From Agromyces mangrovi (GTDB taxonomy: Bacteria > Actinomycetota > Actinomycetes > Actinomycetales > Microbacteriaceae), in NCBI RefSeq assembly GCF_030296695.1, contig NZ_AP027737.1:62001-126000 (forward strand): DNA of 64,000 bases. The letters run 5' to 3'. This document shows, piece after piece, positions 1 through 64,000 of this stretch (within the stretch, counting starts at the first letter, position 1; every line of letters begins with the position of its first letter). The translations under genes were made by a program, and so were the position numbers. The notes under the pieces were generated by a model. The model saw only the letters and a program-made list of their open reading frames with translations, ran no database searches and was not told the origin of the DNA.

Positions 1-1
1 C

Positions 2-2134
2 GATTACACGAAGATCGACTTCACGGAGCTCGAGGGCCTGTCGGACGACGAGGTCGTCACGCACTCGTACGTGCGCGACGTGGCGCTCTCCGACGGGCGC
101 GTGCTCGCGCTCGTGACGCTCGACAACGGGCGCGACCACACCCGTCCGAACACGCTCGGGCCGAAGTCGCTGCTCGAGTACGCCGACACCCTCGACCGAC
201 TGGCCGAGCGGGCGAAGGCCGGCGACATCCATGCGGTCGCGGTGACGGGCAAGCCCTTCATCCTCGCCGCGGGCGCCGACCTGTCGAAGATCGCAGAGAT
301 CCCCAACCGCGAGATCGCCCTGCGGATGGCCCAGCTCGGCCACCACGCGCTCGGCAAGCTGCACACCGTCGGCGTACCGTCGTTCGCGTTCATCAACGGC
401 CTCGCGCTCGGCGGCGGCCTCGAGATCGGGCTGCACGCCGACTACCGCACCGTGGACGCGTCCACGCCGGCCGTCGCGCTGCCCGAGGTGTTCCTCGGCA
501 TCGTGCCCGCGTGGGGCGGTGCGACGCTGCTGCCCAACCTGATCGGCATCGAGAACGCCCTCAAGGTCGTCATCGAGAACCCGCTCAAGCAGAACCGCAC
601 CCTCAAGGGCAAGGACGTGCTCGAGCTCGGCATCGCGGACCGCATCTTCGCGTCGGCCGCGTTCCTCGAGGACTCGATCCGCTGGGCCGACGACGTGGTC
701 GCCGGTCGCGCGAAGGTCAAGCGTCCCAACGAGCCGGGCAAGGTCGAGCGCATGGTGAAGTGGGATGCCGCGATCGGCATCGCCACCAAGATGCTGAAGC
801 GCCGCATCGGCGAGGTGCAGCAGTCGCCGTACGCCGCCCTCGAGCTGCTCAAGGGCGCGAAGGCGAACGACCGCGAGGCCGGATTCGCCGCCGAGGACGA
901 CGCGCTCGCCGACCTCATCGTCGGCGACCAGCTCCAGGCCAGCATCTACGCGTTCAACCTCGTGCAGAAGCGCGCGAAGAAGCCGGCCGGCGCGCCCGAC
1001 AAGGCGCTCGCGAAGCCGGTCACGAAGGTGGGCGTCATCGGCGCGGGGCTCATGGCGAGCCAGTTCGCGCTGCTGTTCGTGCGCCGCCTGCAGGTGCCGG
1101 TGGTCATCACCGACCTCGACCAGGCACGCGTCGACAAGGGCCTCGCGTACATCCGCGACGAGATCGGCACGCTCGAGCAGAAGGGCCGCATCTCCCCCGA
1201 CGAGGCCAACCGCCTGCGTGCGCTCGTCACGGGGACGACCGACAAGGCCGACTTCGCCGACTGCGACTGGGTCATCGAGGCCGTCTTCGAGGAGCTCGGC
1301 ATCAAGCAGGACGTCTTCGCCGAGATCGAGCAGCACGTCTCCCCCGAGGCCGTGCTCGCCACGAACACGTCGTCGCTGTCGGTCGAGCAGATCGGCGCGA
1401 AGCTCGCCAACCCCGAGCGGCTCGTGGGCTTCCACTTCTTCAACCCGGTGGCCGTCATGCCGCTGATCGAGGTCGTGAACGCCCCGAAGACCGACGACGC
1501 CACCCTGTCGACCGCCATGGTGATCGCCGCCAAGCTCCGCAAGAACGCCGTCATCACGCGCGACACCCCCGGGTTCGTCGTGAACCGGGTGCTCGCGAAG
1601 GTGCTCGGCGAGACGATGCACGCGGTCGACGAGGGCACGCCGTTCGAGGTCGTCGACGAGTCCGTGACGCCCTTCGGGCTCCCCATGGGCCCGTTCGAGC
1701 TGCTGGAGCTCGTCGGCCTGAAGGTCGGCGCGCACGTGCTCGACACGCACCACGGCGCCTTCCCGGAGCGCTTCTTCGCGAGCGACAACCTGCACCGCCT
1801 CGCGGAGCACGGGAAGCTGCTCGAGCGCGACGGCAAGGGCAACGTCACGGGGTACGACAAGGGCGCGGTGAAGATCGTCGCCGGCGGCACGAACCCGATG
1901 ACCGCCGAGGAGATCCGCACCCGGCTCGAGGACGGCCTGGCCGACGAGATCCACCGGATGCTCGAGGACGACGTCGTGCACGCGCCCGAGGACATCGACC
2001 TGTGCATGATCCTCGGTGCGGGCTGGCCGTTCCAGATGGGCGGCGCGACGCCGTACCTCGACCGGGTGGGCGCCAGCGAGCGCGCATTCGGCGACACGTT
2101 CCACCACCCGCCGGTCGCGGGCGTCGGCGCCTGA
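2..2134 (+). CDS. 3-hydroxyacyl-CoA dehydrogenase / enoyl-CoA hydratase fusion (FadB/FadJ type), 5' end cut by window edge
   Basis: Bifunctional fatty-acid beta-oxidation enzyme: it hydrates enoyl-CoA and then oxidises 3-hydroxyacyl-CoA with NAD. The frame is open from base 2, beginning DYTKIDFTEL, so the start codon lies just outside the window; a GTG at 71 is internal. About 710 residues are visible. The N-terminal third is a crotonase fold with an oxyanion-hole region (ITGKP-like VTGKPFILAAGADLS and the glycine-rich NGLALGGGLE). A dinucleotide-binding fingerprint GVIGAGLMAS follows at about base 1030, then the dehydrogenase and C-terminal domains with HFFNPVAVMPLIEVV. Such genes usually follow a thiolase gene, which would lie to the left (inference). 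A perfect hairpin terminator follows the stop. Confidence 0.93.
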   Translation, partial: DYTKIDFTELEGLSDDEVVTHSYVRDVALSDGRVLALVTLDNGRDHTRPNTLGPKSLLEYADTLDRLAERAKAGDIHAVAVTGKPFILAAGADLSKIAEIPNREIALRMAQLGHHALGKLHTVGVPSFAFINGLALGGGLEIGLHADYRTVDASTPAVALPEVFLGIVPAWGGATLLPNLIGIENALKVVIENPLKQNRTLKGKDVLELGIADRIFASAAFLEDSIRWADDVVAGRAKVKRPNEPGKVERMVKWDAAIGIATKMLKRRIGEVQQSPYAALELLKGAKANDREAGFAAEDDALADLIVGDQLQASIYAFNLVQKRAKKPAGAPDKALAKPVTKVGVIGAGLMASQFALLFVRRLQVPVVITDLDQARVDKGLAYIRDEIGTLEQKGRISPDEANRLRALVTGTTDKADFADCDWVIEAVFEELGIKQDVFAEIEQHVSPEAVLATNTSSLSVEQIGAKLANPERLVGFHFFNPVAVMPLIEVVNAPKTDDATLSTAMVIAAKLRKNAVITRDTPGFVVNRVLAKVLGETMHAVDEGTPFEVVDESVTPFGLPMGPFELLELVGLKVGAHVLDTHHGAFPERFFASDNLHRLAEHGKLLERDGKGNVTGYDKGAVKIVAGGTNPMTAEEIRTRLEDGLADEIHRMLEDDVVHAPEDIDLCMILGAGWPFQMGGATPYLDRVGASERAFGDTFHHPPVAGVGA

Positions 2135-2154
2135 CGCCGACGGCGGACACGGGA

Positions 2155-2186
2155 GAACGCCCCGGAGCTTCGGCTCCGGGGCGTTC
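2155..2186. terminator. Hairpin terminator shared by the beta-oxidation gene and dxs
   Basis: A perfect 14-bp stem (GAACGCCCCGGAGC and its complement) is closed by a TTCG tetraloop. It sits between two convergent genes, so it probably works in both directions. Confidence 0.85.
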
Positions 2187-2209
2187 GTCGTTCGTGCGGG
2201 AGGCCCGCG

Positions 2210-4137
2210 TCAGCGGGTCGATGCCTCCTCGTCGGCGGGCACGGCGCGCGCGTGCGGCAGCTTGCTGCCGAGCACCATCGCGGTCACGTCGCGCGCGATG
2301 TGCTGCGGCGTGAGGCCGACGCGCTCGAGGATGTCGCCGCGCGAGCCGTGGTCGAGGAACTCGTCGGGGAGCCCGATCTCGGTGACCGCGGTGTCGACGT
2401 CGGCCTCGCGGAGGTCCTGGCGGATGCGCGTGCCGATGCCGCCCACGCGCATGCCGTCCTCGATGCTCACGACGATGCGGTAGTCGCGCGCGAGCTCGAC
2501 CACGCTGCGCGGCACGGGCACGACCCAGCGCGGGTCGACGACGGTCGCGCCGATGCCCTGGTCGGCGAGGCGCTCGGCGACCTCCAGCCCGATGCCCGCC
2601 ATCGGGCCGACGGTCACGATCAGCACGTCTCGGCGGTCGGTCTCGCGCAGCACGTCGACGCCGTCGGGCGTGCGCCGCTCGGCCGGGTACTCGGTGCCCA
2701 CGGACCCCTTCGGGAAGCGCAGCACCGTCGGGGCATCCTGCACCTGCACGGCCTCGTGCAGCTCTTCCGCGAGCCGCTCCGCGTCGCGGGGGCGGCGAGC
2801 CGGATGCCGGGCACGACCTGCAGGATCGCGAGGTCCCACACGCCGTGGTGGCTGGGGCCGTCGGGGCCGGTCACGCCGGCCCGGTCGAGCACGAACGTGA
2901 CGCCCGCGCGGTGCAGCGCGACGTCCATCAGCACCTGGTCGAAGGCGCGGTTCATGAACGTCGCGTAGACGGCGACCACCGGGTGCATGCCGCCGAACGA
3001 GAGACCCGCGGCACTCGCCACGGCGTGCTGCTCGGCGATGCCGACGTCGAGCACGCGGTCGGGGTAGCGCTCGGCCATGCGGTGCAGGCCGGTCGGCCGC
3101 AGCATCGCGGCCGTGATGCCCACGATGCGGTCGTCGGCATCGGCGACGCGGACGAGCTCCTCGGAGAACACGCCGGTCCACGAGGGGGCGGATGCGGCGA
3201 CGAGCGACTCCCCCGTCTCCGGGTCGATCTGCCCGACGGCGTGGAACTGGTCGGCGACGTCGCGCAGCGCGGGCTCGTACCCGCGGCCCTTCTCGGTGAT
3301 CACGTGCACGATGACCGGCGTGCCGTAGTCGCGCGCCTGCACGAGTGCGCGCTCGACCGCCGCCTCGTCGTGCCCGTCGACCGGGCCGATGTACTTGATG
3401 TCGAGGTTCGAGTAGAGCGCCTCGTTGTTCGAGAAGCGGCTGAGGAACCCGTGCAGGCCGCCGCGCACCCCGCGGTACACCGCGCGAGCGGGGCCGCCGA
3501 GGCGGTCGAACGCGCGACGGCTCGACTGGTGCAGCTCGCGGTAGCCGCGCTTGGTGCGCACCGAGTTCAGGAACCGCGCCATGCCGCCGATCGTGGGCGC
3601 GTACGAGCGGCCGTTGTCGTTGACGACGACCACCAGGCGGCGGTTGTTGTCGTCGGTGATGTTGTTGAGCGCCTCCCATGTCATGCCGCCGGTGAGGGCG
3701 CCGTCGCCCACCACGGCCACCACGTGGCGGTCCTGCTGGCCGGTCATCTCGAAGGCGCGCGAGATGCCGTCCGCCCACGACAGCGAGCTCGACGCGTGCG
3801 AGCTCTCGACGATGTCGTGCACCGACTCGGAGCGCTGCGGGTAGCCGGCGAGGCCGCCGGTCGTGCGGATGCTCGAGAGGTCGCGACGACCCGTCAGCAT
3901 CTTGTGCACGTACGACTGGTGGCCCGTGTCGAACACGATGGCATCCTTCGGCGACTCGAACACGCGGTGGATCGCGAGCGTGAGCTCCACGACGCCGAGG
4001 TTCGGGCCGAGGTGGCCGCCGGTCTGCGAGACGCTCGCGACCAGGTACTCCCGGATCTCTCGTGCCAGTCGTTCGAGTTCTTCGGCCGAGAGCCCGTCGA
4101 GGTCCCGGGGTCCGTTGATGGTCTCGAGCAGGGTCAT
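2210..4137 (-). CDS. dxs: 1-deoxy-D-xylulose-5-phosphate synthase, frameshifted as sequenced
   Basis: First enzyme of the MEP isoprenoid pathway: thiamine-diphosphate-dependent condensation of pyruvate with glyceraldehyde 3-phosphate. The N-terminal part reads from ATG at 4137 ([10 protein letters not shown]) through the thiamine-binding motif [16 protein letters not shown]. The C-terminal transketolase part, ending PADEEASTR, lies in another frame. The break is at the five-G run 2788-2792 (C run on the coding strand). One extra base there restores [17 protein letters not shown] and gives a normal 642-residue protein. Dxs is expected to be essential because actinobacteria of this type make isoprenoids by this route, so I take the break as a sequence error. 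A GAAAGG ribosome site precedes the ATG. Confidence 0.93.
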
Positions 4138-4214
4138 GCAGGGTGCCTTTCCGGTGCGCCAGTGAGTGTCCGGTCGCCGTTGCCCGAGTCTACGCCGGGA
4201 GTCTGGGGAAGCGA

Positions 4215-4252
4215 CGAGCGACCCGGCAGGACGTCGCCTGCCGGGTCGCTCG
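4215..4252. terminator. Rho-independent-like terminator downstream of acnA
   Basis: Perfect 16-bp stem CGAGCGACCCGGCAGG / CCTGCCGGGTCGCTCG with loop ACGTCG, just past the acnA stop and before dxs. It separates the two minus-strand genes into different transcripts. Confidence 0.8.
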
Positions 4253-4269
4253 GGTGGTGTCGGACAGCG

Positions 4270-7080
<2,811 letters not shown>

Positions 7081-7214
7081 GTTGGCCTCTCCTTCGCTCG
7101 ATGCGACCGGCGCGGACCGGCCCGCCTGACGATTCTCGCGGCCGGACAGGGCCGTCTGCCAGCAAGGGTAACCTAATCGCCGCGCCGCGGACCGGGCCTC
7201 TCGACCCGGCTCAT

Positions 7215-7234
7215 TTATCTCGATGTCGAGATAA
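7215..7234. promoter_or_regulatory. Perfect palindromic operator upstream of acnA, MarR-like
   Basis: On the acnA strand it reads TTATCTCGACATCGAGATAA: two 9-bp arms around a 2-base centre. It lies right after the DUF3159 stop and 135 bases before the acnA start. The symmetry and length suit a MarR-family dimer. TamR of Streptomyces, a MarR protein that controls aconitase, is a possible analogue (from memory; binding motif not checked). Confidence 0.6.
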
Positions 7235-7239
7235 CTGTA

Positions 7240-8016
7240 TCACTCGCTCCGGTCGGCGCCGGACGGATACACGGCGCGCACCACGAGCCACGAGAGCACG
7301 AGCAGCACGGCGTACAGCGGCACGCCCATCAGCAATCGCGTGAGCGCGAGGCCCTCGACGTTCGCGGCGAGGTACAGCGGGAGCTGCACGGCCAGCCGGG
7401 CGACGAACAGCCCGAGCCAGAGCACGGTGAGCAGCTGCATCGCGCGGTAGCGGCGACGGTCGTGCTTCCAGGCCAGGCCGTCGCCCATCAGGAACCCGAC
7501 GGCGAGCCCGAGCAGGGGCCAGCCCACGAGCAGCGAGATGAGGATCGCGGTCGCGTACGCGCCGTTGGTCCAGAGGCCGATGACGAAGTTGTCCTCGCCG
7601 CGACCGGTCCAGAGGGCGAGGGCGGCGGATGCCCCTGCTGCGACGAGGCCCGCGACGGCCTGCGTCACGGGCGTGCGTGCGATCAGGCGGGCGATCGTGA
7701 ACACGACGGCGAGGCCGACCGAGCCGGCCAGCGCCGGGACGAGCTCGCCCCAGATCGCGTAGACGGTGAGGAAGACGAGCCCGGGAAGGATCGCCTCGCA
7801 CAGCCCGCGGATGCCGCCCAGCGCACCGAGCAGCTCGCGTGCGGTGAGCGCCTCGTCGCGCGCCAGGCCGCCGAGGCCCGATCGTTCGGCCGCCTGCGCG
7901 AGCCCCGCGCCGATGCCCGCCGCGGCCTCGTGGGCTGCGAGGTCGTCCGCCTGCTCCCCCGGCTCGCGGTCGGGCTCGTCGCGGTCGCCGCGCGCGGGAT
8001 CGGACACCGTGGTCAC
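7240..8016 (-). CDS. DUF3159 family membrane protein
   Basis: Predicted integral membrane protein of 258 residues, function unknown. A hydrophilic N-terminal region of about 75 residues is rich in Asp, Glu and Arg. About six hydrophobic segments follow, starting with ILPGLVFLTVYAIWG. The conserved LCEAILPGLVF and WKHDRRRYRAMQ stretches are what I recognise as DUF3159. It is the last gene of the dut-DUF3710-DUF3159 operon. Its GTG start (8014-8016) overlaps the upstream stop in a GTGA, so translation is probably coupled. The same trio is conserved in many actinobacteria next to dxs and acn. Confidence 0.85.
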   Translation of the reverse strand: MTTVSDPARGDRDEPDREPGEQADDLAAHEAAAGIGAGLAQAAERSGLGGLARDEALTARELLGALGGIRGLCEAILPGLVFLTVYAIWGELVPALAGSVGLAVVFTIARLIARTPVTQAVAGLVAAGASAALALWTGRGEDNFVIGLWTNGAYATAILISLLVGWPLLGLAVGFLMGDGLAWKHDRRRYRAMQLLTVLWLGLFVARLAVQLPLYLAANVEGLALTRLLMGVPLYAVLLVLSWLVVRAVYPSGADRSE

Positions 8017-8645
8017 GGGGCGGTCGGCGGCTTCGCGCCGCCGCCCGAGCCCTGGGGCATGCGGAGCGGGATGAGGTCGCGCGGCGGCATCGGCGTGTTG
8101 CCGCGCACCACGACGATGCTGCGGAACAGGTCCTCCACCAGCGCGGCGGCCGCCGGGTCGACGGCGGCGTCGCCCGCGATCACGCCGCGCAGGAACCAGC
8201 GCGGCCCGTCGACGCCCACGAAGCGCGCGAGGCGGGTCTGCGCCGCCTGCTGCTCGGTGGCGGGCACCGGGATCTGCGCGAGCAGCTCGGGACCGAACGT
8301 GCCCTCACGGGGAGTGATCGTGCCGCCCTGGCCGGTGATCTGCGTGGAGATCTGCTCGCGGATCTCGTGCCACAGCCCGCTCGAGCGGGGCGCCGCGAAC
8401 GGCTGCACCTGCAGCGTGGAGTTCGCGTAGTCGAGGCTGATCGCCACCACGCGCTTGGTCGACTCCTCGACCTCGAGGCGCAGGTGCAGCCCCTCGCGAG
8501 GCAGCACCTTCACGCCGCCGAGGTCGACGTACGGACGAACCGGGTTGGCCTCCGACTCGTCGAGCGGCCCCGCGGTCTCGCGGTCCTCCGGCGCCGACTT
8601 GGGGTGGTCGACCGGACGGTCGTCGACGTTCTCGATGTCGCTCAC
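8013..8645 (-). CDS. DUF3710 domain-containing protein
   Basis: Conserved actinobacterial protein of unknown function, 210 residues from a GTG start at 8645 ([11 protein letters not shown]). The N-terminus is acidic and probably disordered. The folded part begins at [19 protein letters not shown] and includes LWHEIREQI and [15 protein letters not shown], typical of the family. A longer open frame extends upstream, but the 8645 start forms a GTGA overlap with the corrected dut stop and matches the family's N-terminus. Second gene of the dut operon. Confidence 0.87.
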
Positions 8646-9117
8646 GCTGATGCTGCTCCTGACTGGGGTGTGGGGTGTGTGTCTGCGGCGAACCCGGTCG
8701 AGCCGAATCCGCCCTCCCCCGATGGCTGCCCGGCAGCCGGTCGACCGGCACGAAGCGCGCCCGCGAGACCGGCATGACAACGAGCTGTGCGATGCGGTCG
8801 CCGTCGCGGATCTCGTACGGCTCCGAGGCATCCGTGTTCAGCATCGACACCTTGATCTCGCCGCGGTACCCGGCGTCGATCGTGCCGGGGGCGTTGACGA
8901 TGGTGATGCCGTGCTTGAACGCGAGGCCGCTGCGCGGGACGACGAACCCGACGTACCCGTCGGGCAGCGCCACCGCCACGCCCGTGCCGACCGTGGCGCG
9001 CTCCCCCGGCGCGAGCACGAGCGACTCGGCCGCGTGCAGGTCGGCCCCGGCATCGCCCGGATGGGCGTACGCGGGCACGCGGTCAGCGGTGATGAGCACC
9101 TCGACGGAATCGGTCAC
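8642..9117 (-). CDS. dut: dUTP diphosphatase, frameshifted near its C-terminus as sequenced
   Basis: Hydrolyses dUTP to dUMP and pyrophosphate, keeping uracil out of DNA and feeding dTMP synthesis. The motifs of the trimeric Dut family are present in order: [35 protein letters not shown] and [12 protein letters not shown]. The fifth motif, the glycine-rich C-terminal arm [13 protein letters not shown], appears only if one base is added to the five-C run 8716-8720. The corrected protein has 158 residues, ends at 8642 and overlaps the DUF3710 start by 4 bases. Uncorrected, the frame runs on to 8305 through DUF3710. Start is GTG at 9117. Confidence 0.93.
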
Positions 9118-9156
9118 GTGTCGAGGGTAGTCGAAGAAATCTGGTCGAATGGAAGC

Positions 9157-9612
9157 ATGCCCGTGTACCGAGAACGGCTCCTGCCGACCCCGTGGATGGT
9201 CCTCGTCAGCCTGCTGCTGATCCCGGCGAGCATCCTGATCCTCGCGCCCGTGTCGCTGCCCGCCGGCATCGCGACGGGCATCGTGCTCTATCTCGGCGTG
9301 CAGGCCGCGTTCCTCGTCGCCTCACCGCTGATCGAGGTGACCGAGACGGAACTGCACGCCGGGAAGGCGAGCATCCCGCTCGCGCTCACCGGCGAGGCGA
9401 CGGCGCATGAGGGGGCGGATGCCACCGCCGAGCGGGGCGTGCGACTGGACGCCCGCGCCTGGCTGCTCATCCGCGGCTGGGTGCCGCACGTGGTGAAGGT
9501 GCCGATCGTCGACGACGCCGACCCGACGCCCTACTGGATCGTCTCGACGCGCCGACCGACGGAGATGGCCGCCGCGATCAACGGATCGCGACGGCCATCG
9601 GAGACTGCGTAG
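9157..9612 (+). CDS. DUF3093 domain-containing membrane protein
   Basis: Small membrane protein of 151 residues, function unknown. It begins [16 protein letters not shown], a characteristic DUF3093 opening. Two adjacent hydrophobic segments follow (about residues 14-34 and 36-56). The soluble remainder ends with [16 protein letters not shown], which matches the family's conserved C-terminus. It is transcribed divergently from dut, with 39 bases between the two starts, so both promoters lie in that short gap. Gene order with dut and DUF4193 is standard for actinobacteria. Confidence 0.87.
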
Positions 9613-9621
9613 CGGCGCCGG

Positions 9622-9915
9622 TCAGGCCGCGCACTCCAGGCAGATCGGCCCGAGCTTCGTCTCGTGGTCGATCTGGGAGCGGTGCTTCACGAGGAAGCAG
9701 CTCACGCACGTGAACTCGTCGGCCTGCGGGGGCAGGACCACCACGTCGAGTTCCACGTCGGAGAGATCGGCTCCCGGCAGGTCGAACCCACCGGGGTTGT
9801 CGGCGTCATCCGCGTCGACCATTCCCGAGTTCTTGTCGGGTACGCGCTCCTTGAGAGCCTCGATCGACTCCGAGTCGTCGTCGCTCTTCCGCGGTGCGTC
9901 GTAATCAGTTGCCAT
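9622..9915 (-). CDS. DUF4193 family zinc-ribbon-like protein
   Basis: 97-residue acidic protein. The second half carries CVSCFLVKHRSQ and ICLECAA, two CxxC pairs about 20 residues apart, which suggests a small zinc-binding knuckle. The family's biochemical role is unknown. The start is ATG at 9915 (MATDYDAPRKSDDD). A much longer frame extends upstream to 11403, but it is antisense to sepH and an artefact of base composition. Confidence 0.88.
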   Translation of the reverse strand: MATDYDAPRKSDDDSESIEALKERVPDKNSGMVDADDADNPGGFDLPGADLSDVELDVVVLPPQADEFTCVSCFLVKHRSQIDHETKLGPICLECAA

Positions 9916-10110
9916 TCCGGTCCATTCTTGGTGAGTCGCCGAAGAAAATCGGCGGCCATAGTCTGCATCAACCGTCGTGGAAGTGCAAACGCCTCGCACG
10001 GCAGGTCGATCAGCCGCTGCAACTTCCGGCACGCCCGTGGTATTCCCCAGCGGTCGGCGACCCCCGTGGCATCCTTGCCAGCAACAGTGAGCAGGGAAGG
10101 GCCCGGCGAC

Positions 10111-11301
10111 ATGCAGGAACTGAAGGTGATCGGCGTCGAGAACGGCGCGCTGCTCGCCGCCTCCGACGAGGGGGCGAGGTTCAGGATCCCGATCGACGAC
10201 GTGGTGCAGTCCAAGATCCGTCAATCGCACCCGGAGTCGCCCAACGCGCCGAGACTGGCGCCGAGGGAGGTGCAGGCGCACATCCGCGCCGGCCTGTCGG
10301 CCGAGGAGGTCGCGACCCTGACGGGCGCGTCGCTCGAGGCGATCCGCCGGTTCGAGGGCCCCGTGCTCGCCGAGCGCGAGCACATCGTGAACTCCGCGCT
10401 GGCCGTGCCGGTGCACATCGAGGGCGACTTCGACCCCGACACTCCCCCGACGTTCGGCAACGTGATCCGCGACCGGCTCGACAAGCTCGGCGCCGACCGC
10501 GGCCGCTGGGCGAGCTGGAAGGAGGAGGACCGCGGGTGGATGGTCAAGCTCGAATTCCGCGCCGACGACATCGACCACGACGCCCGCTGGGGCTTCGAGC
10601 CGCGCAAGCGCGCCCTCCAGCCGCTGAACTCCGAGGCCGTGACGCTCTCGCAGCCCGGTGAGCCGAAGGAGGGGCTGATCCCCAAGCTGCGCGCGGTCGG
10701 CGCCCAGGACCCGGACGCCTCGCGGTTCGACAGCGGCGCGTTCGCGTTCGACGACGACCCGGTGGCCCCTGTGGCATCCGACCCGGCGCCGCAGCCCGAG
10801 GCGCTCTCGTACTCGCGCACCGTGAAGACCTCGAGCCCCGCGGCCGCGAACGCGGCGATCAAGCGCGCCGCCGAGCCGGAGCAGGCGATCAGCGACACGG
10901 CCGACCTGCTCGAGGCGCTGCGCAAGCGCCGCGGCGAGCGGGAGTCGGCCGCCGTCCCCGCGGAGGACGACTCCGAGCCCGCACTCGACATCCCCCTGTC
11001 GACCTTCGACGAGGAGTTCGAGGACGCGCAGGAGGAGGAGCCGTCGGCCGCGCCCGCCCGCGCCCCGCGCAGGTCGCCCGCCAAGCGCCAGTCCGCCGCC
11101 AAGCGCCCGCCGCAGAAGCAGTCGCAGCCGAAGGAGCCCGCGGGCGACTCCCTGTGGGGCCGCGTGGCCGCATCGGGCGAGACCGACTCGGGTGCACCCG
11201 CTCGTTCGTCGGCCGCCGCCGGCGCGAAGAAGGGCCGGGCGTCGATGCCGAGCTGGGACGAGATCGTCTTCGGCGCGCGCAGCGACGACGACCCGGCCTG
11301 A
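10111..11301 (+). CDS. sepH: Septation protein SepH
   Basis: Actinobacterial cell-division protein that binds FtsZ and promotes its assembly. It has 396 residues. The conserved N-terminal DUF3071 domain opens with MQELKVIGVENGALL and contains a helix-turn-helix-like segment, LSAEEVATLTGASLEAIRRFEGPV (about residues 64-87). The remainder is low-complexity, acidic and then Lys/Pro/Ala-rich (PRRSPAKRQSAAKRPPQKQ), the usual disordered tail, ending in a short conserved patch PSWDEIVFGAR. The ATG at 10111 follows GGGAAGGGCCC. Open sequence upstream of it does not match the family. Confidence 0.92.
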   Translation: MQELKVIGVENGALLAASDEGARFRIPIDDVVQSKIRQSHPESPNAPRLAPREVQAHIRAGLSAEEVATLTGASLEAIRRFEGPVLAEREHIVNSALAVPVHIEGDFDPDTPPTFGNVIRDRLDKLGADRGRWASWKEEDRGWMVKLEFRADDIDHDARWGFEPRKRALQPLNSEAVTLSQPGEPKEGLIPKLRAVGAQDPDASRFDSGAFAFDDDPVAPVASDPAPQPEALSYSRTVKTSSPAAANAAIKRAAEPEQAISDTADLLEALRKRRGERESAAVPAEDDSEPALDIPLSTFDEEFEDAQEEEPSAAPARAPRRSPAKRQSAAKRPPQKQSQPKEPAGDSLWGRVAASGETDSGAPARSSAAAGAKKGRASMPSWDEIVFGARSDDDPA

Positions 11302-11317
11302 GCCGACCCGCCCCGTT

Positions 11318-11338
11318 GACGCCCGTCCACCGGGCGTT
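11318..11338 (+). terminator. Weak hairpin terminator after sepH
   Basis: ACGCCCG and CGGGCGT form a 7-bp stem with loop TCCAC, extendable by wobble pairs, 17 bases past the sepH stop and before the SOS promoter. Confidence 0.45.
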
Positions 11339-11360
11339 GGCGTGTCGAGCCTCGGGGACG

Positions 11361-11384
11361 TAGCATTCGAACACATGTTCGAAT
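11361..11384 (+). promoter_or_regulatory. LexA-controlled promoter: -10 TAGCAT and perfect SOS box
   Basis: TTCGAAC-ACAT-GTTCGAA (11366-11383) is a perfect match to the actinobacterial SOS box TCGAAC-N4-GTTCGA. A TAGCAT at 11361-11366 abuts it and fits a -10 hexamer, so bound LexA would cover the transcription start. The ATG at 11375 lies inside the box and is not a likely translation start. Confidence 0.85.
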
Positions 11385-11395
11385 GGAGGTCCGCG

Positions 11396-11680
11396 ATGCG
11401 CACGATGGAGTCGGAGACCGTCGTATGGACGGGCGACGACGGCGAACCGCTGCGCCTCGTCTGGCGGCAGGTGCGCTACCGCGTGACCGATCGCCCGACC
11501 GCGCTCGTCGCACCCTGCCCGTGGTGGCGCCCGCTCGCCGGCACGGGCGTGTGCGGGCCGCTCGATGTCACCGGCTGGCGGTTCCAGGGCACGGCCGACG
11601 ACGGTTCGGGCTCGCTGGTCTTCGACGTGGTGCTCGATCGCAGGACGCTCCGGTGGGAGGTCGTGGACACGTACGAGTGA
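11396..11680 (+). CDS. DUF6504 family protein, SOS-regulated
   Basis: 94-residue protein of unknown biochemical function. I choose ATG 11396 (MRTMESETVVW) because GGAGG lies 6 bases upstream and the earlier ATG at 11375 is inside the SOS box. Recognisable features are WTGDDGEPLRLVWRQVRYRV and a Trp-rich middle (PCPWWRP). DUF6504 proteins are usually encoded beside mutasome or Y-family polymerase genes; here the gene stands alone behind its own SOS box, with dinB far away at 62.2-63.5 kb. A role in DNA-damage tolerance is inferred from that box and family context. Confidence 0.8.
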   Translation: MRTMESETVVWTGDDGEPLRLVWRQVRYRVTDRPTALVAPCPWWRPLAGTGVCGPLDVTGWRFQGTADDGSGSLVFDVVLDRRTLRWEVVDTYE

Positions 11681-11688
11681 CCACTCCC

Positions 11689-11694
11689 TAGGCT
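11689..11694 (+). promoter_or_regulatory. Leaderless -10 hexamer TAGGCT for the phosphotransferase gene
   Basis: The hexamer ends 6 bases before ATG 11701, and no Shine-Dalgarno sequence intervenes. Transcription would begin at the start codon. Confidence 0.55.
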
Positions 11695-11700
11695 GTGCGC

Positions 11701-12669
11701 ATGGCGACCCCGTTCAGCGAGCGCGTGAGCTCCCCTGAGTGGCTCGCCGCGACGGAGGGCCGGGTGCTGCGGATGCTGCGCGAGGTCGGCGTGCGCGCCA
11801 CGGGACCGCTCGAGCGGCGCCGGGTTCGCCCGTGGTCGACCCAGCTCACGATCACCACCGACGCGGGCCTGGTGTGGTGCAAGCAGAACCATCTGCCGAT
11901 GGCGTTCGAGGCCCACATGCAGGAGGTGCTCGCGCAACACGCGCCGGGGTCCGTGCAGGCTCCGCTGGCCGTCGACGCCGCGCACGGCCTCCTGCTCACG
12001 ATCGACCACGGACCGTCCGTCGCCGAACGCGGTACGGTCACGACCGACGTCTGGATCGGGCTCGTCAGCGAGGCGGCGCACGTGCAGCATTCGCTCGTGC
12101 AACAGCGCGGCGAATTGCTCGGTACGGGCATGCCGGATCGCAGCATCCGTGTGGATGAACGGTTCGACGAACTCGTCGACCTACTAGCGGGGCTTCCGAA
12201 GTCGCACGCAGCGCGACTCGATGAGGTCGAGGCATCTCGGCTGCGGGCCGCGCGTCGGGCGGTCGCAGACGCCGTGGACGTGCTCGCCGACTCGCCGTAC
12301 CCGGCCGCGTGGAACCACGGGGACCTCCACCCCGGCAACGCATACCCTGACGGCGACGGCTACCGGCTGTTCGATCTCGCCGACGGCCAGTGGGCGAATG
12401 CCCTCGAAGTGCTGGCAGTGCCCCACGACTGGATCGATCGACGACCGGACCTCTCGTGGGAGCCCGTGCTCGACGCATGGGCTGCGGCGTGGGGACTCCG
12501 AAGACCCACCGCCGAGGAGTGGCGGGCGATGCGCATCGTGCACGCCGTGAACCGCACGTGCACCTGGGCCGACGTACTTGGCACGATGACCGACGCGGAG
12601 TTGCACCGTTGGGCGCACCACGCGCCCGACGAGCTGCTCGGCGTGCTGCGGCACACCGAGAGGGCCTAG
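11701..12669 (+). CDS. Phosphotransferase of the aminoglycoside/choline-kinase-like fold
   Basis: 322-residue APH-family small-molecule kinase or kinase-like protein. The catalytic-loop motif [11 protein letters not shown] (about residue 205) and a metal-binding DLADGQW about 20 residues later are in the right order. The N-lobe has a plausible nucleotide-binding strand pair ([15 protein letters not shown]). The substrate cannot be told; similar actinobacterial proteins are of unknown specificity and resistance should not be assumed. Its TAG stop overlaps the clpX stop on the other strand within the palindrome CCTAGG, leaving no room for a separate terminator. Confidence 0.85.
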
Positions 12670-13943
12670 GCCGACTTCTCCTGGCGGCGCGGCTTGTGCG
12701 GCACGATCGTGGGAGCGGCGTTGTCCATGACGGCCTCGCGCGTGACGACCACGCGGGCGACCTCCTCGCTCGACGGCACCTCGAACATGATCGGCCCGAG
12801 CACCTCCTCGAGGATGGCGCGCAGGCCGCGCGCACCCGTCTGGCGCAGCACCGCCAGGTCGGCGATCGCCTCGATGGCGCCCTGGTCGAACTCGAGCTCG
12901 ACGCCGTCGAGCTCGAACATGCGCTCGTACTGCTTGACGAGCGCGTTCTTCGGCTCGGTGAGGATCTGCATGAGCGCCGGCCGGTCGAGCTGCGAGACGG
13001 TCGTGACGACCGGCAGGCGACCGATGAACTCGGGGATGAGGCCGAACTTGTGGAGGTCTTCGGGGAGCACCTCGCTGAAGATGTCGACCTCGTCGTCCTT
13101 GCTGTGCAGTGGGGCGCCGAAGCCGATGCCGCGCTTGCCTGCGCGCGACGAGATGATGTCCTCCAGCCCGGCGAACGCACCGGCCACGATGAACAGCACG
13201 TTCGTCGTGTCGATCTGGATGAACTCCTGGTGCGGGTGCTTGCGGCCGCCCTGCGGCGGCACCGAGGCGGTCGTGCCCTCGAGGATCTTCAGCAGCGCCT
13301 GCTGCACGCCCTCGCCGGACACGTCGCGGGTGATCGACGGGTTCTCAGCCTTGCGGGCGATCTTGTCGACCTCGTCGATGTAGATGATGCCCGTCTCGGC
13401 GCGCTTCACGTCGAAGTCGGCGGCCTGGATGAGCTTCAGCAGGATGTTCTCGACGTCCTCGCCGACGTAGCCCGCCTCGGTGAGGGCGGTGGCGTCGGCC
13501 ACGGCGAACGGCACGTTCAGCCGGCGTGCGAGGGTCTGCGCGAGGTAGGTCTTGCCGCAACCGGTGGGCCCGATCAGGAGGATGTTCGACTTCGCGATCT
13601 CGACCTCGTCGCGCGCGTGGTCGGCCGACGTGAGCGTCGTGCGCGCTCGCACGCGCTTGTAGTGGTTGTAGACGGCGACGGCCAGCGCCCGCTTAGCGGG
13701 CTCCTGGCCGATGACGTACTCCTCGAGGAAGGAGAAGATCTCCTTCGGCTTGGGGAGGTCGAACTCGCCCTGCGTCTCCTCGCCCGACTCGGCGAGGCGC
13801 TCCTCGATGATCTCGTTGCACAGCTCGACGCACTCGTCGCAGATGTACACGCCGGGACCGGCGATGAGCTGCTGCACCTGCTTCTGGCTCTTTCCGCAGA
13901 AGGAGCACTTCAGCAGATCGGCGCTTTCGCCAATGCGGGCCAT
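12666..13943 (-). CDS. clpX: ATP-dependent Clp protease ATP-binding subunit ClpX
   Basis: AAA+ unfoldase that recognises substrates and threads them into ClpP. At 425 residues it has the usual length. The N-terminal zinc domain uses the four Cys of CSFCGKS and [10 protein letters not shown] (residues 13-38). Walker A GPTGCGKT is near residue 123, Walker [11 protein letters not shown] near 190, and the ClpP-docking loop IGFGAPL near 270. The start at 13943 ([11 protein letters not shown]) has an excellent ribosome site, GAAGGAGG, 7 bases upstream. A terminator upstream at 14037-14065 separates it from the clpP transcript. Confidence 0.98.
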
Positions 13944-14036
13944 GTGCGTGCCTCCTTCGATGTGCGACGGTTCGAGCCTAACCCGCCGCACCGACTCTGC
14001 GACGGAACTCGCGCGATCATGTCGTGAAACGTCCGA

Positions 14037-14065
14037 AGGCGGGAGGGGCATGTGCCCTCCCGCCT
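14037..14065 (-). terminator. Terminator after the clpP pair
   Basis: AGGCGGGAGGG and CCCTCCCGCCT form an 11-bp stem around a 7-base loop, located between the second clpP stop and clpX. Confidence 0.75.
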
Positions 14066-14083
14066 CCGTGAATCGAGCGGATG

Positions 14084-14755
14084 CTACGGGGTGATCGACG
14101 CCGGGGTCGTCTTGCGGCTCGTGAGCACCTGGTCGATGAGGCCGTACTCGAGCGACTCCTCCGCCGAGAGGATCTTGTCGCGGTCGATGTCCTCGTGCAC
14201 CTGCTGCTGGTCGCGGTTCGAGTGGCGCGCGAGCGTCTCCTCGAGCCACGTGCGCATGCGCATGATCTCGGCCGCCTGGATCTCGATGTCGGACGCCTGC
14301 CCCTGGCCGGCCTGGCCGACCGCCGGCTGGTGGATGAGCACGCGCGCGTTCGGCAGCGCGAGGCGCTTGCCGGGCGTACCGGCCGCCGCGATGACCGCCG
14401 CCGCCGACGCGGCCTGGCCGAGCACGACGGTCTGGATCTGCGGGCGGATGTACTGCATCGTGTCGTAGATCGCCGTCATGGCCGTGAACGAGCCGCCGGG
14501 CGAGTTGATGTACAGGATGATGTCGCGGTCGGGGTCCATCGACTCGAGCACGAGGAGCTGGGCCATGATGTCGTCGGCCGACGCGTCGTCGACCTGCACG
14601 CCGAGGAAGATGATGCGGTCCTCGAAGAGCTTGGCGTACGGGTCCTGGCGCTTGTAGCCGTAGGCCGTGCGCTCCTCGAAGCTCGGGAGGATGTAGCGCG
14701 AACCGGGGGCGGCGAGGGCGCCGTGCGCGGTGCCGCCGAAGTCGGGAGTCTTCAT
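14084..14755 (-). CDS. clpP: ATP-dependent Clp protease proteolytic subunit (ClpP2-type)
   Basis: Serine protease subunit of the ClpP tetradecamer, 223 residues. The catalytic Ser lies in [14 protein letters not shown], the His in LIHQPAVGQ, and the Asp later near [12 protein letters not shown]. The longer N-terminus, with [21 protein letters not shown], is typical of the actinobacterial ClpP2 partner. In mycobacteria ClpP1 and ClpP2 assemble as a mixed barrel; the same is likely here because the two genes are adjacent and co-directional, 30 bases apart. Confidence 0.95.
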
Positions 14756-14785
14756 GTGGGTGTCGTTCTCTCTTCTCTCGCTGCC

Positions 14786-15370
14786 CTATGCCGCCGTGCC
14801 GCCGCCGCCGGAGACGTCGGTCGCCGACTCGCGGATCGCGTCGACGAACCCGTACTCGAGGGCCTCCTCGGCGTTGAACCAGCGGTCGCGGTCGCCGTCG
14901 GCGTTGATCTGCTCGACGGTCTTGCCGGTCGCCGCTGCGGTGATCTCGGCGAGGCGGCGCTTCATGTCGAGGATGAGCTGCGCCTGCGTCTGGATGTCGC
15001 TCGCGGTGCCGCCGAAGCCGCCGTGCGGCTGGTGCAGCAGCACGCGCGCGTTCGGGGTGATGTAGCGCTTGCCCTTGGCGCCGGCGGTGAGCAGCAGCTG
15101 CCCCATCGACGCGGCCATGCCGATGCCGACCGTGACGATGTCGTTCGGCACGAACTGCATCGTGTCGTAGATCGCCATGCCCGCGGTGATCGAGCCGCCG
15201 GGCGAGTTGATGTAGAGGTAGATGTCCTTCTTCGGGTCCTCGGCGGCGAGGAGCAGGAGCTTCGCGGCGATCTCGTTCGCGTTGTCGTCTCGCACCTCGG
15301 AACCGAGCCAGATGATGCGGTCCTTCAGCAGTCGATCGAAAACACTGGGCTGCAGTGCCGGTTCGGCCAT
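14786..15370 (-). CDS. clpP: ATP-dependent Clp protease proteolytic subunit (ClpP1-type)
   Basis: First of the paired clpP genes, 194 residues from ATG 15370 ([15 protein letters not shown]). I prefer this start because GGAG lies 6 bases upstream. Two in-frame upstream ATGs (15382 and 15403) would add 4 or 11 residues. The catalytic Ser is in [14 protein letters not shown], the His in [11 protein letters not shown], and the Asp in [15 protein letters not shown]. Its stop lies 30 bases before the ClpP2-type start. The promoter should be in the 102 bases between 15371 and 15472. Confidence 0.95.
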
Positions 15371-15472
15371 GTGTCGCTCCATTTCGGTATTCGCGTTCGG
15401 CATCGAATCTATCCGCTGCGAATCGGCGGGGTCGTGCTGTTCGCCGTGGGCGGAGGACGTGTCGCGCGAGGC

Positions 15473-16150
15473 TCAGGCGATCGGCTCGCCCGGGCGCACC
15501 AGGCCGCTCTCGTAGGCGAGCACCGCCACCTGCACGCGATCGCGCACCGCGAGCTTCGCGAACAGCCGGGACACGTACGTCTTCACCGTCGACTCGCTGA
15601 GGAAGAGCCGCTCGGCGATCTCCGTATTCGACCGGCCGTGCGCGACGAGCCGCACGATCTCCTGCTCGCGCTCCGTGAGCGCCGGCAGCGTCACGGTGGG
15701 CCGATCGGCATCGGCCGGGGTCGTGAACCTCCCGAGCAGGCGTGCGGTGACCGCGGGTGCGAGCATGGCGTCTCCCCGGGCGACGACGTGCACCGCGTGC
15801 ACGAGGTCGGCCGGCGGCGCATCCTTGAGCAGGAACCCGGATGCCCCCGCCTGCACGGTCGCGAACACGTACTCGTCGAGGTCGAACGTCGTGAGCGCAA
15901 GCACGCGCGGCGGCGACTCGCCGGCCGTGATCCTGCGAGTCGCCTCGATGCCGTCCATCACCGGCATCCGCACGTCCATGAGCACCACGTCGGGGTGATG
16001 GGCGGATGCGGCGGCCACCGCCTGCTCGCCGTCGCCCGCCTCCCCCACGACGACCATGCCGGCCCGCTCGAGGATCAACCGGAACCCGACCCGCACGAGC
16101 TCCTGGTCGTCGACGAGCAGCACGCGGAGGGGTGCAGCGGCGTCGTTCAC
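15473..16150 (-). CDS. LuxR/NarL-family response regulator
   Basis: Two-component DNA-binding regulator of 225 residues from GTG 16150. The receiver domain has the acidic pocket (LLVDDQE), the phospho-acceptor Asp in [13 protein letters not shown] (about residue 58) and Lys in FLLKDAPP. The C-terminal LuxR helix-turn-helix reads [35 protein letters not shown]. Its start overlaps the kinase stop in a GTGA, so the pair is translationally coupled. A plausible target is the divergent membrane-protein gene at 17472 (inference). Confidence 0.94.
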
Positions 16151-17300
16151 GACGGCCCCAGCACCGGGAGCTCCGCGCGGACGTGCCATCCGCCCCCTGC
16201 GGGCCCGCCTCGAGTTCGCCGCCGTAGATCGCGACGCGCTCGCGCATGCCGAGCAGGCCGTGGCCCGCCGCCCCGCTCTCCGCGTGGCCACCGCCGTCGT
16301 CCGTCACGGTCACGGTCACCGCGTCCGGCGTCGCGGTCACGACCACGGCCGCCGACCGCGCGTTCGCGTGTCGGCGCACGTTGGTGAGCGCCTCCTGCAC
16401 GACCCGGTAGACCGCGAGCCCCCGGCCGGCGGAGAGCGCGTCGACGTTGCCGACCACCGAGTACGCGACGTCGAGACCCGCATCCCGGGCCTGCGCGATG
16501 AGGTCGGGCAGCCGATCGATGCCCGGCACCGGCGCGAGGCCCGCCTCCTCGTCCTCGCGCAGCAGCGCGACGACCCGGCGCACCTCGGCGAGCGAGTCGC
16601 GCCCGATCGAGCGGATCGCCTCGAGCGCACGCCGCGCGGCCGCCGGATCGTCGTCCACCACCTCGGCCGCTGCGCCCGCCTGCACCACCACCACGCTCAT
16701 CGAGTGCCCGAGGATGTCGTGCAGCTCGCGCGCGATGCGCGCACGCTCCTCCGCCACGGCGAGCATGGCCGCGTGCCGCGCCTCCGCCTCGGAGCGCTCG
16801 GCGCGGAGCGCTGCGGCGACCGCACGGGCCTCGGAGCGCCGGACGCCGAACGCGATCAGCGCGATCGCGATCAGGACGCCCCAGTGGAAGAGGAGCTCGC
16901 TCGGACCCTGCAGGTACGGGATCGTGAGGTCGGCGAACACGACCGCCGACGCGACGGAGCCGGCCACTGCCCAGGCGACGCGCGGCCGCCCGAACCGCAC
17001 ACCCGAGTAGAGCGCGAAGTACATCGACACGAGCTGCCCGAAGAACAGCACCTGGATGTCGCCGAGCGTGGCGATGCCGGTGAGCACCCAGACCGCGGGC
17101 ACGCCGATGAGTGCGATCGGGACCCGGCGCCGCAGGGCCAGCAGGCACCCCGCGACGATGATGGCGGCGGTGCTGACCACCGGCGAGCCGGTGCCCTGCA
17201 CCGAGTCGAAGGGCACCCACACCTCGGCGAGCCCCGCGGCCGTCACGATGCCCGCGAGCACCAGGTCCACCGCGAGGTCGCGGCGTCGGGAACGCTCCAT
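16147..17300 (-). CDS. Sensor histidine kinase (HisKA_3 type), frameshifted near its C-terminus as sequenced
   Basis: NarL-type membrane histidine kinase. The N-terminal 150 residues hold about five hydrophobic segments. The phospho-acceptor is His in [20 protein letters not shown] (about residue 193). The ATPase domain has [18 protein letters not shown] and [11 protein letters not shown]. Translation of the sequence as given drifts into the response-regulator gene. One extra base in the five-C run 16193-16197 restores the normal ending [16 protein letters not shown] and a 384-residue protein that stops at 16147, in a GTGA overlap with the next gene. Starts at 17300 ([11 protein letters not shown]). 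Confidence 0.93.
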
Positions 17301-17471
17301 GATCGGAGGCTAGCGCCCGCCGCGTCGCGCGGGAATCCACCCGGGTCGACACCACGGGTCCACCCCGGTGCCGACGGTCGGGACCCGGCGAGGCAGACCG
17401 TGACGGACCGTCGCTCGTACGTTCCCCTCAGGCGCCGCGGAACGGCCGCGGCCCGCATCGAGGAGGTCCCC

Positions 17472-18197
17472 ATGTCCCGCACCGCACTGCCCACCCTGCG
17501 ACGTACTCTCGTCGCCGTCTCGCTCGTCGCCACGCTCGTGCTCGCGTTCGTCGGACTGCTGCTCCAGCCCGAGTTCCCCGACGACAACGCGGAGTACGTT
17601 CGCCTGCTCGCGGAGTCGCCGACCGCCGCGCTCGGCCTGCAGCTGTTCGCCTTCGCCCAGCTGTTCTGGGCCATCGGGTTCGTCGGCCTGGCACACGCGA
17701 CCGTGCATCGCGCGCGCGTCACCGGCACGATCGGCGCCGTGTCGTCCGGCCTCGGCGCGTTCGGCCACGCGGTGTTCGCGGGGGCGTCCCTCGTGGGTCG
17801 CGAGATGGCCATGTACGCCACCGAGACGGGCGACGCGGCAGCGGCGGTGGCTGCGGCGGATGCCTCCCAGGGCGGCGCCTTCCTGCCCTACCTCGCGTTC
17901 GGCCTGCTCGGCACCGTGCTCGGCGTCGTCTTCACGGGTATCGCGATGCTCCGCTCGCGCATCGCACCCGTCTGGGTGCCGATCGCGCTGCTCGTGTGGG
18001 TCGTCGTCGAGTTCGGACTGCCGAACTTCCTCTCGGGCGTGTGGATCACCTACGCCTCGATGATGCTCGGCCTGATCGCGTTCACCGGGGCCGCGATCGC
18101 GATCCTCCGGGGCGGCCGCGGCGCCTGGACCACCGCGCTCGAGTCGGACGAGTCGGGCGACCCCACGGTGGCGCGGGTCGACGCAGCACGTGCCTGA
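17472..18197 (+). CDS. Membrane protein of unknown function
   Basis: 241-residue polytopic protein with about six or seven hydrophobic segments; it resembles DUF4386-like proteins only loosely. It has an N-terminal anchor (LVAVSLVATLVLAFVGLLL), short loops, and a polar C-terminal tail from about residue 220. The ATG at 17472 has a strong ribosome site, GAGGAGG, 5 bases upstream. It faces away from the histidine-kinase operon across a 171-base gap, the usual geometry for a transporter or sensor partner controlled by the neighbouring two-component system. No catalytic motif is visible. Confidence 0.75.
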   Translation: MSRTALPTLRRTLVAVSLVATLVLAFVGLLLQPEFPDDNAEYVRLLAESPTAALGLQLFAFAQLFWAIGFVGLAHATVHRARVTGTIGAVSSGLGAFGHAVFAGASLVGREMAMYATETGDAAAAVAAADASQGGAFLPYLAFGLLGTVLGVVFTGIAMLRSRIAPVWVPIALLVWVVVEFGLPNFLSGVWITYASMMLGLIAFTGAAIAILRGGRGAWTTALESDESGDPTVARVDAARA

Positions 18198-18213
18198 CCG
18201 GGGCCGGAGACGG

Positions 18214-18251
18214 CGAGAGGGTCGGATGCCCCGTGGCATCCGACCCTCTCG
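18214..18251. terminator. Bidirectional terminator between the membrane-protein gene and tig
   Basis: Perfect 17-bp stem CGAGAGGGTCGGATGCC / GGCATCCGACCCTCTCG with loop CCGT between convergent genes. Confidence 0.85.
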
Positions 18252-18267
18252 ATCGTGCGGGTGTCGC

Positions 18268-19698
18268 CTACTCGGCGTCCTTCGCGGCGGCCTTCTTGCG
18301 GGCCGGCGCCTTCTTCTTGGGAGCCTCCTCGACCGGGGCCTCCTCGGCGGCCGGCTCCTCGGCGACGGTCTCCTCGGCGACGGCGTCGCCCTCAGCGGCA
18401 TCCGCCTCGTCGTCCTGACCGGGGACCGCGGTGAACTCGCTCAGGTCGACGACGGCACCATTGGAGTCCTTCACGACGGCCTTGCCGAGCACGATCGCGA
18501 GCGTCTTGTTGCGCGCGACCTCGCCGACCATGGCCGGGATCTGGCCGTTCGAGCTGAGCGCCTGCACGAACTCGTTCGGGTCCATGCCGTACTGCGCGGC
18601 GCCCTGCACGAGGTACTGGCTGAGCTCCTCCTGGCTGACCTGCACCGACTCCTTCTCGGCGATCGCGTCGAGCACGATCTGCGTCTTGAAGGCCTTGGTG
18701 CTCGACTCGGTGACCTCGGCGCGGTGCTCGTCGTCCTCGAGACGACCCTCGCCCTCGAGGTGGCGGTGCACCTCGTCCTCGATGACCGACTCGGCGACCG
18801 GCACCTCGACGAGCTCGAGGAGCTTGTCGACGAGCAGGTCGCGGGCCTGGGTGCCCTGGCCGAAGACCTTCGACTTCGAGACCTGCTCGACGAGGCTCGC
18901 CTTGAGCTCGTCGAGGGTGTCGAACTCGCTTGCGATCTGCGCGAAGTCGTCGTCGGCCTCGGGGAGCTCGCGCTCCTTCACGGCGGTGACGTTCACGGTG
19001 ATCTCGGCGGTCTCGCCCTGGTGGTCGCCGCCGAGCAGCTTCGACTCGAACGTCGTGGTCTCGCCCGCGGTGAGCGAGTCGAGCGCCTCGTCGATGCCCT
19101 CGAGCAGCTCGCCCGAGCCGATCTCGTAGGAGACGCCCGAGGCGGTGTCGACCTCGGCGCCGTCGATGGTGGCGACCAGGTCGAGGGTGACGAAGTCACC
19201 GGTGGTGGCGGGGCGGTCGACCGTGATGAGGGTGCCGAAGCGGGTGCGCAGGCGGTCGAGCTCCTCGGCCACCTCGTCGTCGCCGACCTCGACCGCGTCG
19301 ACGGTCAGCTCGACGCCGGCGTACTCGGGCAGCTCGATCTCGGGGCGCACGTCGACCTCGATTGCGAGCAGCAGGTCGCCCGAGAAGTCCTTGTCGCTGG
19401 GCCATTCGACGATGTCGGCCTCGGGGCGGCCGAGCGGGCGGAGCTTGTGCTCCTCGATCGCGGAGCGGTAGAAGCCGTCGAGGCCCTCGTTCACGGCGTG
19501 CTCGAGCACGGCGCCCTTGCCGACGCGCTGGTCGATGATGGGCGGCGGAACCTTGCCCTTGCGGAAGCCGGGGATGTTGACCTGCTCGGCGATGTGGCCG
19601 TAGGCGTGCGTGATGCTGGGCTTGAGCTCCTCCGGCGTCACCGTGATGGTGAGCTTGGCACGGGTGGGGCTCAGCTTCTCAACCGAAGTGGTCGGCAT
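18268..19698 (-). CDS. tig: Trigger factor
   Basis: Ribosome-bound chaperone and peptidyl-prolyl isomerase that meets nascent chains at the exit tunnel. It has 476 residues from ATG 19698 ([16 protein letters not shown]). The ribosome-docking signature is present as [16 protein letters not shown] (about residue 42). The FKBP-like domain lies around residues 155-240 and the arm domains follow. The last 60 residues are an acidic Ala/Glu tail ending in [16 protein letters not shown], an extension common in actinobacterial Tig and absent from the Escherichia coli protein. It lies downstream of tRNA-Pro, 49 bases away, on the same strand. Confidence 0.97.
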
Positions 19699-19747
19699 GG
19701 AACGGTTCTCCTGAATTCGTGGAAGTTCGAGACGGTCGAGCGACTCG

Positions 19748-19822
19748 TCGGGGCGACAGGATTCGAACCTGCGACCTCCCGCTCCCAAAGCGGGCGCTCT
19801 AGCCAAGCTGAGCTACGCCCCG
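19748..19822 (-). tRNA. tRNA-Pro (anticodon TGG)
   Basis: Cloverleaf of 75 nt. The acceptor stem CGGGGCG pairs with CGCCCCG. The anticodon arm is CCCGC-TTTGGGA-GCGGG, giving TGG. The T arm contains GGTTCGAATCC. CCA is not encoded. A possible -10, TAGACT on the minus strand, lies at 19896-19901. Confidence 0.97.
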
Positions 19823-20027
19823 AGTCGGCACTCAACTCGTGCGTCTCCCGTGCGGGCGCGCCGAAACGCATCCATGCACGGAGACAACCCGAACGAGTCT
19901 ACTGCACGCGTCCGCGGGCGCGCGGGGCGGGCGGGCGCGGGCTCCTGCACAGCTCGGCCGCATGGGCGGTCGTCCAGATGAGCGAGGCATCCGCCCTCGG
20001 GCATCCGTGCTCTGGCAGCATTCAGCC

Positions 20028-23000
20028 ATGAGCGACGCGCGTGCGCCACGACCCGGTCTCCGCCGATGGCCCGAGAGCCCCGAGCACCTGGTCGACACGA
20101 CCCGGTGCCCTGCCTGCTTCACGCCACTGGCGTCGTCGACGTGCGCCGCCTGCGGGCTCGAGCTCGGGGTGCCGCGGTCCGGCGAGCTGCTCGAGGCGTC
20201 GCGTGCGGTGTACTCGGCCGAGCAGGGGCGGCAGGGACTCATCGCCGAGTTGCGTGCCGAGCAGGCGGAGCGCGCGCGTGTCGCGGTTGGTGTGGCGTCC
20301 ACTGCTCCGCCGGCGGTGCACGCGCCGGTCGATGCTCCCCCGGCGACAGGGCGAGCGGATGCCTCCGGCCAACCGCCCGCTGCCGCCGCACCGCCGCCTG
20401 CGCCCACGCCCGTCGCCGCCCCCGCGGTGCCGCGCCGCACGCGGTCGGGCGTGCAGGTGCTGCTGCTCTCGATCGGCGTCATCCTGACGTCGGTCGCCGC
20501 CGTGGTGTTCCTGTTCGTCGCCTACCTCGTCGCGTCGCTCGAGGTGCGCTCGGTGATCATCGCGCTCGCGAGCGTGCTCGTGCTCGGCGTCGCGTGGCTG
20601 CTGCGCCGGCGCGAGCTCGCGGGCACCGCCGAGGGCGTCGCGGTCGTCGCGGTCGTGCTGCTGCTGCTCGACGTCTGGATCGTGCGCGCGAACGCGCTGT
20701 TCGGCACCGACCTGATGGATGCGCGCGCCTACAGCGGCGTGGCGCTGCTCGTGCTCGCGGGCGTGCTGCTCGCCGCGCACCGGGTGACGGGCGTGCGGGT
20801 GCCTGGCTGGACCGCCGCGGGCCTCGTGCCCGCCGCGGCGTTCCTGCTCGCGTCGACCGTGTCGGACGATGGGGCGATTTCCACGTGGGCAGGCGGCGTT
20901 GCGGCGCTCGGCGTCGGTGCGGCCGCATGGTTCCTGCCGGCATCCGTCTCCCGTGCGGTCGCGGTGGGCGCCGGCACGCTCGGCGGTCTGCTCGGGCTCG
21001 CCGCCGCGCCGTGGACGGACGAGGTGCCCGTGCTCTGGTCGCTCTGGGCGGTCGCGGGCCTGTGGGCCGCCTGGGCGCTCATCGCCGGTGCGCGACCCGA
21101 TGAACGTCTGCGCGCGGAGGCTGCGAAGGCGGGCGCGCTGCTGGCCGGTATCGCGGCGGCGCTCGGCCCGGCGCTCGAGGTCGCCGATCGGGTGGCCGAG
21201 CCCACCGCCGTCTGGCTCGCACCCGCTGCGGCCGGGGCGGTCGCGGTCGGCGCAGCAGCCGTGCGATTGCTGCCGCTCCCCCGGGTGTCGGGGCTGGCGC
21301 CGTGGGCCGCGGTGCCCGCGCTCGTCGTGGCCGCGGGCGCGGGGGTGTTCGCGCTGCCGTTCGCCGTGCTGACGGTGGTCGATCGCGTCACCGCGTCGGA
21401 GTTCCTCTCGGCATCGGAAACGGGTCGGGAGGTTGCGCTGGCCAGCGCGGCCGCGGCGATCGCCCTGGGAGCGGCCACGCTGGCCGTCACCTTCCTGCTC
21501 CGGGCGGGGCGCCGCTTCCTCGCCGTTCCCGTGGCGCTGCTCGCGGCCGCGGTGTTCCCGTTCGCGGCGAGCCTCGACCGTGCCGCGTGCGTCGGCGTGC
21601 TGCTGCTCGCGGCTGCCGCCGCGCTCGCCGTATGCGCTGCGCTCGGCGTCTCGACGACCGTGCGCGTCGTCCTCGCCACGGGCGGCGGGCTCGCGGTGGT
21701 CGTGGCGCTGCTGACGGTGGCATCCGACCCCGTGCTCTTCTCGGCGACGGTCGCCGCGGTGGTCGTGCTCGCGGTGGCCGGCCGCGTGCTCTCGCGAGTC
21801 GTCTGGCCGTCGGGAGCGGTCGCGACGGCCGACGCGGTGCACGTCGTGGTCGCCGCGCTGGGCGCCGTGGCGATCTTCTCGGGTGCCCCGGCCGTGCTCG
21901 ATGAACTCGGCGCGGCGATTCCGGCGGAGTGGGACGCCGCCGCTGCGTGGGGTGCGGCGGGGTCCGCCCTGTGCCTGCTGGTGGCCGGCGTGACCTGGCG
22001 TGCGTGGCGGGAGGCCGATCTGCTGGCGGCCTCGGTGCCGCTCGCCTCGGCGGCGATCCTCGCCGCGACGACGACGGTGTTCGCCGGGGACGACCTCACG
22101 CGCGGCCCGGTGGCGCTGCTCGTCACGGTGGCGGCGTTCGCGTGGCAGTGGACGGGCCGCGCGATCCCCGTGCGGGTGGCGCTCGCGCTGGCCGCCCCGA
22201 TCGGCGCGCTCCTCACGGCGATCGCGTTCTTCGGCGACGGACTGCGCCGCGACGACCTCGCCGGCACCGCTGCGGCGATCGCCGTGACGATCTCCGCGGG
22301 CGTGCTGCTCCTGCTGCCGGAGGCGCCGCGCACCCCGCGCCTGTTCTGGGCCGGCGGCGTCGCGCTCGCTGCGGCGGCGACGATCGGGATGGTGGTGCTC
22401 GGCGACGCGCCCGCGTGGCTGCCGCTGCTGCTGCTCGCGCCGACCCCGGTACTCGTGGCGGCCTCGGCCGGCGACGTCGTGACCGGTCCGTGGCGCCACC
22501 TGTCGTGGGTGTCGGTGGTCGTGGCGATCGCGGCGGCGTGGTCGGGCTCGGCGACCCTCGGCGCGGATGCGGTCGAGGCGTACTCGCTGCCGCCCGCGAT
22601 CGCGCTCGCCGCCGTCTGGCTGCTGCTCACCGCACGGCACCACCCGGATGCCCCGCCCGAGCGTTCGGCCACCGCGCTCGCGACCGGGGCCGTGGCGACC
22701 GCGCTGCTGCCGTCCGCAGCGGTGGCGGACGACGCGGTGCGGGCATTCGCGGTCGTGGGTGCCGGCATCGCGCTCATCGTCGCGGGCTTCGTGCTGCCGA
22801 TGCGTGTCGCCGGAGCCCGCGTCGTCGCCATCGCGTTCAGCACGGGGTGGGCCGGCACGGCCGTCGCGAGCGCCGTTGCAGGCATCGCCGCCGCGCGCTC
22901 CGACAGCACCTTCCTGCCGCCCGAGTTGTGGGGCACGGCCGCGCTCGTCGCCGGCATCGTCGCCGCGACCGGTTGGGTGCGGCGCGAACCGGGACCTGCG

Positions 23001-23675
23001 GCAGCGGCCGAGTGGCTGATCGCCGCATCCGTCGCAGTCTCCGCCGTGCCGGTGCTCGCGGCACTCGCCGGCTCCGTGGACGAGTGGCGCGCGATCCTCG
23101 TGCTCGCGGTGCTGGCGCTGCTGCACGTCGGCGCCGCGTGGGCGACCGGGCGTCCGTTCGCCGGCCCGGTCGTGCGCTGGTCGACGCTCGCGGTGCTCGT
23201 CGTGGTCGCGGTCGCCGTACTCGCGGCCGACCTCGTGCGCCCCGCGGACCCCGTGACGGCGAGCGTCGCGGTCGCGCTGCTCGGGGCGGGCGTGATCGAC
23301 CTGGTGCGCACGCCCGCGCGCTCCTCGTGGAGCACCCTCGCGCCGGGCCTCGTCGTGCTGCTGCTGCCGGCACTCGCGGCCGATCTCTTCGGATCGGAGC
23401 TCTGGCGGGTCGTAGCGCTCGGCGTGGTCTCGCTGGCGGTGCTGCTCGTCGGCGCGTTCCGGCGCCTGCAGGCACCGTTCCTCATCGGCGGCACGGTGCT
23501 GGTGGTGCATGCGCTGGCGCAGCTGTGGCCGTGGATCGCCGCGCTCTACGAGGCCGTCTGGTGGTGGGTGTGGCTCGGCATCGCGGGCGTGCTGCTCATC
23601 GTGATCGCGGCGACCTACGAGCGTCAGCTGCGCACCGCACGGCGGGTGATCGCGACCATCGGATCATTCCGCTGA
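20028..23675 (+). CDS. Giant polytopic membrane protein, SCO7613 C-terminal-domain type
   Basis: 1215-residue protein of unknown function. The N-terminus has a zinc-ribbon-like CPACFTPLASSTCAACG (about residues 26-42), then an Ala/Pro-rich linker with GVQVLLLSIGVILTSVAAVVF beginning near residue 145. From there to the C-terminus it is almost continuous hydrophobic helices, perhaps thirty or more, broken by short Arg- or Asp-bearing loops. It ends with ATYERQLRTARRVIATIGSF, a feature of the SCO7613 C-terminal family. The ATG at 20028 begins MSDARAPRPGLRR; open sequence upstream covers the tRNA-Pro promoter region and is not coding. It stands alone, so context gives no clue to its role. Confidence 0.8.
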   Translation: MSDARAPRPGLRRWPESPEHLVDTTRCPACFTPLASSTCAACGLELGVPRSGELLEASRAVYSAEQGRQGLIAELRAEQAERARVAVGVASTAPPAVHAPVDAPPATGRADASGQPPAAAAPPPAPTPVAAPAVPRRTRSGVQVLLLSIGVILTSVAAVVFLFVAYLVASLEVRSVIIALASVLVLGVAWLLRRRELAGTAEGVAVVAVVLLLLDVWIVRANALFGTDLMDARAYSGVALLVLAGVLLAAHRVTGVRVPGWTAAGLVPAAAFLLASTVSDDGAISTWAGGVAALGVGAAAWFLPASVSRAVAVGAGTLGGLLGLAAAPWTDEVPVLWSLWAVAGLWAAWALIAGARPDERLRAEAAKAGALLAGIAAALGPALEVADRVAEPTAVWLAPAAAGAVAVGAAAVRLLPLPRVSGLAPWAAVPALVVAAGAGVFALPFAVLTVVDRVTASEFLSASETGREVALASAAAAIALGAATLAVTFLLRAGRRFLAVPVALLAAAVFPFAASLDRAACVGVLLLAAAAALAVCAALGVSTTVRVVLATGGGLAVVVALLTVASDPVLFSATVAAVVVLAVAGRVLSRVVWPSGAVATADAVHVVVAALGAVAIFSGAPAVLDELGAAIPAEWDAAAAWGAAGSALCLLVAGVTWRAWREADLLAASVPLASAAILAATTTVFAGDDLTRGPVALLVTVAAFAWQWTGRAIPVRVALALAAPIGALLTAIAFFGDGLRRDDLAGTAAAIAVTISAGVLLLLPEAPRTPRLFWAGGVALAAAATIGMVVLGDAPAWLPLLLLAPTPVLVAASAGDVVTGPWRHLSWVSVVVAIAAAWSGSATLGADAVEAYSLPPAIALAAVWLLLTARHHPDAPPERSATALATGAVATALLPSAAVADDAVRAFAVVGAGIALIVAGFVLPMRVAGARVVAIAFSTGWAGTAVASAVAGIAAARSDSTFLPPELWGTAALVAGIVAATGWVRREPGPAAAAEWLIAASVAVSAVPVLAALAGSVDEWRAILVLAVLALLHVGAAWATGRPFAGPVVRWSTLAVLVVVAVAVLAADLVRPADPVTASVAVALLGAGVIDLVRTPARSSWSTLAPGLVVLLLPALAADLFGSELWRVVALGVVSLAVLLVGAFRRLQAPFLIGGTVLVVHALAQLWPWIAALYEAVWWWVWLGIAGVLLIVIAATYERQLRTARRVIATIGSFR

Positions 23676-23755
23676 CGGCTCTGCGGCGGGCCCTGCGCAT
23701 GCACGGCCGGGGCCCCTCCGTGTACTACCATGTTCCAGTGCCCGAACGGGCTCAC

Positions 23756-23829
23756 GGGGATGTAGCTCAATGGTAGAGCCTCAGTCTTCCAAACTGATTA
23801 CGCGGGTTCGATTCCCGTCATCCCCTCCA
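23756..23829 (+). tRNA. tRNA-Gly (anticodon TCC), CCA encoded
   Basis: Acceptor GGGGATG pairs with CATCCCC. The anticodon arm is TCAGT-CTTCCAA-ACTGA. The T arm contains GGGTTCGATTCCC. The genome encodes the 3' CCA at 23827-23829. Confidence 0.97.
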
Positions 23830-23833
23830 TCAC

Positions 23834-23864
23834 ACGCCCGGCCGAACGCGATTCGGCCGGGCGT
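23834..23864 (+). terminator. Terminator after tRNA-Gly
   Basis: Perfect 13-bp stem ACGCCCGGCCGAA / TTCGGCCGGGCGT with loop CGCGA, 5 bases after the tRNA. Confidence 0.85.
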
Positions 23865-23944
23865 TCGTCGTTGGCGGCGCGGCTGTCGGCGGCCGACCCT
23901 ATGGTCGGCACGACCCCCAGACCCGTCACCCGAACGGAGAGCCC

Positions 23945-24591
23945 GTGCCCGACTCCCCCTCGTCGCGCCTGCTGCGCGGCGGACTCGTCCTGCTCGTCAT
24001 CGCCGCAGCGGTCGGCGCGTTCTACCTCTCGTACGGCGCGCTCTACGAGCTCGCTGTCGCCGCCGGCGGCATCCCGCCCGAGCGCGCGTGGGTGTTCCCG
24101 CTCATCGTCGACCTGCCGGTCGTCGCCGCGACGCTCATCGCCGTGCTCCTGCCGGACACCTCGCGTGCGCTCACGTGGGTGACGTTCTGGGTGTTCATCG
24201 TCGCGACCGTCGCGGGCAACGCGGTGCACGTACTCGCGCTGCCCGCCTCGTCGCTCGCGCTGGGCGTCTGGCCCGCCGTCGTGATCTCGGCCGTACCGCC
24301 GATCGCACTCGCCTTCACGGCGCACCTCGCCGTACACACCGTGTTCACGCGGCACCGCTCGCCGGTCGCGGCGGGGCTCCTGAGGTCGGTCGCGCACCGC
24401 GAGGACCTCGACGCCGAACTCGATGCCCTCGAAGCCCGCGAGCCGGTCGTGGTCGACGAGGAGCAGGTCGTCGCCGAGGCCCGCGCCCTCCTCGAAGCCA
24501 ACGTGCCGATGGACCGCGTCACCGAGAAGGTCGGCGTGCCGAGGAGCAGCTCGTCGAGTGGATCCGACGCCACGAGCAGCTGGTCGCCTGA
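23945..24591 (+). CDS. DUF2637 domain-containing membrane protein, frameshifted near its C-terminus as sequenced
   Basis: The N-terminal 130 residues form four hydrophobic segments with typical DUF2637 wording (GAFYLSYGALYELAVAAGG, VFPLIVDLPVVAATLIAVL). The family is best known from actinobacterial transfer elements, but no transfer genes surround it here. The C-terminal 45 residues (EEQVVAEARALLEANVPMDRVTEKVGVP) look like a small helix-turn-helix. One extra base near 24539-24542 restores EEQLVEWIRRHEQLVA and a stop at 24591, for 215 residues. Uncorrected, it runs to 24742 and overlaps the opposite rhodanese gene by 136 bases, which supports the correction. Confidence 0.8.
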
Positions 24592-24606
24592 CGGGAGATG
24601 GCCCGG

Positions 24607-25002
24607 CTACGGGCCGGTGACGATTTCGATGCCGGTCGCGTCGGCCGCCTCCTGCAGGCCGCCCGCGTTCACGAGGTCGGTGAAGCCGGCTGCCTCCATG
24701 CGGTCGATGGCGGCCGCGGAGCGGTTGCCCGAGCGGCAGTAGACGACGTAGGACACCGTCGGGTCGAGCTCGGCGATCGCGGCGTCGAACGTCGCCGACT
24801 GCACGTCGATGTTCAACGCTCCGTCGAGGTGCCCGTCCGCGTACTCGCCGGGCGTGCGCACGTCCACGATGACCGTGTCGGTTCCGACCTCGATCGGCTC
24901 GGCCGGCGTGCAGGCCGCGAGTGCGAATACGGTCGCGAACGCTGCAGCGAGCCGAGCGATGACGCGGGCGAACGGACGGACGGCAGCGGATGGGGTGCTC
25001 AT
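24607..25002 (-). CDS. Rhodanese-like lipoprotein
   Basis: 131-residue exported protein with a single rhodanese domain. The signal region (RLAAAFATVFALAAC) ends in a lipobox, so the mature protein is probably anchored to the outer face of the membrane at Cys (about residue 29). The active-site loop is CRSGNRSA near residue 90, after the conserved IVDVRTPGEYADGHLDGALNIDV. Rhodaneses move sulfane sulfur onto thiols, cyanide or proteins. The start is ATG 25002. A CsoR/CstR-like palindrome lies 11 bases upstream, which would fit induction by sulfide or persulfide, or by a metal. Confidence 0.9.
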   Translation of the reverse strand: MSTPSAAVRPFARVIARLAAAFATVFALAACTPAEPIEVGTDTVIVDVRTPGEYADGHLDGALNIDVQSATFDAAIAELDPTVSYVVYCRSGNRSAAAIDRMEAAGFTDLVNAGGLQEAADATGIEIVTGP

Positions 25003-25012
25003 AGTCGTCAAT

Positions 25013-25029
25013 AATACCCCATGGGTATT
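25013..25029. promoter_or_regulatory. CsoR/CstR-like palindrome upstream of the rhodanese gene
   Basis: AATACCC-CAT-GGGTATT: 7-bp arms around a 3-base centre. Operators of the CsoR/RcnR/CstR family are AT-flanked G/C-tract palindromes of this kind, and CstR commonly controls rhodanese genes. No such regulator gene is in the window. It lies between two divergent genes and could affect both. Confidence 0.5.
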
Positions 25030-25072
25030 TCGCCACCGCGCCCGACGCTTGTGACGCCCGTCGGCGAGGGAG

Positions 25073-25078
25073 TAGCTT
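25073..25078 (+). promoter_or_regulatory. Leaderless -10 hexamer TAGCTT for the alpha/beta hydrolase gene
   Basis: The hexamer ends 7 bases before the GTG at 25086, and no Shine-Dalgarno sequence lies between. Confidence 0.5.
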
Positions 25079-25085
25079 CGGCCTC

Positions 25086-26024
25086 GTGAGCGAGCGCTCG
25101 GAACCGTCCGCCACGGCGACCGGCGACGGCCGTCGGAAGCCACGGCGCGGTCGTGGACGGCGGAGCCCCCGCCGGCCTGCGTCCGGACTCGCCGAACGCT
25201 GGACGACGATCGATGAGATCGACTACTTCTACCGCGAGTCCCCCTCGCCGCCCGACGCGCGAGTCATGATGCACCTGCACGGCTTCGGCATGTCGGGCCG
25301 GTACCTCCTGCCGACCGCCGAGGTGCTCGCGGACGAGTTCCACACCTACGTGCCCGACCTGCCCGGCTTCGGCCGAAGCGGCCAACCCTCGAGACCCCTC
25401 GAGGTGCCCGAACTCGCCGACGCGGCGGCCCGCTTCCTCGACGACCGCGGTGTCGAGCGTGTGAGCCTGGTGGGCAACTCGATGGGATGCCCCGTGATCT
25501 GCGAGTTCGCGTTCCGCCACCCCGACCGGGTCGACCGCGCCGTGCTCGTCTCCCCCGCAGGCGGTGTCTTCAACCAGCCGCTCCGGCGCGCCATCGGCCA
25601 GCTCGCCCGCGACGGCGGCCGCGAGCCCGTGCGGCTCGCCGCGGTCGCCACGCCCGACTACGTGCGCTTCGGCGTGCCGAGCACCCTCCGCATGTTCCGC
25701 GCGCTCACCGAGTACCCGGCGCTCGAGCGCCTGCTCGCGCTCGACCTGCCCACGCTCGTGGTGCTCGGCGACCGCGACCCGCTGCTCCCCGGATCCGAGC
25801 GGGTGCGTGAAGTCGCCGGGCAGACCGAGAACTCGGTACTCGTGGTCACCATCGAGGGCGCCGCGCACGCGATCAACTTCAGCCACCCGGGCGAGCTCGC
25901 CCATGTGATCCGCTGCTTCATGGACGACCGACCGATCACCGATGACCCCGACTCACCGGGACACGCGCGGGTGCACGAGATCCACCGCGGCCCGAGGCAT
26001 CCGGTGCCGCTGGAGCGCGACTGA
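25086..26024 (+). CDS. Alpha/beta hydrolase
   Basis: 312-residue serine hydrolase of unknown substrate. The N-terminal 35 residues are Arg-rich and probably disordered. The core fold follows: [15 protein letters not shown] (oxyanion region HGFG), DLPGFGRSG, nucleophile elbow GNSMGCP with Ser near residue 135, acid Asp in [13 protein letters not shown], and catalytic His in [11 protein letters not shown]. The sequence resembles the MhpC/hydrolase branch that includes C-C bond hydrolases and haloperoxidase-like esterases. No neighbouring aromatic-degradation genes support a specific pathway. GTG start at 25086. Confidence 0.88.
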
Positions 26025-26080
26025 ACCCCAGCACACCGCGGAATCCCGGAGGGTCACTGGCGATTCCCAGCGCGTGGGAG

Positions 26081-26086
26081 TACGCT
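26081..26086 (+). promoter_or_regulatory. Putative -10 hexamer TACGCT of the pfl operon
   Basis: TACGCT would place the transcription start near 26093, immediately before the first GntR-type operator. No clear -35 is visible. Confidence 0.4.
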
Positions 26087-26093
26087 CAAGGTG

Positions 26094-26118
26094 TGGTCAG
26101 ACCACAATGGTCGGACCA
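26094..26118. promoter_or_regulatory. Tandem GntR/FadR-type operators before pflB
   Basis: Two palindromes, TGGTCAGACCA (26094-26104) and TGGTCGGACCA (26108-26118), lie 14 bases apart centre to centre. Both fit the GntR FadR-subfamily consensus TGGTnnnACCA. They sit about 70-90 bases upstream of the pflB start and just after the putative -10, a position suited to repression. Confidence 0.7.
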
Positions 26119-26185
26119 CGGTAGCGATGGGGCACCGCGGGTGACCCCCGGCGGTGCGCAGGGAGAGTCCCACGAGGAGGACGCC

Positions 26186-28471
26186 ATGAGCACACTCGAC
26201 CAGACCCGCAGCACGACCGGCACGACGAACGAGGCCGCGGAGCACCCGAAGGCCTGGGAGGGCTTCGCCCCCGGGCCCTGGCAGGACGGCATCGACGTCC
26301 GCGACTTCATCCAGCGCAACTACCTGCCCTACGAGGGCGACGCCACCTTCCTCGCCGGCCCGACCGAGCGCACACTGGCCGTCTGGCACACGCTCACCGC
26401 CATGTTCCCCGCCGAGCGCGAGGAGGGCGTGTACGACGTCGACCCGCACACGCCCTCGACGATCACCTCGCACGCCCCCGGCTACATCGACCGCGACCGC
26501 GAGCTCATCGTCGGCCTGCAGACGGATGCCCCGCTGAAGCGCGCGATCATGCCCAACGGCGGGTGGCGGATGGTCGCCGGCGCCCTGAAGACGTACGGCT
26601 ACGACGTCGACGAGCGCGTCGAGGAGACCTTCACCAAGTACCGCAAGACGCACAACCAGGGCGTGTTCGACGCCTACTCCCCCGGCGTGAAGCGCGCCCG
26701 CCACAGCCACATCATCACCGGGCTGCCCGACGCGTACGGCCGCGGGCGCATCATCGGCGACTACCGCCGCGTCGCCCTCTACGGCGTCGACGCGCTGATC
26801 GCCGCCAAGCGCACCGAACGCGCCGAGCTCGACATGCGGTTCTCGACCGAGGAGGTCATCCGCGACCGCGAGGAGAACGCCGAGCAGATCCGCGCCCTGC
26901 AGGAGCTCGTCGCGATGGCAGAGTCGTACGGCTGCGACATCCGCCGCCCCGCCACGACCGCGCAGGAGGCCGTGCAGTGGCTGTACTTCGCCTACCTCGG
27001 CGCGGTGAAGGAGCAGAACGGCGCCGCGATGTCGTTCGGCCGCAACACCGGGTTCCTCGACGTGTACCTCGAGCGCGACCTCGCCGCCGGCCGCATCGAC
27101 GAGACCCTCGCCCAGGAACTGGTCGACGACCTCGTGATCAAGCTGCGCATCGTGCGGTTCCTCCGCACCCCCGAATACGACGCGCTGTTCAGCGGCGACC
27201 CGACCTGGGTGACCGAGTCGCTCGGCGGCCTCGGCGACGACGGCCGGCCGCTCGTCACCAAGACGGCGTTCCGCATGCTGCAGACGCTCTACAACCTCGG
27301 ACCGGCACCCGAGCCGAACCTCACCGTGTTCTGGAGCGCGGACCTGCCCGAGGGCTTCAAGCGGTTCTGCGCGCAGGTGTCGATCGACACGAGCGCGATC
27401 CAGTACGAGTCGGATGCCCTGATCCGAGGCGCGTGCGGTGACGACAGCGCGATCGCGTGCTGCGTGTCGCCGATGGCGGTCGGCAAGCAGATGCAGTTCT
27501 TCGGCGCACGCGTGAACCTGGCCAAGACCCTGCTCTACGCCATCAACGGCGGACGCGACGAGATCTCCGGTCACCAGGTCGCCCCGGTCGCGGCCGCCGC
27601 GACCGGCGACGTGCTCGACTACGACGAGGTGCGCGAGGCGTTCCGCGGCACCATGGAGTGGCTCGCCGAGACCTACGTCGACGCGCTCAACACGATCCAC
27701 TTCATGCACGACAAGTACGCGTACGAGCGGCTCGAGATGGCGCTGCACGACCGCGACGTGGTGCGCACCATGGCCTGCGGCATCGCCGGGCTCTCCGTGG
27801 CCGCAGACTCGCTGTCGGCCATCCGGTACGCGACCGTGCGGCCCGTGCGCGACGACACCGGCCTGGTCGTCGACTACGTGGTCGAGGGCGAGTACCCCGC
27901 CTACGGCAACGACGACGACCGCGCCGACGAGATCGCGGCCGAGCTGGTGCACGAGTTCATGGCGATGGTGCGGAAGCACCCGACCTACCGGAACGCGATC
28001 CACACGCAGTCGGTGCTCACGATCACCTCGAACGTGGTCTACGGCAAGGCGACCGGCGGCACCCCCGACGGCCGTCCCGCCGGCGCACCGTTCGCCCCCG
28101 GCGCGAACCCGATGAACGGCCGCGACACGCACGGCATGCTCGCCAGCGCCCTCTCGGTGGCGAAGCTCCCGTTCGAGGACGCGCAGGACGGCATCTCGCT
28201 CACCACGACGGTCGCGCCCCAGGGCCTCGGCCGCACCGAGGACGAGCGTGTGTCGAACCTCGTGGGCCTGCTCGACGCGTACACCGCGCGCGGCGGCTAC
28301 CACATGAACGTCAACGTGCTGCGGCGCGAGACGCTCGCCGACGCCATGGAGCACCCGGAGGACTACCCGCAGCTGACCATCCGCGTCTCGGGCTATGCGG
28401 TGAACTTCGTGCGCCTCACGCGCGAGCAGCAGCAGGACGTGCTCGACCGCACCTTCCACGCCGGAGTGTGA
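26186..28471 (+). CDS. pflB: Formate C-acetyltransferase (pyruvate formate-lyase)
   Basis: Glycyl-radical enzyme that splits pyruvate with CoA to acetyl-CoA and formate under low oxygen. It has 761 residues, the canonical length. The catalytic pair is Cys425-Cys426 in [15 protein letters not shown]. The radical Gly is residue 736 in RVSGYAVNF, 26 residues from the end. The start is ATG 26186 ([10 protein letters not shown]) behind GAGGAGG; the open frame upstream covers the operator region. The activase gene begins 12 bases downstream. A pfl system in a mainly aerobic lineage implies a real microaerobic or anaerobic mode, with ldh next door. Confidence 0.96.
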
Positions 28472-28482
28472 CGGAGACCGCC

Positions 28483-29289
28483 ATGGTCGCACTCACCCTC
28501 CACCCCAGCCGCGAGGCGCTCGCGGACGCGCACCACGAGCGCCTCCGCGCCCAGCGCGCCGGCGAGGTCGGCAACGTGCACTCGTGGGAGCTCGTGACCG
28601 CGGTCGACGGGCCCGGCACGCGCCTCACGGTGTTCCTGAACGGATGCCCCCTGCGATGCCGGTACTGCCACAACCCCGACACGTGGCGGCTGCGCGACGG
28701 CACCGCGACGACGGTCGACGAGCTCGTCACGCGCATCGCCCGCTACCGGGACATCTTCGCCGCGACGGGCGGCGGACTCACGCTGTCGGGCGGCGAGCCC
28801 CTGATGCAGGCGCCGTTCGTGCGGCGCGTGCTGCACGAGGCATCCGCACTGGGCGTGCGCACCGCGCTCGACACGAGCGGCTTCCTCGGCCAGAAGGCCG
28901 ACGACGCGATGCTCGACGACGTCGACCTCGTGCTGCTCGACGTGAAGTCGGGGCTGCCCGAGACCTACCGCGATGTCACGGGCGTCGACCTCGAGCCGAC
29001 GATCGCGTTCGGCGACCGCCTCGCAGCTCGCGGCGCCCGCGTGTGGGTGCGCTTCGTGCTCGTGCCCGGCCTCACCGACGCCGACGAGAACGTCGACGCG
29101 GTCGCCCGCATCGTGTCGCGCTGGCCGAACGTCGAGCGCCTCGAGGTGCTGCCGTTCCACCAGATGGGCGCCGACAAGTGGGAGCGCATCGGCGCGACCT
29201 ACTCGCTCGCCGACACGCGCCTACCAGAGCCGGCGCAGGTCGACGCGGTGCGCGACCGCTTCCGCCGGGCGGGCGTGCCGGTGGCCTGA
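28483..29289 (+). CDS. pflA: Pyruvate formate-lyase-activating enzyme (radical SAM)
   Basis: Uses a [4Fe-4S] cluster and S-adenosylmethionine to make the glycyl radical on PflB. It has 268 residues. The radical SAM motif CxxxCxxC appears as CPLRCRYCHNPDTW (about residue 57), followed by the GGE motif SGGEPLMQ and DVKSGLPETYRDVTG. The N-terminal 30 residues, ahead of VHSWELVTAVDGPG, are longer than in Escherichia coli. ATG 28483 follows GGAGACC, 12 bases after the pflB stop, so the two genes form one operon. Confidence 0.96.
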   Translation: MVALTLHPSREALADAHHERLRAQRAGEVGNVHSWELVTAVDGPGTRLTVFLNGCPLRCRYCHNPDTWRLRDGTATTVDELVTRIARYRDIFAATGGGLTLSGGEPLMQAPFVRRVLHEASALGVRTALDTSGFLGQKADDAMLDDVDLVLLDVKSGLPETYRDVTGVDLEPTIAFGDRLAARGARVWVRFVLVPGLTDADENVDAVARIVSRWPNVERLEVLPFHQMGADKWERIGATYSLADTRLPEPAQVDAVRDRFRRAGVPVA

Positions 29290-29293
29290 GACG

Positions 29294-29336
29294 CCGGCCC
29301 GACCGGCCTGTCGTGGTGGTCGGCCGGGCGGGCCGG
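29294..29336. terminator. Convergent terminator between pflA and ldh
   Basis: CCGGCCCG-A-CCGGCC pairs with GGCCGG-G-CGGGCCGG, leaving one mismatch and a loop of 13 bases. Confidence 0.6.
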
Positions 29337-30293
29337 TCAGAGCCCGAGCGTCTGCAGCGAGTCGCGGATGACCTTGGCCGAGGCGGCGAACTTCGCCGCC
29401 TCATCGTCGTCGAACGGGATGCGGAGCACGTCGGCGACACCGGAGGAGTCGACGATCGACGGCACCGAGAGGGCCACGCCCGACTCGCCCAGGTAGTCGT
29501 CGAGCACGCTCGACACGGGCAGCACGGCGCGCTGGTCCTTCAGCACGGCCTCGGCGATGCGGGCCGCGGAGAGGCCGATGGCGTGGTTGGTCGCGCCCTT
29601 GCCCTCGATGATCTGGTAGGCGGCCGTGCGCACCTCGTCGGCGATCGCGTCGAAGTCGCCGAGCTCGGGCTTCACGGCCGACTGCGCGTCCGCCCACTCG
29701 CGGATCGGCACGGGGCCGATGGTCGCGTGCGACCAGAGCGGGAACTCGGAGTCGCCGTGCTCGCCGACGATCATGGCGTGCACGCTCGAGCTGGCGACGT
29801 CCGCCCGCTGCGCGATCAGCCAGCGCAGGCGCGACGAGTCGAGCACCGTGCCGGACGAGAACACGCGAGAGCTCGGCAGACCGGTGATCTTCTGCGCGGC
29901 GACGGTGAGCACGTCGCAGGGGTTCGTCACGAGCATGTAGACCGCGTCGGGCGCCCGATCGAGCAGCTGCGGCATGAGGCTCTTCATGATGTTGATGTTC
30001 GCCCCGGCGAGGTCGAGGCGCGTCTGCCCCGGCTTCTGCTTCGCGCCCGCGGTGATGATCACCATGTTCGACCCGGTCACGACGTCGAGGTCGTCGCCGC
30101 CCTGGATGCTCGACGAGCCGGCGAACAGCGTGCCGTGCGCGAGGTCGAGCACCTCGGCCTCGGCCTTCTTGCGGTCGATGTCGTAGAGGGCGACCTCGCG
30201 GGCGCTGCCGCGGACGAGGGCGGAGAGTGCGACGGAGGCGCCGACCGCGCCTGCGCCGATGACGGTGAGCTTGGAGTTCTCGATGACGGCCAT
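29337..30293 (-). CDS. ldh: L-lactate dehydrogenase
   Basis: NAD-dependent reduction of pyruvate to L-lactate, 318 residues. The nucleotide-binding fingerprint is VIGAGAVGAS (residues 11-20). The catalytic His lies in IVGEHGDSEFPLWS, and the active-site loop region has TAGAKQKPGQTRLDLA with substrate Arg. Binding of pyruvate rather than oxaloacetate is inferred from the LDH-type GAKQKPG wording. The ATG at 30293 has GGAGG only one base upstream, an unusually tight spacing. The gene converges on pflBA, so two competing fates of pyruvate sit side by side. Confidence 0.95.
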   Translation of the reverse strand: MAVIENSKLTVIGAGAVGASVALSALVRGSAREVALYDIDRKKAEAEVLDLAHGTLFAGSSSIQGGDDLDVVTGSNMVIITAGAKQKPGQTRLDLAGANINIMKSLMPQLLDRAPDAVYMLVTNPCDVLTVAAQKITGLPSSRVFSSGTVLDSSRLRWLIAQRADVASSSVHAMIVGEHGDSEFPLWSHATIGPVPIREWADAQSAVKPELGDFDAIADEVRTAAYQIIEGKGATNHAIGLSAARIAEAVLKDQRAVLPVSSVLDDYLGESGVALSVPSIVDSSGVADVLRIPFDDDEAAKFAASAKVIRDSLQTLGL

Positions 30294-30347
30294 GCCTCCA
30301 TCATGGTCGCCGATGCGCTCGCGCAACAGGCCCGCGCCGATGCCCGG

Positions 30348-30366
30348 TGAGGCCAGCCGAACCTTC
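30348..30366 (+). promoter_or_regulatory. DtxR/IdeR-like iron box upstream of dps
   Basis: TGAGGCCAGCCGAACCTTC matches the 19-base DtxR/IdeR consensus TTAGGTTAGCCTAACCTAA at 13 positions, including the AGCC core and ACCT. It lies 66 bases upstream of the dps start, near a possible TTGAAT / TACCGT promoter. DtxR-family control of ferritin and dps genes is known in corynebacteria. Confidence 0.5.
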
Positions 30367-30431
30367 CTTGAATTCGCGGTCGATCGGCGTACCGTGGCGA
30401 CAGACGACGTATCCAGGGAAGGTGGACACGA

Positions 30432-30920
30432 ATGACCGACACGCACGTTCCTCCGCAGGCGAGCTCGAACCCCGATGTCGCCGCCGGAGTCGCACAGTTC
30501 CTCACCCCGGTCGTGCACCAGCTGGTCGCCCTCGCCGTCAACGGCAAGCAGGCGCACTGGCACGTGCGCGGGCCGAACTTCATCGCCGTGCACGAGCTGC
30601 TCGACGACGTGGTCGCCCACGCCCAAGCCTGGTCGGACCTCGCCGCCGAGCGGGTGGTGGCCCTCGGGCTGCCGATCGACGCCCGCCTCGCGACGGTCGC
30701 CGAGAAGTCGGGCGCGGTGAACCCCAAGGCGGGCTTCCAGCAGGCGGAACCCACCATCGAGCAGGTCGTCGCACAGATCGACCTCGCGATCGAGAAGGTG
30801 AACGCCGCGGTCGACGGCCTCGACGACCTCGACCTGGCGAGCCAGGACATCGCCATCGAGATCCGTCAGGGGCTCGACAAGGACCGCTGGTTCCTGTTCT
30901 CGCACATCAGCGTCGACTGA
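30432..30920 (+). CDS. dps: Dps family DNA-starvation/iron-storage protein
   Basis: 162-residue ferritin-like subunit expected to form a dodecamer that oxidises and stores iron and may bind DNA. The ferroxidase signature is intact: KQAHWHVRGPNFIAVHELLDDV (about residues 39-60) gives His, His, Asp and Glu ligands shared across the subunit interface. It ends DKDRWFLFSHISVD, the normal C-terminus, without a Lys-rich DNA-binding tail. The ATG at 30432 follows GGGAAGGTGG. A DtxR/IdeR-like box lies upstream, and a terminator follows the stop. Confidence 0.94.
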   Translation: MTDTHVPPQASSNPDVAAGVAQFLTPVVHQLVALAVNGKQAHWHVRGPNFIAVHELLDDVVAHAQAWSDLAAERVVALGLPIDARLATVAEKSGAVNPKAGFQQAEPTIEQVVAQIDLAIEKVNAAVDGLDDLDLASQDIAIEIRQGLDKDRWFLFSHISVD

Positions 30921-30971
30921 ACGGCTGTCGACTGAGACCGACACGGATGCCGCGGGCGCACGCCCGCTCGC

Positions 30972-31004
30972 ACGGCCCGGCCCGCACCCGCGGTGCCGGG
31001 CCGT
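30972..31004 (+). terminator. Terminator after dps
   Basis: A 10-bp perfect stem ACGGCCCGGC / GCCGGGCCGT around a 13-base loop, between dps and the convergent response-regulator gene. Confidence 0.7.
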
Positions 31005-31023
31005 CGCGCGTCAGCGGCCGACG

Positions 31024-31677
31024 TCAGCGCTGCAGCCAGGCGAGCACCGCGAGCACGCGGCGGTGGTCGGAACCGGAGTCCTCGAGGCCGAGCTTGGCGA
31101 AGATCGAGGTGACGTTCTTCTCGACCGCGCCGACGCCGATGTAGAGCTGCTGGGCGATGCCGCCGTTCGTGCGCCCCTCGGCCATGAGCGCGAGCACCTC
31201 GCGCTCACGCGGCGTGAGCGTGGCGAGCGGGTCGGCCCGACGCCCGATCAGCTCCTTCACGACCTGCGGGTCGAGCACCGTGCCGCCCTGGCTGACCCGC
31301 GTGACCGCATCCTCGAGCTCGTCGAGCGAGGCGACACGGTCCTTCAGCAGGTAGCCCATGCCGCCCTCCCCCGACGACAGCAGCTCCTGCGCGTACGTGC
31401 CCTCGATGTACTGGCTGAGCAGCAGCACGCCGAGGCGGGGCATCCGCTTCCGCAGCTCGAGCGCGGCGCGCACGCCCTCGTCGCGGAACGTCGGCGGCAT
31501 GCGCACGTCGAGCACGGCGATGTCGGGCGCGAGCGTCTCGATCTCGGCGAGCAGCTCGTCGGCGTCGCCGTACGAGCCGACGGTCTCGAACCCGGCCTCG
31601 TCGAAGAGGCGCACGAGCCCCTCGCGCAGGAGCACGGAGTCCTCGGCGAGCACGACCCTCAGCGCAGCATCCGTCAC
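31024..31677 (-). CDS. LuxR/NarL-family response regulator
   Basis: 217-residue regulator. The receiver domain has LAEDSVLLREGL, phospho-acceptor Asp in IAVLDVRMPPTFRDEG (about residue 56) and Lys in GYLLKDRVASL. The LuxR-type helix-turn-helix reads LTPREREVLALMAEGRTNGGIAQQLYIGVGAVEKNVTS. The PPTFRDEGVRAALELR wording is typical of the DesR-like or LiaR-like actinobacterial branch. It starts at GTG 31677, 4 bases after the kinase stop, so the pair is one operon. Confidence 0.94.
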   Translation of the reverse strand: MTDAALRVVLAEDSVLLREGLVRLFDEAGFETVGSYGDADELLAEIETLAPDIAVLDVRMPPTFRDEGVRAALELRKRMPRLGVLLLSQYIEGTYAQELLSSGEGGMGYLLKDRVASLDELEDAVTRVSQGGTVLDPQVVKELIGRRADPLATLTPREREVLALMAEGRTNGGIAQQLYIGVGAVEKNVTSIFAKLGLEDSGSDHRRVLAVLAWLQR

Positions 31678-31681
31678 GCTC

Positions 31682-33076
31682 TCAGGATACGGCCGCGGCG
31701 TCCTCCGGCTCGGGCGGCACCGCGGGCGCCGCCTGCTGCACGAACGGGATGTGCGCGCCGGCGGTCGTCGGGCCGCCCGCGGGGCTGTCGATGCGCAGGA
31801 TGCCCCGGAGCCCGCGCACGCGCTCCTCGAGACCGCTCAGGCCATGACCGGGCAGCGTCATGGCGCCGCCGGCGCCGTCGTCGATCACCCACAGGTCGAG
31901 CCACGACTCGCCGCCGACCGGTGCACGGCGCACCGAGCAGTGCAGGCCGATCGCCCGCGCGCTCGCGTGCTTGGCCGCGTTGGTGAGCAGCTCGGCGGCG
32001 ATGAAGTACGCGTTGCGTTCGATCTCGGCGGGGATCTGCGCGTCCTCGGGAAGGGCGAGGTGCTCCTCCACCGGCACCGGGCTGCGCGCCGCGAGCGAGG
32101 CGAGGCCGGCGGCGAGGCCGCGGTCCTGCAGGATCGGCGGGGCGAACCCCCGCGAGAGGGCGCGCAGTTCGTCGAGCGCCTCGCGCGCCTGCTCGCGGGC
32201 CTCGCCGAGCACCTGCGGGGCGACCTCGGGGTCGCGGGCGATCGCGCGCTCGGCGGCGGCGAGGTCCATCTGGAGCCGCACGAGCCGCTGCTGCGGACCG
32301 TCGTGGATGTCGCGCTCGAGCCGGCGCAGCGACCGGTCCTCGGCCTGCACCGCGGCGCCGCGCGAGGCGGAGAGCTGCTGCACCTCGCGCTCCAGCGCCT
32401 GCGAGCGCCACGGGCCGAGCATGCCGAGGGCGACGCCCTGGTGGATGAGCGTGAGTCCGCGCGTGATGAGCGGCAGCGTGACGAGGAAGATGAGGCCCAG
32501 GACGAGGAAGAACACCGCCTCGGCCTGACGCGGGTCGGCGGTCAGCGGTACGGCGAAGACGAACTCCCAGACGTACTCGATGGTCCAGACGTTCTGCCCG
32601 TCGAGCGGCAGCCAGCGCTCCCAGAACCAGTACGTCGCCCCGCCCAGGCCGATCGAGACCCAGACCACGGTGACGATGAAGGTGAACAGGCTCACGATCG
32701 GCGCGACCACGAGCACGTGCAGCACGTACAGCCAGTAGTGCCCGTCGATGAACGGGCCGAACGCGCCGCGCCAGAACGTCGGGGTCGAGCTCGCGGGCGG
32801 CCAGGGCGAGCGGATCTCGGGTCGCCCGGTCCAGTGCAGCAGGCGCAGCTCGGTCCAGCCGAACCCGCGCGCGACGTAGAAGGTCGCCGTGAGGAACAGC
32901 ACGCCGACGACCAGCACGAGCAGGCCGAAGCCAGTGGAGATGAGGCCGACCACGACGCTGAAGCCGACCCAGGCGATGGGCATCGCGATCAGCAGGAAGA
33001 CGAGCTCGCGCGGCATCCCGGCCCAGAGGCCGAAGTACCCGCGCCGCTGGCGGGGTGCGGTGTCGTGGTCGCTCAT
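31682..33076 (-). CDS. Sensor histidine kinase with N-terminal membrane sensor domain
   Basis: 464 residues. The first 225 form a membrane sensor with paired hydrophobic segments at about 26-70 and 120-165 and another near 200, resembling the Sensor domain (PF13796 type) of streptomycete kinases. The phospho-acceptor is His in LERDIHDGPQQRLVRLQMDL (about residue 268). The ATPase domain has ELLTNAAKHASA, VIDDGAGG and GHGLSGLEERVRGL. The start at 33076 is preceded by GGAGGACCTGCA. It is the upstream partner of the 31024 regulator; the stimulus is unknown. Confidence 0.93.
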   Translation of the reverse strand: MSDHDTAPRQRRGYFGLWAGMPRELVFLLIAMPIAWVGFSVVVGLISTGFGLLVLVVGVLFLTATFYVARGFGWTELRLLHWTGRPEIRSPWPPASSTPTFWRGAFGPFIDGHYWLYVLHVLVVAPIVSLFTFIVTVVWVSIGLGGATYWFWERWLPLDGQNVWTIEYVWEFVFAVPLTADPRQAEAVFFLVLGLIFLVTLPLITRGLTLIHQGVALGMLGPWRSQALEREVQQLSASRGAAVQAEDRSLRRLERDIHDGPQQRLVRLQMDLAAAERAIARDPEVAPQVLGEAREQAREALDELRALSRGFAPPILQDRGLAAGLASLAARSPVPVEEHLALPEDAQIPAEIERNAYFIAAELLTNAAKHASARAIGLHCSVRRAPVGGESWLDLWVIDDGAGGAMTLPGHGLSGLEERVRGLRGILRIDSPAGGPTTAGAHIPFVQQAAPAVPPEPEDAAAVS

Positions 33077-33215
33077 TGCAGGTCCTCCGGGTTCATTCTG
33101 GCGCTGCGTGTGCGTGGCATGCATCCAGACTCGTGCGCGCCGCAGGCCTGCGGCACCCGGTGGCCGCCCGGATCGGTGCGGGGGTTCTCCCCGTCCGTCG
33201 CGCCCGCCGGCGACG

Positions 33216-34691
33216 TCAGAGCGCGAGGTGCGTGGGCCGACCGCCGAGGAGGGTCGCGGCGACCGGCATGGTGCGGAGCTGCTGCGCGTTCGCGGCGACG
33301 GGGTCGACGTCGACGAGCACGAGATCCGCCCGCTCGCCGGGAGCGACCGTGCTGCGAGTGGACGCGTCGATCGCGTTGCGCACGTCGATGGCCTGCTCCG
33401 GATGCCACGGGGCACGCCCGTCGCGGGTCCGGCCGACGGCCGCGGCGATAGTGATCCACGGGTCGAGCGGCGCGACCGGCGCGTCGGAGCCGAGCGCGAG
33501 CGTCGCGCCCGCCTCGACGAGGCTGCGCAGCGGGAACGCGCGGTCGGTGCGCCCCGCCCAGTGGTGCTCGGCGACGTCCCGGTCGTCCATCGCGTGCTCC
33601 GGCTGCACGCTCGCGACCACGCCGAGCTCGGCGAAGCGCGCGAGGTCCTCCCGGCGCAGCAGCTGTGCGTGCTCGATGGACCCGCGGCGCGGCCCGTCGG
33701 GCGTGAGCACGGGGTCGACCTGCGCGAGCACGTCGAGCGCGGCGCAGTTGGCGCGGTCGCCGATCGCGTGCACGGCGGGCACGAGGCCCGCGGCGGTCGC
33801 GCGCTGCAGCAGCGGCAGCAGGTGCTCGGGGGCGACGGTCGCGAGGCCGAACGCGTCGTCGCCGTCGGCGTCGGGATACGGGTCGACGCACCACGCGGTG
33901 CGCGTGTTCAGCGCACCGTCGGTGAGCACCTTGTACGGCCCCACCGCGACGAGTCCGCCCGTTCCGGGCAGCACCTCGCCGGTGCGCAGCTCCTCCTCGA
34001 TCGCCCGATCGAGGTGCTGGGTGTACACCCCGAACTCGACGCGGACGGAGTCGACCCCGCCCTGCACCCGGCGCACCCAGTCGGTCGCGTTCCAGCGCAT
34101 CTCGAGGTCGACGACGCCTACCACTCCCCGCGCGGCGGCGGCGCGCATCGCATCGCCGACCCACGCGTCGAGCTGGTCGTCGCCCACGTCGTCGAGCACG
34201 CGCACGACGTCGAATGCCTCCTCCTCGCGCAGCACCCCGGTCGGGTGCCCGGGGCGGCCATGCCGCGCGAGCGCGGCCGAGTTCAGCCAGCACGCGTGCA
34301 GGTCGTGCGAGACGAGCGCGACGGGCACGTCGCCGGTCGCGGCGTCGAGCAGCGTGCGGTCCGGTGCATCCGGCCACAACGCGTCCTGGTAGCCCATGCC
34401 GACCACCTCGTCGCGGCCGACGACGGATGCCCCCGCGAGCGCGGCCGCCTCGGCCGCCGAACCCGCGGCGGACACGTCGACCCGCCGGGACCGCTGCGCC
34501 CACTGCGAGGCGTGCACGTGCCGGTCCCAGAGTCCAGGCAGCAGCGTGCGACCGTCCGCCTCGATGCGACGGGCACCACGGTCGCCGTCGCCCGCCGGCA
34601 CGACCGCGGCGATGCGACCGTCGGCGATCTCGACGTCGACCGGCGCGTCCGACCCGAGCGGCCGGGCGCCCGCGACGACGAGGTCGGTCAC
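33216..34691 (-). CDS. Amidohydrolase family protein (YtcJ-like)
   Basis: 491-residue metal-dependent hydrolase of the Amidohydro_3 branch. Metal and active-site features in order: LLPGLWDRHVHAS (HxH near residue 60), SHDLHA, the Lys-containing PYKVLTDGALNTRTA, HAIGDRANCAA, SIEHAQLL, and the late Asp in LGSDAPVAPLDPW. The natural substrate of YtcJ-type enzymes is generally unknown. The GTG start at 34691 overlaps the stop of the PaiB-like gene in a GTGA, so the two are coupled. A longer upstream frame is an artefact over that gene. Confidence 0.9.
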   Translation of the reverse strand: MTDLVVAGARPLGSDAPVDVEIADGRIAAVVPAGDGDRGARRIEADGRTLLPGLWDRHVHASQWAQRSRRVDVSAAGSAAEAAALAGASVVGRDEVVGMGYQDALWPDAPDRTLLDAATGDVPVALVSHDLHACWLNSAALARHGRPGHPTGVLREEEAFDVVRVLDDVGDDQLDAWVGDAMRAAAARGVVGVVDLEMRWNATDWVRRVQGGVDSVRVEFGVYTQHLDRAIEEELRTGEVLPGTGGLVAVGPYKVLTDGALNTRTAWCVDPYPDADGDDAFGLATVAPEHLLPLLQRATAAGLVPAVHAIGDRANCAALDVLAQVDPVLTPDGPRRGSIEHAQLLRREDLARFAELGVVASVQPEHAMDDRDVAEHHWAGRTDRAFPLRSLVEAGATLALGSDAPVAPLDPWITIAAAVGRTRDGRAPWHPEQAIDVRNAIDASTRSTVAPGERADLVLVDVDPVAANAQQLRTMPVAATLLGGRPTHLAL

Positions 34692-35338
34692 CGACCGCGC
34701 TCCGCGGCCGCACGCGCGTCGCGCGCCCGCCGCATCTCCCGCGCCAGCGCGGCATCCGCATACGGCCCCTCGCCCTCGAGCTCGGCGATGATGCGCTCGA
34801 CCGTCTCGGGCGGCTTGTTCTGGCTCATCTTGTCCTTGGCCTCGAACCGCGTGATCGGGATGCGCAGGCCCACGGTGCCCGCGGCGATGCGCTCGGCGTA
34901 CGCGGCGTTGTCGTCGGTGCCGCGCATCAGCCTCGGCTCGGGCATCCGCCGCTCGAAGTGCGCCACGAGTGCGTCGAGCACCTCGAGGTTCTCCGCGTCC
35001 GACAGGATCTCGGGCGTGCCGTGCAGGTGCGCGGTCGTGAAGTTCCACGTCGGCACCGCGGGGCGCGCGTCGTACCAGCCGGGCGAGATGTACCCGTGCG
35101 GGCCCTGCACGACCACGAGCACCTCGTGCTCGCCGAGTTCGTGCAACTGCTCGTCGGGCCGGCCCACGTGGGTGAGCAGCACGATGCCGTCAGCCGTCTC
35201 GTCGAGGAGCACGGGGTAGTGGGATGCCACGAGCCCGCGCTCGCGCGTGTGCGACACGATCGTCGCCCACGGGTGCGCACGCACGAGGCGCTTCACGCCC
35301 TCGTCGCTCGCGAGGGTGAAGCTGGGGTTCTGCCGCAT
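34688..35338 (-). CDS. FMN-binding negative transcriptional regulator family protein (PaiB-like)
   Basis: 216-residue protein of the PaiB family, an FMN-binding split-barrel fold. In Bacillus subtilis PaiB is tied to repression of sporulation and protease genes. Family markers: MRQNPSFTL, ASHYPVLLD, THVGRPDEQ, GPHGYISPGWY, VPTWNFTTAHLHG and FEAKDKMSQNKP. There is no obvious helix-turn-helix, so direct DNA binding should not be assumed. It is the first gene of a two-gene operon with the amidohydrolase. Confidence 0.9.
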   Translation of the reverse strand: MRQNPSFTLASDEGVKRLVRAHPWATIVSHTRERGLVASHYPVLLDETADGIVLLTHVGRPDEQLHELGEHEVLVVVQGPHGYISPGWYDARPAVPTWNFTTAHLHGTPEILSDAENLEVLDALVAHFERRMPEPRLMRGTDDNAAYAERIAAGTVGLRIPITRFEAKDKMSQNKPPETVERIIAELEGEGPYADAALAREMRRARDARAAAERGR

Positions 35339-35391
35339 GCGCTGCTCCTCTCAGGTCGGTCGGGTCGGGCGGGCCGGGCGGGGTCGGTGGC

Positions 35392-36396
35392 TCAGTTCTG
35401 GCAGGTCGGGCACCAGTAGAGCTTCCGGGCGCCCATCTCCTCGAGCACGATGTTCGTGCCGCAGGTGCGGCACGGCAGGCCCTCGCGCTTGTACACCCAG
35501 TGCCGGTCGGCGCGGTCGGCCATCGCCGCACGCCAGGCCTCGGGGTCGAGCCCGTCCATGGTCATCATCTGCCCGGTCTCGACGCCGATCTTCAGCAGGT
35601 GCGTCCAGTCGCGCCAGAGGGCGCGCACGGTCTCCTCGGGCACGAGCCTGCCGGGCGTGTGCGGGTCGAGGCGCGCGCGGTAGAGCAGCTCGGCGCGGTA
35701 GACGTTGCCGATGCCGCTGACGACGGACTGGTCCATGAGCAGCAGGCCGATCGGCGTGGGCTTGCGGCGCACCACCTCGGTGAAGCGCTGCTCCGCGGCA
35801 TCCGTGTCGTCGACCAGCGGGTCGGGGCCGAGCTTCGCGACCGTCTGCTCGATCTCGGCGGAATCGCGCACCTCGCACGCCGTGGGGCCGCGGAGGTCCG
35901 CGCAGACGGTGTCGGTCAGCAGCCGCACCCGCACCTGCCCCACCGGTTCGGGCGGGAACTCCTCCGGGGCATCCGACTCCTTCTCGGCCTCCGACATGCG
36001 CAGGCGGGCCTTGCGGGGCGCACCGATCGAGGTCAGCGAGTTCTCCCCTGCCGCATCGAGCACGACGGCATCGGGGTTCGGGGCGTCTAGGAAGGTGCCG
36101 CGCTGGTTCGTCTGCCCCATGCGGCCGTTCGCCGAGGCGATCGTCGCGTCCATGCGGATGTCGCCCGCGAAGTCCCACGCGCCGTACATGCCGAGGTGCA
36201 CGCGCAGCCAGACGCCGCCCTCGAACTCGAGGAACATCTGCTTGCCGACCGCGCGCGCATCGACCATGCGGCGGCCGTCGATGACCGCCGCGCCCTCGGC
36301 GAAGCGCCCCTGCGGGCTCGACGCGCGCACGACGTGCCCGACGAAGTTGCGCGCGAACTGCCGGGTGATGCGGTGGACGGAGTGGCCCTCGGGCAT
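35392..36396 (-). CDS. Fpg/Nei family DNA glycosylase (Nei2-like)
   Basis: 334-residue base-excision repair glycosylase/lyase. It begins MPEGHSVHR, in which Pro2-Glu3 are the catalytic residues of the family; the GHSVHR wording suits the actinobacterial Nei2 branch rather than Fpg (MPELPEV). The helix-two-turn-helix has QSVVSGIGNVYRAELLYRA, and the C-terminal zinc finger is CRTCGTNIVLEEMGARKLYWCPTCQ. An acidic insertion near residues 130-150 (SEAEKESDAPEEFPPEP) is unusual. Located next to rpiB, as in mycobacteria. Confidence 0.92.
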   Translation of the reverse strand: MPEGHSVHRITRQFARNFVGHVVRASSPQGRFAEGAAVIDGRRMVDARAVGKQMFLEFEGGVWLRVHLGMYGAWDFAGDIRMDATIASANGRMGQTNQRGTFLDAPNPDAVVLDAAGENSLTSIGAPRKARLRMSEAEKESDAPEEFPPEPVGQVRVRLLTDTVCADLRGPTACEVRDSAEIEQTVAKLGPDPLVDDTDAAEQRFTEVVRRKPTPIGLLLMDQSVVSGIGNVYRAELLYRARLDPHTPGRLVPEETVRALWRDWTHLLKIGVETGQMMTMDGLDPEAWRAAMADRADRHWVYKREGLPCRTCGTNIVLEEMGARKLYWCPTCQN

Positions 36397-36399
36397 CCG

Positions 36400-36897
36400 C
36401 TACGCCTCGACGCGGTCGACGCCCTTGCCCGCGATGTCGCCCGTCTGCTCGTACTCCGCGAGCTGTGCGATGCGGCGTGCGTGCCGCTCCTCACCCGAGA
36501 ACGGCTCGGCGATGAAGGCGTCGATGAGCGCGGTGGCCTCCTCGACGGTGTGCTGGCGGGCGCCGATCGAGATGACGTTGGCGTCGTTGTGCTGGCGCGC
36601 GAGCAGGGCCGTGTCCAGGCTCCAGACGAGGGCGGCGCGGATGCCGGTGACCTTGTTCGCCGCGATCTGCTCGCCGTTGCCCGAGCCGCCGAAGACGACG
36701 CCCAGCGCCTCGACGCCCGCGCGCTGGTCGCGCACGACGCCGAGCGCCGCGTTGATGCAGAACGCCGGGTAGTCGTCGAGCGCGTCGTACTCGACCGGAC
36801 CGTGGTCGACGACCTCATGGCCCGCCGCCGCGAGGTGCTCCTGCAGGTGGCGGCTGAAGTCGAGGCCGGCGTGGTCGGTCGCGATGTGGATGCGCAT
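36400..36897 (-). CDS. rpiB: Ribose-5-phosphate isomerase B
   Basis: Interconverts ribose 5-phosphate and ribulose 5-phosphate in the pentose phosphate pathway. It has 165 residues. Typical RpiB features are MRIHIATDHAGLDFS at the start, VFGGSGNGEQIAANKVTGIRAA around residue 70, and HNDANVISIGAR. In the GSGNG loop the catalytic position is Ser, as in mycobacterial RpiB, rather than the Cys of Escherichia coli RpiB. The stop lies 3 bases before the Nei-like start, so the two form an operon. The transcript appears leaderless. Confidence 0.95.
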   Translation of the reverse strand: MRIHIATDHAGLDFSRHLQEHLAAAGHEVVDHGPVEYDALDDYPAFCINAALGVVRDQRAGVEALGVVFGGSGNGEQIAANKVTGIRAALVWSLDTALLARQHNDANVISIGARQHTVEEATALIDAFIAEPFSGEERHARRIAQLAEYEQTGDIAGKGVDRVEA

Positions 36898-36904
36898 GGG
36901 GCCA

Positions 36905-36910
36905 AGTCTA
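36905..36910 (-). promoter_or_regulatory. Leaderless -10 hexamer TAGACT for rpiB
   Basis: On the minus strand TAGACT ends 7 bases before the rpiB ATG, with TTGGCCCC between and no ribosome site. Confidence 0.6.
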
Positions 36911-37039
36911 GGCAGCGCGGAACCCTGTCGGTGGCAGCCGATGACCCGCTTCCCGGCCGCGGGAATTAGGCTGGTGGATCGTGCGGCGCCGCCACGAACG
37001 GCGCCCGCACGTCACACCCTCGACCCGCAGGAGACGCAC

Positions 37040-39583
37040 GTGCCCGGAGAGAACCTCACCCGCATCGAAGCCGAGGAGCGCGCCGCGCTCGTGACGGTGC
37101 ACGACTACGACGTCGTGCTCGACCTCACGACCGGCCCGGAGACGTTCCGCTCGACGACGACGGTCCGCTTCGCGGCATCCGCCGGCGCCTCGACCTTCAT
37201 CGACGCGATCACCCGCACCGTGCACTCGGTCACCCTGAACGGCCGCGACCTCGACCCCGCGACCGTCGCCGACGGCGTGCGCATCGCGCTCGACGACCTG
37301 GCCGACGAGAACGTGCTCGTCGTCGACGCCGACGCCGAGTACACGAACACCGGCGAGGGCCTGCACCGGTTCGTCGACCCGGTCGACGACGAGGTCTACC
37401 TCTACACGCAGTTCGAGGTGCCCGACTCGCGCCGCATGTTCGCCGTGTTCGAGCAGCCCGACCTGAAGGCCGCCTTCACGTTCACGGTGACGGCCCCCGA
37501 CCACTGGCAGGTCGTGTCGAACCAGACCACGCCCGAGCCGACCCCGGCCGCCGAGGGCACCGCGACCTGGGCGTTCGCGCCCACCCCGCGCATCTCGAGC
37601 TACATCACCGCACTCATCGCGGGCCCGTACTCGGTGACGCGCTCCGAGCTCACGTCGAGCGACGGCCGCACGATTCCGCTCGGCGTGTTCAGCCGCGCGA
37701 GCCTGGCCGAGTACCTCGACGCCGACTACGTGTTCGAGAAGACCCGCCAGGGCTTCGCGTACTTCGAGGAGCAGTTCGGCGTCGCCTACCCGTTCGAGAA
37801 GTACGACCAGCTCTTCGTGCCCGAGTTCAACGCGGGCGCCATGGAGAACGCCGGCGCGGTGACCTTCACCGAGACCTACGTGTTCCGCTCGAAGGTGACC
37901 GACGCGATCCGCGAGCGCCGGGTCGTGACGATCCTGCACGAGCTCGCGCACATGTGGTTCGGCGACCTCGTGACCATGAAGTGGTGGAACGACCTCTGGC
38001 TGAACGAATCGTTCGCCGAGTGGGCCTCGACCATCGCCACCGCCGAGGCCACCGAGTGGACCGAGGCCTGGACCACCTTCGCCGCCATGGAGAAGAGCTG
38101 GGCGTACAAGCAGGACCAGCTGCCGTCGACGCACCCGATCGTCGCCGAGATCCGCGACCTCGAGGACGTGCAGGTCAACTTCGACGGCATCACCTACGCC
38201 AAGGGCGGGTCGGTGCTGAAGCAGCTCGTCGCCTGGGTCGGCCGCGAGGCGTTCTTCGCCGGCGTCGGCGCGTACTTCCGGAAGCACGCGTGGGGCAACA
38301 CGACCCTCGCCGACCTGCTCGCCGAGCTCGAGACCGCCAGCGGCCGCGACCTCTCGGCCTGGGCGGCGCTCTGGCTCGAGACCGCGGGCGTGAACACCCT
38401 GCGCCCCGAGATCGAGACGGATGCCTCGGGCGCGATCACCTCCTTCGCCGTGCTGCAGTCCGCGGCCGACGACTACCCGACCATCCGGCCGCATCGCCTC
38501 GCCATCGGCTTCTACGACCTCGCCGACGGCGCCCTCGTGCGCACGCACCGCGTCGAGCTCGACGTCGACGGCGAGCGCACCGAGGTCGCCGAGCTGGTCG
38601 GGCGTGCACGCCCCGACCTCGTGCTGCTGAACGACGACGACCTCGCCTACGCGAAGGTGCGGCTCGACGAGGCGTCGCTCGGCGTCGCGATCGCGCACCT
38701 CTCGTCGATCGAGAACCCGCTGGCGCGCTCGCTCGTCTGGGGTTCGGCATGGGATGCCACGCGGGACGCGGAGACGCCCGCGCGCGACTGGATCGCGCTC
38801 GTGCTCGGCAACATCGCCACCGAGACCGAGTCGACCACGCTCCGCACGACGCTCGCGCAGCTCGCGCTCGCCGCGACCGCGTACACCGCGCCCGAGGGCC
38901 GCGACGCGGTCGTGCGCGAGGTCGCCGACGCGCTCTGGGCGCTCGCGCAGGGCGCCGAAGCCGGCAGCGACGCACAGTTCCAGTTCGTGAAGGCGTTCGC
39001 CGCGCTGGCGGAGTCGTCGTCGCACCTGGACGCCGTCGCCGCGCTGCTGGCCGGCGACACCACCCTGCCGGGGCTCGACATCGACACCGACCTCGGCTGG
39101 GAGCTGCTCATCGCGCTCGTCGCGGGCGGCCTCGCGGGTGACGCCGAGATCGACGCGCGCCTCGCCGAGGACGACACGGCGACCGGTCGCCAGTCGGCCG
39201 CGCACGCGCGCGCCGCGCTCCCCACGGTCGACGGGAAGCAGCGCGCGTGGGACTCGCTCGTCGTGGCATCCGACGCCCCGAACACCATCGTGCGCACGAC
39301 CGCGCTGGGCTTCCAGCGCGCCGCCGACGCGTCGCTGCTCGAGCCGTTCGTCGCGCAGTACTTCGAGATGCTCGAGCGCGTCTGGAACGACCGCAGCTAC
39401 GCCATCGCCGAGAAGCTGATCGTGGGCCTGTACCCGGCGCCGCTGGCGAACGAGGCGCTCGCCGACGCGACCCGCGGCTGGCTCGACACGCACCCCGACA
39501 TCCCGGCGCTGCGCCGCCTCGTCGCCGAGAACCTCGCCGGCGTCGAGCGCGCGCTCGCGGCCCAGGCGCGCGACGCGCGGTAG
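37040..39583 (+). CDS. pepN: Aminopeptidase N, first tandem copy (M1 family)
   Basis: Zinc aminopeptidase that removes N-terminal residues from peptides, 847 residues. The exopeptidase motif FNAGAMENAGAVTF lies near residue 262. The zinc site [29 protein letters not shown] spans about 300-328 (two His and a distal Glu). The C-terminal ERAP1-like helical domain completes the protein. Start is GTG 37040 (MPGENLTRIEAEER) with AGGAG 8 bases upstream. The second copy begins 12 bases after the stop and is similar along its whole length, so this is a tandem duplication in one operon. Confidence 0.95.
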   Translation: MPGENLTRIEAEERAALVTVHDYDVVLDLTTGPETFRSTTTVRFAASAGASTFIDAITRTVHSVTLNGRDLDPATVADGVRIALDDLADENVLVVDADAEYTNTGEGLHRFVDPVDDEVYLYTQFEVPDSRRMFAVFEQPDLKAAFTFTVTAPDHWQVVSNQTTPEPTPAAEGTATWAFAPTPRISSYITALIAGPYSVTRSELTSSDGRTIPLGVFSRASLAEYLDADYVFEKTRQGFAYFEEQFGVAYPFEKYDQLFVPEFNAGAMENAGAVTFTETYVFRSKVTDAIRERRVVTILHELAHMWFGDLVTMKWWNDLWLNESFAEWASTIATAEATEWTEAWTTFAAMEKSWAYKQDQLPSTHPIVAEIRDLEDVQVNFDGITYAKGGSVLKQLVAWVGREAFFAGVGAYFRKHAWGNTTLADLLAELETASGRDLSAWAALWLETAGVNTLRPEIETDASGAITSFAVLQSAADDYPTIRPHRLAIGFYDLADGALVRTHRVELDVDGERTEVAELVGRARPDLVLLNDDDLAYAKVRLDEASLGVAIAHLSSIENPLARSLVWGSAWDATRDAETPARDWIALVLGNIATETESTTLRTTLAQLALAATAYTAPEGRDAVVREVADALWALAQGAEAGSDAQFQFVKAFAALAESSSHLDAVAALLAGDTTLPGLDIDTDLGWELLIALVAGGLAGDAEIDARLAEDDTATGRQSAAHARAALPTVDGKQRAWDSLVVASDAPNTIVRTTALGFQRAADASLLEPFVAQYFEMLERVWNDRSYAIAEKLIVGLYPAPLANEALADATRGWLDTHPDIPALRRLVAENLAGVERALAAQARDAR

Positions 39584-39595
39584 GAGGGGAACCGG

Positions 39596-42163
39596 ATGCC
39601 CGCGAACCTGACCCGCGCCGAGGCGGAGGCCCGTGCGGCCCTCGTCTCGGTCGAGCGCTACGACGTGGCGATCGACCTCACCCGGGGCGACACCCGCTTC
39701 GGCAGCGAGACCGTGGTGACCTTCACAGCGACCGAGGGCGCTTCGACCTTCATCGAGGCGACCGCCGAGACCGTGCGCGAGGTCGTGCTGAACGGTCGCG
39801 CGCTCGACGTCGCCGACGTGTTCGCGGGCGACCGCATCCGCCTCGACGGCCTCGCCGACGAGAACGAACTGCGGGTCGTGTTCGACGGCGCCTACACGAA
39901 CACCGGCGAGGGGCTGCACCGCTTCGTCGACCCGGTCGACGATGCCGTGTACCTCTACACCGAGTTCGCGGTGGCGCAGGCGAACCGCGTGTTCGCGGTG
40001 TTCGACCAGCCCGACCTGAAGGCCCGGTTCCGGTTCACGATCACCGCGCCCGAGGACTGGCAGGTGCTCGGCAACGCCTCGACGCCGCTCGCGACCGAGG
40101 CCGTGGCCGACGGTGCGGCGGTGTGGGAGTTCGAGGACACGCCGGTGATGTCGAGCTACATCGTCGCGCTCGTCGCGGGCCCGTACGCGGTCTGGCGCGA
40201 CACGGCCGAGCTCGACGACGGACGCGTGGTGCCGCTCGGCGTGTTCACGCGCGCCTCGCTCGCGCAGTATGCGGACCCCGAGTTCATGTTCGAGACGGTG
40301 CGGCGGGGCATCCGCTTCTATGCCGGCAACTACGGCGTGCCGTTCCCGTACGACAAGTACGACCAGATCTTCGTGCCCGAGTACAACTGGGGCGCGATGG
40401 AGAACATCGGCGCGGTCACGTTCAACGAGGGGTACCTGTTCCGCTCGCGCGTGCCCGAGAGCCGCAAGGAGCGCCGCACCCTCGTCGTGCTGCACGAGCT
40501 CGCGCACATGTGGTTCGGCAACCTCGTGACCATGAAGTGGTGGAACGACCTCTGGCTGAACGAGTCGTTCGCCACCTGGGCGTCGACCCTCGCGACCGCC
40601 GAGCTCAGCGAGTTCACCGACGCGTGGGCGACCTTCGCGACCACCGACAAGTCGAACGCCGCCCGACAGGACCAACTGCCGTCGACCCACCCGATCGTCG
40701 CCGAGATCACCGACCTCGCCGATGTCGAGGTGAACTTCGACGCCATCACGTACGACAAGGGCGCCTCGACTCTCAAGCAGCTCGTCGCCTGGGTCGGGCT
40801 CGACGCGTTCCATGCGGGCGTGGGCGCGTACCTGCGCGCGCACGCCGAGGGAAACGCGACGCTCGCCGACCTGCTGGCCGAGCTCGAGACGGCGAGCGGT
40901 CGCGACCTGGCCGCGTGGTCGCGCGCGTGGCTCGAGACCGCGGGCGTGAACACGCTGCGCACCGAGATCGAGACGGATGCCTCGGGGACGATCACCTCCT
41001 TCGCCATCGTGCAGGAGGCGGCCGCGTCGCACCCCGTGCTGCGCCCGCACCGCATCGCGGTCGGCGCCTACTCCCGCGGCGACGAGGGCGTGGTGCGCGA
41101 GCAGCGCATCGAGCTCGACGTCGACGGCGCGCGCACCGAGGTGCCCGAGCTGGTGGGCACGCACCGGCCCGACCTGGTGCTGCTGAACGACGACGACCTC
41201 ACCTACGCCAAGGTGCGGCTCGACCAGGCGTCGACGGCGTTCGCGCTCGAGCACCTCGGCGAGATCGCCGACCCCGTTGCGCGCGCCGTCGTCTGGGGTG
41301 CCGCGTGGGACGCCACGCGCGACGCCGAGCTGCCGGCGAGCGACTTCGTGCGCCTCGTGATCGGCAACCTCGGCCACGAGACCACATCCTCGGCCCGCAC
41401 GTCGGCCCTCGCGCGCCTCCAGGCCGCGCTCGAGCGCTACGTCGCCGTCGAGCAGCGCGAGCGTCTCCAGGCCGAGGCGGGCGACGCGCTCTGGGGCCTG
41501 GTGCAACTGGCCCCCGAGGCATCCGACGCCCAGCTGCAGTACGCGCTCGGCTTCGCGCGCATCGCGTCGACGCCGGCGCACGCCGACGTGCTCGCGAGCC
41601 TCGTCGAGGGCACCACGGTGGTCGACGGGCTCGAGGTCGACACTGAGCTGCGCTGGGAGCTCGTGATCGCGCTCGCCGCCCTCGGGGCGGCCGACGACGC
41701 GCTGATCGACCGCACCCTCGCGGGCGACGACACGGCGAAGGGCCGCCAGCAGGCCGCGACCGCACGCGCCGCGCGCCCCGACTCCGGGTCGAAGGATGCC
41801 GCGTGGCTGGCCGTCGCGACCGACACAAGCCTGTCGAACGACGTGGCCCGGGCGATCGCCGCCGGCTACCGGCGCGCGCACCCCGAGACGCTGCTGGAAT
41901 CGCGAGTCGGCGACTACTTCGCCATGCTCCGCGACGTGTGGGCCGGCCGGAGCTTCACCATGGCCGACCTCATCGTGACCGGGCTCTTCCCGGCGCCCGT
42001 CGTGACCGACGAGACCGCGGCCGCCGCCGCCGAGTGGCTGGCCGCCAACGCGGACGCCCCCGCGCCGCTCCGCCGCCTCGTGGCCGAGGGGCACGCCGAG
42101 CTCGTGCGGGCGCTCGCGGCCCGTGCACGCGATCGCGCCGCCGCCGACGGGGGTCGCGCGTGA
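39596..42163 (+). CDS. pepN: Aminopeptidase N, second tandem copy (M1 family)
   Basis: 855-residue paralogue of the preceding gene, with the same architecture: [14 protein letters not shown] near residue 264 and [29 protein letters not shown] near 300-328. Differences near the active site (NAGAMENA in copy one, NWGAMENI here) could shift side-chain preference. All zinc ligands and the catalytic Glu are present, so both should be active. The start at 39596 follows TAGGAGGGG. The stop overlaps the next start in a GTGA, coupling it to the truncated haemoglobin. Confidence 0.95.
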
Positions 42164-42564
42164 GCGAGCCGACGAGCTTCTACGAGGAGGTCGGCGGGGC
42201 GCCGGTGTTCGAGCGGCTCGTCGCGGAGTTCTACCGCGGCGTCGCCGACGACGAGGTGCTGCGACCCATGTACCCCGAGGAGGACCTCGGCCCTGCCGAG
42301 GAACGCCTGCGCATGTTCCTCGAGCAGTACTGGGGCGGGCCGACCACCTACAGCGAGCAGCGCGGGCACCCGCGGCTGCGCATGCGGCACATGGGCTTCC
42401 ACGTGAACCCCGATGCCCGCGACCGCTGGCTCGCCCATATGCGGCGCGCGGTGGACAGCCTCGAGCTGTCGCCACTGCACGAAGGTATGCTCTGGGACTA
42501 CTTGCAGCGCGCCGCGTTCGCCATGGTGAACACGTTCGAGGAGACGCCCGACACCTCCTCCTAG
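42160..42564 (+). CDS. Truncated haemoglobin, group II (GlbO-like)
   Basis: 134-residue 2-on-2 globin. Group II wording is clear: [47 protein letters not shown], then [24 protein letters not shown] with the proximal haem His in RMRHMGF (about residue 76). The GTG start at 42160 overlaps the pepN stop. Association of this globin with pepN is conserved in actinobacteria; roles in oxygen or reactive-species handling are proposed for GlbO, but its link with the peptidase is unknown. Confidence 0.94.
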
Positions 42565-42590
42565 GCGCCCGACGCGACGAAGGAGTCAGC

Positions 42591-44253
42591 GTGGCCCGAG
42601 CCGACCTCGATCATCCCGATGCGATCGTGGTGGGGGCCGGTCTCGCCGGTCTCGTCGCCGCCGCCGAGCTCGCCGAGGAGGGGCGCAGCGTCGTCATCGT
42701 CGAACAGGAGCCCCAGGCGTCGCTCGGCGGTCAGGCCTGGTGGTCGTTCGGCGGGCTCTTCCTCGTCGACACGCCCGAACAGCGCGCGATGGGCGTGCAC
42801 GACTCGCTCGCACTGGCCCGTGAGGACTGGTACGGGTCGGCCGGATTCGACCGCGACGACGACCTCTGGGCTCGTCGGTGGGCCGACGCCTACCTCGAGT
42901 TCGCCGCCGGCGAGAAGCGCTCGTGGCTGCGCGAGCGCGGGGTCGGCTTCTTCCCGGTCGTCGGCTGGGCCGAGCGCGGCGGCGGCCTCGCCTCCGGGCA
43001 CGGCAACTCCGTGCCCCGGTTCCACATCACCTGGGGCACCGGGCCCGGCGTGCTGGAGCCGTTCATCGAGCGGGTGCGCCAGGCGGTGCACGAGGGCACG
43101 GCGGCCGCACGACACCGCCACCGGGTCGACGCCCTGATCGTCGAGGACGGCCGCGTCGTGGGCGTCCGTGGCGCCGTGCTGGCGGCGAGCGACGCCGATC
43201 GGGGAGACGTCGAACCGCACCGAGACCGGCGAGTTCGAACTGCGCGCCCCGGCCGTGATCGTCACCAGCGGCGGGATCGGCGGCAACCACGACCTGGTGC
43301 GCGCGAACTGGCCGGAGCGGCTCGGGGCGGCGCCGGAGTCGATGCTGTCGGGCGTGCCCGCGCACGTCGACGGCCGCATGCTCGGCATCACCGAGGCCGC
43401 CGGCGGTCGTCTCGTGAACGGCGACCGCATGTGGCACTACACCGAGGGCATCCAGAACCACTCCCCGGTCTGGCCCGCGCACGGCATCCGCATCCTGCCC
43501 GGCCCGTCGTCGATGTGGTTCGACGCCACCGGCGCGCGCATGCCCGCCCCCTGCTTCCCCGGATTCGACACCCTCGGCACGCTCGAGCACATCCTCGCCA
43601 CCGGGCACGACCACAGCTGGTTCGTGCTCACCCAGCGCATCATCGAGAAGGAGTTCGCGCTCTCCGGCAGCGAGCAGAACCCCGACCTCACCGGCAAGGA
43701 CGTGAAGCTGCTCGCGCAGCGCGTGCGTCCCGGCGCGCCGGGCCCGGTCGAGGCGTTCAAGGAGCGCGGGGCCGACTTCGTGGTCGCAGACAGGCTCGAC
43801 GACCTGCTCGCGCGCATGCAGGGCCTCTCCCCCGGCGGCATCCTCGACACCGACCGCATCCGCCGCGAGATCATCGCGCGCGACCTGCAGATCGACCACC
43901 CGTTCGGCAAGGACCTGCAGGTGCAGGCGATCCGCGGAGCCCGCCACTACCGCGGCGACAAGCTGATCCGCGTCGCGCCGCCGCACCGCATCCTCGACCC
44001 GAAGGCCGGACCGCTCATCGCGGTGAAGCTGCACGTGCTCACGCGCAAGTCGCTCGGCGGCATCCAGACCGACCTCGACTCGCGCGTGCTCGGCGCCGAC
44101 GGCGCGCCCGTGCCGGGGCTCTACGCCGCGGGCGAGGCGGCCGGGTTCGGCGGCGGCGGCATGCACGGGTACCGAGCGCTCGAGGGCACGTTCCTCGGCG
44201 GATGCCTGTTCAGCGGACGCGCCGCGGGACTCGCCGCCGCGCGTGAGGCGTGA
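42591..44253 (+). CDS. FAD-binding dehydrogenase (KstD/fumarate-reductase-like), frameshifted as sequenced
   Basis: Flavoprotein of the FAD_binding_2 family. The N-terminal dinucleotide motif is IVVGAGLAGLVAAAELAEEG, and the C-terminal FAD motif is GLYAAGEAAGFGGGGMHGYRALEGTFLGGCLFSG. The frame breaks at GGGG 43201-43204 after VLAASDADRG. Adding two G, as for a six-G run read as four, gives ADRGETSNRTETGEFEL and a 554-residue protein; removing one G also joins the frames but shortens a conserved stretch. The family includes 3-ketosteroid dehydrogenases and uncharacterised flavoenzymes; no steroid genes are near. GTG 42591 follows AAGGAGTCAGC. Confidence 0.88.
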
Positions 44254-44306
44254 CACCGCGAGGCATGCCGTTCAGCGACGCGTGAGCGTCAGCGGGGCAT
44301 CCGCCT

Positions 44307-44984
44307 TCAGCCCTTGAGCGACCAGGCGCGCCGGCGCACGAGCACGTGCCCGCGGCGGGTCGACAGCCGGGTCCACGGGCCGGTCTCGAACACGCCGACC
44401 TCCTCGTCGCCGCCGAGGAAGCCCAGGCTGAGCGCCGCGAACCCGGCACCCGCGGGCACGAACTCGAGCCCCTCCATGGGACGGCCCCACACCTCGGAGC
44501 GCACTTTCTCGACGAGCTGCTCCCCCGTGCCCTCGGGCACGGCCGCGGCGACCTCGGCGATGCCGATGCGCGCCGCGTCCTCGAGCACCGACTGCGCCAC
44601 CGGCGAGTGGGCGAGCCAGCCGCCGCGCGGCGGGGAGATGCCCGCCCAGGTGACCGTGCTCACGCCGTGTGGCCGCGTGAACGCCGACGGCACCGCGCCG
44701 TCGGCGGTGCGGGCCAGCGTGTCGTCGACGCGGGTCGCGAGCGAGCGCATCGGCACGACCTCGTCGAACTCGGTGCGATCGGCGAGCGAGAACGTGCGCA
44801 GCCCGAGCACGGTGGGGGTCTCGTCGAGGATGCCGCGGGGGTAGAGGATCGCCGTGTACACCGCGAGGATGCCCGAGCCGGCGATGATGCGCACCGAGCC
44901 GTCGTCGACCCGGGCAGCCCGGCCGATGTAGGTCTGGAGGTCACCGAGCGACAGGCGGTCGGCGAGCTGGATCGATTCGCTCAT
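44307..44984 (-). CDS. Conserved hypothetical protein
   Basis: 225-residue cytoplasmic protein I do not recognise. There is no signal peptide, membrane segment or catalytic motif. The N-terminal half has a beta-rich pattern (VRIIAGSGILAVYTAILYPRG). The middle holds PHGVSTVTWAGISPPRGGWL, and the end VGVFETGPWTRLSTRRGHVLVRRRAW resembles a small barrel. Codon use matches the neighbours, and the long uninterrupted frame with conserved-looking Gly/Trp/Pro spacing supports a real gene. Start is ATG 44984, preceded by TAGTTT and AGAGAGCAG. Confidence 0.75.
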   Translation of the reverse strand: MSESIQLADRLSLGDLQTYIGRAARVDDGSVRIIAGSGILAVYTAILYPRGILDETPTVLGLRTFSLADRTEFDEVVPMRSLATRVDDTLARTADGAVPSAFTRPHGVSTVTWAGISPPRGGWLAHSPVAQSVLEDAARIGIAEVAAAVPEGTGEQLVEKVRSEVWGRPMEGLEFVPAGAGFAALSLGFLGGDEEVGVFETGPWTRLSTRRGHVLVRRRAWSLKG

Positions 44985-45071
44985 CTGCTCTCTAAACTAC
45001 CAAGAGCGCTGCTGCGACTTTCGCTGGGAGCCGCCCGCGCGAACCGCCCGACAGCGACACCCGGAGGACGC

Positions 45072-45949
45072 GTGAACGGACCGATCGAAGGGCTGCTGCG
45101 CGCGCTCGACCTCACCGACACCGGAGCGAGGACGGACGAGGACATCTTCACGGGCCCGTCCCAGTGGATGCCCCGGGGGCGCGTCTTCGGCGGGCAGGTG
45201 CTCGCCCAGTCGCTCGTGGCCGCGATGCACACCGTGCCCGACGATCGTCCGGTGCACTCGATGCACGGCTACTTCCTGCGGCCGGGCGACGTGAACGAGC
45301 ACATCACGTTCGCGGTCGACCGCATCCACGACGGCCGCTCGTTCTCCACGCGGCGCACCCAGGCGTACCAGTCGAGCCAGCCGATCCTCTCGATGATCGC
45401 CTCGTTCCAGCACTCCGACGAGGGCGTCGCCCATCAGGTCGACATGCCGGACGACATCCCCGATCCGGAGTCGCTGCCGACGACCGCCGACGTGCTCGCC
45501 GGACTCGACCACGAGATCGCACGGCACTGGGCCACCGAACGCCCCTTCGACATGCGGCACGTGCCATCGCCCATCTACCTGGCGGTCGACGGTGAACGCG
45601 CACCGCACCAGGCGGTGTGGCTGCGCGCGATCGGCACCATCGGCGACGACCAGAACCTGCACCGGGCAGCGCTCGCCTACGCGAGCGACTACTCCATCCT
45701 CGAGCCGGTGCTGCGTCGGCACGGCGTGCCGTGGGCGACCCCGGGCTCAAGGTCGCGAGCCTCGACCACGCGATGTGGTGGCACCGCGACGTGCGGGTCG
45801 ACGACTGGCTGCTGTACGTGCAGGAGTCGCCGAGCTCGGGCGGTGGCCGGGGCCTCTCCACCGGCCGCATCTACGATCGCTCCGGGGTGCTCGTGGCGTC
45901 GGTCGCGCAGGAGGGCATGGTGCGCGTGCCCGACTCGGCGCGCTCCTGA
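45072..45949 (+). CDS. tesB: Acyl-CoA thioesterase II, frameshifted as sequenced
   Basis: Double hot-dog thioesterase that hydrolyses acyl-CoA to free acid and CoA. The N-terminal part reads through RVFGGQVLAQSLVAAMHTV, MHGYFLRPGD and GRSFSTRRTQAYQ up to HGVPWATPG. Then one base must be added to GGG 45743-45745 to continue as GLKVASLDHAMWWHRDVRVDDWLLYVQESPS, which holds the characteristic SLDHAMWWH motif with the active-site Asp. The corrected protein has 292 residues and ends at 45949. GTG 45072 follows GGAGGACGC. Confidence 0.93.
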
Positions 45950-46063
45950 GCCCGGCGATCACCCTCGCGCCTATGGGATTGCTGGACACTCGCCGAGTAT
46001 CGCTGCGCTGCCGCGTGCGCGCACGGCAGAATGGCGCCCACGACCGCTGATCGAGGAGGCACG

Positions 46064-46531
46064 ATGGGTGACGAGGCACGACTGACACGGAGGACCGCGC
46101 TCACGTTCGGCGCAGGCGGTCTCGCGGGCGGGGCGGCGCTGCTCGCCGGCTGCGCGCCGTCCGATGCGAGTTCGGGGTCGGATGCCTCGGACGAGACGTC
46201 GGGCTCGGGCGACGCCGGCACCGACTCGGGCGCCGCCGCCGGCACCGTGATCGCGTCGGTCTCCGACATCCCGGTCGGCGGGGCGATCTCCGCGTCGATC
46301 GGCAGCGACCCGGTGCTGCTCGCGCAGCCGACCGCGGGCGAGGTCGTGGCGTTCAGCGCGATCTGCACGCACCAGCAGTGCGTGGTCGCCGTCGAGGCAT
46401 CCGAGTTCAACTGCCCCTGCCACGGGTCGCGCTTCGACGTCGCCACCGGCGACGTGCTCAATGGCCCCGCGCTCCAGCCGCTCGCGTCGATCGCCGTGAC
46501 GGTCGACGGCGACGACGTGGTCGCGGGCTGA
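46064..46531 (+). CDS. Rieske [2Fe-2S] protein, Tat-exported lipoprotein
   Basis: 155 residues. The N-terminus has a twin-arginine signal (TRRTALTFGAGGLAGGAALLAGC) ending in a lipobox Cys, so folded export and membrane anchoring are expected. A Ser/Gly/Asp-rich linker follows. The Rieske domain has both cluster boxes: CTHQQC (about residue 106) and CPCHGSRFD (about residue 124). It is a small single-domain protein, not a cytochrome bc1 subunit, and probably donates or accepts electrons at the outer membrane face. The next gene, a DUF2231-like membrane protein, begins 2 bases after the stop; joint function is likely. Confidence 0.93.
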   Translation: MGDEARLTRRTALTFGAGGLAGGAALLAGCAPSDASSGSDASDETSGSGDAGTDSGAAAGTVIASVSDIPVGGAISASIGSDPVLLAQPTAGEVVAFSAICTHQQCVVAVEASEFNCPCHGSRFDVATGDVLNGPALQPLASIAVTVDGDDVVAG

Positions 46532-46533
46532 CC

Positions 46534-47040
46534 GTGGACCCGTTCGTCATCGCGGGCCTGCCCGCGCACGTGCTGCTCGTGCACGCGGTCGTCATCGCGG
46601 TGCCCGTGCTCGCGCTCGGGCTCATCGTCGCGGCCGCGTGGCCCGCAGCGCGTCGCGTGCTGTGGATTCCGCTGCTCGTCGTCGCGCTCGGAACCGTCGG
46701 ACTCGTCGCGTACGCGGTCTCGGCCGGCCAGTGGCTCGAGGAGCGCGTGCCCGAGGCGCCGCTCATCCAGGAGCACACCGCCATCGGCGGCGCGCTGCTC
46801 GCGTGGGCGTGGGGCCTGCTCGGGGTCGCGGTGCTGCTCGCCGCGTGGCAGCTCGTGGCGCGTGCGCGCGAGCGCGGGGGCTCGGCGCCGTCCCGCGGCA
46901 TCCGCCTGACCGTCGGCATCGTCGGTACCGTGCTCGCGGTCGCCGTCGGTGCGGGCGCGACCGTCGCCACCGTGCTGATCGGCGAGTCGGGCTCGCGCGC
47001 CGTCTGGGTGGGCTCCTTCAGCGAGGACCCGCTCGAGTAG
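46534..47040 (+). CDS. DUF2231-like membrane protein
   Basis: 168-residue protein with four hydrophobic segments. The first segments carry paired His (LPAHVLLVHAVVIAVPV), and a third His lies in QEHTAIGGALLAW, an arrangement that could bind haem b; that is inference. The opening DPFVIAGLPAHVLLVHAVV is typical of DUF2231. It follows the Rieske lipoprotein by 2 bases, suggesting a small electron-transfer module with a membrane haem partner. Start is GTG 46534. Confidence 0.85.
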   Translation: MDPFVIAGLPAHVLLVHAVVIAVPVLALGLIVAAAWPAARRVLWIPLLVVALGTVGLVAYAVSAGQWLEERVPEAPLIQEHTAIGGALLAWAWGLLGVAVLLAAWQLVARARERGGSAPSRGIRLTVGIVGTVLAVAVGAGATVATVLIGESGSRAVWVGSFSEDPLE

Positions 47041-47052
47041 AGCCGCGCGACC

Positions 47053-47103
47053 GAGTACGCAAAGTGCGGAGACCCGCTTCGAGATATCGGTTTCTGCGTA
47101 CTC
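47053..47103. repeat. Intergenic inverted repeat
   Basis: GAGTACGCA and TGCGTACTC form perfect 9-bp arms around 33 bases containing GGAGACCCGCTTCGAGATATCG. It lies between convergent genes and could be a terminator, but the long loop and the shared word GAGACCCG with the element at 58287 suggest a dispersed palindromic repeat. Confidence 0.5.
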
Positions 47104-47127
47104 CGTCGAGGGCCGAGGGCGGACAGG

Positions 47128-47607
47128 TCAGGTGCGGCGGGTGAAGCGCAGCGGCTCGTCCTGGTACGGTGCCCACGCGGCGTGCTCGTGGTCACTGATG
47201 CGGCGCGGGCGACCGCTCGCGGCGTCGACGAGCACGATCGTCGTCGCGGCGCGCGCGAACAGCGTGCGCGGCTCGCTCTCGGGCGGCGCGAACACCTCGT
47301 AGCAGACGTCGAGCCGGGCGCCCGACATGTTCGCGATCCAGAGCTCCACGTCGAGCGGTGCGCGCAGGTACGGCACCGGTGCGAGGTACTCGACCTCCTG
47401 CCGCGCGATCAGCGTGATCGTGTCGGCGCCCGGCCGACCGTCGATCACCGCAGTCGACGCGCCCACCGCGGCATCGCGTGCATCGTGGCTGACCCAGAAC
47501 GCCTCGATGCGCGCCTCCTCGAGGAGGCGCAGCATCTCGGCGTTGTTGACGTGGCCGTACGCGTCGAGGTCCGACCAGCGCAGTCGGATGGGCACGTGCA
47601 GCCGCAC
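47128..47607 (-). CDS. Acyl-CoA thioesterase, 4HBT hot-dog family (YbgC/FadM-like)
   Basis: 159-residue single hot-dog thioesterase. The family signature is IRLRWSDLDAYGHVNNAEMLRLLEEAR, where Asp in DLDAYGHVNN is the catalytic residue of 4-hydroxybenzoyl-CoA-type enzymes. The substrate is an acyl-CoA of unknown chain. The start is GTG 47607, only 3 bases after the ettA stop; a similar thioesterase beside ettA and ssb is seen in mycobacteria. Confidence 0.92.
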   Translation of the reverse strand: MRLHVPIRLRWSDLDAYGHVNNAEMLRLLEEARIEAFWVSHDARDAAVGASTAVIDGRPGADTITLIARQEVEYLAPVPYLRAPLDVELWIANMSGARLDVCYEVFAPPESEPRTLFARAATTIVLVDAASGRPRRISDHEHAAWAPYQDEPLRFTRRT

Positions 47608-47610
47608 GGG

Positions 47611-49293
<1,683 letters not shown>

Positions 49294-49465
49294 CGGGGTG
49301 ATTCTCCTCTTGGGTCGTGGGCCGGGTCCGCGAGCGCGGACCCCTGCGGTCTCGAACGACCGCCACGTCTCGGATGCCGTGCGCGCGGGCGGTGCCCGCG
49401 CGTCACGGTGCTCCCCAAGCCTACCCACGCCGACGCGACCGGCGATGCTCCCGCCGGCGATCGGG

Positions 49466-49978
49466 CTAGCCGACGACCGACGACTCCGACGCGGCCGTCG
49501 TGAGCGGCCCGGCCCAGTCGCCGGCAGGGACGAAGCCGTCGCCGCCGGAGACCGCGCCGGCGGCCACGTTCGACGTCTCCGAGGTGCCGCCGGGCGCCGA
49601 GGAGTCGGACTCCTCGGCCAGCCGCGACGGCCGCTCGGCGACCGTGCGCACCCAGCGCAGGTCGTGGCCGATCGAGTCGGCCTCGACGTCGACCGCGATG
49701 CCCTTGCGGTCGCCGGCCTCCCACGAGCGCACCTTGAGCTTTCCGGCGACGACGACGTGGTCGCCGCGCGAGAGCGACTGCGCGGCGTGCACGGCGAGCC
49801 GGCGGAAGGCGCTGACCGTGTACCAGTTCGCCTCGGCGTCGACCCACTGCTGCGTCTGGCGGTCGAACCGGCGGCCGCCGGTCGCGAGCCGGAACGTGGT
49901 GAGCTCCACGCCACCCGCGATGACGCGGTGCTCGGGCTCGGTGCCGATGGTGCCGGTGAGGGTGATGCTGTCGTGCAT
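49466..49978 (-). CDS. ssb: Single-stranded DNA-binding protein
   Basis: 170-residue OB-fold protein. It opens MHDSITLTGTIGTEPEHRV, with ANWYTVSAFRRLAVHAAQSLSRGDHVVVAGKLKVRSW in the core. The C-terminal third is flexible Ser/Gly/Ala. It lacks the acidic DDDIPF-type tip of replicative SSB (it ends TTAASESSVVG), so it is probably a secondary SSB and not the essential replication protein. Ssb paralogues beside ettA are common in actinobacteria. ATG 49978 follows GAGGAACGACC. Confidence 0.93.
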   Translation of the reverse strand: MHDSITLTGTIGTEPEHRVIAGGVELTTFRLATGGRRFDRQTQQWVDAEANWYTVSAFRRLAVHAAQSLSRGDHVVVAGKLKVRSWEAGDRKGIAVDVEADSIGHDLRWVRTVAERPSRLAEESDSSAPGGTSETSNVAAGAVSGGDGFVPAGDWAGPLTTAASESSVVG

Positions 49979-50189
49979 GGTCGTTCCTCCACTGGGTCTG
50001 GGTTGACGGATGCGACGGGCGGGCGCCCGCCCGCGACGCCGGGGCACGGGGCTCGTGCCGGATGGACCCGCGCCCCGGCGTCGCGATCACGAGTCTGGGC
50101 GCGGCGCCGCCGTGTGCGGGCGCGAGCCGGAGGCATCCGCTCGGCTCGTCGACCACTCGCTGTGGAGGAGCGACGTCGGCGCACGCCCG

Positions 50190-50195
50190 TAGAGT
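50190..50195 (+). promoter_or_regulatory. Leaderless -10 hexamer TAGAGT for the aldo/keto reductase gene
   Basis: TAGAGT ends 7 bases before ATG 50203, and no ribosome site intervenes. Confidence 0.55.
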
Positions 50196-50202
50196 GACGA
50201 GC

Positions 50203-51207
50203 ATGAACTACGTCGCCGACGACACCCGATACGACTCGATGGACTACCGGCGCGTGGGCCGCAGCGGGCTGCGCCTGCCCGGGCTCTCGCTTGGCCTCTG
50301 GCACAACTTCGGCGACGAGCGGGGGCTCGACACCCAGCGGGCGATCGTGCGCCGCGCGTTCGACCTCGGCGTGACGCACTTCGACCTCGCGAACAACTAC
50401 GGGCCGCCGCCCGGCAGCGCCGAGTCGAACTTCGGCCGCCTGCTCGCCACCGACCTGCGGCCGTACCGCGACGAGCTCATCGTCTCGAGCAAGGCCGGCT
50501 ACGACATGTGGCCCGGGCCCTACGGCGAGTGGGGGTCGCGCAAGTACCTGCTCGCCTCGCTCGACCAGAGCCTCGCCCGACTCGGCCTCGACTACGTCGA
50601 CATCTTCTACTCGCACCGGCCCGACCCCGACACGCCCATCGAGGAGACGATGGGCGCGCTCGCGTCGGCCGTCGCGCAGGGCAAGGCGCTCTACGTCGGC
50701 ATCTCGAACTACGACCCCGAGCAGACCCGCGCCGCGCAGGCCGCGCTCACCGACCTGGGCGTGCCGCTGCTGATCCACCAGCCGCGCTACTCGATGTTCG
50801 ACCGCACGCCCGAGGAGGGCCTGTTCGACGCGCTCGACGAGCTCGGCACCGGTGCCATCGTGTTCTCGCCGCTCGCGCAGGGCATGCTGACCGACCGGTA
50901 CCTCGACGGCATCCCGAGCGATTCGCGCGCGGCGACCAGCCGATTCCTGTCGGAGGAGCAGATCAGCTCCGAGTACCTCGAGCGCGTGCGCGGCCTCCGC
51001 GACATCGCCGACGCGCGCGGCCAGTCGATCGCGCAGCTCGCGCTGAGCTGGGTGCTGCGCGTGCCGACCGTGACGAGCGCGCTCATCGGCGCGTCGAGCG
51101 TGGCGCAGCTCGAGCAGAACCTCGCGGCCCTCGACGCACCGGCGCTCACCGACGACGAGATCGCCGCGATCGAGCCGTTCGCGGCGCACGGCACGCGGCT
51201 CGGCTGA
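50203..51207 (+). CDS. Aldo/keto reductase
   Basis: NADPH-dependent (beta/alpha)8-barrel oxidoreductase of 334 residues. The catalytic tetrad is visible: Asp in HFDLANNYGPP with Tyr six residues on, Lys in IVSSKAGYDM, and His in IFYSHRPDPDTP. The C-terminal cofactor-binding helix has VTSALIGASSVAQLEQNL. The wording (SLGLWHNFGDERGLDTQRAIVRRAFDLGVTHFDLANNYGPP) matches the YghZ/Kv-beta-like branch, which reduces methylglyoxal and other aldehydes in Escherichia coli. Single-gene transcription unit. Confidence 0.94.
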   Translation: MNYVADDTRYDSMDYRRVGRSGLRLPGLSLGLWHNFGDERGLDTQRAIVRRAFDLGVTHFDLANNYGPPPGSAESNFGRLLATDLRPYRDELIVSSKAGYDMWPGPYGEWGSRKYLLASLDQSLARLGLDYVDIFYSHRPDPDTPIEETMGALASAVAQGKALYVGISNYDPEQTRAAQAALTDLGVPLLIHQPRYSMFDRTPEEGLFDALDELGTGAIVFSPLAQGMLTDRYLDGIPSDSRAATSRFLSEEQISSEYLERVRGLRDIADARGQSIAQLALSWVLRVPTVTSALIGASSVAQLEQNLAALDAPALTDDEIAAIEPFAAHGTRLG

Positions 51208-51237
51208 GCCTCCGACGGGCGGCCGCCCGGGGCATCC

Positions 51238-51264
51238 GACCGCTCTTTCCGGAGCTGAGCGGTC
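51238..51264 (+). terminator. Candidate terminator after the aldo/keto reductase gene
   Basis: GACCGCTC and GAGCGGTC form an 8-bp stem with an 11-base loop, 31 bases past the stop. Confidence 0.45.
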
Positions 51265-51310
51265 CTCGCTCCCCCGGGCGCGCCTCCCGCGCGCCGGACG
51301 GCGGCCGTCG

Positions 51311-51316
51311 TAGCCT
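51311..51316 (+). promoter_or_regulatory. Leaderless -10 hexamer TAGCCT
   Basis: TAGCCT ends 6 bases before ATG 51323, without a ribosome site. Confidence 0.55.
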
Positions 51317-51322
51317 GCGGCC

Positions 51323-52036
51323 ATGCAGTGGTGGAACGCATTCACGGAATGGCTCTTCGACCCCGAGACGCTGCCGGTGCTCTTCACGGCCGGCGTGCTC
51401 GTCCTCGCGGTGCTCGCCTCCGGGCTGCTCGCGGCCTGGATCGCCCGGTCGGCGGTGCGCGGCCTCGTCACCCGCCAGGAGCGCGAGCTGCGCTCGTCGG
51501 CGGTCGCCGCATTGGTGGACGCCGCCACCGAGGCATCCGTCTGGAACTCCCTGACCCCGCAGGAGCAGGTGCTCTCCGACCGCGCCGTGGGCCTCGCCGA
51601 CGTGCGGCTGCGCCTGCTGCCCGTGAAGGGCGCCGACGTCGCCGCGAACTGGGCATCGCACCAGCTGCACGAGCTGAAGCGCGCCTCGGCGACGTTCGGC
51701 TACCAGCTCGACCCGGCCGTGGGCGAGTTCCGCGACCGCATGGTGGCGTGGCAGCGTCACCCGGGCCGCATGCGCCGGCAGTTCCAGGCCGACCTCGAGC
51801 GCTGGCGCACGCAGGACACGACGCCCGAGCAGGCCATGGTCGACCAGCAGGACGAGTGGGTCGCCCGCCAGCACCACGAGCGGTACGCCGACACGCAGGC
51901 CGGTCAGGCGACGGATGCCACCGAGCCGGCGCCGCCCGCAGCCGACACGCCCGCCGAGGAGCGCCCCTTCAGCGTCGGCGCGCCCCAGCCGCGTCAGGAC
52001 GCGACGCCGACCGACACGACGCCCGTCTCGCGCTGA
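51323..52036 (+). CDS. Hypothetical membrane-anchored protein
   Basis: 237 residues, no recognised family. One hydrophobic segment (about residues 16-40, LPVLFTAGVLVLAVLASGLLAAWI) anchors it, leaving a cytoplasmic domain of about 130 residues that is helical and charged (LHELKRASATFGYQLDPAVGEFRDRMVAW). The last 60 residues are a Pro/Thr/Ala/Glu-rich, probably disordered tail. Codon use is like the neighbours. It is monocistronic and convergent with nadE. The single anchor and helical body would suit a scaffold, but no function is visible. Confidence 0.75.
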   Translation: MQWWNAFTEWLFDPETLPVLFTAGVLVLAVLASGLLAAWIARSAVRGLVTRQERELRSSAVAALVDAATEASVWNSLTPQEQVLSDRAVGLADVRLRLLPVKGADVAANWASHQLHELKRASATFGYQLDPAVGEFRDRMVAWQRHPGRMRRQFQADLERWRTQDTTPEQAMVDQQDEWVARQHHERYADTQAGQATDATEPAPPAADTPAEERPFSVGAPQPRQDATPTDTTPVSR

Positions 52037-52063
52037 CGCGCGGACCAGCGGCGTCGGTCAGCG
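52031..52063. terminator. Candidate bidirectional terminator over the stops of two convergent genes
   Basis: CGCTGAC and GTCAGCG are inverted arms that include both stop codons, with GC-rich sequence between them. Confidence 0.4.
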
Positions 52064-52879
52064 CCACCACTCGTCGAACATCGACACCGGCACCTGCCGC
52101 TTGTGCTCGGTCGCGAGGTAGCGCGCCTCGATGAGCTCCGCCGTGCCCGCGTCGATCTCCTCGCCCTCGAGGAACGCGTCGAGGTCGGCGTACGTGAGGC
52201 CGAGGTTCGCCTCGTCGGCCTGGCCCGGATCGTGGTCGAGCAGGTCGGCCGTCGGGGTCTTCAGGTAGATGCGCTCGGGCGCTCCGAGGTGGGCCAGCAC
52301 CGCTCGGCCCTGGCGCTTGGTGAGGCCCGTGAGCGGGAGGATGTCGGCGCCGCCGTCGCCGTACTTCGTGAAGAAGCCCGTGACCGCCTCTGCGGCGTGG
52401 TCTGTGCCGACCACGAGCATCGCGTCCTCACCTGCGATCGCGTACTGGGCGACCATGCGCGCACGGGCCTTGACGTTGCCCTTGCCGTGGTCGCTGAGCG
52501 GCGTGCCGGCCGCGTCGGCGTACTCGGCGGTGACGCCGTCGACGCCGCGCTGGATGTTGAACGTGACCTGCTCCTGCGGCTGGATCCACTCGAGCGCGAA
52601 CGCCGCGTCGTCCTCGTCGTGCTGCACCGCGTACGGCAGGCGCACCGCCACGAAGCGGGCCGGATGCCCCTCGTCGGCCAGTTCCGCGACCGCGAGGCGG
52701 CAGAGGCGCCCGGCCAGCGCCGAGTCCTGCCCGCCGCTGATGCCGAGCACGAAGCCGTGCGCACCCGTGGCGCGCAGGTACTCCTTGAGGAAGCCGACCC
52801 GGGCGCGCACCTCCGCGGCGGGCTCGATGGTCGGCTTCACGTTCAGCTCTGCGATGATCCTCGCCTGCAGTTCGCGCAT
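52058..52879 (-). CDS. nadE: Ammonia-dependent NAD+ synthetase
   Basis: Last step of NAD+ synthesis: amidation of nicotinic acid adenine dinucleotide with ammonia and ATP. It has 273 residues, the short NadE without a glutaminase domain, so it needs free ammonia; mycobacterial NadE, by contrast, is the long glutamine-dependent form. The ATP-pyrophosphatase P-loop is [14 protein letters not shown] (about residue 45). Other markers are [44 protein letters not shown] and TPTADLL. Start is ATG 52879 from a leaderless-type promoter. Confidence 0.96.
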
Positions 52880-52885
52880 GGCACG

Positions 52886-52891
52886 AGGCTA
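52886..52891 (-). promoter_or_regulatory. Leaderless -10 hexamer TAGCCT for nadE
   Basis: On the minus strand TAGCCT ends 6 bases before the nadE ATG. Confidence 0.55.
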
Positions 52892-53000
52892 GCGCCGACG
52901 TGTTACCGGCAGGAAACGGCGCGGGGCGACGGGGGCGCTCCGGTAGCATCGCGATCGACGCCGACGCGGTCGGCGCAGGCGTGATCGGGAGGGACGTGCC

Positions 53001-54218
53001 GTGGAGGCCACGATCGGCAACCTGGTGATCATCGTCGCCGTAGGCGTGCTCGCGCCGCTGCTCGCCCGGCTCATCGGCACCTGGCTCGCGATTCCCGTCG
53101 TGGTGTTCGAGATCGTGCTCGGCATCGTCGTCGGGCCCGACGCGCTCGGCTGGGTCACCTCCGACGAGCACACCGAGTTGATCGCGAACTTCGGGCTCGC
53201 GATGCTGTTCTTCCTCGCCGGCGCGGAGATCGACTTCCGCGAACTGCGCGGGCGGCCGCTCACCACGGCGTTGGCCGGCTGGCTCGTGTCGCTCGGCGCG
53301 GCGCTCGGCCTCAGCTTCCTGCTCGCGCCGCACGTCGGCGCCGCCGTCTTCATCGCCATCGCACTCACGTCGACGGCGCTCGGCACGATCATGCCGATGC
53401 TGCGCGACGCCGGCGACCTGCGCTCGCCGTTCGGCATCGCGGTGACGGCGGTCGGCGCCGTCGGCGAGTTCGCGCCGCTCATCGCGATCTCGCTGTTCCT
53501 GAGCGGGCGCTCGCCCGTCCAGGCCTCGCTCGTGCTGCTCGGCTTCGCCGTGATCGCCGGCCTCGCGATCTGGGGCGCCGCGCGCGGCGTGGGCGCGGAG
53601 TTCGAGCGACTCGTCACCGCGACCCTGCACACGAGCGGCCAGTTCGCGGTGCGCCTGTTCATGATCGTCACGATCACGCTCGTCGGCATCAGCGTGGTGC
53701 TGGGGCTCGACATGCTCCTCGGCGCGTTCACGGCGGGCGTGCTCTACCGCCTCCTCATGAACGGCTCCGACGAGGCGCAGTCGAAGGTGATCGGGTCGAA
53801 GATCGACGCAGTGGCGTTCGGCGTGTTCGTGCCCGTCTTCTTCATCTACACCGGCGTCACGTTCGACCTCGACGCGCTGCTCGCGTCGCCCACAGCACTC
53901 GCGCTGGTGCCGATCTTCCTCGTCGCCCTGCTCCTGCTGCGCGGACTGCCGAGCCTGCTCTCGCTGCCGCGCGGCGCGAACCGGCTCGACCGCGGCGCGA
54001 TGGTGCTCTACGGCGCCACCGGCCTGCCGATCATCGTCGCCGTCACCGCGATCGGCGTCGACCAGGGCGACCTCGGCACCGAGGTGGCGGCCGCCCTCGT
54101 CGGCGCGGGCATGCTGTCGGTGCTGATCTTCCCGCTGCTCGCGCTGTGGCTGCGGCGGAGGTCGTCGGACGCGCCGACCACGGGGCCCGACGACGACTAC
54201 GTGCCGACGGTCGCGTGA
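53001..54218 (+). CDS. Cation:proton antiporter (CPA2, KefB/NapA-like)
   Basis: 405-residue membrane protein with about 12 hydrophobic segments and no RCK/TrkA regulatory domain. It begins MEATIGNLVIIVAVGVLAPLLARLIG. The region FLAGAEIDFRELRG and the ALTSTALGTIMPMLRDAG stretch are typical of CPA2 exchangers. In many of these an Asp pair in the membrane carries the ion; here I see Glu and Asp in GAEIDF but cannot assign the site with confidence. The exchanged ion (Na+ or K+) cannot be told. GTG 53001 follows GGGAGGGACGTGCC. Confidence 0.9.
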   Translation: MEATIGNLVIIVAVGVLAPLLARLIGTWLAIPVVVFEIVLGIVVGPDALGWVTSDEHTELIANFGLAMLFFLAGAEIDFRELRGRPLTTALAGWLVSLGAALGLSFLLAPHVGAAVFIAIALTSTALGTIMPMLRDAGDLRSPFGIAVTAVGAVGEFAPLIAISLFLSGRSPVQASLVLLGFAVIAGLAIWGAARGVGAEFERLVTATLHTSGQFAVRLFMIVTITLVGISVVLGLDMLLGAFTAGVLYRLLMNGSDEAQSKVIGSKIDAVAFGVFVPVFFIYTGVTFDLDALLASPTALALVPIFLVALLLLRGLPSLLSLPRGANRLDRGAMVLYGATGLPIIVAVTAIGVDQGDLGTEVAAALVGAGMLSVLIFPLLALWLRRRSSDAPTTGPDDDYVPTVA

Positions 54219-54265
54219 GGCATCCGTCGCCGACCGGTCGCACCGGACGCACCGGAGGCTCCCGG

Positions 54266-54271
54266 TAGGCT
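54266..54271 (+). promoter_or_regulatory. Putative -10 hexamer TAGGCT of tRNA-Arg
   Basis: TAGGCT ends 10 bases before the mature tRNA 5' end. Confidence 0.45.
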
Positions 54272-54281
54272 TGACGGGCCG

Positions 54282-54354
54282 GCCCCCGTAGCTCAGCGGA
54301 TAGAGCAGCAGCCTTCTAATCTGTCGGTCGCAGGTTCGAGTCCTGCCGGGGGCA
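54282..54354 (+). tRNA. tRNA-Arg (anticodon TCT)
   Basis: Acceptor GCCCCCG pairs with CGGGGGC, with A as discriminator. The anticodon arm is GCAGC-CTTCTAA-TCTGT, giving TCT with a C-U mismatch next to the loop and a G-U pair at the far end. The T arm has GGTTCGAGTCC. CCA is not encoded. Confidence 0.95.
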
Positions 54355-54464
54355 CCGCCGCGGACCCGACGCTCCGGTGTACGTCGGGCGAACGGTCCGC
54401 GAACCTTGGGAAGCGGGTGTCGACGCGTCACCCGCAGGTCACCCGCCCGCGCGAGCATGGCGAC

Positions 54465-55336
54465 GTGGAGACGCACAGCTGGCACCGCTACGTGGCGATC
54501 GGAGATTCCCTCACCGAGGGACTCGGCGATCCGGCGGGGGCCCGCGGCGAGGACGAATGGCTGGGGTGGGCCGACCGCCTGGCCATCATCCTCGACGGGC
54601 ACGCCCGCCTCGCCGGTGAACGGTTCGAGTTCGCCAACCTCGCCCTGCGCGGCAGCCGCATCGGCGACGCCGCCCGCAGCCAGGTCCCGCGGGCGATCGA
54701 GGTCGAGGCCGACCTGGTCTCGGTGATGATCGGCGGCAACGACCTGATGAGCCCCACCGCCGACCCCGACACGGTCGCCGGCGAGTTGGAGGACGTCGTG
54801 ATGCGGCTCCGGCGGAGCGGCGCGAGCGTGCTGCTCGCGAACTGCTTCGACCCGCAGTTCGCGTTCTTCCTGCGGCCGTTCCGCGGGCGCGCGGCCGTGT
54901 TCAACGCCCACGTCTGGACGATCGCACGGCGCCACGGCGCCGCCGTGCTCGACGTCTGGGGCACGTCCGAGTTCCAGCAGCCGTCGATGTGGGCCGAGGA
55001 CCGCGTGCACCTCAGCACCGCCGGCCACCGGGTGCTGGCGCGCCGCGCGTCCCACTCGCTGGGCGTGCCGTACGCCGAGGCGTCCGAGCCGTCCGAGCGG
55101 ATGCCCGGGCCGGGGCCGTCGCCGATCACCGAACCAGTGCCGCTCCCCCGCAGGCGCCGATGTCGCTCCCGCGCTGGTTCGTCGTGCACGCGCTGCCGTG
55201 GATCGGCCGGCGCATGCGTCGCATCTCGAGCGGCGACGGGCGCGCCCCCAAGCGTCCCTACCCGGCGCCCGTGCTGCCCGCCGGGACCGCCCGTGCCGCG
55301 GGGCCCGCAGGGTTCGCCGACGGCGGGCCGCACTAG
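54465..55336 (+). CDS. SGNH/GDSL hydrolase, frameshifted near its C-terminus as sequenced
   Basis: Serine esterase/lipase-type fold. Block I is [15 protein letters not shown] with nucleophile Ser near residue 15. Block II Gly is in [10 protein letters not shown], block III is MIGGNDLM, and block V is [17 protein letters not shown] with the Asp-His pair. All four SGNH residues are present. The C-terminal stretch changes frame at the five-C run 55145-55149; one added base restores [30 protein letters not shown] and a stop at 55336, for 290 residues. Uncorrected, the frame fuses into orn. GTG 54465 (METHSWHRY) is the first in-frame start that fits the family. The substrate is unknown. Confidence 0.9.
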
Positions 55337-55339
55337 ACT
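55334..55339 (+). promoter_or_regulatory. Leaderless -10 hexamer TAGACT for orn
   Basis: TAGACT overlaps the stop of the upstream hydrolase gene and ends 7 bases before ATG 55347. Confidence 0.6.
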
Positions 55340-55346
55340 CGATCGC

Positions 55347-55967
55347 ATGGGAACCTCGGGTGATCGCCTCGTCTGGATCGACTGCGAGATGACGGGCCTC
55401 GACCTCGAGGTCGACGAACTCGTCGAGATCGCCGTGGTGATCACCGACTACGACCTCGAGCCGGTCGACGCCGGCCTCAGCATCGTCATCAAGCCCGATG
55501 CATCCGCCCTCGAGCACATGGGCGACTTCGTGCGGAAGATGCACACCGAGTCGGGCCTCATCGAGGAGATCCCGGGCGGCAAGAGCGTCGCCGAGGCCGA
55601 GTACGAGGTGCTCGAGTACGTGCTCGCGCACGTGCCCGAGGAGCAGAAGGCGCCCCTCGCGGGCAACACGATCGGCACCGACCGCATGTTCCTCGCGAAG
55701 TCCATGCCGCGCCTCGACGCGCACCTGCACTACCGCAACGTCGACGTGTCGTCGATCAAGGAGCTCGCCCGCCGCTGGTTCCCGCGCGTGTACTTCAACG
55801 CGCCGGCCAAGAACGGCGGCCACCGGGCCCTCGCCGACATCCTCGAGTCGATCCGCGAGCTGCGCTACTACCGGCGCGCGGTCTTCGTCGCCGACCCCGG
55901 GCCGACCAGCGACGAGCTCGCGAAGATCTCGGAGGCCGTCGTGAACGAGTTCACAGCAAAGGTGTAG
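55347..55967 (+). CDS. orn: Oligoribonuclease
   Basis: DEDDh 3'-5' exoribonuclease that degrades very short RNAs, including the dinucleotide products of cyclic-di-GMP turnover. It has 206 residues. The four acidic metal ligands sit in [11 protein letters not shown] (Asp and Glu), [12 protein letters not shown] (Asp) and the final [16 protein letters not shown] (Asp), with catalytic His in [11 protein letters not shown] 55347 ([10 protein letters not shown]). tRNA-His follows 48 bases after the stop, a linkage also found in mycobacteria. Confidence 0.97.
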
Positions 55968-56015
55968 TAAAGTCGTCGAGTTGCCTCGTTCGGCGTGCGT
56001 CGAGCGGGTCCGCAT

Positions 56016-56092
56016 GGTGGGTATAGCTCAGTTGGTAGAGCGCCTGGTTGTGGTCCAGGAGGTCGCGGGTTCAAGCCCCGTTACTCACCCCA
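56016..56092 (+). tRNA. tRNA-His (anticodon GTG), G-1 and CCA encoded
   Basis: The extra G at position -1 (56016) faces C73 (56089), the hallmark of tRNA-His. Acceptor GTGGGTA pairs with TACTCAC. The anticodon arm is CCTGG-TTGTGGT-CCAGG. CCA is encoded at 56090-56092. Confidence 0.97.
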
Positions 56093-56120
56093 CTTCTCCC
56101 CCTCCCCGCGAGGAGCGCTG

Positions 56121-56474
56121 ATGGCCGTCGAACTCGACGAGGACGCCTTCGAGCAGCTGGTCGTGGACGAGCTCGACGCCCTGCCCGACGACATGGTCGA
56201 CGGGCTCGAGAACGTCGTGTTCGTGGTCGAGGAGACGCCGGAGGACGGCTCCCTCGACCTGCTCGGCCTGTACGAGGGCGTCGCGGTCACCGAGCGCGAC
56301 CGCTACGGCTTCGGCGAGATGCCCGACCGCATCGTGCTGTACCGTCTCGGGCTGCTCGCGGCGTGCGACGACCTCGACCAGCTGCGCGACGAGATCCACG
56401 TCACGCTCGTGCACGAGATCGCGCACTACTACGGAATCGACGACGAGCGGCTGCACGAACTGGGTTGGGCCTGA
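56121..56474 (+). CDS. Metallopeptidase family protein (minimal zincin)
   Basis: 117-residue protein with the zinc-protease motif HEIAHYYGIDDERLHELG near the C-terminus: HExxH plus a downstream Asp/Glu. This is the small DUF1025-type family (minimal zincin) whose substrate is unknown. The sequence is strongly acidic (MAVELDEDAFEQLVVDELDALPDDM). The ATG at 56121 has GAGGAG 6 bases upstream. It sits between tRNA-His and an S11-like gene; physical association with orn is common in actinobacteria. Confidence 0.92.
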   Translation: MAVELDEDAFEQLVVDELDALPDDMVDGLENVVFVVEETPEDGSLDLLGLYEGVAVTERDRYGFGEMPDRIVLYRLGLLAACDDLDQLRDEIHVTLVHEIAHYYGIDDERLHELGWA

Positions 56475-56497
56475 TCCGCGGGTACGATCATCGGGTG

Positions 56498-57748
56498 ATG
56501 CCCGGTCCCCTGCGTGCAGTGCTCATCGCCCTCGGCGCGCTCGCGATCATCGCGCTCGGTCTCTACGGGCCGGCCACGCTCCTCGGGCCGCTGCCGAGGG
56601 TGTCGGTGCAGGCCGTCGACCCCGGCGCCCAGGCGGCCGGATCGGTGTCGGTCGAGCTCCCCGAGGCAGGCGCGTCCGCGGTGGTCGTGGTCGACCCCGA
56701 CTCCCCCGAGACGGCCGCCGAGTCGGTCACGCTCGCCGAGGCGGGCCTCGAGGAGGCCGTTCCCTTCGCGGGCGTCGCGAAGCTCGTGCTCGCCCTCACG
56801 GTGCTGGAGGCGCAGCCCCTCGCGGCCGGCGAGCCCGGCCCCGACGTGCCGATCACCCCCGCGGACTACGAGGCCTACCTCGACTACCGCGACGCCGGCG
56901 CCCGCACGGTGCCGACCTCGCCCGGCGACACCTGGACCATGCGCGACATGCTCCGTGCCGTCCTGCTCGGATCGAGCAACAACCACGCCGACGGGCTCGC
57001 CCGGTGGGCGTTCGGCTCGGTCGACGGCTACACGATCGCCGGCAACGCATGGCTCGCCGAGCACGGCCTCGCCGACTCGGTCGTGGTCGACGCGACCGGG
57101 TTGAGCGACGAGAACATGGGCACGGCGGCGGATGCCGCTCGCCTGGGCGCGTACGTCGCGGTCGAGCCCGCGCTCGTCGACATCCTCGCCACCGCGGATG
57201 AGCGCACGTTCGGCGAGCGGACCATCCCCGACGTGTCGGCGCACCTCGAGTCCGACGGCGTGCGCGGTCTGTCGCGATCGTTCACGAACCAGGCGGGCCT
57301 CTGCTTCGTGTTCCTGACCACGTTCGGGCAGGGCGACGACGTGCGGATGCTGTCGGGCGCATTCCTGCGCATGCCCGACTACGAAACGCTCGACCCGGCC
57401 GTCACGACCGCGATCGAGGAGCTGCGCGTCGTCGACGAGGAGGTCACCGTGATCGCCGAGGGCGACACCTACGCGATCCTCACCGCGCCCTGGGGCGATC
57501 GCGCCGAGGGGGTCGCGGCGAGCGACCGCACGCAGCCCGCGTGGAACGACGCGAGCGGCGAGCCCGAGGTGGTCGTGGAGCCGTTCAGCACCGGCTCGCC
57601 CGGCGACCAGGTGGGCAGCGTCACCGTGCCGACGGCCGACGGCGATGTGACGACCGCGCTCGAGCTCGACGCGGCGATCACCGACCCGGGCCCGATCTGG
57701 CGGCTCACCCACCCGTCGCTCATGCTCGACGCGTTCTTCGCGGGCTGA
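56498..57748 (+). CDS. Degenerate S11 D-alanyl-D-alanine carboxypeptidase-like protein
   Basis: 416 residues with an N-terminal anchor (AVLIALGALAIIALGLYG, about residues 7-24) and an exported DacA-like domain. The key residues are missing: the SxxK motif is replaced by GVAK in VPFAGVAKLVLALTVLE (about residue 91), so the nucleophile Ser is Gly. The KTG motif is not found; the matching strand reads SFTNQAGLCFVF (about residue 262). The middle SxN motif survives as SSNNHADG (about residue 159). It is therefore probably a non-catalytic penicillin-binding-protein relative, perhaps a scaffold or muropeptide sensor. Length and frame are intact, so it is not a simple pseudogene. Confidence 0.85.
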   Translation: MPGPLRAVLIALGALAIIALGLYGPATLLGPLPRVSVQAVDPGAQAAGSVSVELPEAGASAVVVVDPDSPETAAESVTLAEAGLEEAVPFAGVAKLVLALTVLEAQPLAAGEPGPDVPITPADYEAYLDYRDAGARTVPTSPGDTWTMRDMLRAVLLGSSNNHADGLARWAFGSVDGYTIAGNAWLAEHGLADSVVVDATGLSDENMGTAADAARLGAYVAVEPALVDILATADERTFGERTIPDVSAHLESDGVRGLSRSFTNQAGLCFVFLTTFGQGDDVRMLSGAFLRMPDYETLDPAVTTAIEELRVVDEEVTVIAEGDTYAILTAPWGDRAEGVAASDRTQPAWNDASGEPEVVVEPFSTGSPGDQVGSVTVPTADGDVTTALELDAAITDPGPIWRLTHPSLMLDAFFAG

Positions 57749-57808
57749 GTCGCGCGGGCGTCGTCACGACGGGCGGCGTCGCTCCGAGCTCGACCGCGCG
57801 ATCGCCGG

Positions 57809-58066
57809 TCAGTCGTTCTCGTCGTCGGACTCGACCGGGTCGGAGTCGTCCGCGTCGAAGCGGTACCGCACGTGCACCATCCCGGCGACGTCCCGCTCGT
57901 CGATGGCGTCGTACCAGAAGAGCGACTCCAGCCCGTCGACCGCGGCCATCATGCCGACGCGCCGCTCGTACTCGCCGCCCACCAGGATCCGCTGCTCCGA
58001 CTGTCCCTCGAGCGGACCGTCGACGAACTCCGCGGTGTAGCGCACGGCTTCATTGCTCGCGTTCAT
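57809..58066 (-). CDS. Hypothetical protein, acidic
   Basis: 85-residue soluble protein, no family recognised. It forms a compact beta-rich sequence (AVRYTAEFVDGPLEGQSEQRILVGGEYERRVGMMAAVDG, then FWYDAIDERDVAGMVHVRYRFD) with a terminal acidic tail DADDSDPVESDDEND. Codon use fits a real gene. ATG 58066 is preceded by TACGGT, a possible leaderless -10. It lies 24 bases downstream of the thiamine-transporter operon and may be read through from it. Confidence 0.65.
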   Translation of the reverse strand: MNASNEAVRYTAEFVDGPLEGQSEQRILVGGEYERRVGMMAAVDGLESLFWYDAIDERDVAGMVHVRYRFDADDSDPVESDDEND

Positions 58067-58089
58067 GAGCCCACCGTAGTCCCAGGCGC

Positions 58090-58722
58090 TCAGCGAGGGA
58101 ACGGCCAGGCGCCGTCGACGACGAGGTCCGCGTGGTGCTCCGGCGCGGCGGCCGACACGTAGGCGCGCCACTGGCGCTCCCAGGTGTCCCAGAACGGATC
58201 GAACCCGCCCCGGTCGCGTTCGAGCGCGCGCCGCCTCCGGGCATCCTCCCCCGCGACCATCCACACCCGCACCACCCGCGGTGCTGAGACCCGTCGATTC
58301 CCTGCGTTCTCAGGCCCCGGAACGCAGGTATTCGACGGGTCTGGAAGGCATATCGGGCGGGCGAAGGCGCCGCAGCCCTCGACGACGAGGCGGCCGCCGG
58401 GGCGCACGAGGTGGGACTCGGCGGGGCGGTCGCGCTGCCAGTCCCAGCGGCGCCAGGAGCCCGCGGCACCGCGGGCGCGCGGAATGAGCACGCCGTCGCG
58501 CACCGCGCGCGATCCCGCGGCGAGCCCGTCCCACCCCGGGTAGATCGCGTCGAGGCGCAGCAGGTCCACCGGCAGCGACCCGGCCGCCGCCACGATCGCG
58601 TCGGCGAGGCTCGACTTGCCGGCACCGCTCGGGCCGTCGACGACGACAGTCGCCGACGGCCGCGAACGAAGGAACGCCGCGAGCCGTCGCGCCGCCACCG
58701 CGGGGGCAAGTCGCTCAGCCAA
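58090..58722 (-). CDS. P-loop kinase-like protein (uridine-kinase/AAA type), last gene of the thiamine transporter operon
   Basis: 210-residue ATP-binding protein. The Walker A motif is VVVDGPSGAGKSSLADAI (about residue 28), and DLLRLDAIYPGWDGL and LVVEGCGAF follow the uridine/pantothenate-kinase-like pattern. After GCGAFARP it contains about 20 extra residues encoded by a 56-base palindrome (58287-58342) before VVRVWMVAGEDARRRRALERDR resumes. The start is TTG 58722, overlapping the upstream T-component stop by 8 bases; an internal GTG is an alternative. The substrate is unknown; a vitamin-precursor kinase is one possibility from context (inference). Confidence 0.82.
   Translation of the reverse strand: MAERLAPAVAARRLAAFLRSRPSATVVVDGPSGAGKSSLADAIVAAAGSLPVDLLRLDAIYPGWDGLAAGSRAVRDGVLIPRARGAAGSWRRWDWQRDRPAESHLVRPGGRLVVEGCGAFARPICLPDPSNTCVPGPENAGNRRVSAPRVVRVWMVAGEDARRRRALERDRGGFDPFWDTWERQWRAYVSAAAPEHHADLVVDGAWPFPR
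58287..58342. repeat. In-frame palindromic element inside the kinase gene
   Basis: Outer arms AGACCCGTCGA / TCGACGGGTCT (11 bp, perfect), inner arms CCTGCGTTC / GAACGCAGG (9 bp, perfect), a small internal loop and a 10-base apex. It is read through in frame without a stop. Where related kinases have only a short link, this gene has about 20 extra residues. Confidence 0.7.
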
Positions 58723-59497
58723 GGATGAAGTTCCAGCTGCCGGATGCCACGGCCACGACCACGCACGCCGCCGCCACGACCGCGCCGATGGCGATGAGCA
58801 CCACCTCGGCGCCGCCGAAGTGCACCTCGCGCGCGTGCGACCGCGCGATGTCGGCGCCGAACCCGCGCGCCTCCATCGCGGTGGCGAGCTTCGACCCGCG
58901 CCGGATGGAGAGCACGAGCAGCCCGAAGGCCTGGCCGACGAGCCGCGGCACGATCCAGCGGTCGCCCACGCCGCGCGCCCGGCGCGCCAGCGCGAGCGCG
59001 CGCCAATCGTCCATGAACAGGCCCACCAGGCGCAGCGCCCCGAGCGCGCCGAGCACGAATCGCTCGGGCAGCCGCAGCGTCTGCGAGAGCCCGTCGGCGA
59101 AGTCGGTCGGGTCGATGGTGAGGAACAGCACCACCGCGGGCAACGCGATGGCGATCACGCGGGCGGCCGTCGAGAGGCCGATCTCGATCGACCCCTGCGA
59201 GACCTGGATCAGGCCCCACTCGAAGTAGACCGTGCCGCCGGTGCGACCGTAGAGCACCATGCTGAGCCCCGCGAGCGGACCCGCGATCCACACCACGGCG
59301 GTGCGCCGCGACCAGACCAGCGCACCGAGCCCCGCCGCCCAGAACAGCAGCAGCTCGAGCACGATCGCCGTGCCCGCCGAAACCGGGTCGAGCGTGAGCA
59401 GCAGCGCCAGGCTGAGCGGCACGGTCGCCGCGACCTTCGCGACCGGGTTGCGCCGGCCGACCCAGGTCGTGCCGCCGCGGGCGTCGAGCAGGCTCAT
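58715..59497 (-). CDS. ECF transporter T component (CbiQ/EcfT family), thiamine YkoC-like
   Basis: 260-residue integral membrane protein that couples ATP hydrolysis to the substrate-binding subunit. About five or six hydrophobic segments are present. The EcfT coupling signatures are LALARRARGVGDRW and, later, AMEARGFGADIARS, both of the Ala-Arg-Gly type that touch the ATPases. The ATG at 59497 overlaps the ATPase stop in ATGA. With the S component and fused ATPase it completes a YkoEDC-type thiamine importer. Confidence 0.92.
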   Translation of the reverse strand: MSLLDARGGTTWVGRRNPVAKVAATVPLSLALLLTLDPVSAGTAIVLELLLFWAAGLGALVWSRRTAVVWIAGPLAGLSMVLYGRTGGTVYFEWGLIQVSQGSIEIGLSTAARVIAIALPAVVLFLTIDPTDFADGLSQTLRLPERFVLGALGALRLVGLFMDDWRALALARRARGVGDRWIVPRLVGQAFGLLVLSIRRGSKLATAMEARGFGADIARSHAREVHFGGAEVVLIAIGAVVAAACVVVAVASGSWNFILG

Positions 59498-60962
59498 GCG
59501 GGCACCTCCAGCGGGGCGAGGTCGAGCCGCTCGTCGGCGAGGGCGTCGACCACCTGCTCGTCGTGCGTGACCGCGACGATCGCGTGCCCCTCGTCGCGCA
59601 GCGCCCCGAGCAGCCCGACGAGTTCCGCCCAGGTCGTCGCGTCCTGCCCGAACGTCGGCTCGTCGAGCACGAGCACGTCTGGGCGCGAGGCGAGCACCGT
59701 CGCGACCGACAGCCGCCGCTTCTGCCCGCCCGAGAGCGTGTACGGGTTCGCCTCGGCGAGCCGGTCGAGCCGGAGGCGCACCAAGAGGTCGTCGACCCGC
59801 TGCCGGATCTCGGCGTCGGGCACCTTCTGCGCGCGCGGCCCGACGGCGAGCTCGTCGCGCACGCGACCGGTGAGGAACTGGTGCTCCGGGTCCTGGAAGA
59901 CGGTGCCGATGCGCGAGAGCAGCTGCTTCGAGCGCCATCGGTGCGGTGCCGGGTCGGCTCCGCGGGCGAGGGGGCGGATGCCCCGAGCCGGCCGCCGACC
60001 GGCGGGATGAGGCCCGCGACCGTGAGCGCGAGGGTCGACTTGCCGACGCCGTTCGGACCGGTGACGCAGAGCGCGTTGCCGGCGCGCACCGCGAGGTCGA
60101 GCCCGCCCATCACGACCACGGACGGATCGCGGCCCACGGCGAGCCCCGCGGCATCGAGCAGCACGGCACCGGCCGGACGGGGCTCGTGGTCGGGCAGCAG
60201 CCGGCGGCCCGGCAGCCAGACGCCGTCGCGTGCGAGCTCCGTCGCTCGATCGGCGAGCACGGCATCGGGCGGCCCGTCGGCCACGACGCCGCCCGAGGCG
60301 CCGAGCACGACGACCCGGTCGATCACGGGCAGCCAGGCGTCGACGCGGTGCTCGACCACGACGAGGGTTGCCCCGGTCTCGCGGGTGACGCGGTCGACGG
60401 CGTCGCGCACCTCACGCACCCCGACCGGGTCGAGGTTCGCGGTCGGTTCGTCGAGCAGCAGCAGGCCGGGTCGCATGGCGAGCGCACCGGCCAGCGCGAG
60501 GCGCTGCTTCTGCCCGCCCGAGAGGTGCGAGGTCGGGTGGTCGAGCGGCAGGTCGAGGCCGACTGCGTCGAGCGCCTCGCGCACACGGGGCCAGATCTCG
60601 TCGCGGGGCACGCCGATGTTCTCGCATCCGAATGCCACGTCGTCGCCGACCCGGGCCAGCACGACCTGCGCGTCGGGGTCCTGCAGCACGAGCGCCGCCG
60701 AGCCGGCCGCAGCGGGCGCGCCTCCGACGAGCAGCGACCCGTGCGCGTCGCCCTCCTCCTCGCCGCCCAGCACCCCGGCGAGGCCGTGCAGCAGGGTGGA
60801 CTTGCCCGAGCCCGAGGCGCCGAGCAGCAGCACGCGCTCCCCCGAGTCGATGTCGAGGTCGAGGTCGTCGATCGCCCAGGAGCGGCGGCCGGCGTGCCGC
60901 CACCCCCAGCCGGCGGCTCGCACCGCGGCCGGGGTGGCGGCACGTGACACGTCTCGGGTCAC
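59494..60962 (-). CDS. ECF transporter double ATP-binding protein (YkoD-like), frameshifted as sequenced
   Basis: Fusion of two ABC ATPase domains driving the thiamine importer. The first has Walker A LGASGSGKSTLLHG, signature HLSGGQKQRLALAG and Walker B LLLLDEPTANLD. The second has TGPNGVGKSTLALTVAG and then breaks: one extra base in the CCCC run 59981-59984 joins VGGRLGGIRPLARG to RWRSKQLLSRIGTVFQDPEHQF, and the domain ends with LSGGQKRRLSVATVLA, LVLDEPTFGQD and VTHDEQVVD. The corrected protein has 489 residues. The start is GTG 60962, one base after the S-component stop. Confidence 0.92.
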
Positions 60963-60963
60963 T

Positions 60964-61599
60964 TCAGTCGGCGATCCGCGCCTCGCGACCTGCCGCGAAG
61001 CGGCTGAGCGCTCCCGTGGACGCGAGTCCGCGCACCGCGAGCCAGGACAGCAGACCGGCGATCAGCGCGCCGCCGACGACCGCGGAGACCGTGTAGATCG
61101 CGGCGAACGCCGGCGCGGCGCCCGCGTACCAGAGCACGAGGTCGTTGATCGCCATGGCGAGGCCCGCGCCGGCACCGGCGAGGAGGGCGACGGGCAGGTT
61201 CCACTTGCGGTAGAGGAACAGCAGGAAGATGAGCTCCGCGCCGAGGCCCTGCACGAGGCCGGCCTCGATCGTCAGGAACCCGCCCCACTGGCTGCCGATG
61301 AGCGCGGAGACGACGGCGGCGACGGTCTCGGTGTAGATCGCGGCGCCCGGCTTGCGGATGATGAGCGCGCCGAGCACGCCGGCGATCAGCCAGACCGCGG
61401 CGGGGGCGGCCTGCAGGCCGGGCAGGAGCGCCTCGATCGGCGCGCTGACGCCGTTCCAGGCGAGGCCCCAGGCCCAGAAGACGACGCCGACGGCGACGCC
61501 CACGACGCTGGCGACGACGATGTCGACGACGCGCCAGCGGAGCGAGCGGGCGGGTCGCCCGGTGCCGGTGGAGGGGGTGGTGGACGTGGTTGCGTGCAC
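60964..61599 (-). CDS. ECF transporter S component, YkoE family (thiamine)
   Basis: 211-residue substrate-binding membrane subunit. I choose GTG 61599 (MHATTSTTPSTG) because AAAGGG lies about 8 bases upstream; an in-frame GTG at 61632 has no ribosome site. The family is clear from VVDIVVASVVGVAVGVVFWAWGLAWN, IRKPGAAIYTETVAAVVSALIGSQWGG and GLVQGLGAELIFLLFLYRKW. YkoE proteins bind thiamine or its hydroxymethylpyrimidine part. The TPP riboswitch directly upstream supports the assignment. Confidence 0.93.
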   Translation of the reverse strand: MHATTSTTPSTGTGRPARSLRWRVVDIVVASVVGVAVGVVFWAWGLAWNGVSAPIEALLPGLQAAPAAVWLIAGVLGALIIRKPGAAIYTETVAAVVSALIGSQWGGFLTIEAGLVQGLGAELIFLLFLYRKWNLPVALLAGAGAGLAMAINDLVLWYAGAAPAFAAIYTVSAVVGGALIAGLLSWLAVRGLASTGALSRFAAGREARIAD

Positions 61600-61649
61600 T
61601 GTTCGTGCCCTTTCTGTCAGTGAAAGCGGCACGGGAAATGAGATGGTGT

Positions 61650-61740
61650 CTGCCTCCCTGCGCTGGCATGATCCAGATCAGGTTCGACGGTCGAAGGTTG
61701 GAGAACCTTCCTCTCAGCCCGGCTCACCGGACTCCCGTGT
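61650..61740 (-). promoter_or_regulatory. TPP (thiamine pyrophosphate) riboswitch
   Basis: On the minus strand the conserved thi-box parts occur in order: ACGGGAGTCCGG, GGGCTGAGAGG, a variable hairpin (GAAGGTTCTCCAACCTTC), GTCGAACCTGATCTGGATCA and TGCCAGCGCAGGGAGGCA. It precedes the YkoE start by about 50 bases, so TPP binding should repress the importer. Confidence 0.95.
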
Positions 61741-61748
61741 TCGACACG

Positions 61749-61754
61749 AGTATA
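61749..61754 (-). promoter_or_regulatory. -10 hexamer TATACT of the thiamine transporter operon
   Basis: TATACT on the minus strand puts the start near 61742, exactly at the 5' end of the riboswitch. Confidence 0.75.
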
Positions 61755-61783
61755 GACCCGCGCTCGGGCGGGCCCGCCGGATG

Positions 61784-62131
61784 CTACTTCTTGAGCACCT
61801 TGATGAGCTTGGCGAGCGCGTTGCCCGCGACCCACACGAACGGGATGCCGACGGCGAGGAGCGAGATCACGTTCGGCTCGAAGTGCGTCTCGCCGTCCTT
61901 GCCCACGTATGCGCCGACCGGAATGGAGAGCCCGCCGCCACCGCCGCCGCTGCCCTTGCCGCCGCCGCCCGAGCCGGTCGCCTCGCCCTCGGCGGTGCCC
62001 GCGCCGAAGCCGTAGTACGCGAGCGCGACCGGGATGAGCGTGGTGCCCTCGATCGTGACGGGGTCGCCGTAGACGGTCTTGATGCCGGCGTCGCCGGCTG
62101 CCTTCGAGAGTTCGAGCGCGAGATCAGCCAT
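61784..62131 (-). CDS. Spore-germination GerW/YtfJ family protein
   Basis: 115-residue soluble protein. The family core is present: AGIKTVYGDPVTIEGTTLIPVALAYYGFGAGTAEGE, then a Gly/Ser-rich loop (SGGGGKGSGGGGGG), then VGAYVGKDGETHFEPN and a hydrophobic end (VISLLAVGIPFVWVAGNALAKLIKVLKK). The name comes from Bacillus, where YtfJ acts in germination; members occur widely in bacteria that do not sporulate, and here the role is unknown. ATG 62131. Confidence 0.88.
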   Translation of the reverse strand: MADLALELSKAAGDAGIKTVYGDPVTIEGTTLIPVALAYYGFGAGTAEGEATGSGGGGKGSGGGGGGLSIPVGAYVGKDGETHFEPNVISLLAVGIPFVWVAGNALAKLIKVLKK

Positions 62132-62205
62132 GGCGGCCACGCTACTCCGCCGCTGCCGGGTCGGGCTAGGGTGCAGGGGCGATCGGATGCCGCCGAAGCG
62201 GCCGT

Positions 62206-63468
62206 TCAGCCGAGAAACGGGTCGACCTGCCCGCGCTGCGGCTCCACGCGGTCGTGCTCGCCTCGGCGCACGAGCGCCGCCGGGCGCACCGCTCCTCGGC
62301 CGAACCGCTCGGTGAGCCGGTCGACCGTGCGCTCCGCCTGCCGCCAGTCCTCGTCCGGGTCCCACAGGCTCGCCGCGGCGCCCGACGGGCGCAGCTGCTC
62401 GGCGCGGACGCCGACCAGCCGCACGCGATCGCCGTCGAGGTCGAGCCCGTCGAGCGCGAGGCACACCTCGTCGTAGATGCGCTTCGCGACATCCGTCGGC
62501 TCCCCCAGCGTGCGCGAGCGCGTCACGGTGCGGAAGTCGGTGTATCGCAGCTTGAGCACGACCGTGCGGCCGAGCAGGCCCGCGCGGCGCAGGCGCACCG
62601 CCACGTCCTCCGCCTGGCGCAGCAGCACCCGGCGGATCTCCTCGGGGTCGGTCAGGTCGTGCCGGAACGTCTGCTCGTGGCCGATGCTCTTCTCGACGTG
62701 GTGCGTCGACACGTCGCGCGGATCGACGCCGTTCGCGAGCGCGTGGAGCTTGCGGCCGACCGCCGGGCCGACCGCGCGCTCGAGCGCGTCGAGCGGCGTC
62801 TGGGCGACGTCGGCGACCGTGCGCAGGCCGAGGCGGCCGAGCGACTCCTCGGTGACCCTGCCGACGCCCCAGAGCGCCGAGACGGGCAGCGGGTGCAGGA
62901 ACTCGAGGGTGCGGTCGGCGGGCACGACGAGCAGGCCGTCGGGCTTGGCTCGGCCGGATGCCACCTTCGCGACGAACTTCGTGGCGGCCACGCCGACCGA
63001 GCACGGCAGCCCGAGCTCCTCGCGCACCCGCGTGCGGATCGTCCATGCGATCTCGGCGGGCGAGCCGTGCAGGCGCCGGGCACCGCCGACGTCGAGGAAC
63101 GCCTCGTCGATCGAGAGCTTCTCGACGTACGGGGTGACCTCCTCGAAGATGGCCATGACCTGCTTCGAGATGGCCGCGTACCGGGGCATGTCGACCGGCA
63201 CGATGACGGCGTTCGGGCACTTGCGCAGCGCGAGGGCCATCGACATCGCCGAGTAGACGCCGTACCTGCGCGCCTCGTAGCTGGCCGCCGACACGACGCC
63301 GCGCTGGCCGCCGCCACCCACGATCACCGGCTTGCCGCGCAGCTCCGGTCGGCGCAGCAGCTCGACCGACGCGAAGAACGCGTCCATGTCGACGTGCAGG
63401 ATCGGCGTGCCGGAGTCGTCGACCGGACCGGTCGTGACCTGCCGGCCGCTGCCGTCCTGCCTGCTCAT
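62206..63468 (-). CDS. dinB: DNA polymerase IV (Y family)
   Basis: Translesion DNA polymerase of 420 residues. Catalytic acidic residues lie in ILHVDMDAFFASVE (about residue 25) and LSIDEAFLDVGG (about residue 119). The steric-gate region is FFASVE, and the helix-hairpin-helix is in ALWGVGRVTEESLGRLGLRTVADVA. The little-finger domain follows from HHVEKSIGHEQTF. A sliding-clamp peptide of the QxxLF type is not evident at the end (RVEPQRGQVDPFLG, though the final DPFLG could serve). No SOS box precedes it, unlike the DUF6504 gene. ATG 63468. Confidence 0.95.
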   Translation of the reverse strand: MSRQDGSGRQVTTGPVDDSGTPILHVDMDAFFASVELLRRPELRGKPVIVGGGGQRGVVSAASYEARRYGVYSAMSMALALRKCPNAVIVPVDMPRYAAISKQVMAIFEEVTPYVEKLSIDEAFLDVGGARRLHGSPAEIAWTIRTRVREELGLPCSVGVAATKFVAKVASGRAKPDGLLVVPADRTLEFLHPLPVSALWGVGRVTEESLGRLGLRTVADVAQTPLDALERAVGPAVGRKLHALANGVDPRDVSTHHVEKSIGHEQTFRHDLTDPEEIRRVLLRQAEDVAVRLRRAGLLGRTVVLKLRYTDFRTVTRSRTLGEPTDVAKRIYDEVCLALDGLDLDGDRVRLVGVRAEQLRPSGAAASLWDPDEDWRQAERTVDRLTERFGRGAVRPAALVRRGEHDRVEPQRGQVDPFLG

Positions 63469-63523
63469 GGTGCGAGGGTATCGCCGACCGCCGTCGCGAG
63501 GCGCGACGTCGCCCGGCCCGGGA

Positions 63524-64000
63524 TCAGAACCCGAAGTCCCCGCCGAAGTCGCCCCCGAAGTCGCCGAATCCGCCGGCGTCGCCGCCCCAGTCGCCGCCGG
63601 ATGCGTCGGCCGACGCGTCGGTCGCCCCGGCGTCGGTCGCCCCGGCGTCGAACGAGGACGCATCGGGCAGGAACGCGTTGGCGATCGCCGAGCCGATCAC
63701 GAAACCGGCGATGGTGCCGAGCATCGAGCTGCCGAACATGGCGCCGAACGACGGCCCGCCATTCGACCCGCGGTCGGAGAAGGCGCGCTCCATCGAACCC
63801 GGCTCGCGCAGCTCCGAGCGCGTGGCCGCACGGGCGAGGTCGGCGGGCTGGTCGCTCGTCGGTGCATCGCCCGCGGCGGCCTCGTCGCGGAGCCGCTGGT
63901 ACACGAGTCGGCGCTGCTCGGGCGTCAGCTTCGCGAATGCCTCGTTGTGCGCCTCCTCCACGGCCTGGGGCGGCGCGGTGCGCAGGAGGTAGCGGTAGCG
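63524..64000 (-). CDS. Hypothetical protein with Gly-zipper-like membrane segment, 5' end outside window
   Basis: The frame is open to the right edge (visible part begins RYRYLLRTAPPQAVEEAHNEAFAKLTPEQRRLVYQRLRDEA), so the true start lies beyond 64000; a GTG at 63961 is internal. 158 residues are visible. The N-terminal helical part is charged. One Gly-rich hydrophobic segment, GAMFGSSMLGTIAGFVIGSAIANAFL, follows at about visible residue 85. The C-terminus is low complexity (GATDAGATDASADASGG, then repeated GGDFGGDFG). I do not recognise a function. Confidence 0.75.
   Translation of the reverse strand, partial: RYRYLLRTAPPQAVEEAHNEAFAKLTPEQRRLVYQRLRDEAAAGDAPTSDQPADLARAATRSELREPGSMERAFSDRGSNGGPSFGAMFGSSMLGTIAGFVIGSAIANAFLPDASSFDAGATDAGATDASADASGGDWGGDAGGFGDFGGDFGGDFGF

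Follow-up and report, generated by a model that had tools for sequence, protein, structure and literature searches.

The 56-bp palindrome that lies in frame within a P-loop kinase gene of Agromyces mangrovi is a copy of a dispersed family, here termed family A, whose members in three related Agromyces genomes flank the gene for a nuclease-like protein. Judged by comparison of sequences, such palindromes are associated with one subfamily of nuclease genes, and we infer that the encoded enzymes mobilise them. The best reading, to which we assign a probability of about 0.6, is that these palindromes are REP-like and mobile, with a nuclease rather than a RAYT acting on them; one copy would have entered a loop of the kinase, followed by later loss in the lineage of the window (the whole stretch of 64,000 nucleotides analysed). 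It has long been asked which agent moves REP-like palindromes and what makes them persist. RAYTs have been proposed for some REP families, while others are described as enzyme-less (PMC3733652).

The element is a 56-bp inverted repeat at 58287-58342, with 23-nt arms that are 91% complementary and separated by 10 nt. It contains the two nested perfect stems of 11 and 9 bp that a preliminary description had placed in coding sequence. The features of the locus are:

58090..58722, minus strand: P-loop kinase gene, 210 residues, with the element in frame (ORF, orthologue alignment, dN/dS)
58285..58344, minus strand: the 20 kinase codons that read the element, encoding the peptide PDPSNTCVPGPENAGNRRVS (ORF translation)
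58287..58342, no strand assigned: palindromic element, a 56-bp copy of family A (inverted-repeat search, motif and family comparison)
58287..58297, plus strand: outer arm AGACCCGTCGA, perfect 11-bp stem, invariant or nearly so in most positions across 14 copies
58332..58342, minus strand: inverted copy of the outer arm, pairing with 58287..58297
58301..58309, plus strand: inner arm CCTGCGTTC, perfect 9-bp stem (motif search)
58320..58328, minus strand: inverted copy of the inner arm (motif search)

RNA folding of the element gave z-scores of -5.3 on the plus and -6.5 on the minus strand, values that none of 200 shuffles equalled on either strand, and the motif CCTGCGTTC-N8-12-GAACGCAGG has a single occurrence in the window against 0.00 expected. 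A known structured RNA as the identity of the element was rejected on the Rfam search, in which no family matched there.

The minus-strand ORF reads through the palindrome with no stop, as originally claimed, and the predicted gain of about 20 residues is matched by the orthologues. Among 30 kinase loci, our own included, a regular-expression motif located the linker in 22: it comprises 8-11 residues in 17 of these and 18 and 22 in two others, whereas the linker has 30 residues in G000, the window's genome, 35 in G015 and 54 in G001, the last having two tandem elements, both in frame. The kinase of G023 is without the element, and its site reads CTTCCAGACCCGCGGG, possibly a remnant. The segment could have been an ordinary part shared by all orthologues; most of them are, instead, without it, and further copies of the palindrome were found. 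The only Pfam match of the kinase gene, to the P-loop of AAA_29, is sub-threshold (19.4 bits versus a cut-off of 27). A kinase match is present in 53 of the 60 genomes searched (own included), these matches being frequently interrupted at the element site. Its dN/dS is 0.23-0.35 before the insert and 0.18-0.33 after it, versus 0.65-1.64 within the insert, a range drawn from 20 codons only; thus, the protein is kept while the added peptide is little constrained. Upstream of the kinase gene a TPP riboswitch is seen at 61638-61748, at the far end of a minus-strand stretch running from 58090 to 61748, and the transporter-like ORFs in between presumably resemble the ykoEDC thiamine-precursor transporter. 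The kinase gene may be the end of this TPP-riboswitch/transporter operon.

As the preliminary description had surmised, the element is dispersed and REP-like: the window's genome (one contig, 3.6 Mb) carries 14 copies of family A, and the loci fetched from G001, G015 and G023 hold 51, 60 and 40, respectively. These counts took copies of length 56 only, and 55- and 59-bp copies also exist (L168, L140); two of the G015 copies (L149:4242 and L140:7475) are probably chance or decayed. A covariance-model search that scored at most 28 candidates per genome gave matches at E 0.01 or better in 15 of 199 genomes, own included. The matches are strong in the Agromyces genomes G000, G001, G015 and G023, single or doubtful in ten other genomes, and take the form of a weaker, parallel palindrome set in Herbiconiux gentiana (G093). 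The outer arms are for the most part invariant among the 14 copies of the window's genome, and the ends, AGACCC...GGGTCT, pair. Pairing across these copies reaches 86% versus 27-43% in slid versions, yet is little above that of shuffles, and compensatory change is therefore not used as support.

By a rough gene call, 89 of 109 family A clusters lie between genes, with convergent (40), codirectional (33) or divergent (16) neighbours, and eight more are located at an edge. Measured to the neighbouring stop codon, the median distance is 31 bp, with 79 of 113 distances not exceeding 60 bp. A rough rule places a further 12 clusters within an ORF, and the convincing in-frame host genes number two. 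The second of these, which we take to be sirohydrochlorin-chelatase-like, carries the palindrome in G000, G001 and G015 (L201, L141, L019), so that the expectation of open frames tolerating the element holds in three species. The initial likening to the in-frame elements of Rickettsia survives in part: in-frame copies do exist, but the family is mainly intergenic.

In the partner protein, of about 310 residues, an AbiEi-antitoxin-like N-terminal region is followed by a Vsr/homing-endonuclease-like domain at the C-terminus. Vsr-type homing endonucleases have a catalytic EDxHD motif formed by E-D-x-H-D residues; in 40 sequences of the partner, E203, D236, E247, H253 and D262 are conserved at 90% or more, and their match to this motif was judged by eye. 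The N-terminal region has the AbiEi fold (6y8q), and the C-terminal domain has a Vsr-like nuclease fold resembling the catalytic domain of I-Bth0305I (3r3p). A search of solved structures by sequence with this protein matched nothing, and in databases the subfamily appears only as 'endonuclease domain-containing protein', DUF559 or hypothetical. In G001, G015 and G023 a tandem pair of palindromes stands on each side of one such gene, in a unit bounded by what we take to be gcvT and a NUDIX gene. Comparison of the palindrome loci brought up just one more homologue, from Herbiconiux and 42-43% identical, which has its own, different 56-bp palindromes on both sides.

Homologues at E 1e-15 or better occur in 271 of 398 genomes and 63 of 85 genera of the same bacterial family. 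Among the 30 best loci fetched, 43 of 60 sides have a palindrome no more than 250 bp from the gene (both sides at 16 loci, at least one at 27), as opposed to 4 of 60 stretches at a distance of 1 kb and 2 of 58 stretches taken from kinase loci. A separate scan of 59 loci, which overlap in part with the former set, found one within 300 bp on 75 of 114 sides versus one of 111 distant stretches and one of 112 that had been shuffled. At the threshold used, 46 of the 55 fully readable loci had a palindrome on at least one side, 25 on both and nine on none, the left and right palindromes being alike in 22 of the 25 two-sided loci and dissimilar in three. Outside the family, all three Arthrobacter plasmid loci have a palindrome, two of them on both sides. 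In Microbacterium testaceum the palindrome flanking the nuclease gene recurs genome-wide (77 strand matches), and as a query in five other Microbacterium genomes it gave 41, 41, 11, 3 and 1 matches. Thirteen further DUF559 loci delimit the association: the four that are P0001-like by eye (L349, L355, L357, L358) each have an adjoining palindrome scoring at least 13.5, two of them clearly on both sides, whereas the remaining nine divide into five lacking a palindrome and four with weak ones (9.5-11.5), which we take to limit the association to one subfamily. Across 50 loci, palindrome similarity correlates with protein similarity (Pearson 0.68 overall, 0.68 for the N-terminal region and 0.54 for the nuclease part; 0 of 2000 permutations each). 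By rank the correlation is weak (Spearman 0.15, 0.22 and 0.07, respectively) and likeness of palindromes is seen only above about 55% protein identity; hence, shared ancestry could account for part of it. A partial homologue was also observed on a phage-labelled 6.7-kb contig from human stool (L362, MT837503.1), and about 120 bp from it lies a 59-bp palindrome that is nearly perfect. The match figures of a contig labelled Stenotrophomonas maltophilia (L286) are almost those of Microbacterium memoriense (L287), and this contig is perhaps contamination.

Neighbouring family A copies keep characteristic distances, with centres mainly 73, 83 or 94 bp apart. The 56 neighbouring pairs less than 150 bp apart have gaps chiefly of 17 (21 pairs) and 27 bp (24 pairs), the remainder being 16 (2), 18 (1), 25 (1), 26 (3), 28 (1), 35 (1) and 38 bp (2). 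Collapsing these to 28 orthologous sites yielded R = 0.935 at a period of 10.5 bp (p ~2e-11; 0 of 20000 random sets), under a null model with gaps drawn evenly from 10 to 45. The best-fitting period is 10.0-10.1 bp rather than 10.5, and the two main gaps are 10 bp apart. Between orthologous pairs the spacing is maintained within 2 bp, and the spacer sequences, by eye, have diverged. In the same genome the sequence-unrelated family B has spacings of 74, 94, 83, 74 and 74, and the spacing in Microbacterium (n=10) points weakly in the same direction (p ~0.015 at 10.5 bp, 0.001 at 11 bp). This regularity suggests a protein acting on double-stranded DNA that would contact neighbouring sites on one helical face.

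In one lineage, that of the window, the cognate nuclease unit is gone and so are many copies. The corresponding place in G000 is without the unit, its flanks being 97% and 94% identical to those of G001 with 20 bp between the matches. Of the 33 G001 clusters, 19, picked by synteny and not at random, could be compared in G000, where seven are kept and 12 lost. At four of the lost places G001 shares its copies with G015 or G023, and absence from G000 is therefore loss. In this comparison, which included no true pre-insertion site, neither a fresh insertion nor a target-site duplication, the mark of a MITE of a DDE insertion sequence, came to light. Where a judgement was possible, the empty sites read are losses in G000, and the flank at the empty sites is also missing or replaced over about 10-20 bp or more. 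This genome retains one other nuclease homologue (C1:538064-538975), which has five flanking copies of family B, and a copy of this family also lies in the window:

47048..47108, no strand assigned: family B copy, GAGTACGCAAAGTGCG...TGCGTACTC, unrelated in sequence to family A, 20 bp from the minus-strand ORF 47128-47607

A third dispersed family of G000, family C (CGAGTCGTCATGAAGTGTCG...), is seen at L257:15554, L262:10378 and 16491, L263:13855 and L266:9238. No cognate gene was found for it; G000 has a second DUF559 gene, and the prediction that family C (CGAGTCGTCATGAAGTG...) would lie beside it failed. At L258:371, 10090 and 10940 of G000 there are further related palindromes, which contain CTGAGGGCG / CGCCCTCAG motifs and are perhaps a fourth family.

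We propose that palindromes of roughly 50-65 bp are each paired with their own member of one nuclease-gene subfamily, whose product would bind the palindrome as double-stranded DNA, with a dimer on the nested half-sites and neighbours on one helical face. Cutting by the nuclease would spread or renew the copies, which may thus come in two forms, namely REP-like non-autonomous elements and an enzyme-bearing form with the order palindrome-gene-palindrome. The window copy would have entered the kinase loop in an ancestor shared by three Agromyces species and could persist there since, as read by the kinase, the element contains no stop; loss of the cognate unit and many copies from the window's lineage would have come later. 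We see about an even chance for the wider generalisation, that Micrococcales possess a class of ~56-bp palindromes mobilised as double-stranded DNA by AbiEi-Vsr nucleases, enzyme-specific and with helically phased pairs, as a counterpart of REP/RAYT with unrelated chemistry. A common nuclease subfamily with its own palindromes in many genera offers, in each pair, a ready protein and DNA substrate; the spacing of neighbours predicts a specific protein-DNA assembly, and comparison of the sisters G000 and G001 provides a natural example of a genome from which the nuclease gene and many copies have gone. Where repeats lie in frame, a protein that is under purifying selection has been extended by about 20-44 residues, and, if the proposal is true, copies landing in genes would be a source of new protein loops.

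Several alternatives could account for parts of this pattern. In one, the palindrome is the target of a homing nuclease whose gene homes into single palindromes, generating the palindrome-gene-palindrome arrangement, while the dispersed copies are kept or multiplied otherwise, for instance by gene conversion. The likeness of the C-terminal domain to the I-Bth0305I catalytic domain, the position of the gene between two palindrome copies and the near-identical tandem copies that suggest recombination (L126) fit with this. However, the palindromes are lineage-specific and alike beside close protein relatives, and so are not a general host site, and among the family A copies read, those that flank the gene come from one locus per genome only; we regard homing as unlikely. 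Alternatively, the AbiEi-like protein might be a regulator or nucleoid protein and the palindromes its binding sites, also serving as 3' hairpins, with no mobility. Regularly spaced neighbours, pair spacing conserved while spacers differ, and placement after stop codons are all compatible with such a role. Nevertheless, the conserved nuclease domain would then be superfluous, lineage-specific families and in-gene copies look like spread, and G000 keeps its family A copies without the cognate gene, which makes this quite improbable.

The preliminary description had anticipated a RAYT-like transposase, and small, often paired palindromes near gene ends would suit plain intrinsic terminators or ordinary REPs whose mobiliser is a RAYT (Y1 tyrosine transposase). 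However, a search with PF01797 (Y1 transposase) recovered nothing in the four Agromyces genomes or in M. testaceum, with controls firing in 5 of 14, and the AbiEi-like/Vsr-like nuclease gene was found instead; a RAYT as mobiliser is hence rejected. The single match among eight genomes searched, in Herbiconiux G093 (C11:24558-24878, L327), lies at least 44 kb from the known palindromes of its contig. Terminators as a full explanation are likewise rejected, given copies on both the upstream and the downstream side of the nuclease gene as well as within genes, the conserved sequence and length of the copies, their regular spacing and the negative Rfam result. We consider this pair of explanations very improbable and favour mobile palindromes served by the nuclease.

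Searches of the open-access literature listed no description of the nuclease-palindrome association, and the systems known to us share only parts of it. Rickettsia palindromic elements (RPEs) have many in-frame copies in protein-coding genes; the Agromyces element likewise survives in frame, but here such copies are exceptional, and it does not qualify as an RPE. In contrast to AbiEi antitoxins (6y8q), the Agromyces-type protein continues into a nuclease domain. Vsr/EDxHD homing endonucleases and their relatives (I-Bth0305I, 3r3p; MTES_1575 REase, PF18741; DUF559, PF04480) are associated with one intron or gene target, whereas this gene is tied to dispersed palindromes. REP/RAYT systems (REPtrons), as presented in PMC3733652, are closest in organisation, being small, dispersed, located at gene 3' ends, often paired and with copies flanking the associated gene. 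The Agromyces palindromes are likewise dispersed and extragenic, with 14-60 copies per genome. However, REPs measure 20-40 bp and RAYT genes are flanked by them, whereas the Agromyces unit is 56 bp with neighbours spaced 73/83/94 bp, its ends pair in place of an unpaired GTAG/CGTC tag (PMC3733652), and the gene is Vsr-like, a search of the Agromyces genomes having yielded no Y1/HUH enzyme. CGTC REPs, with 8-9-bp stems and CGTC ends, mostly in alpha-Proteobacteria, are described as having no dedicated transposase or reported associated transposase gene in PMC3733652, a text in which the term actinobacteri- is absent, and in having no RAYT association they resemble the Agromyces palindromes. The organisation of the Agromyces system is thus REP-like, but its enzyme and its repeat design are not.
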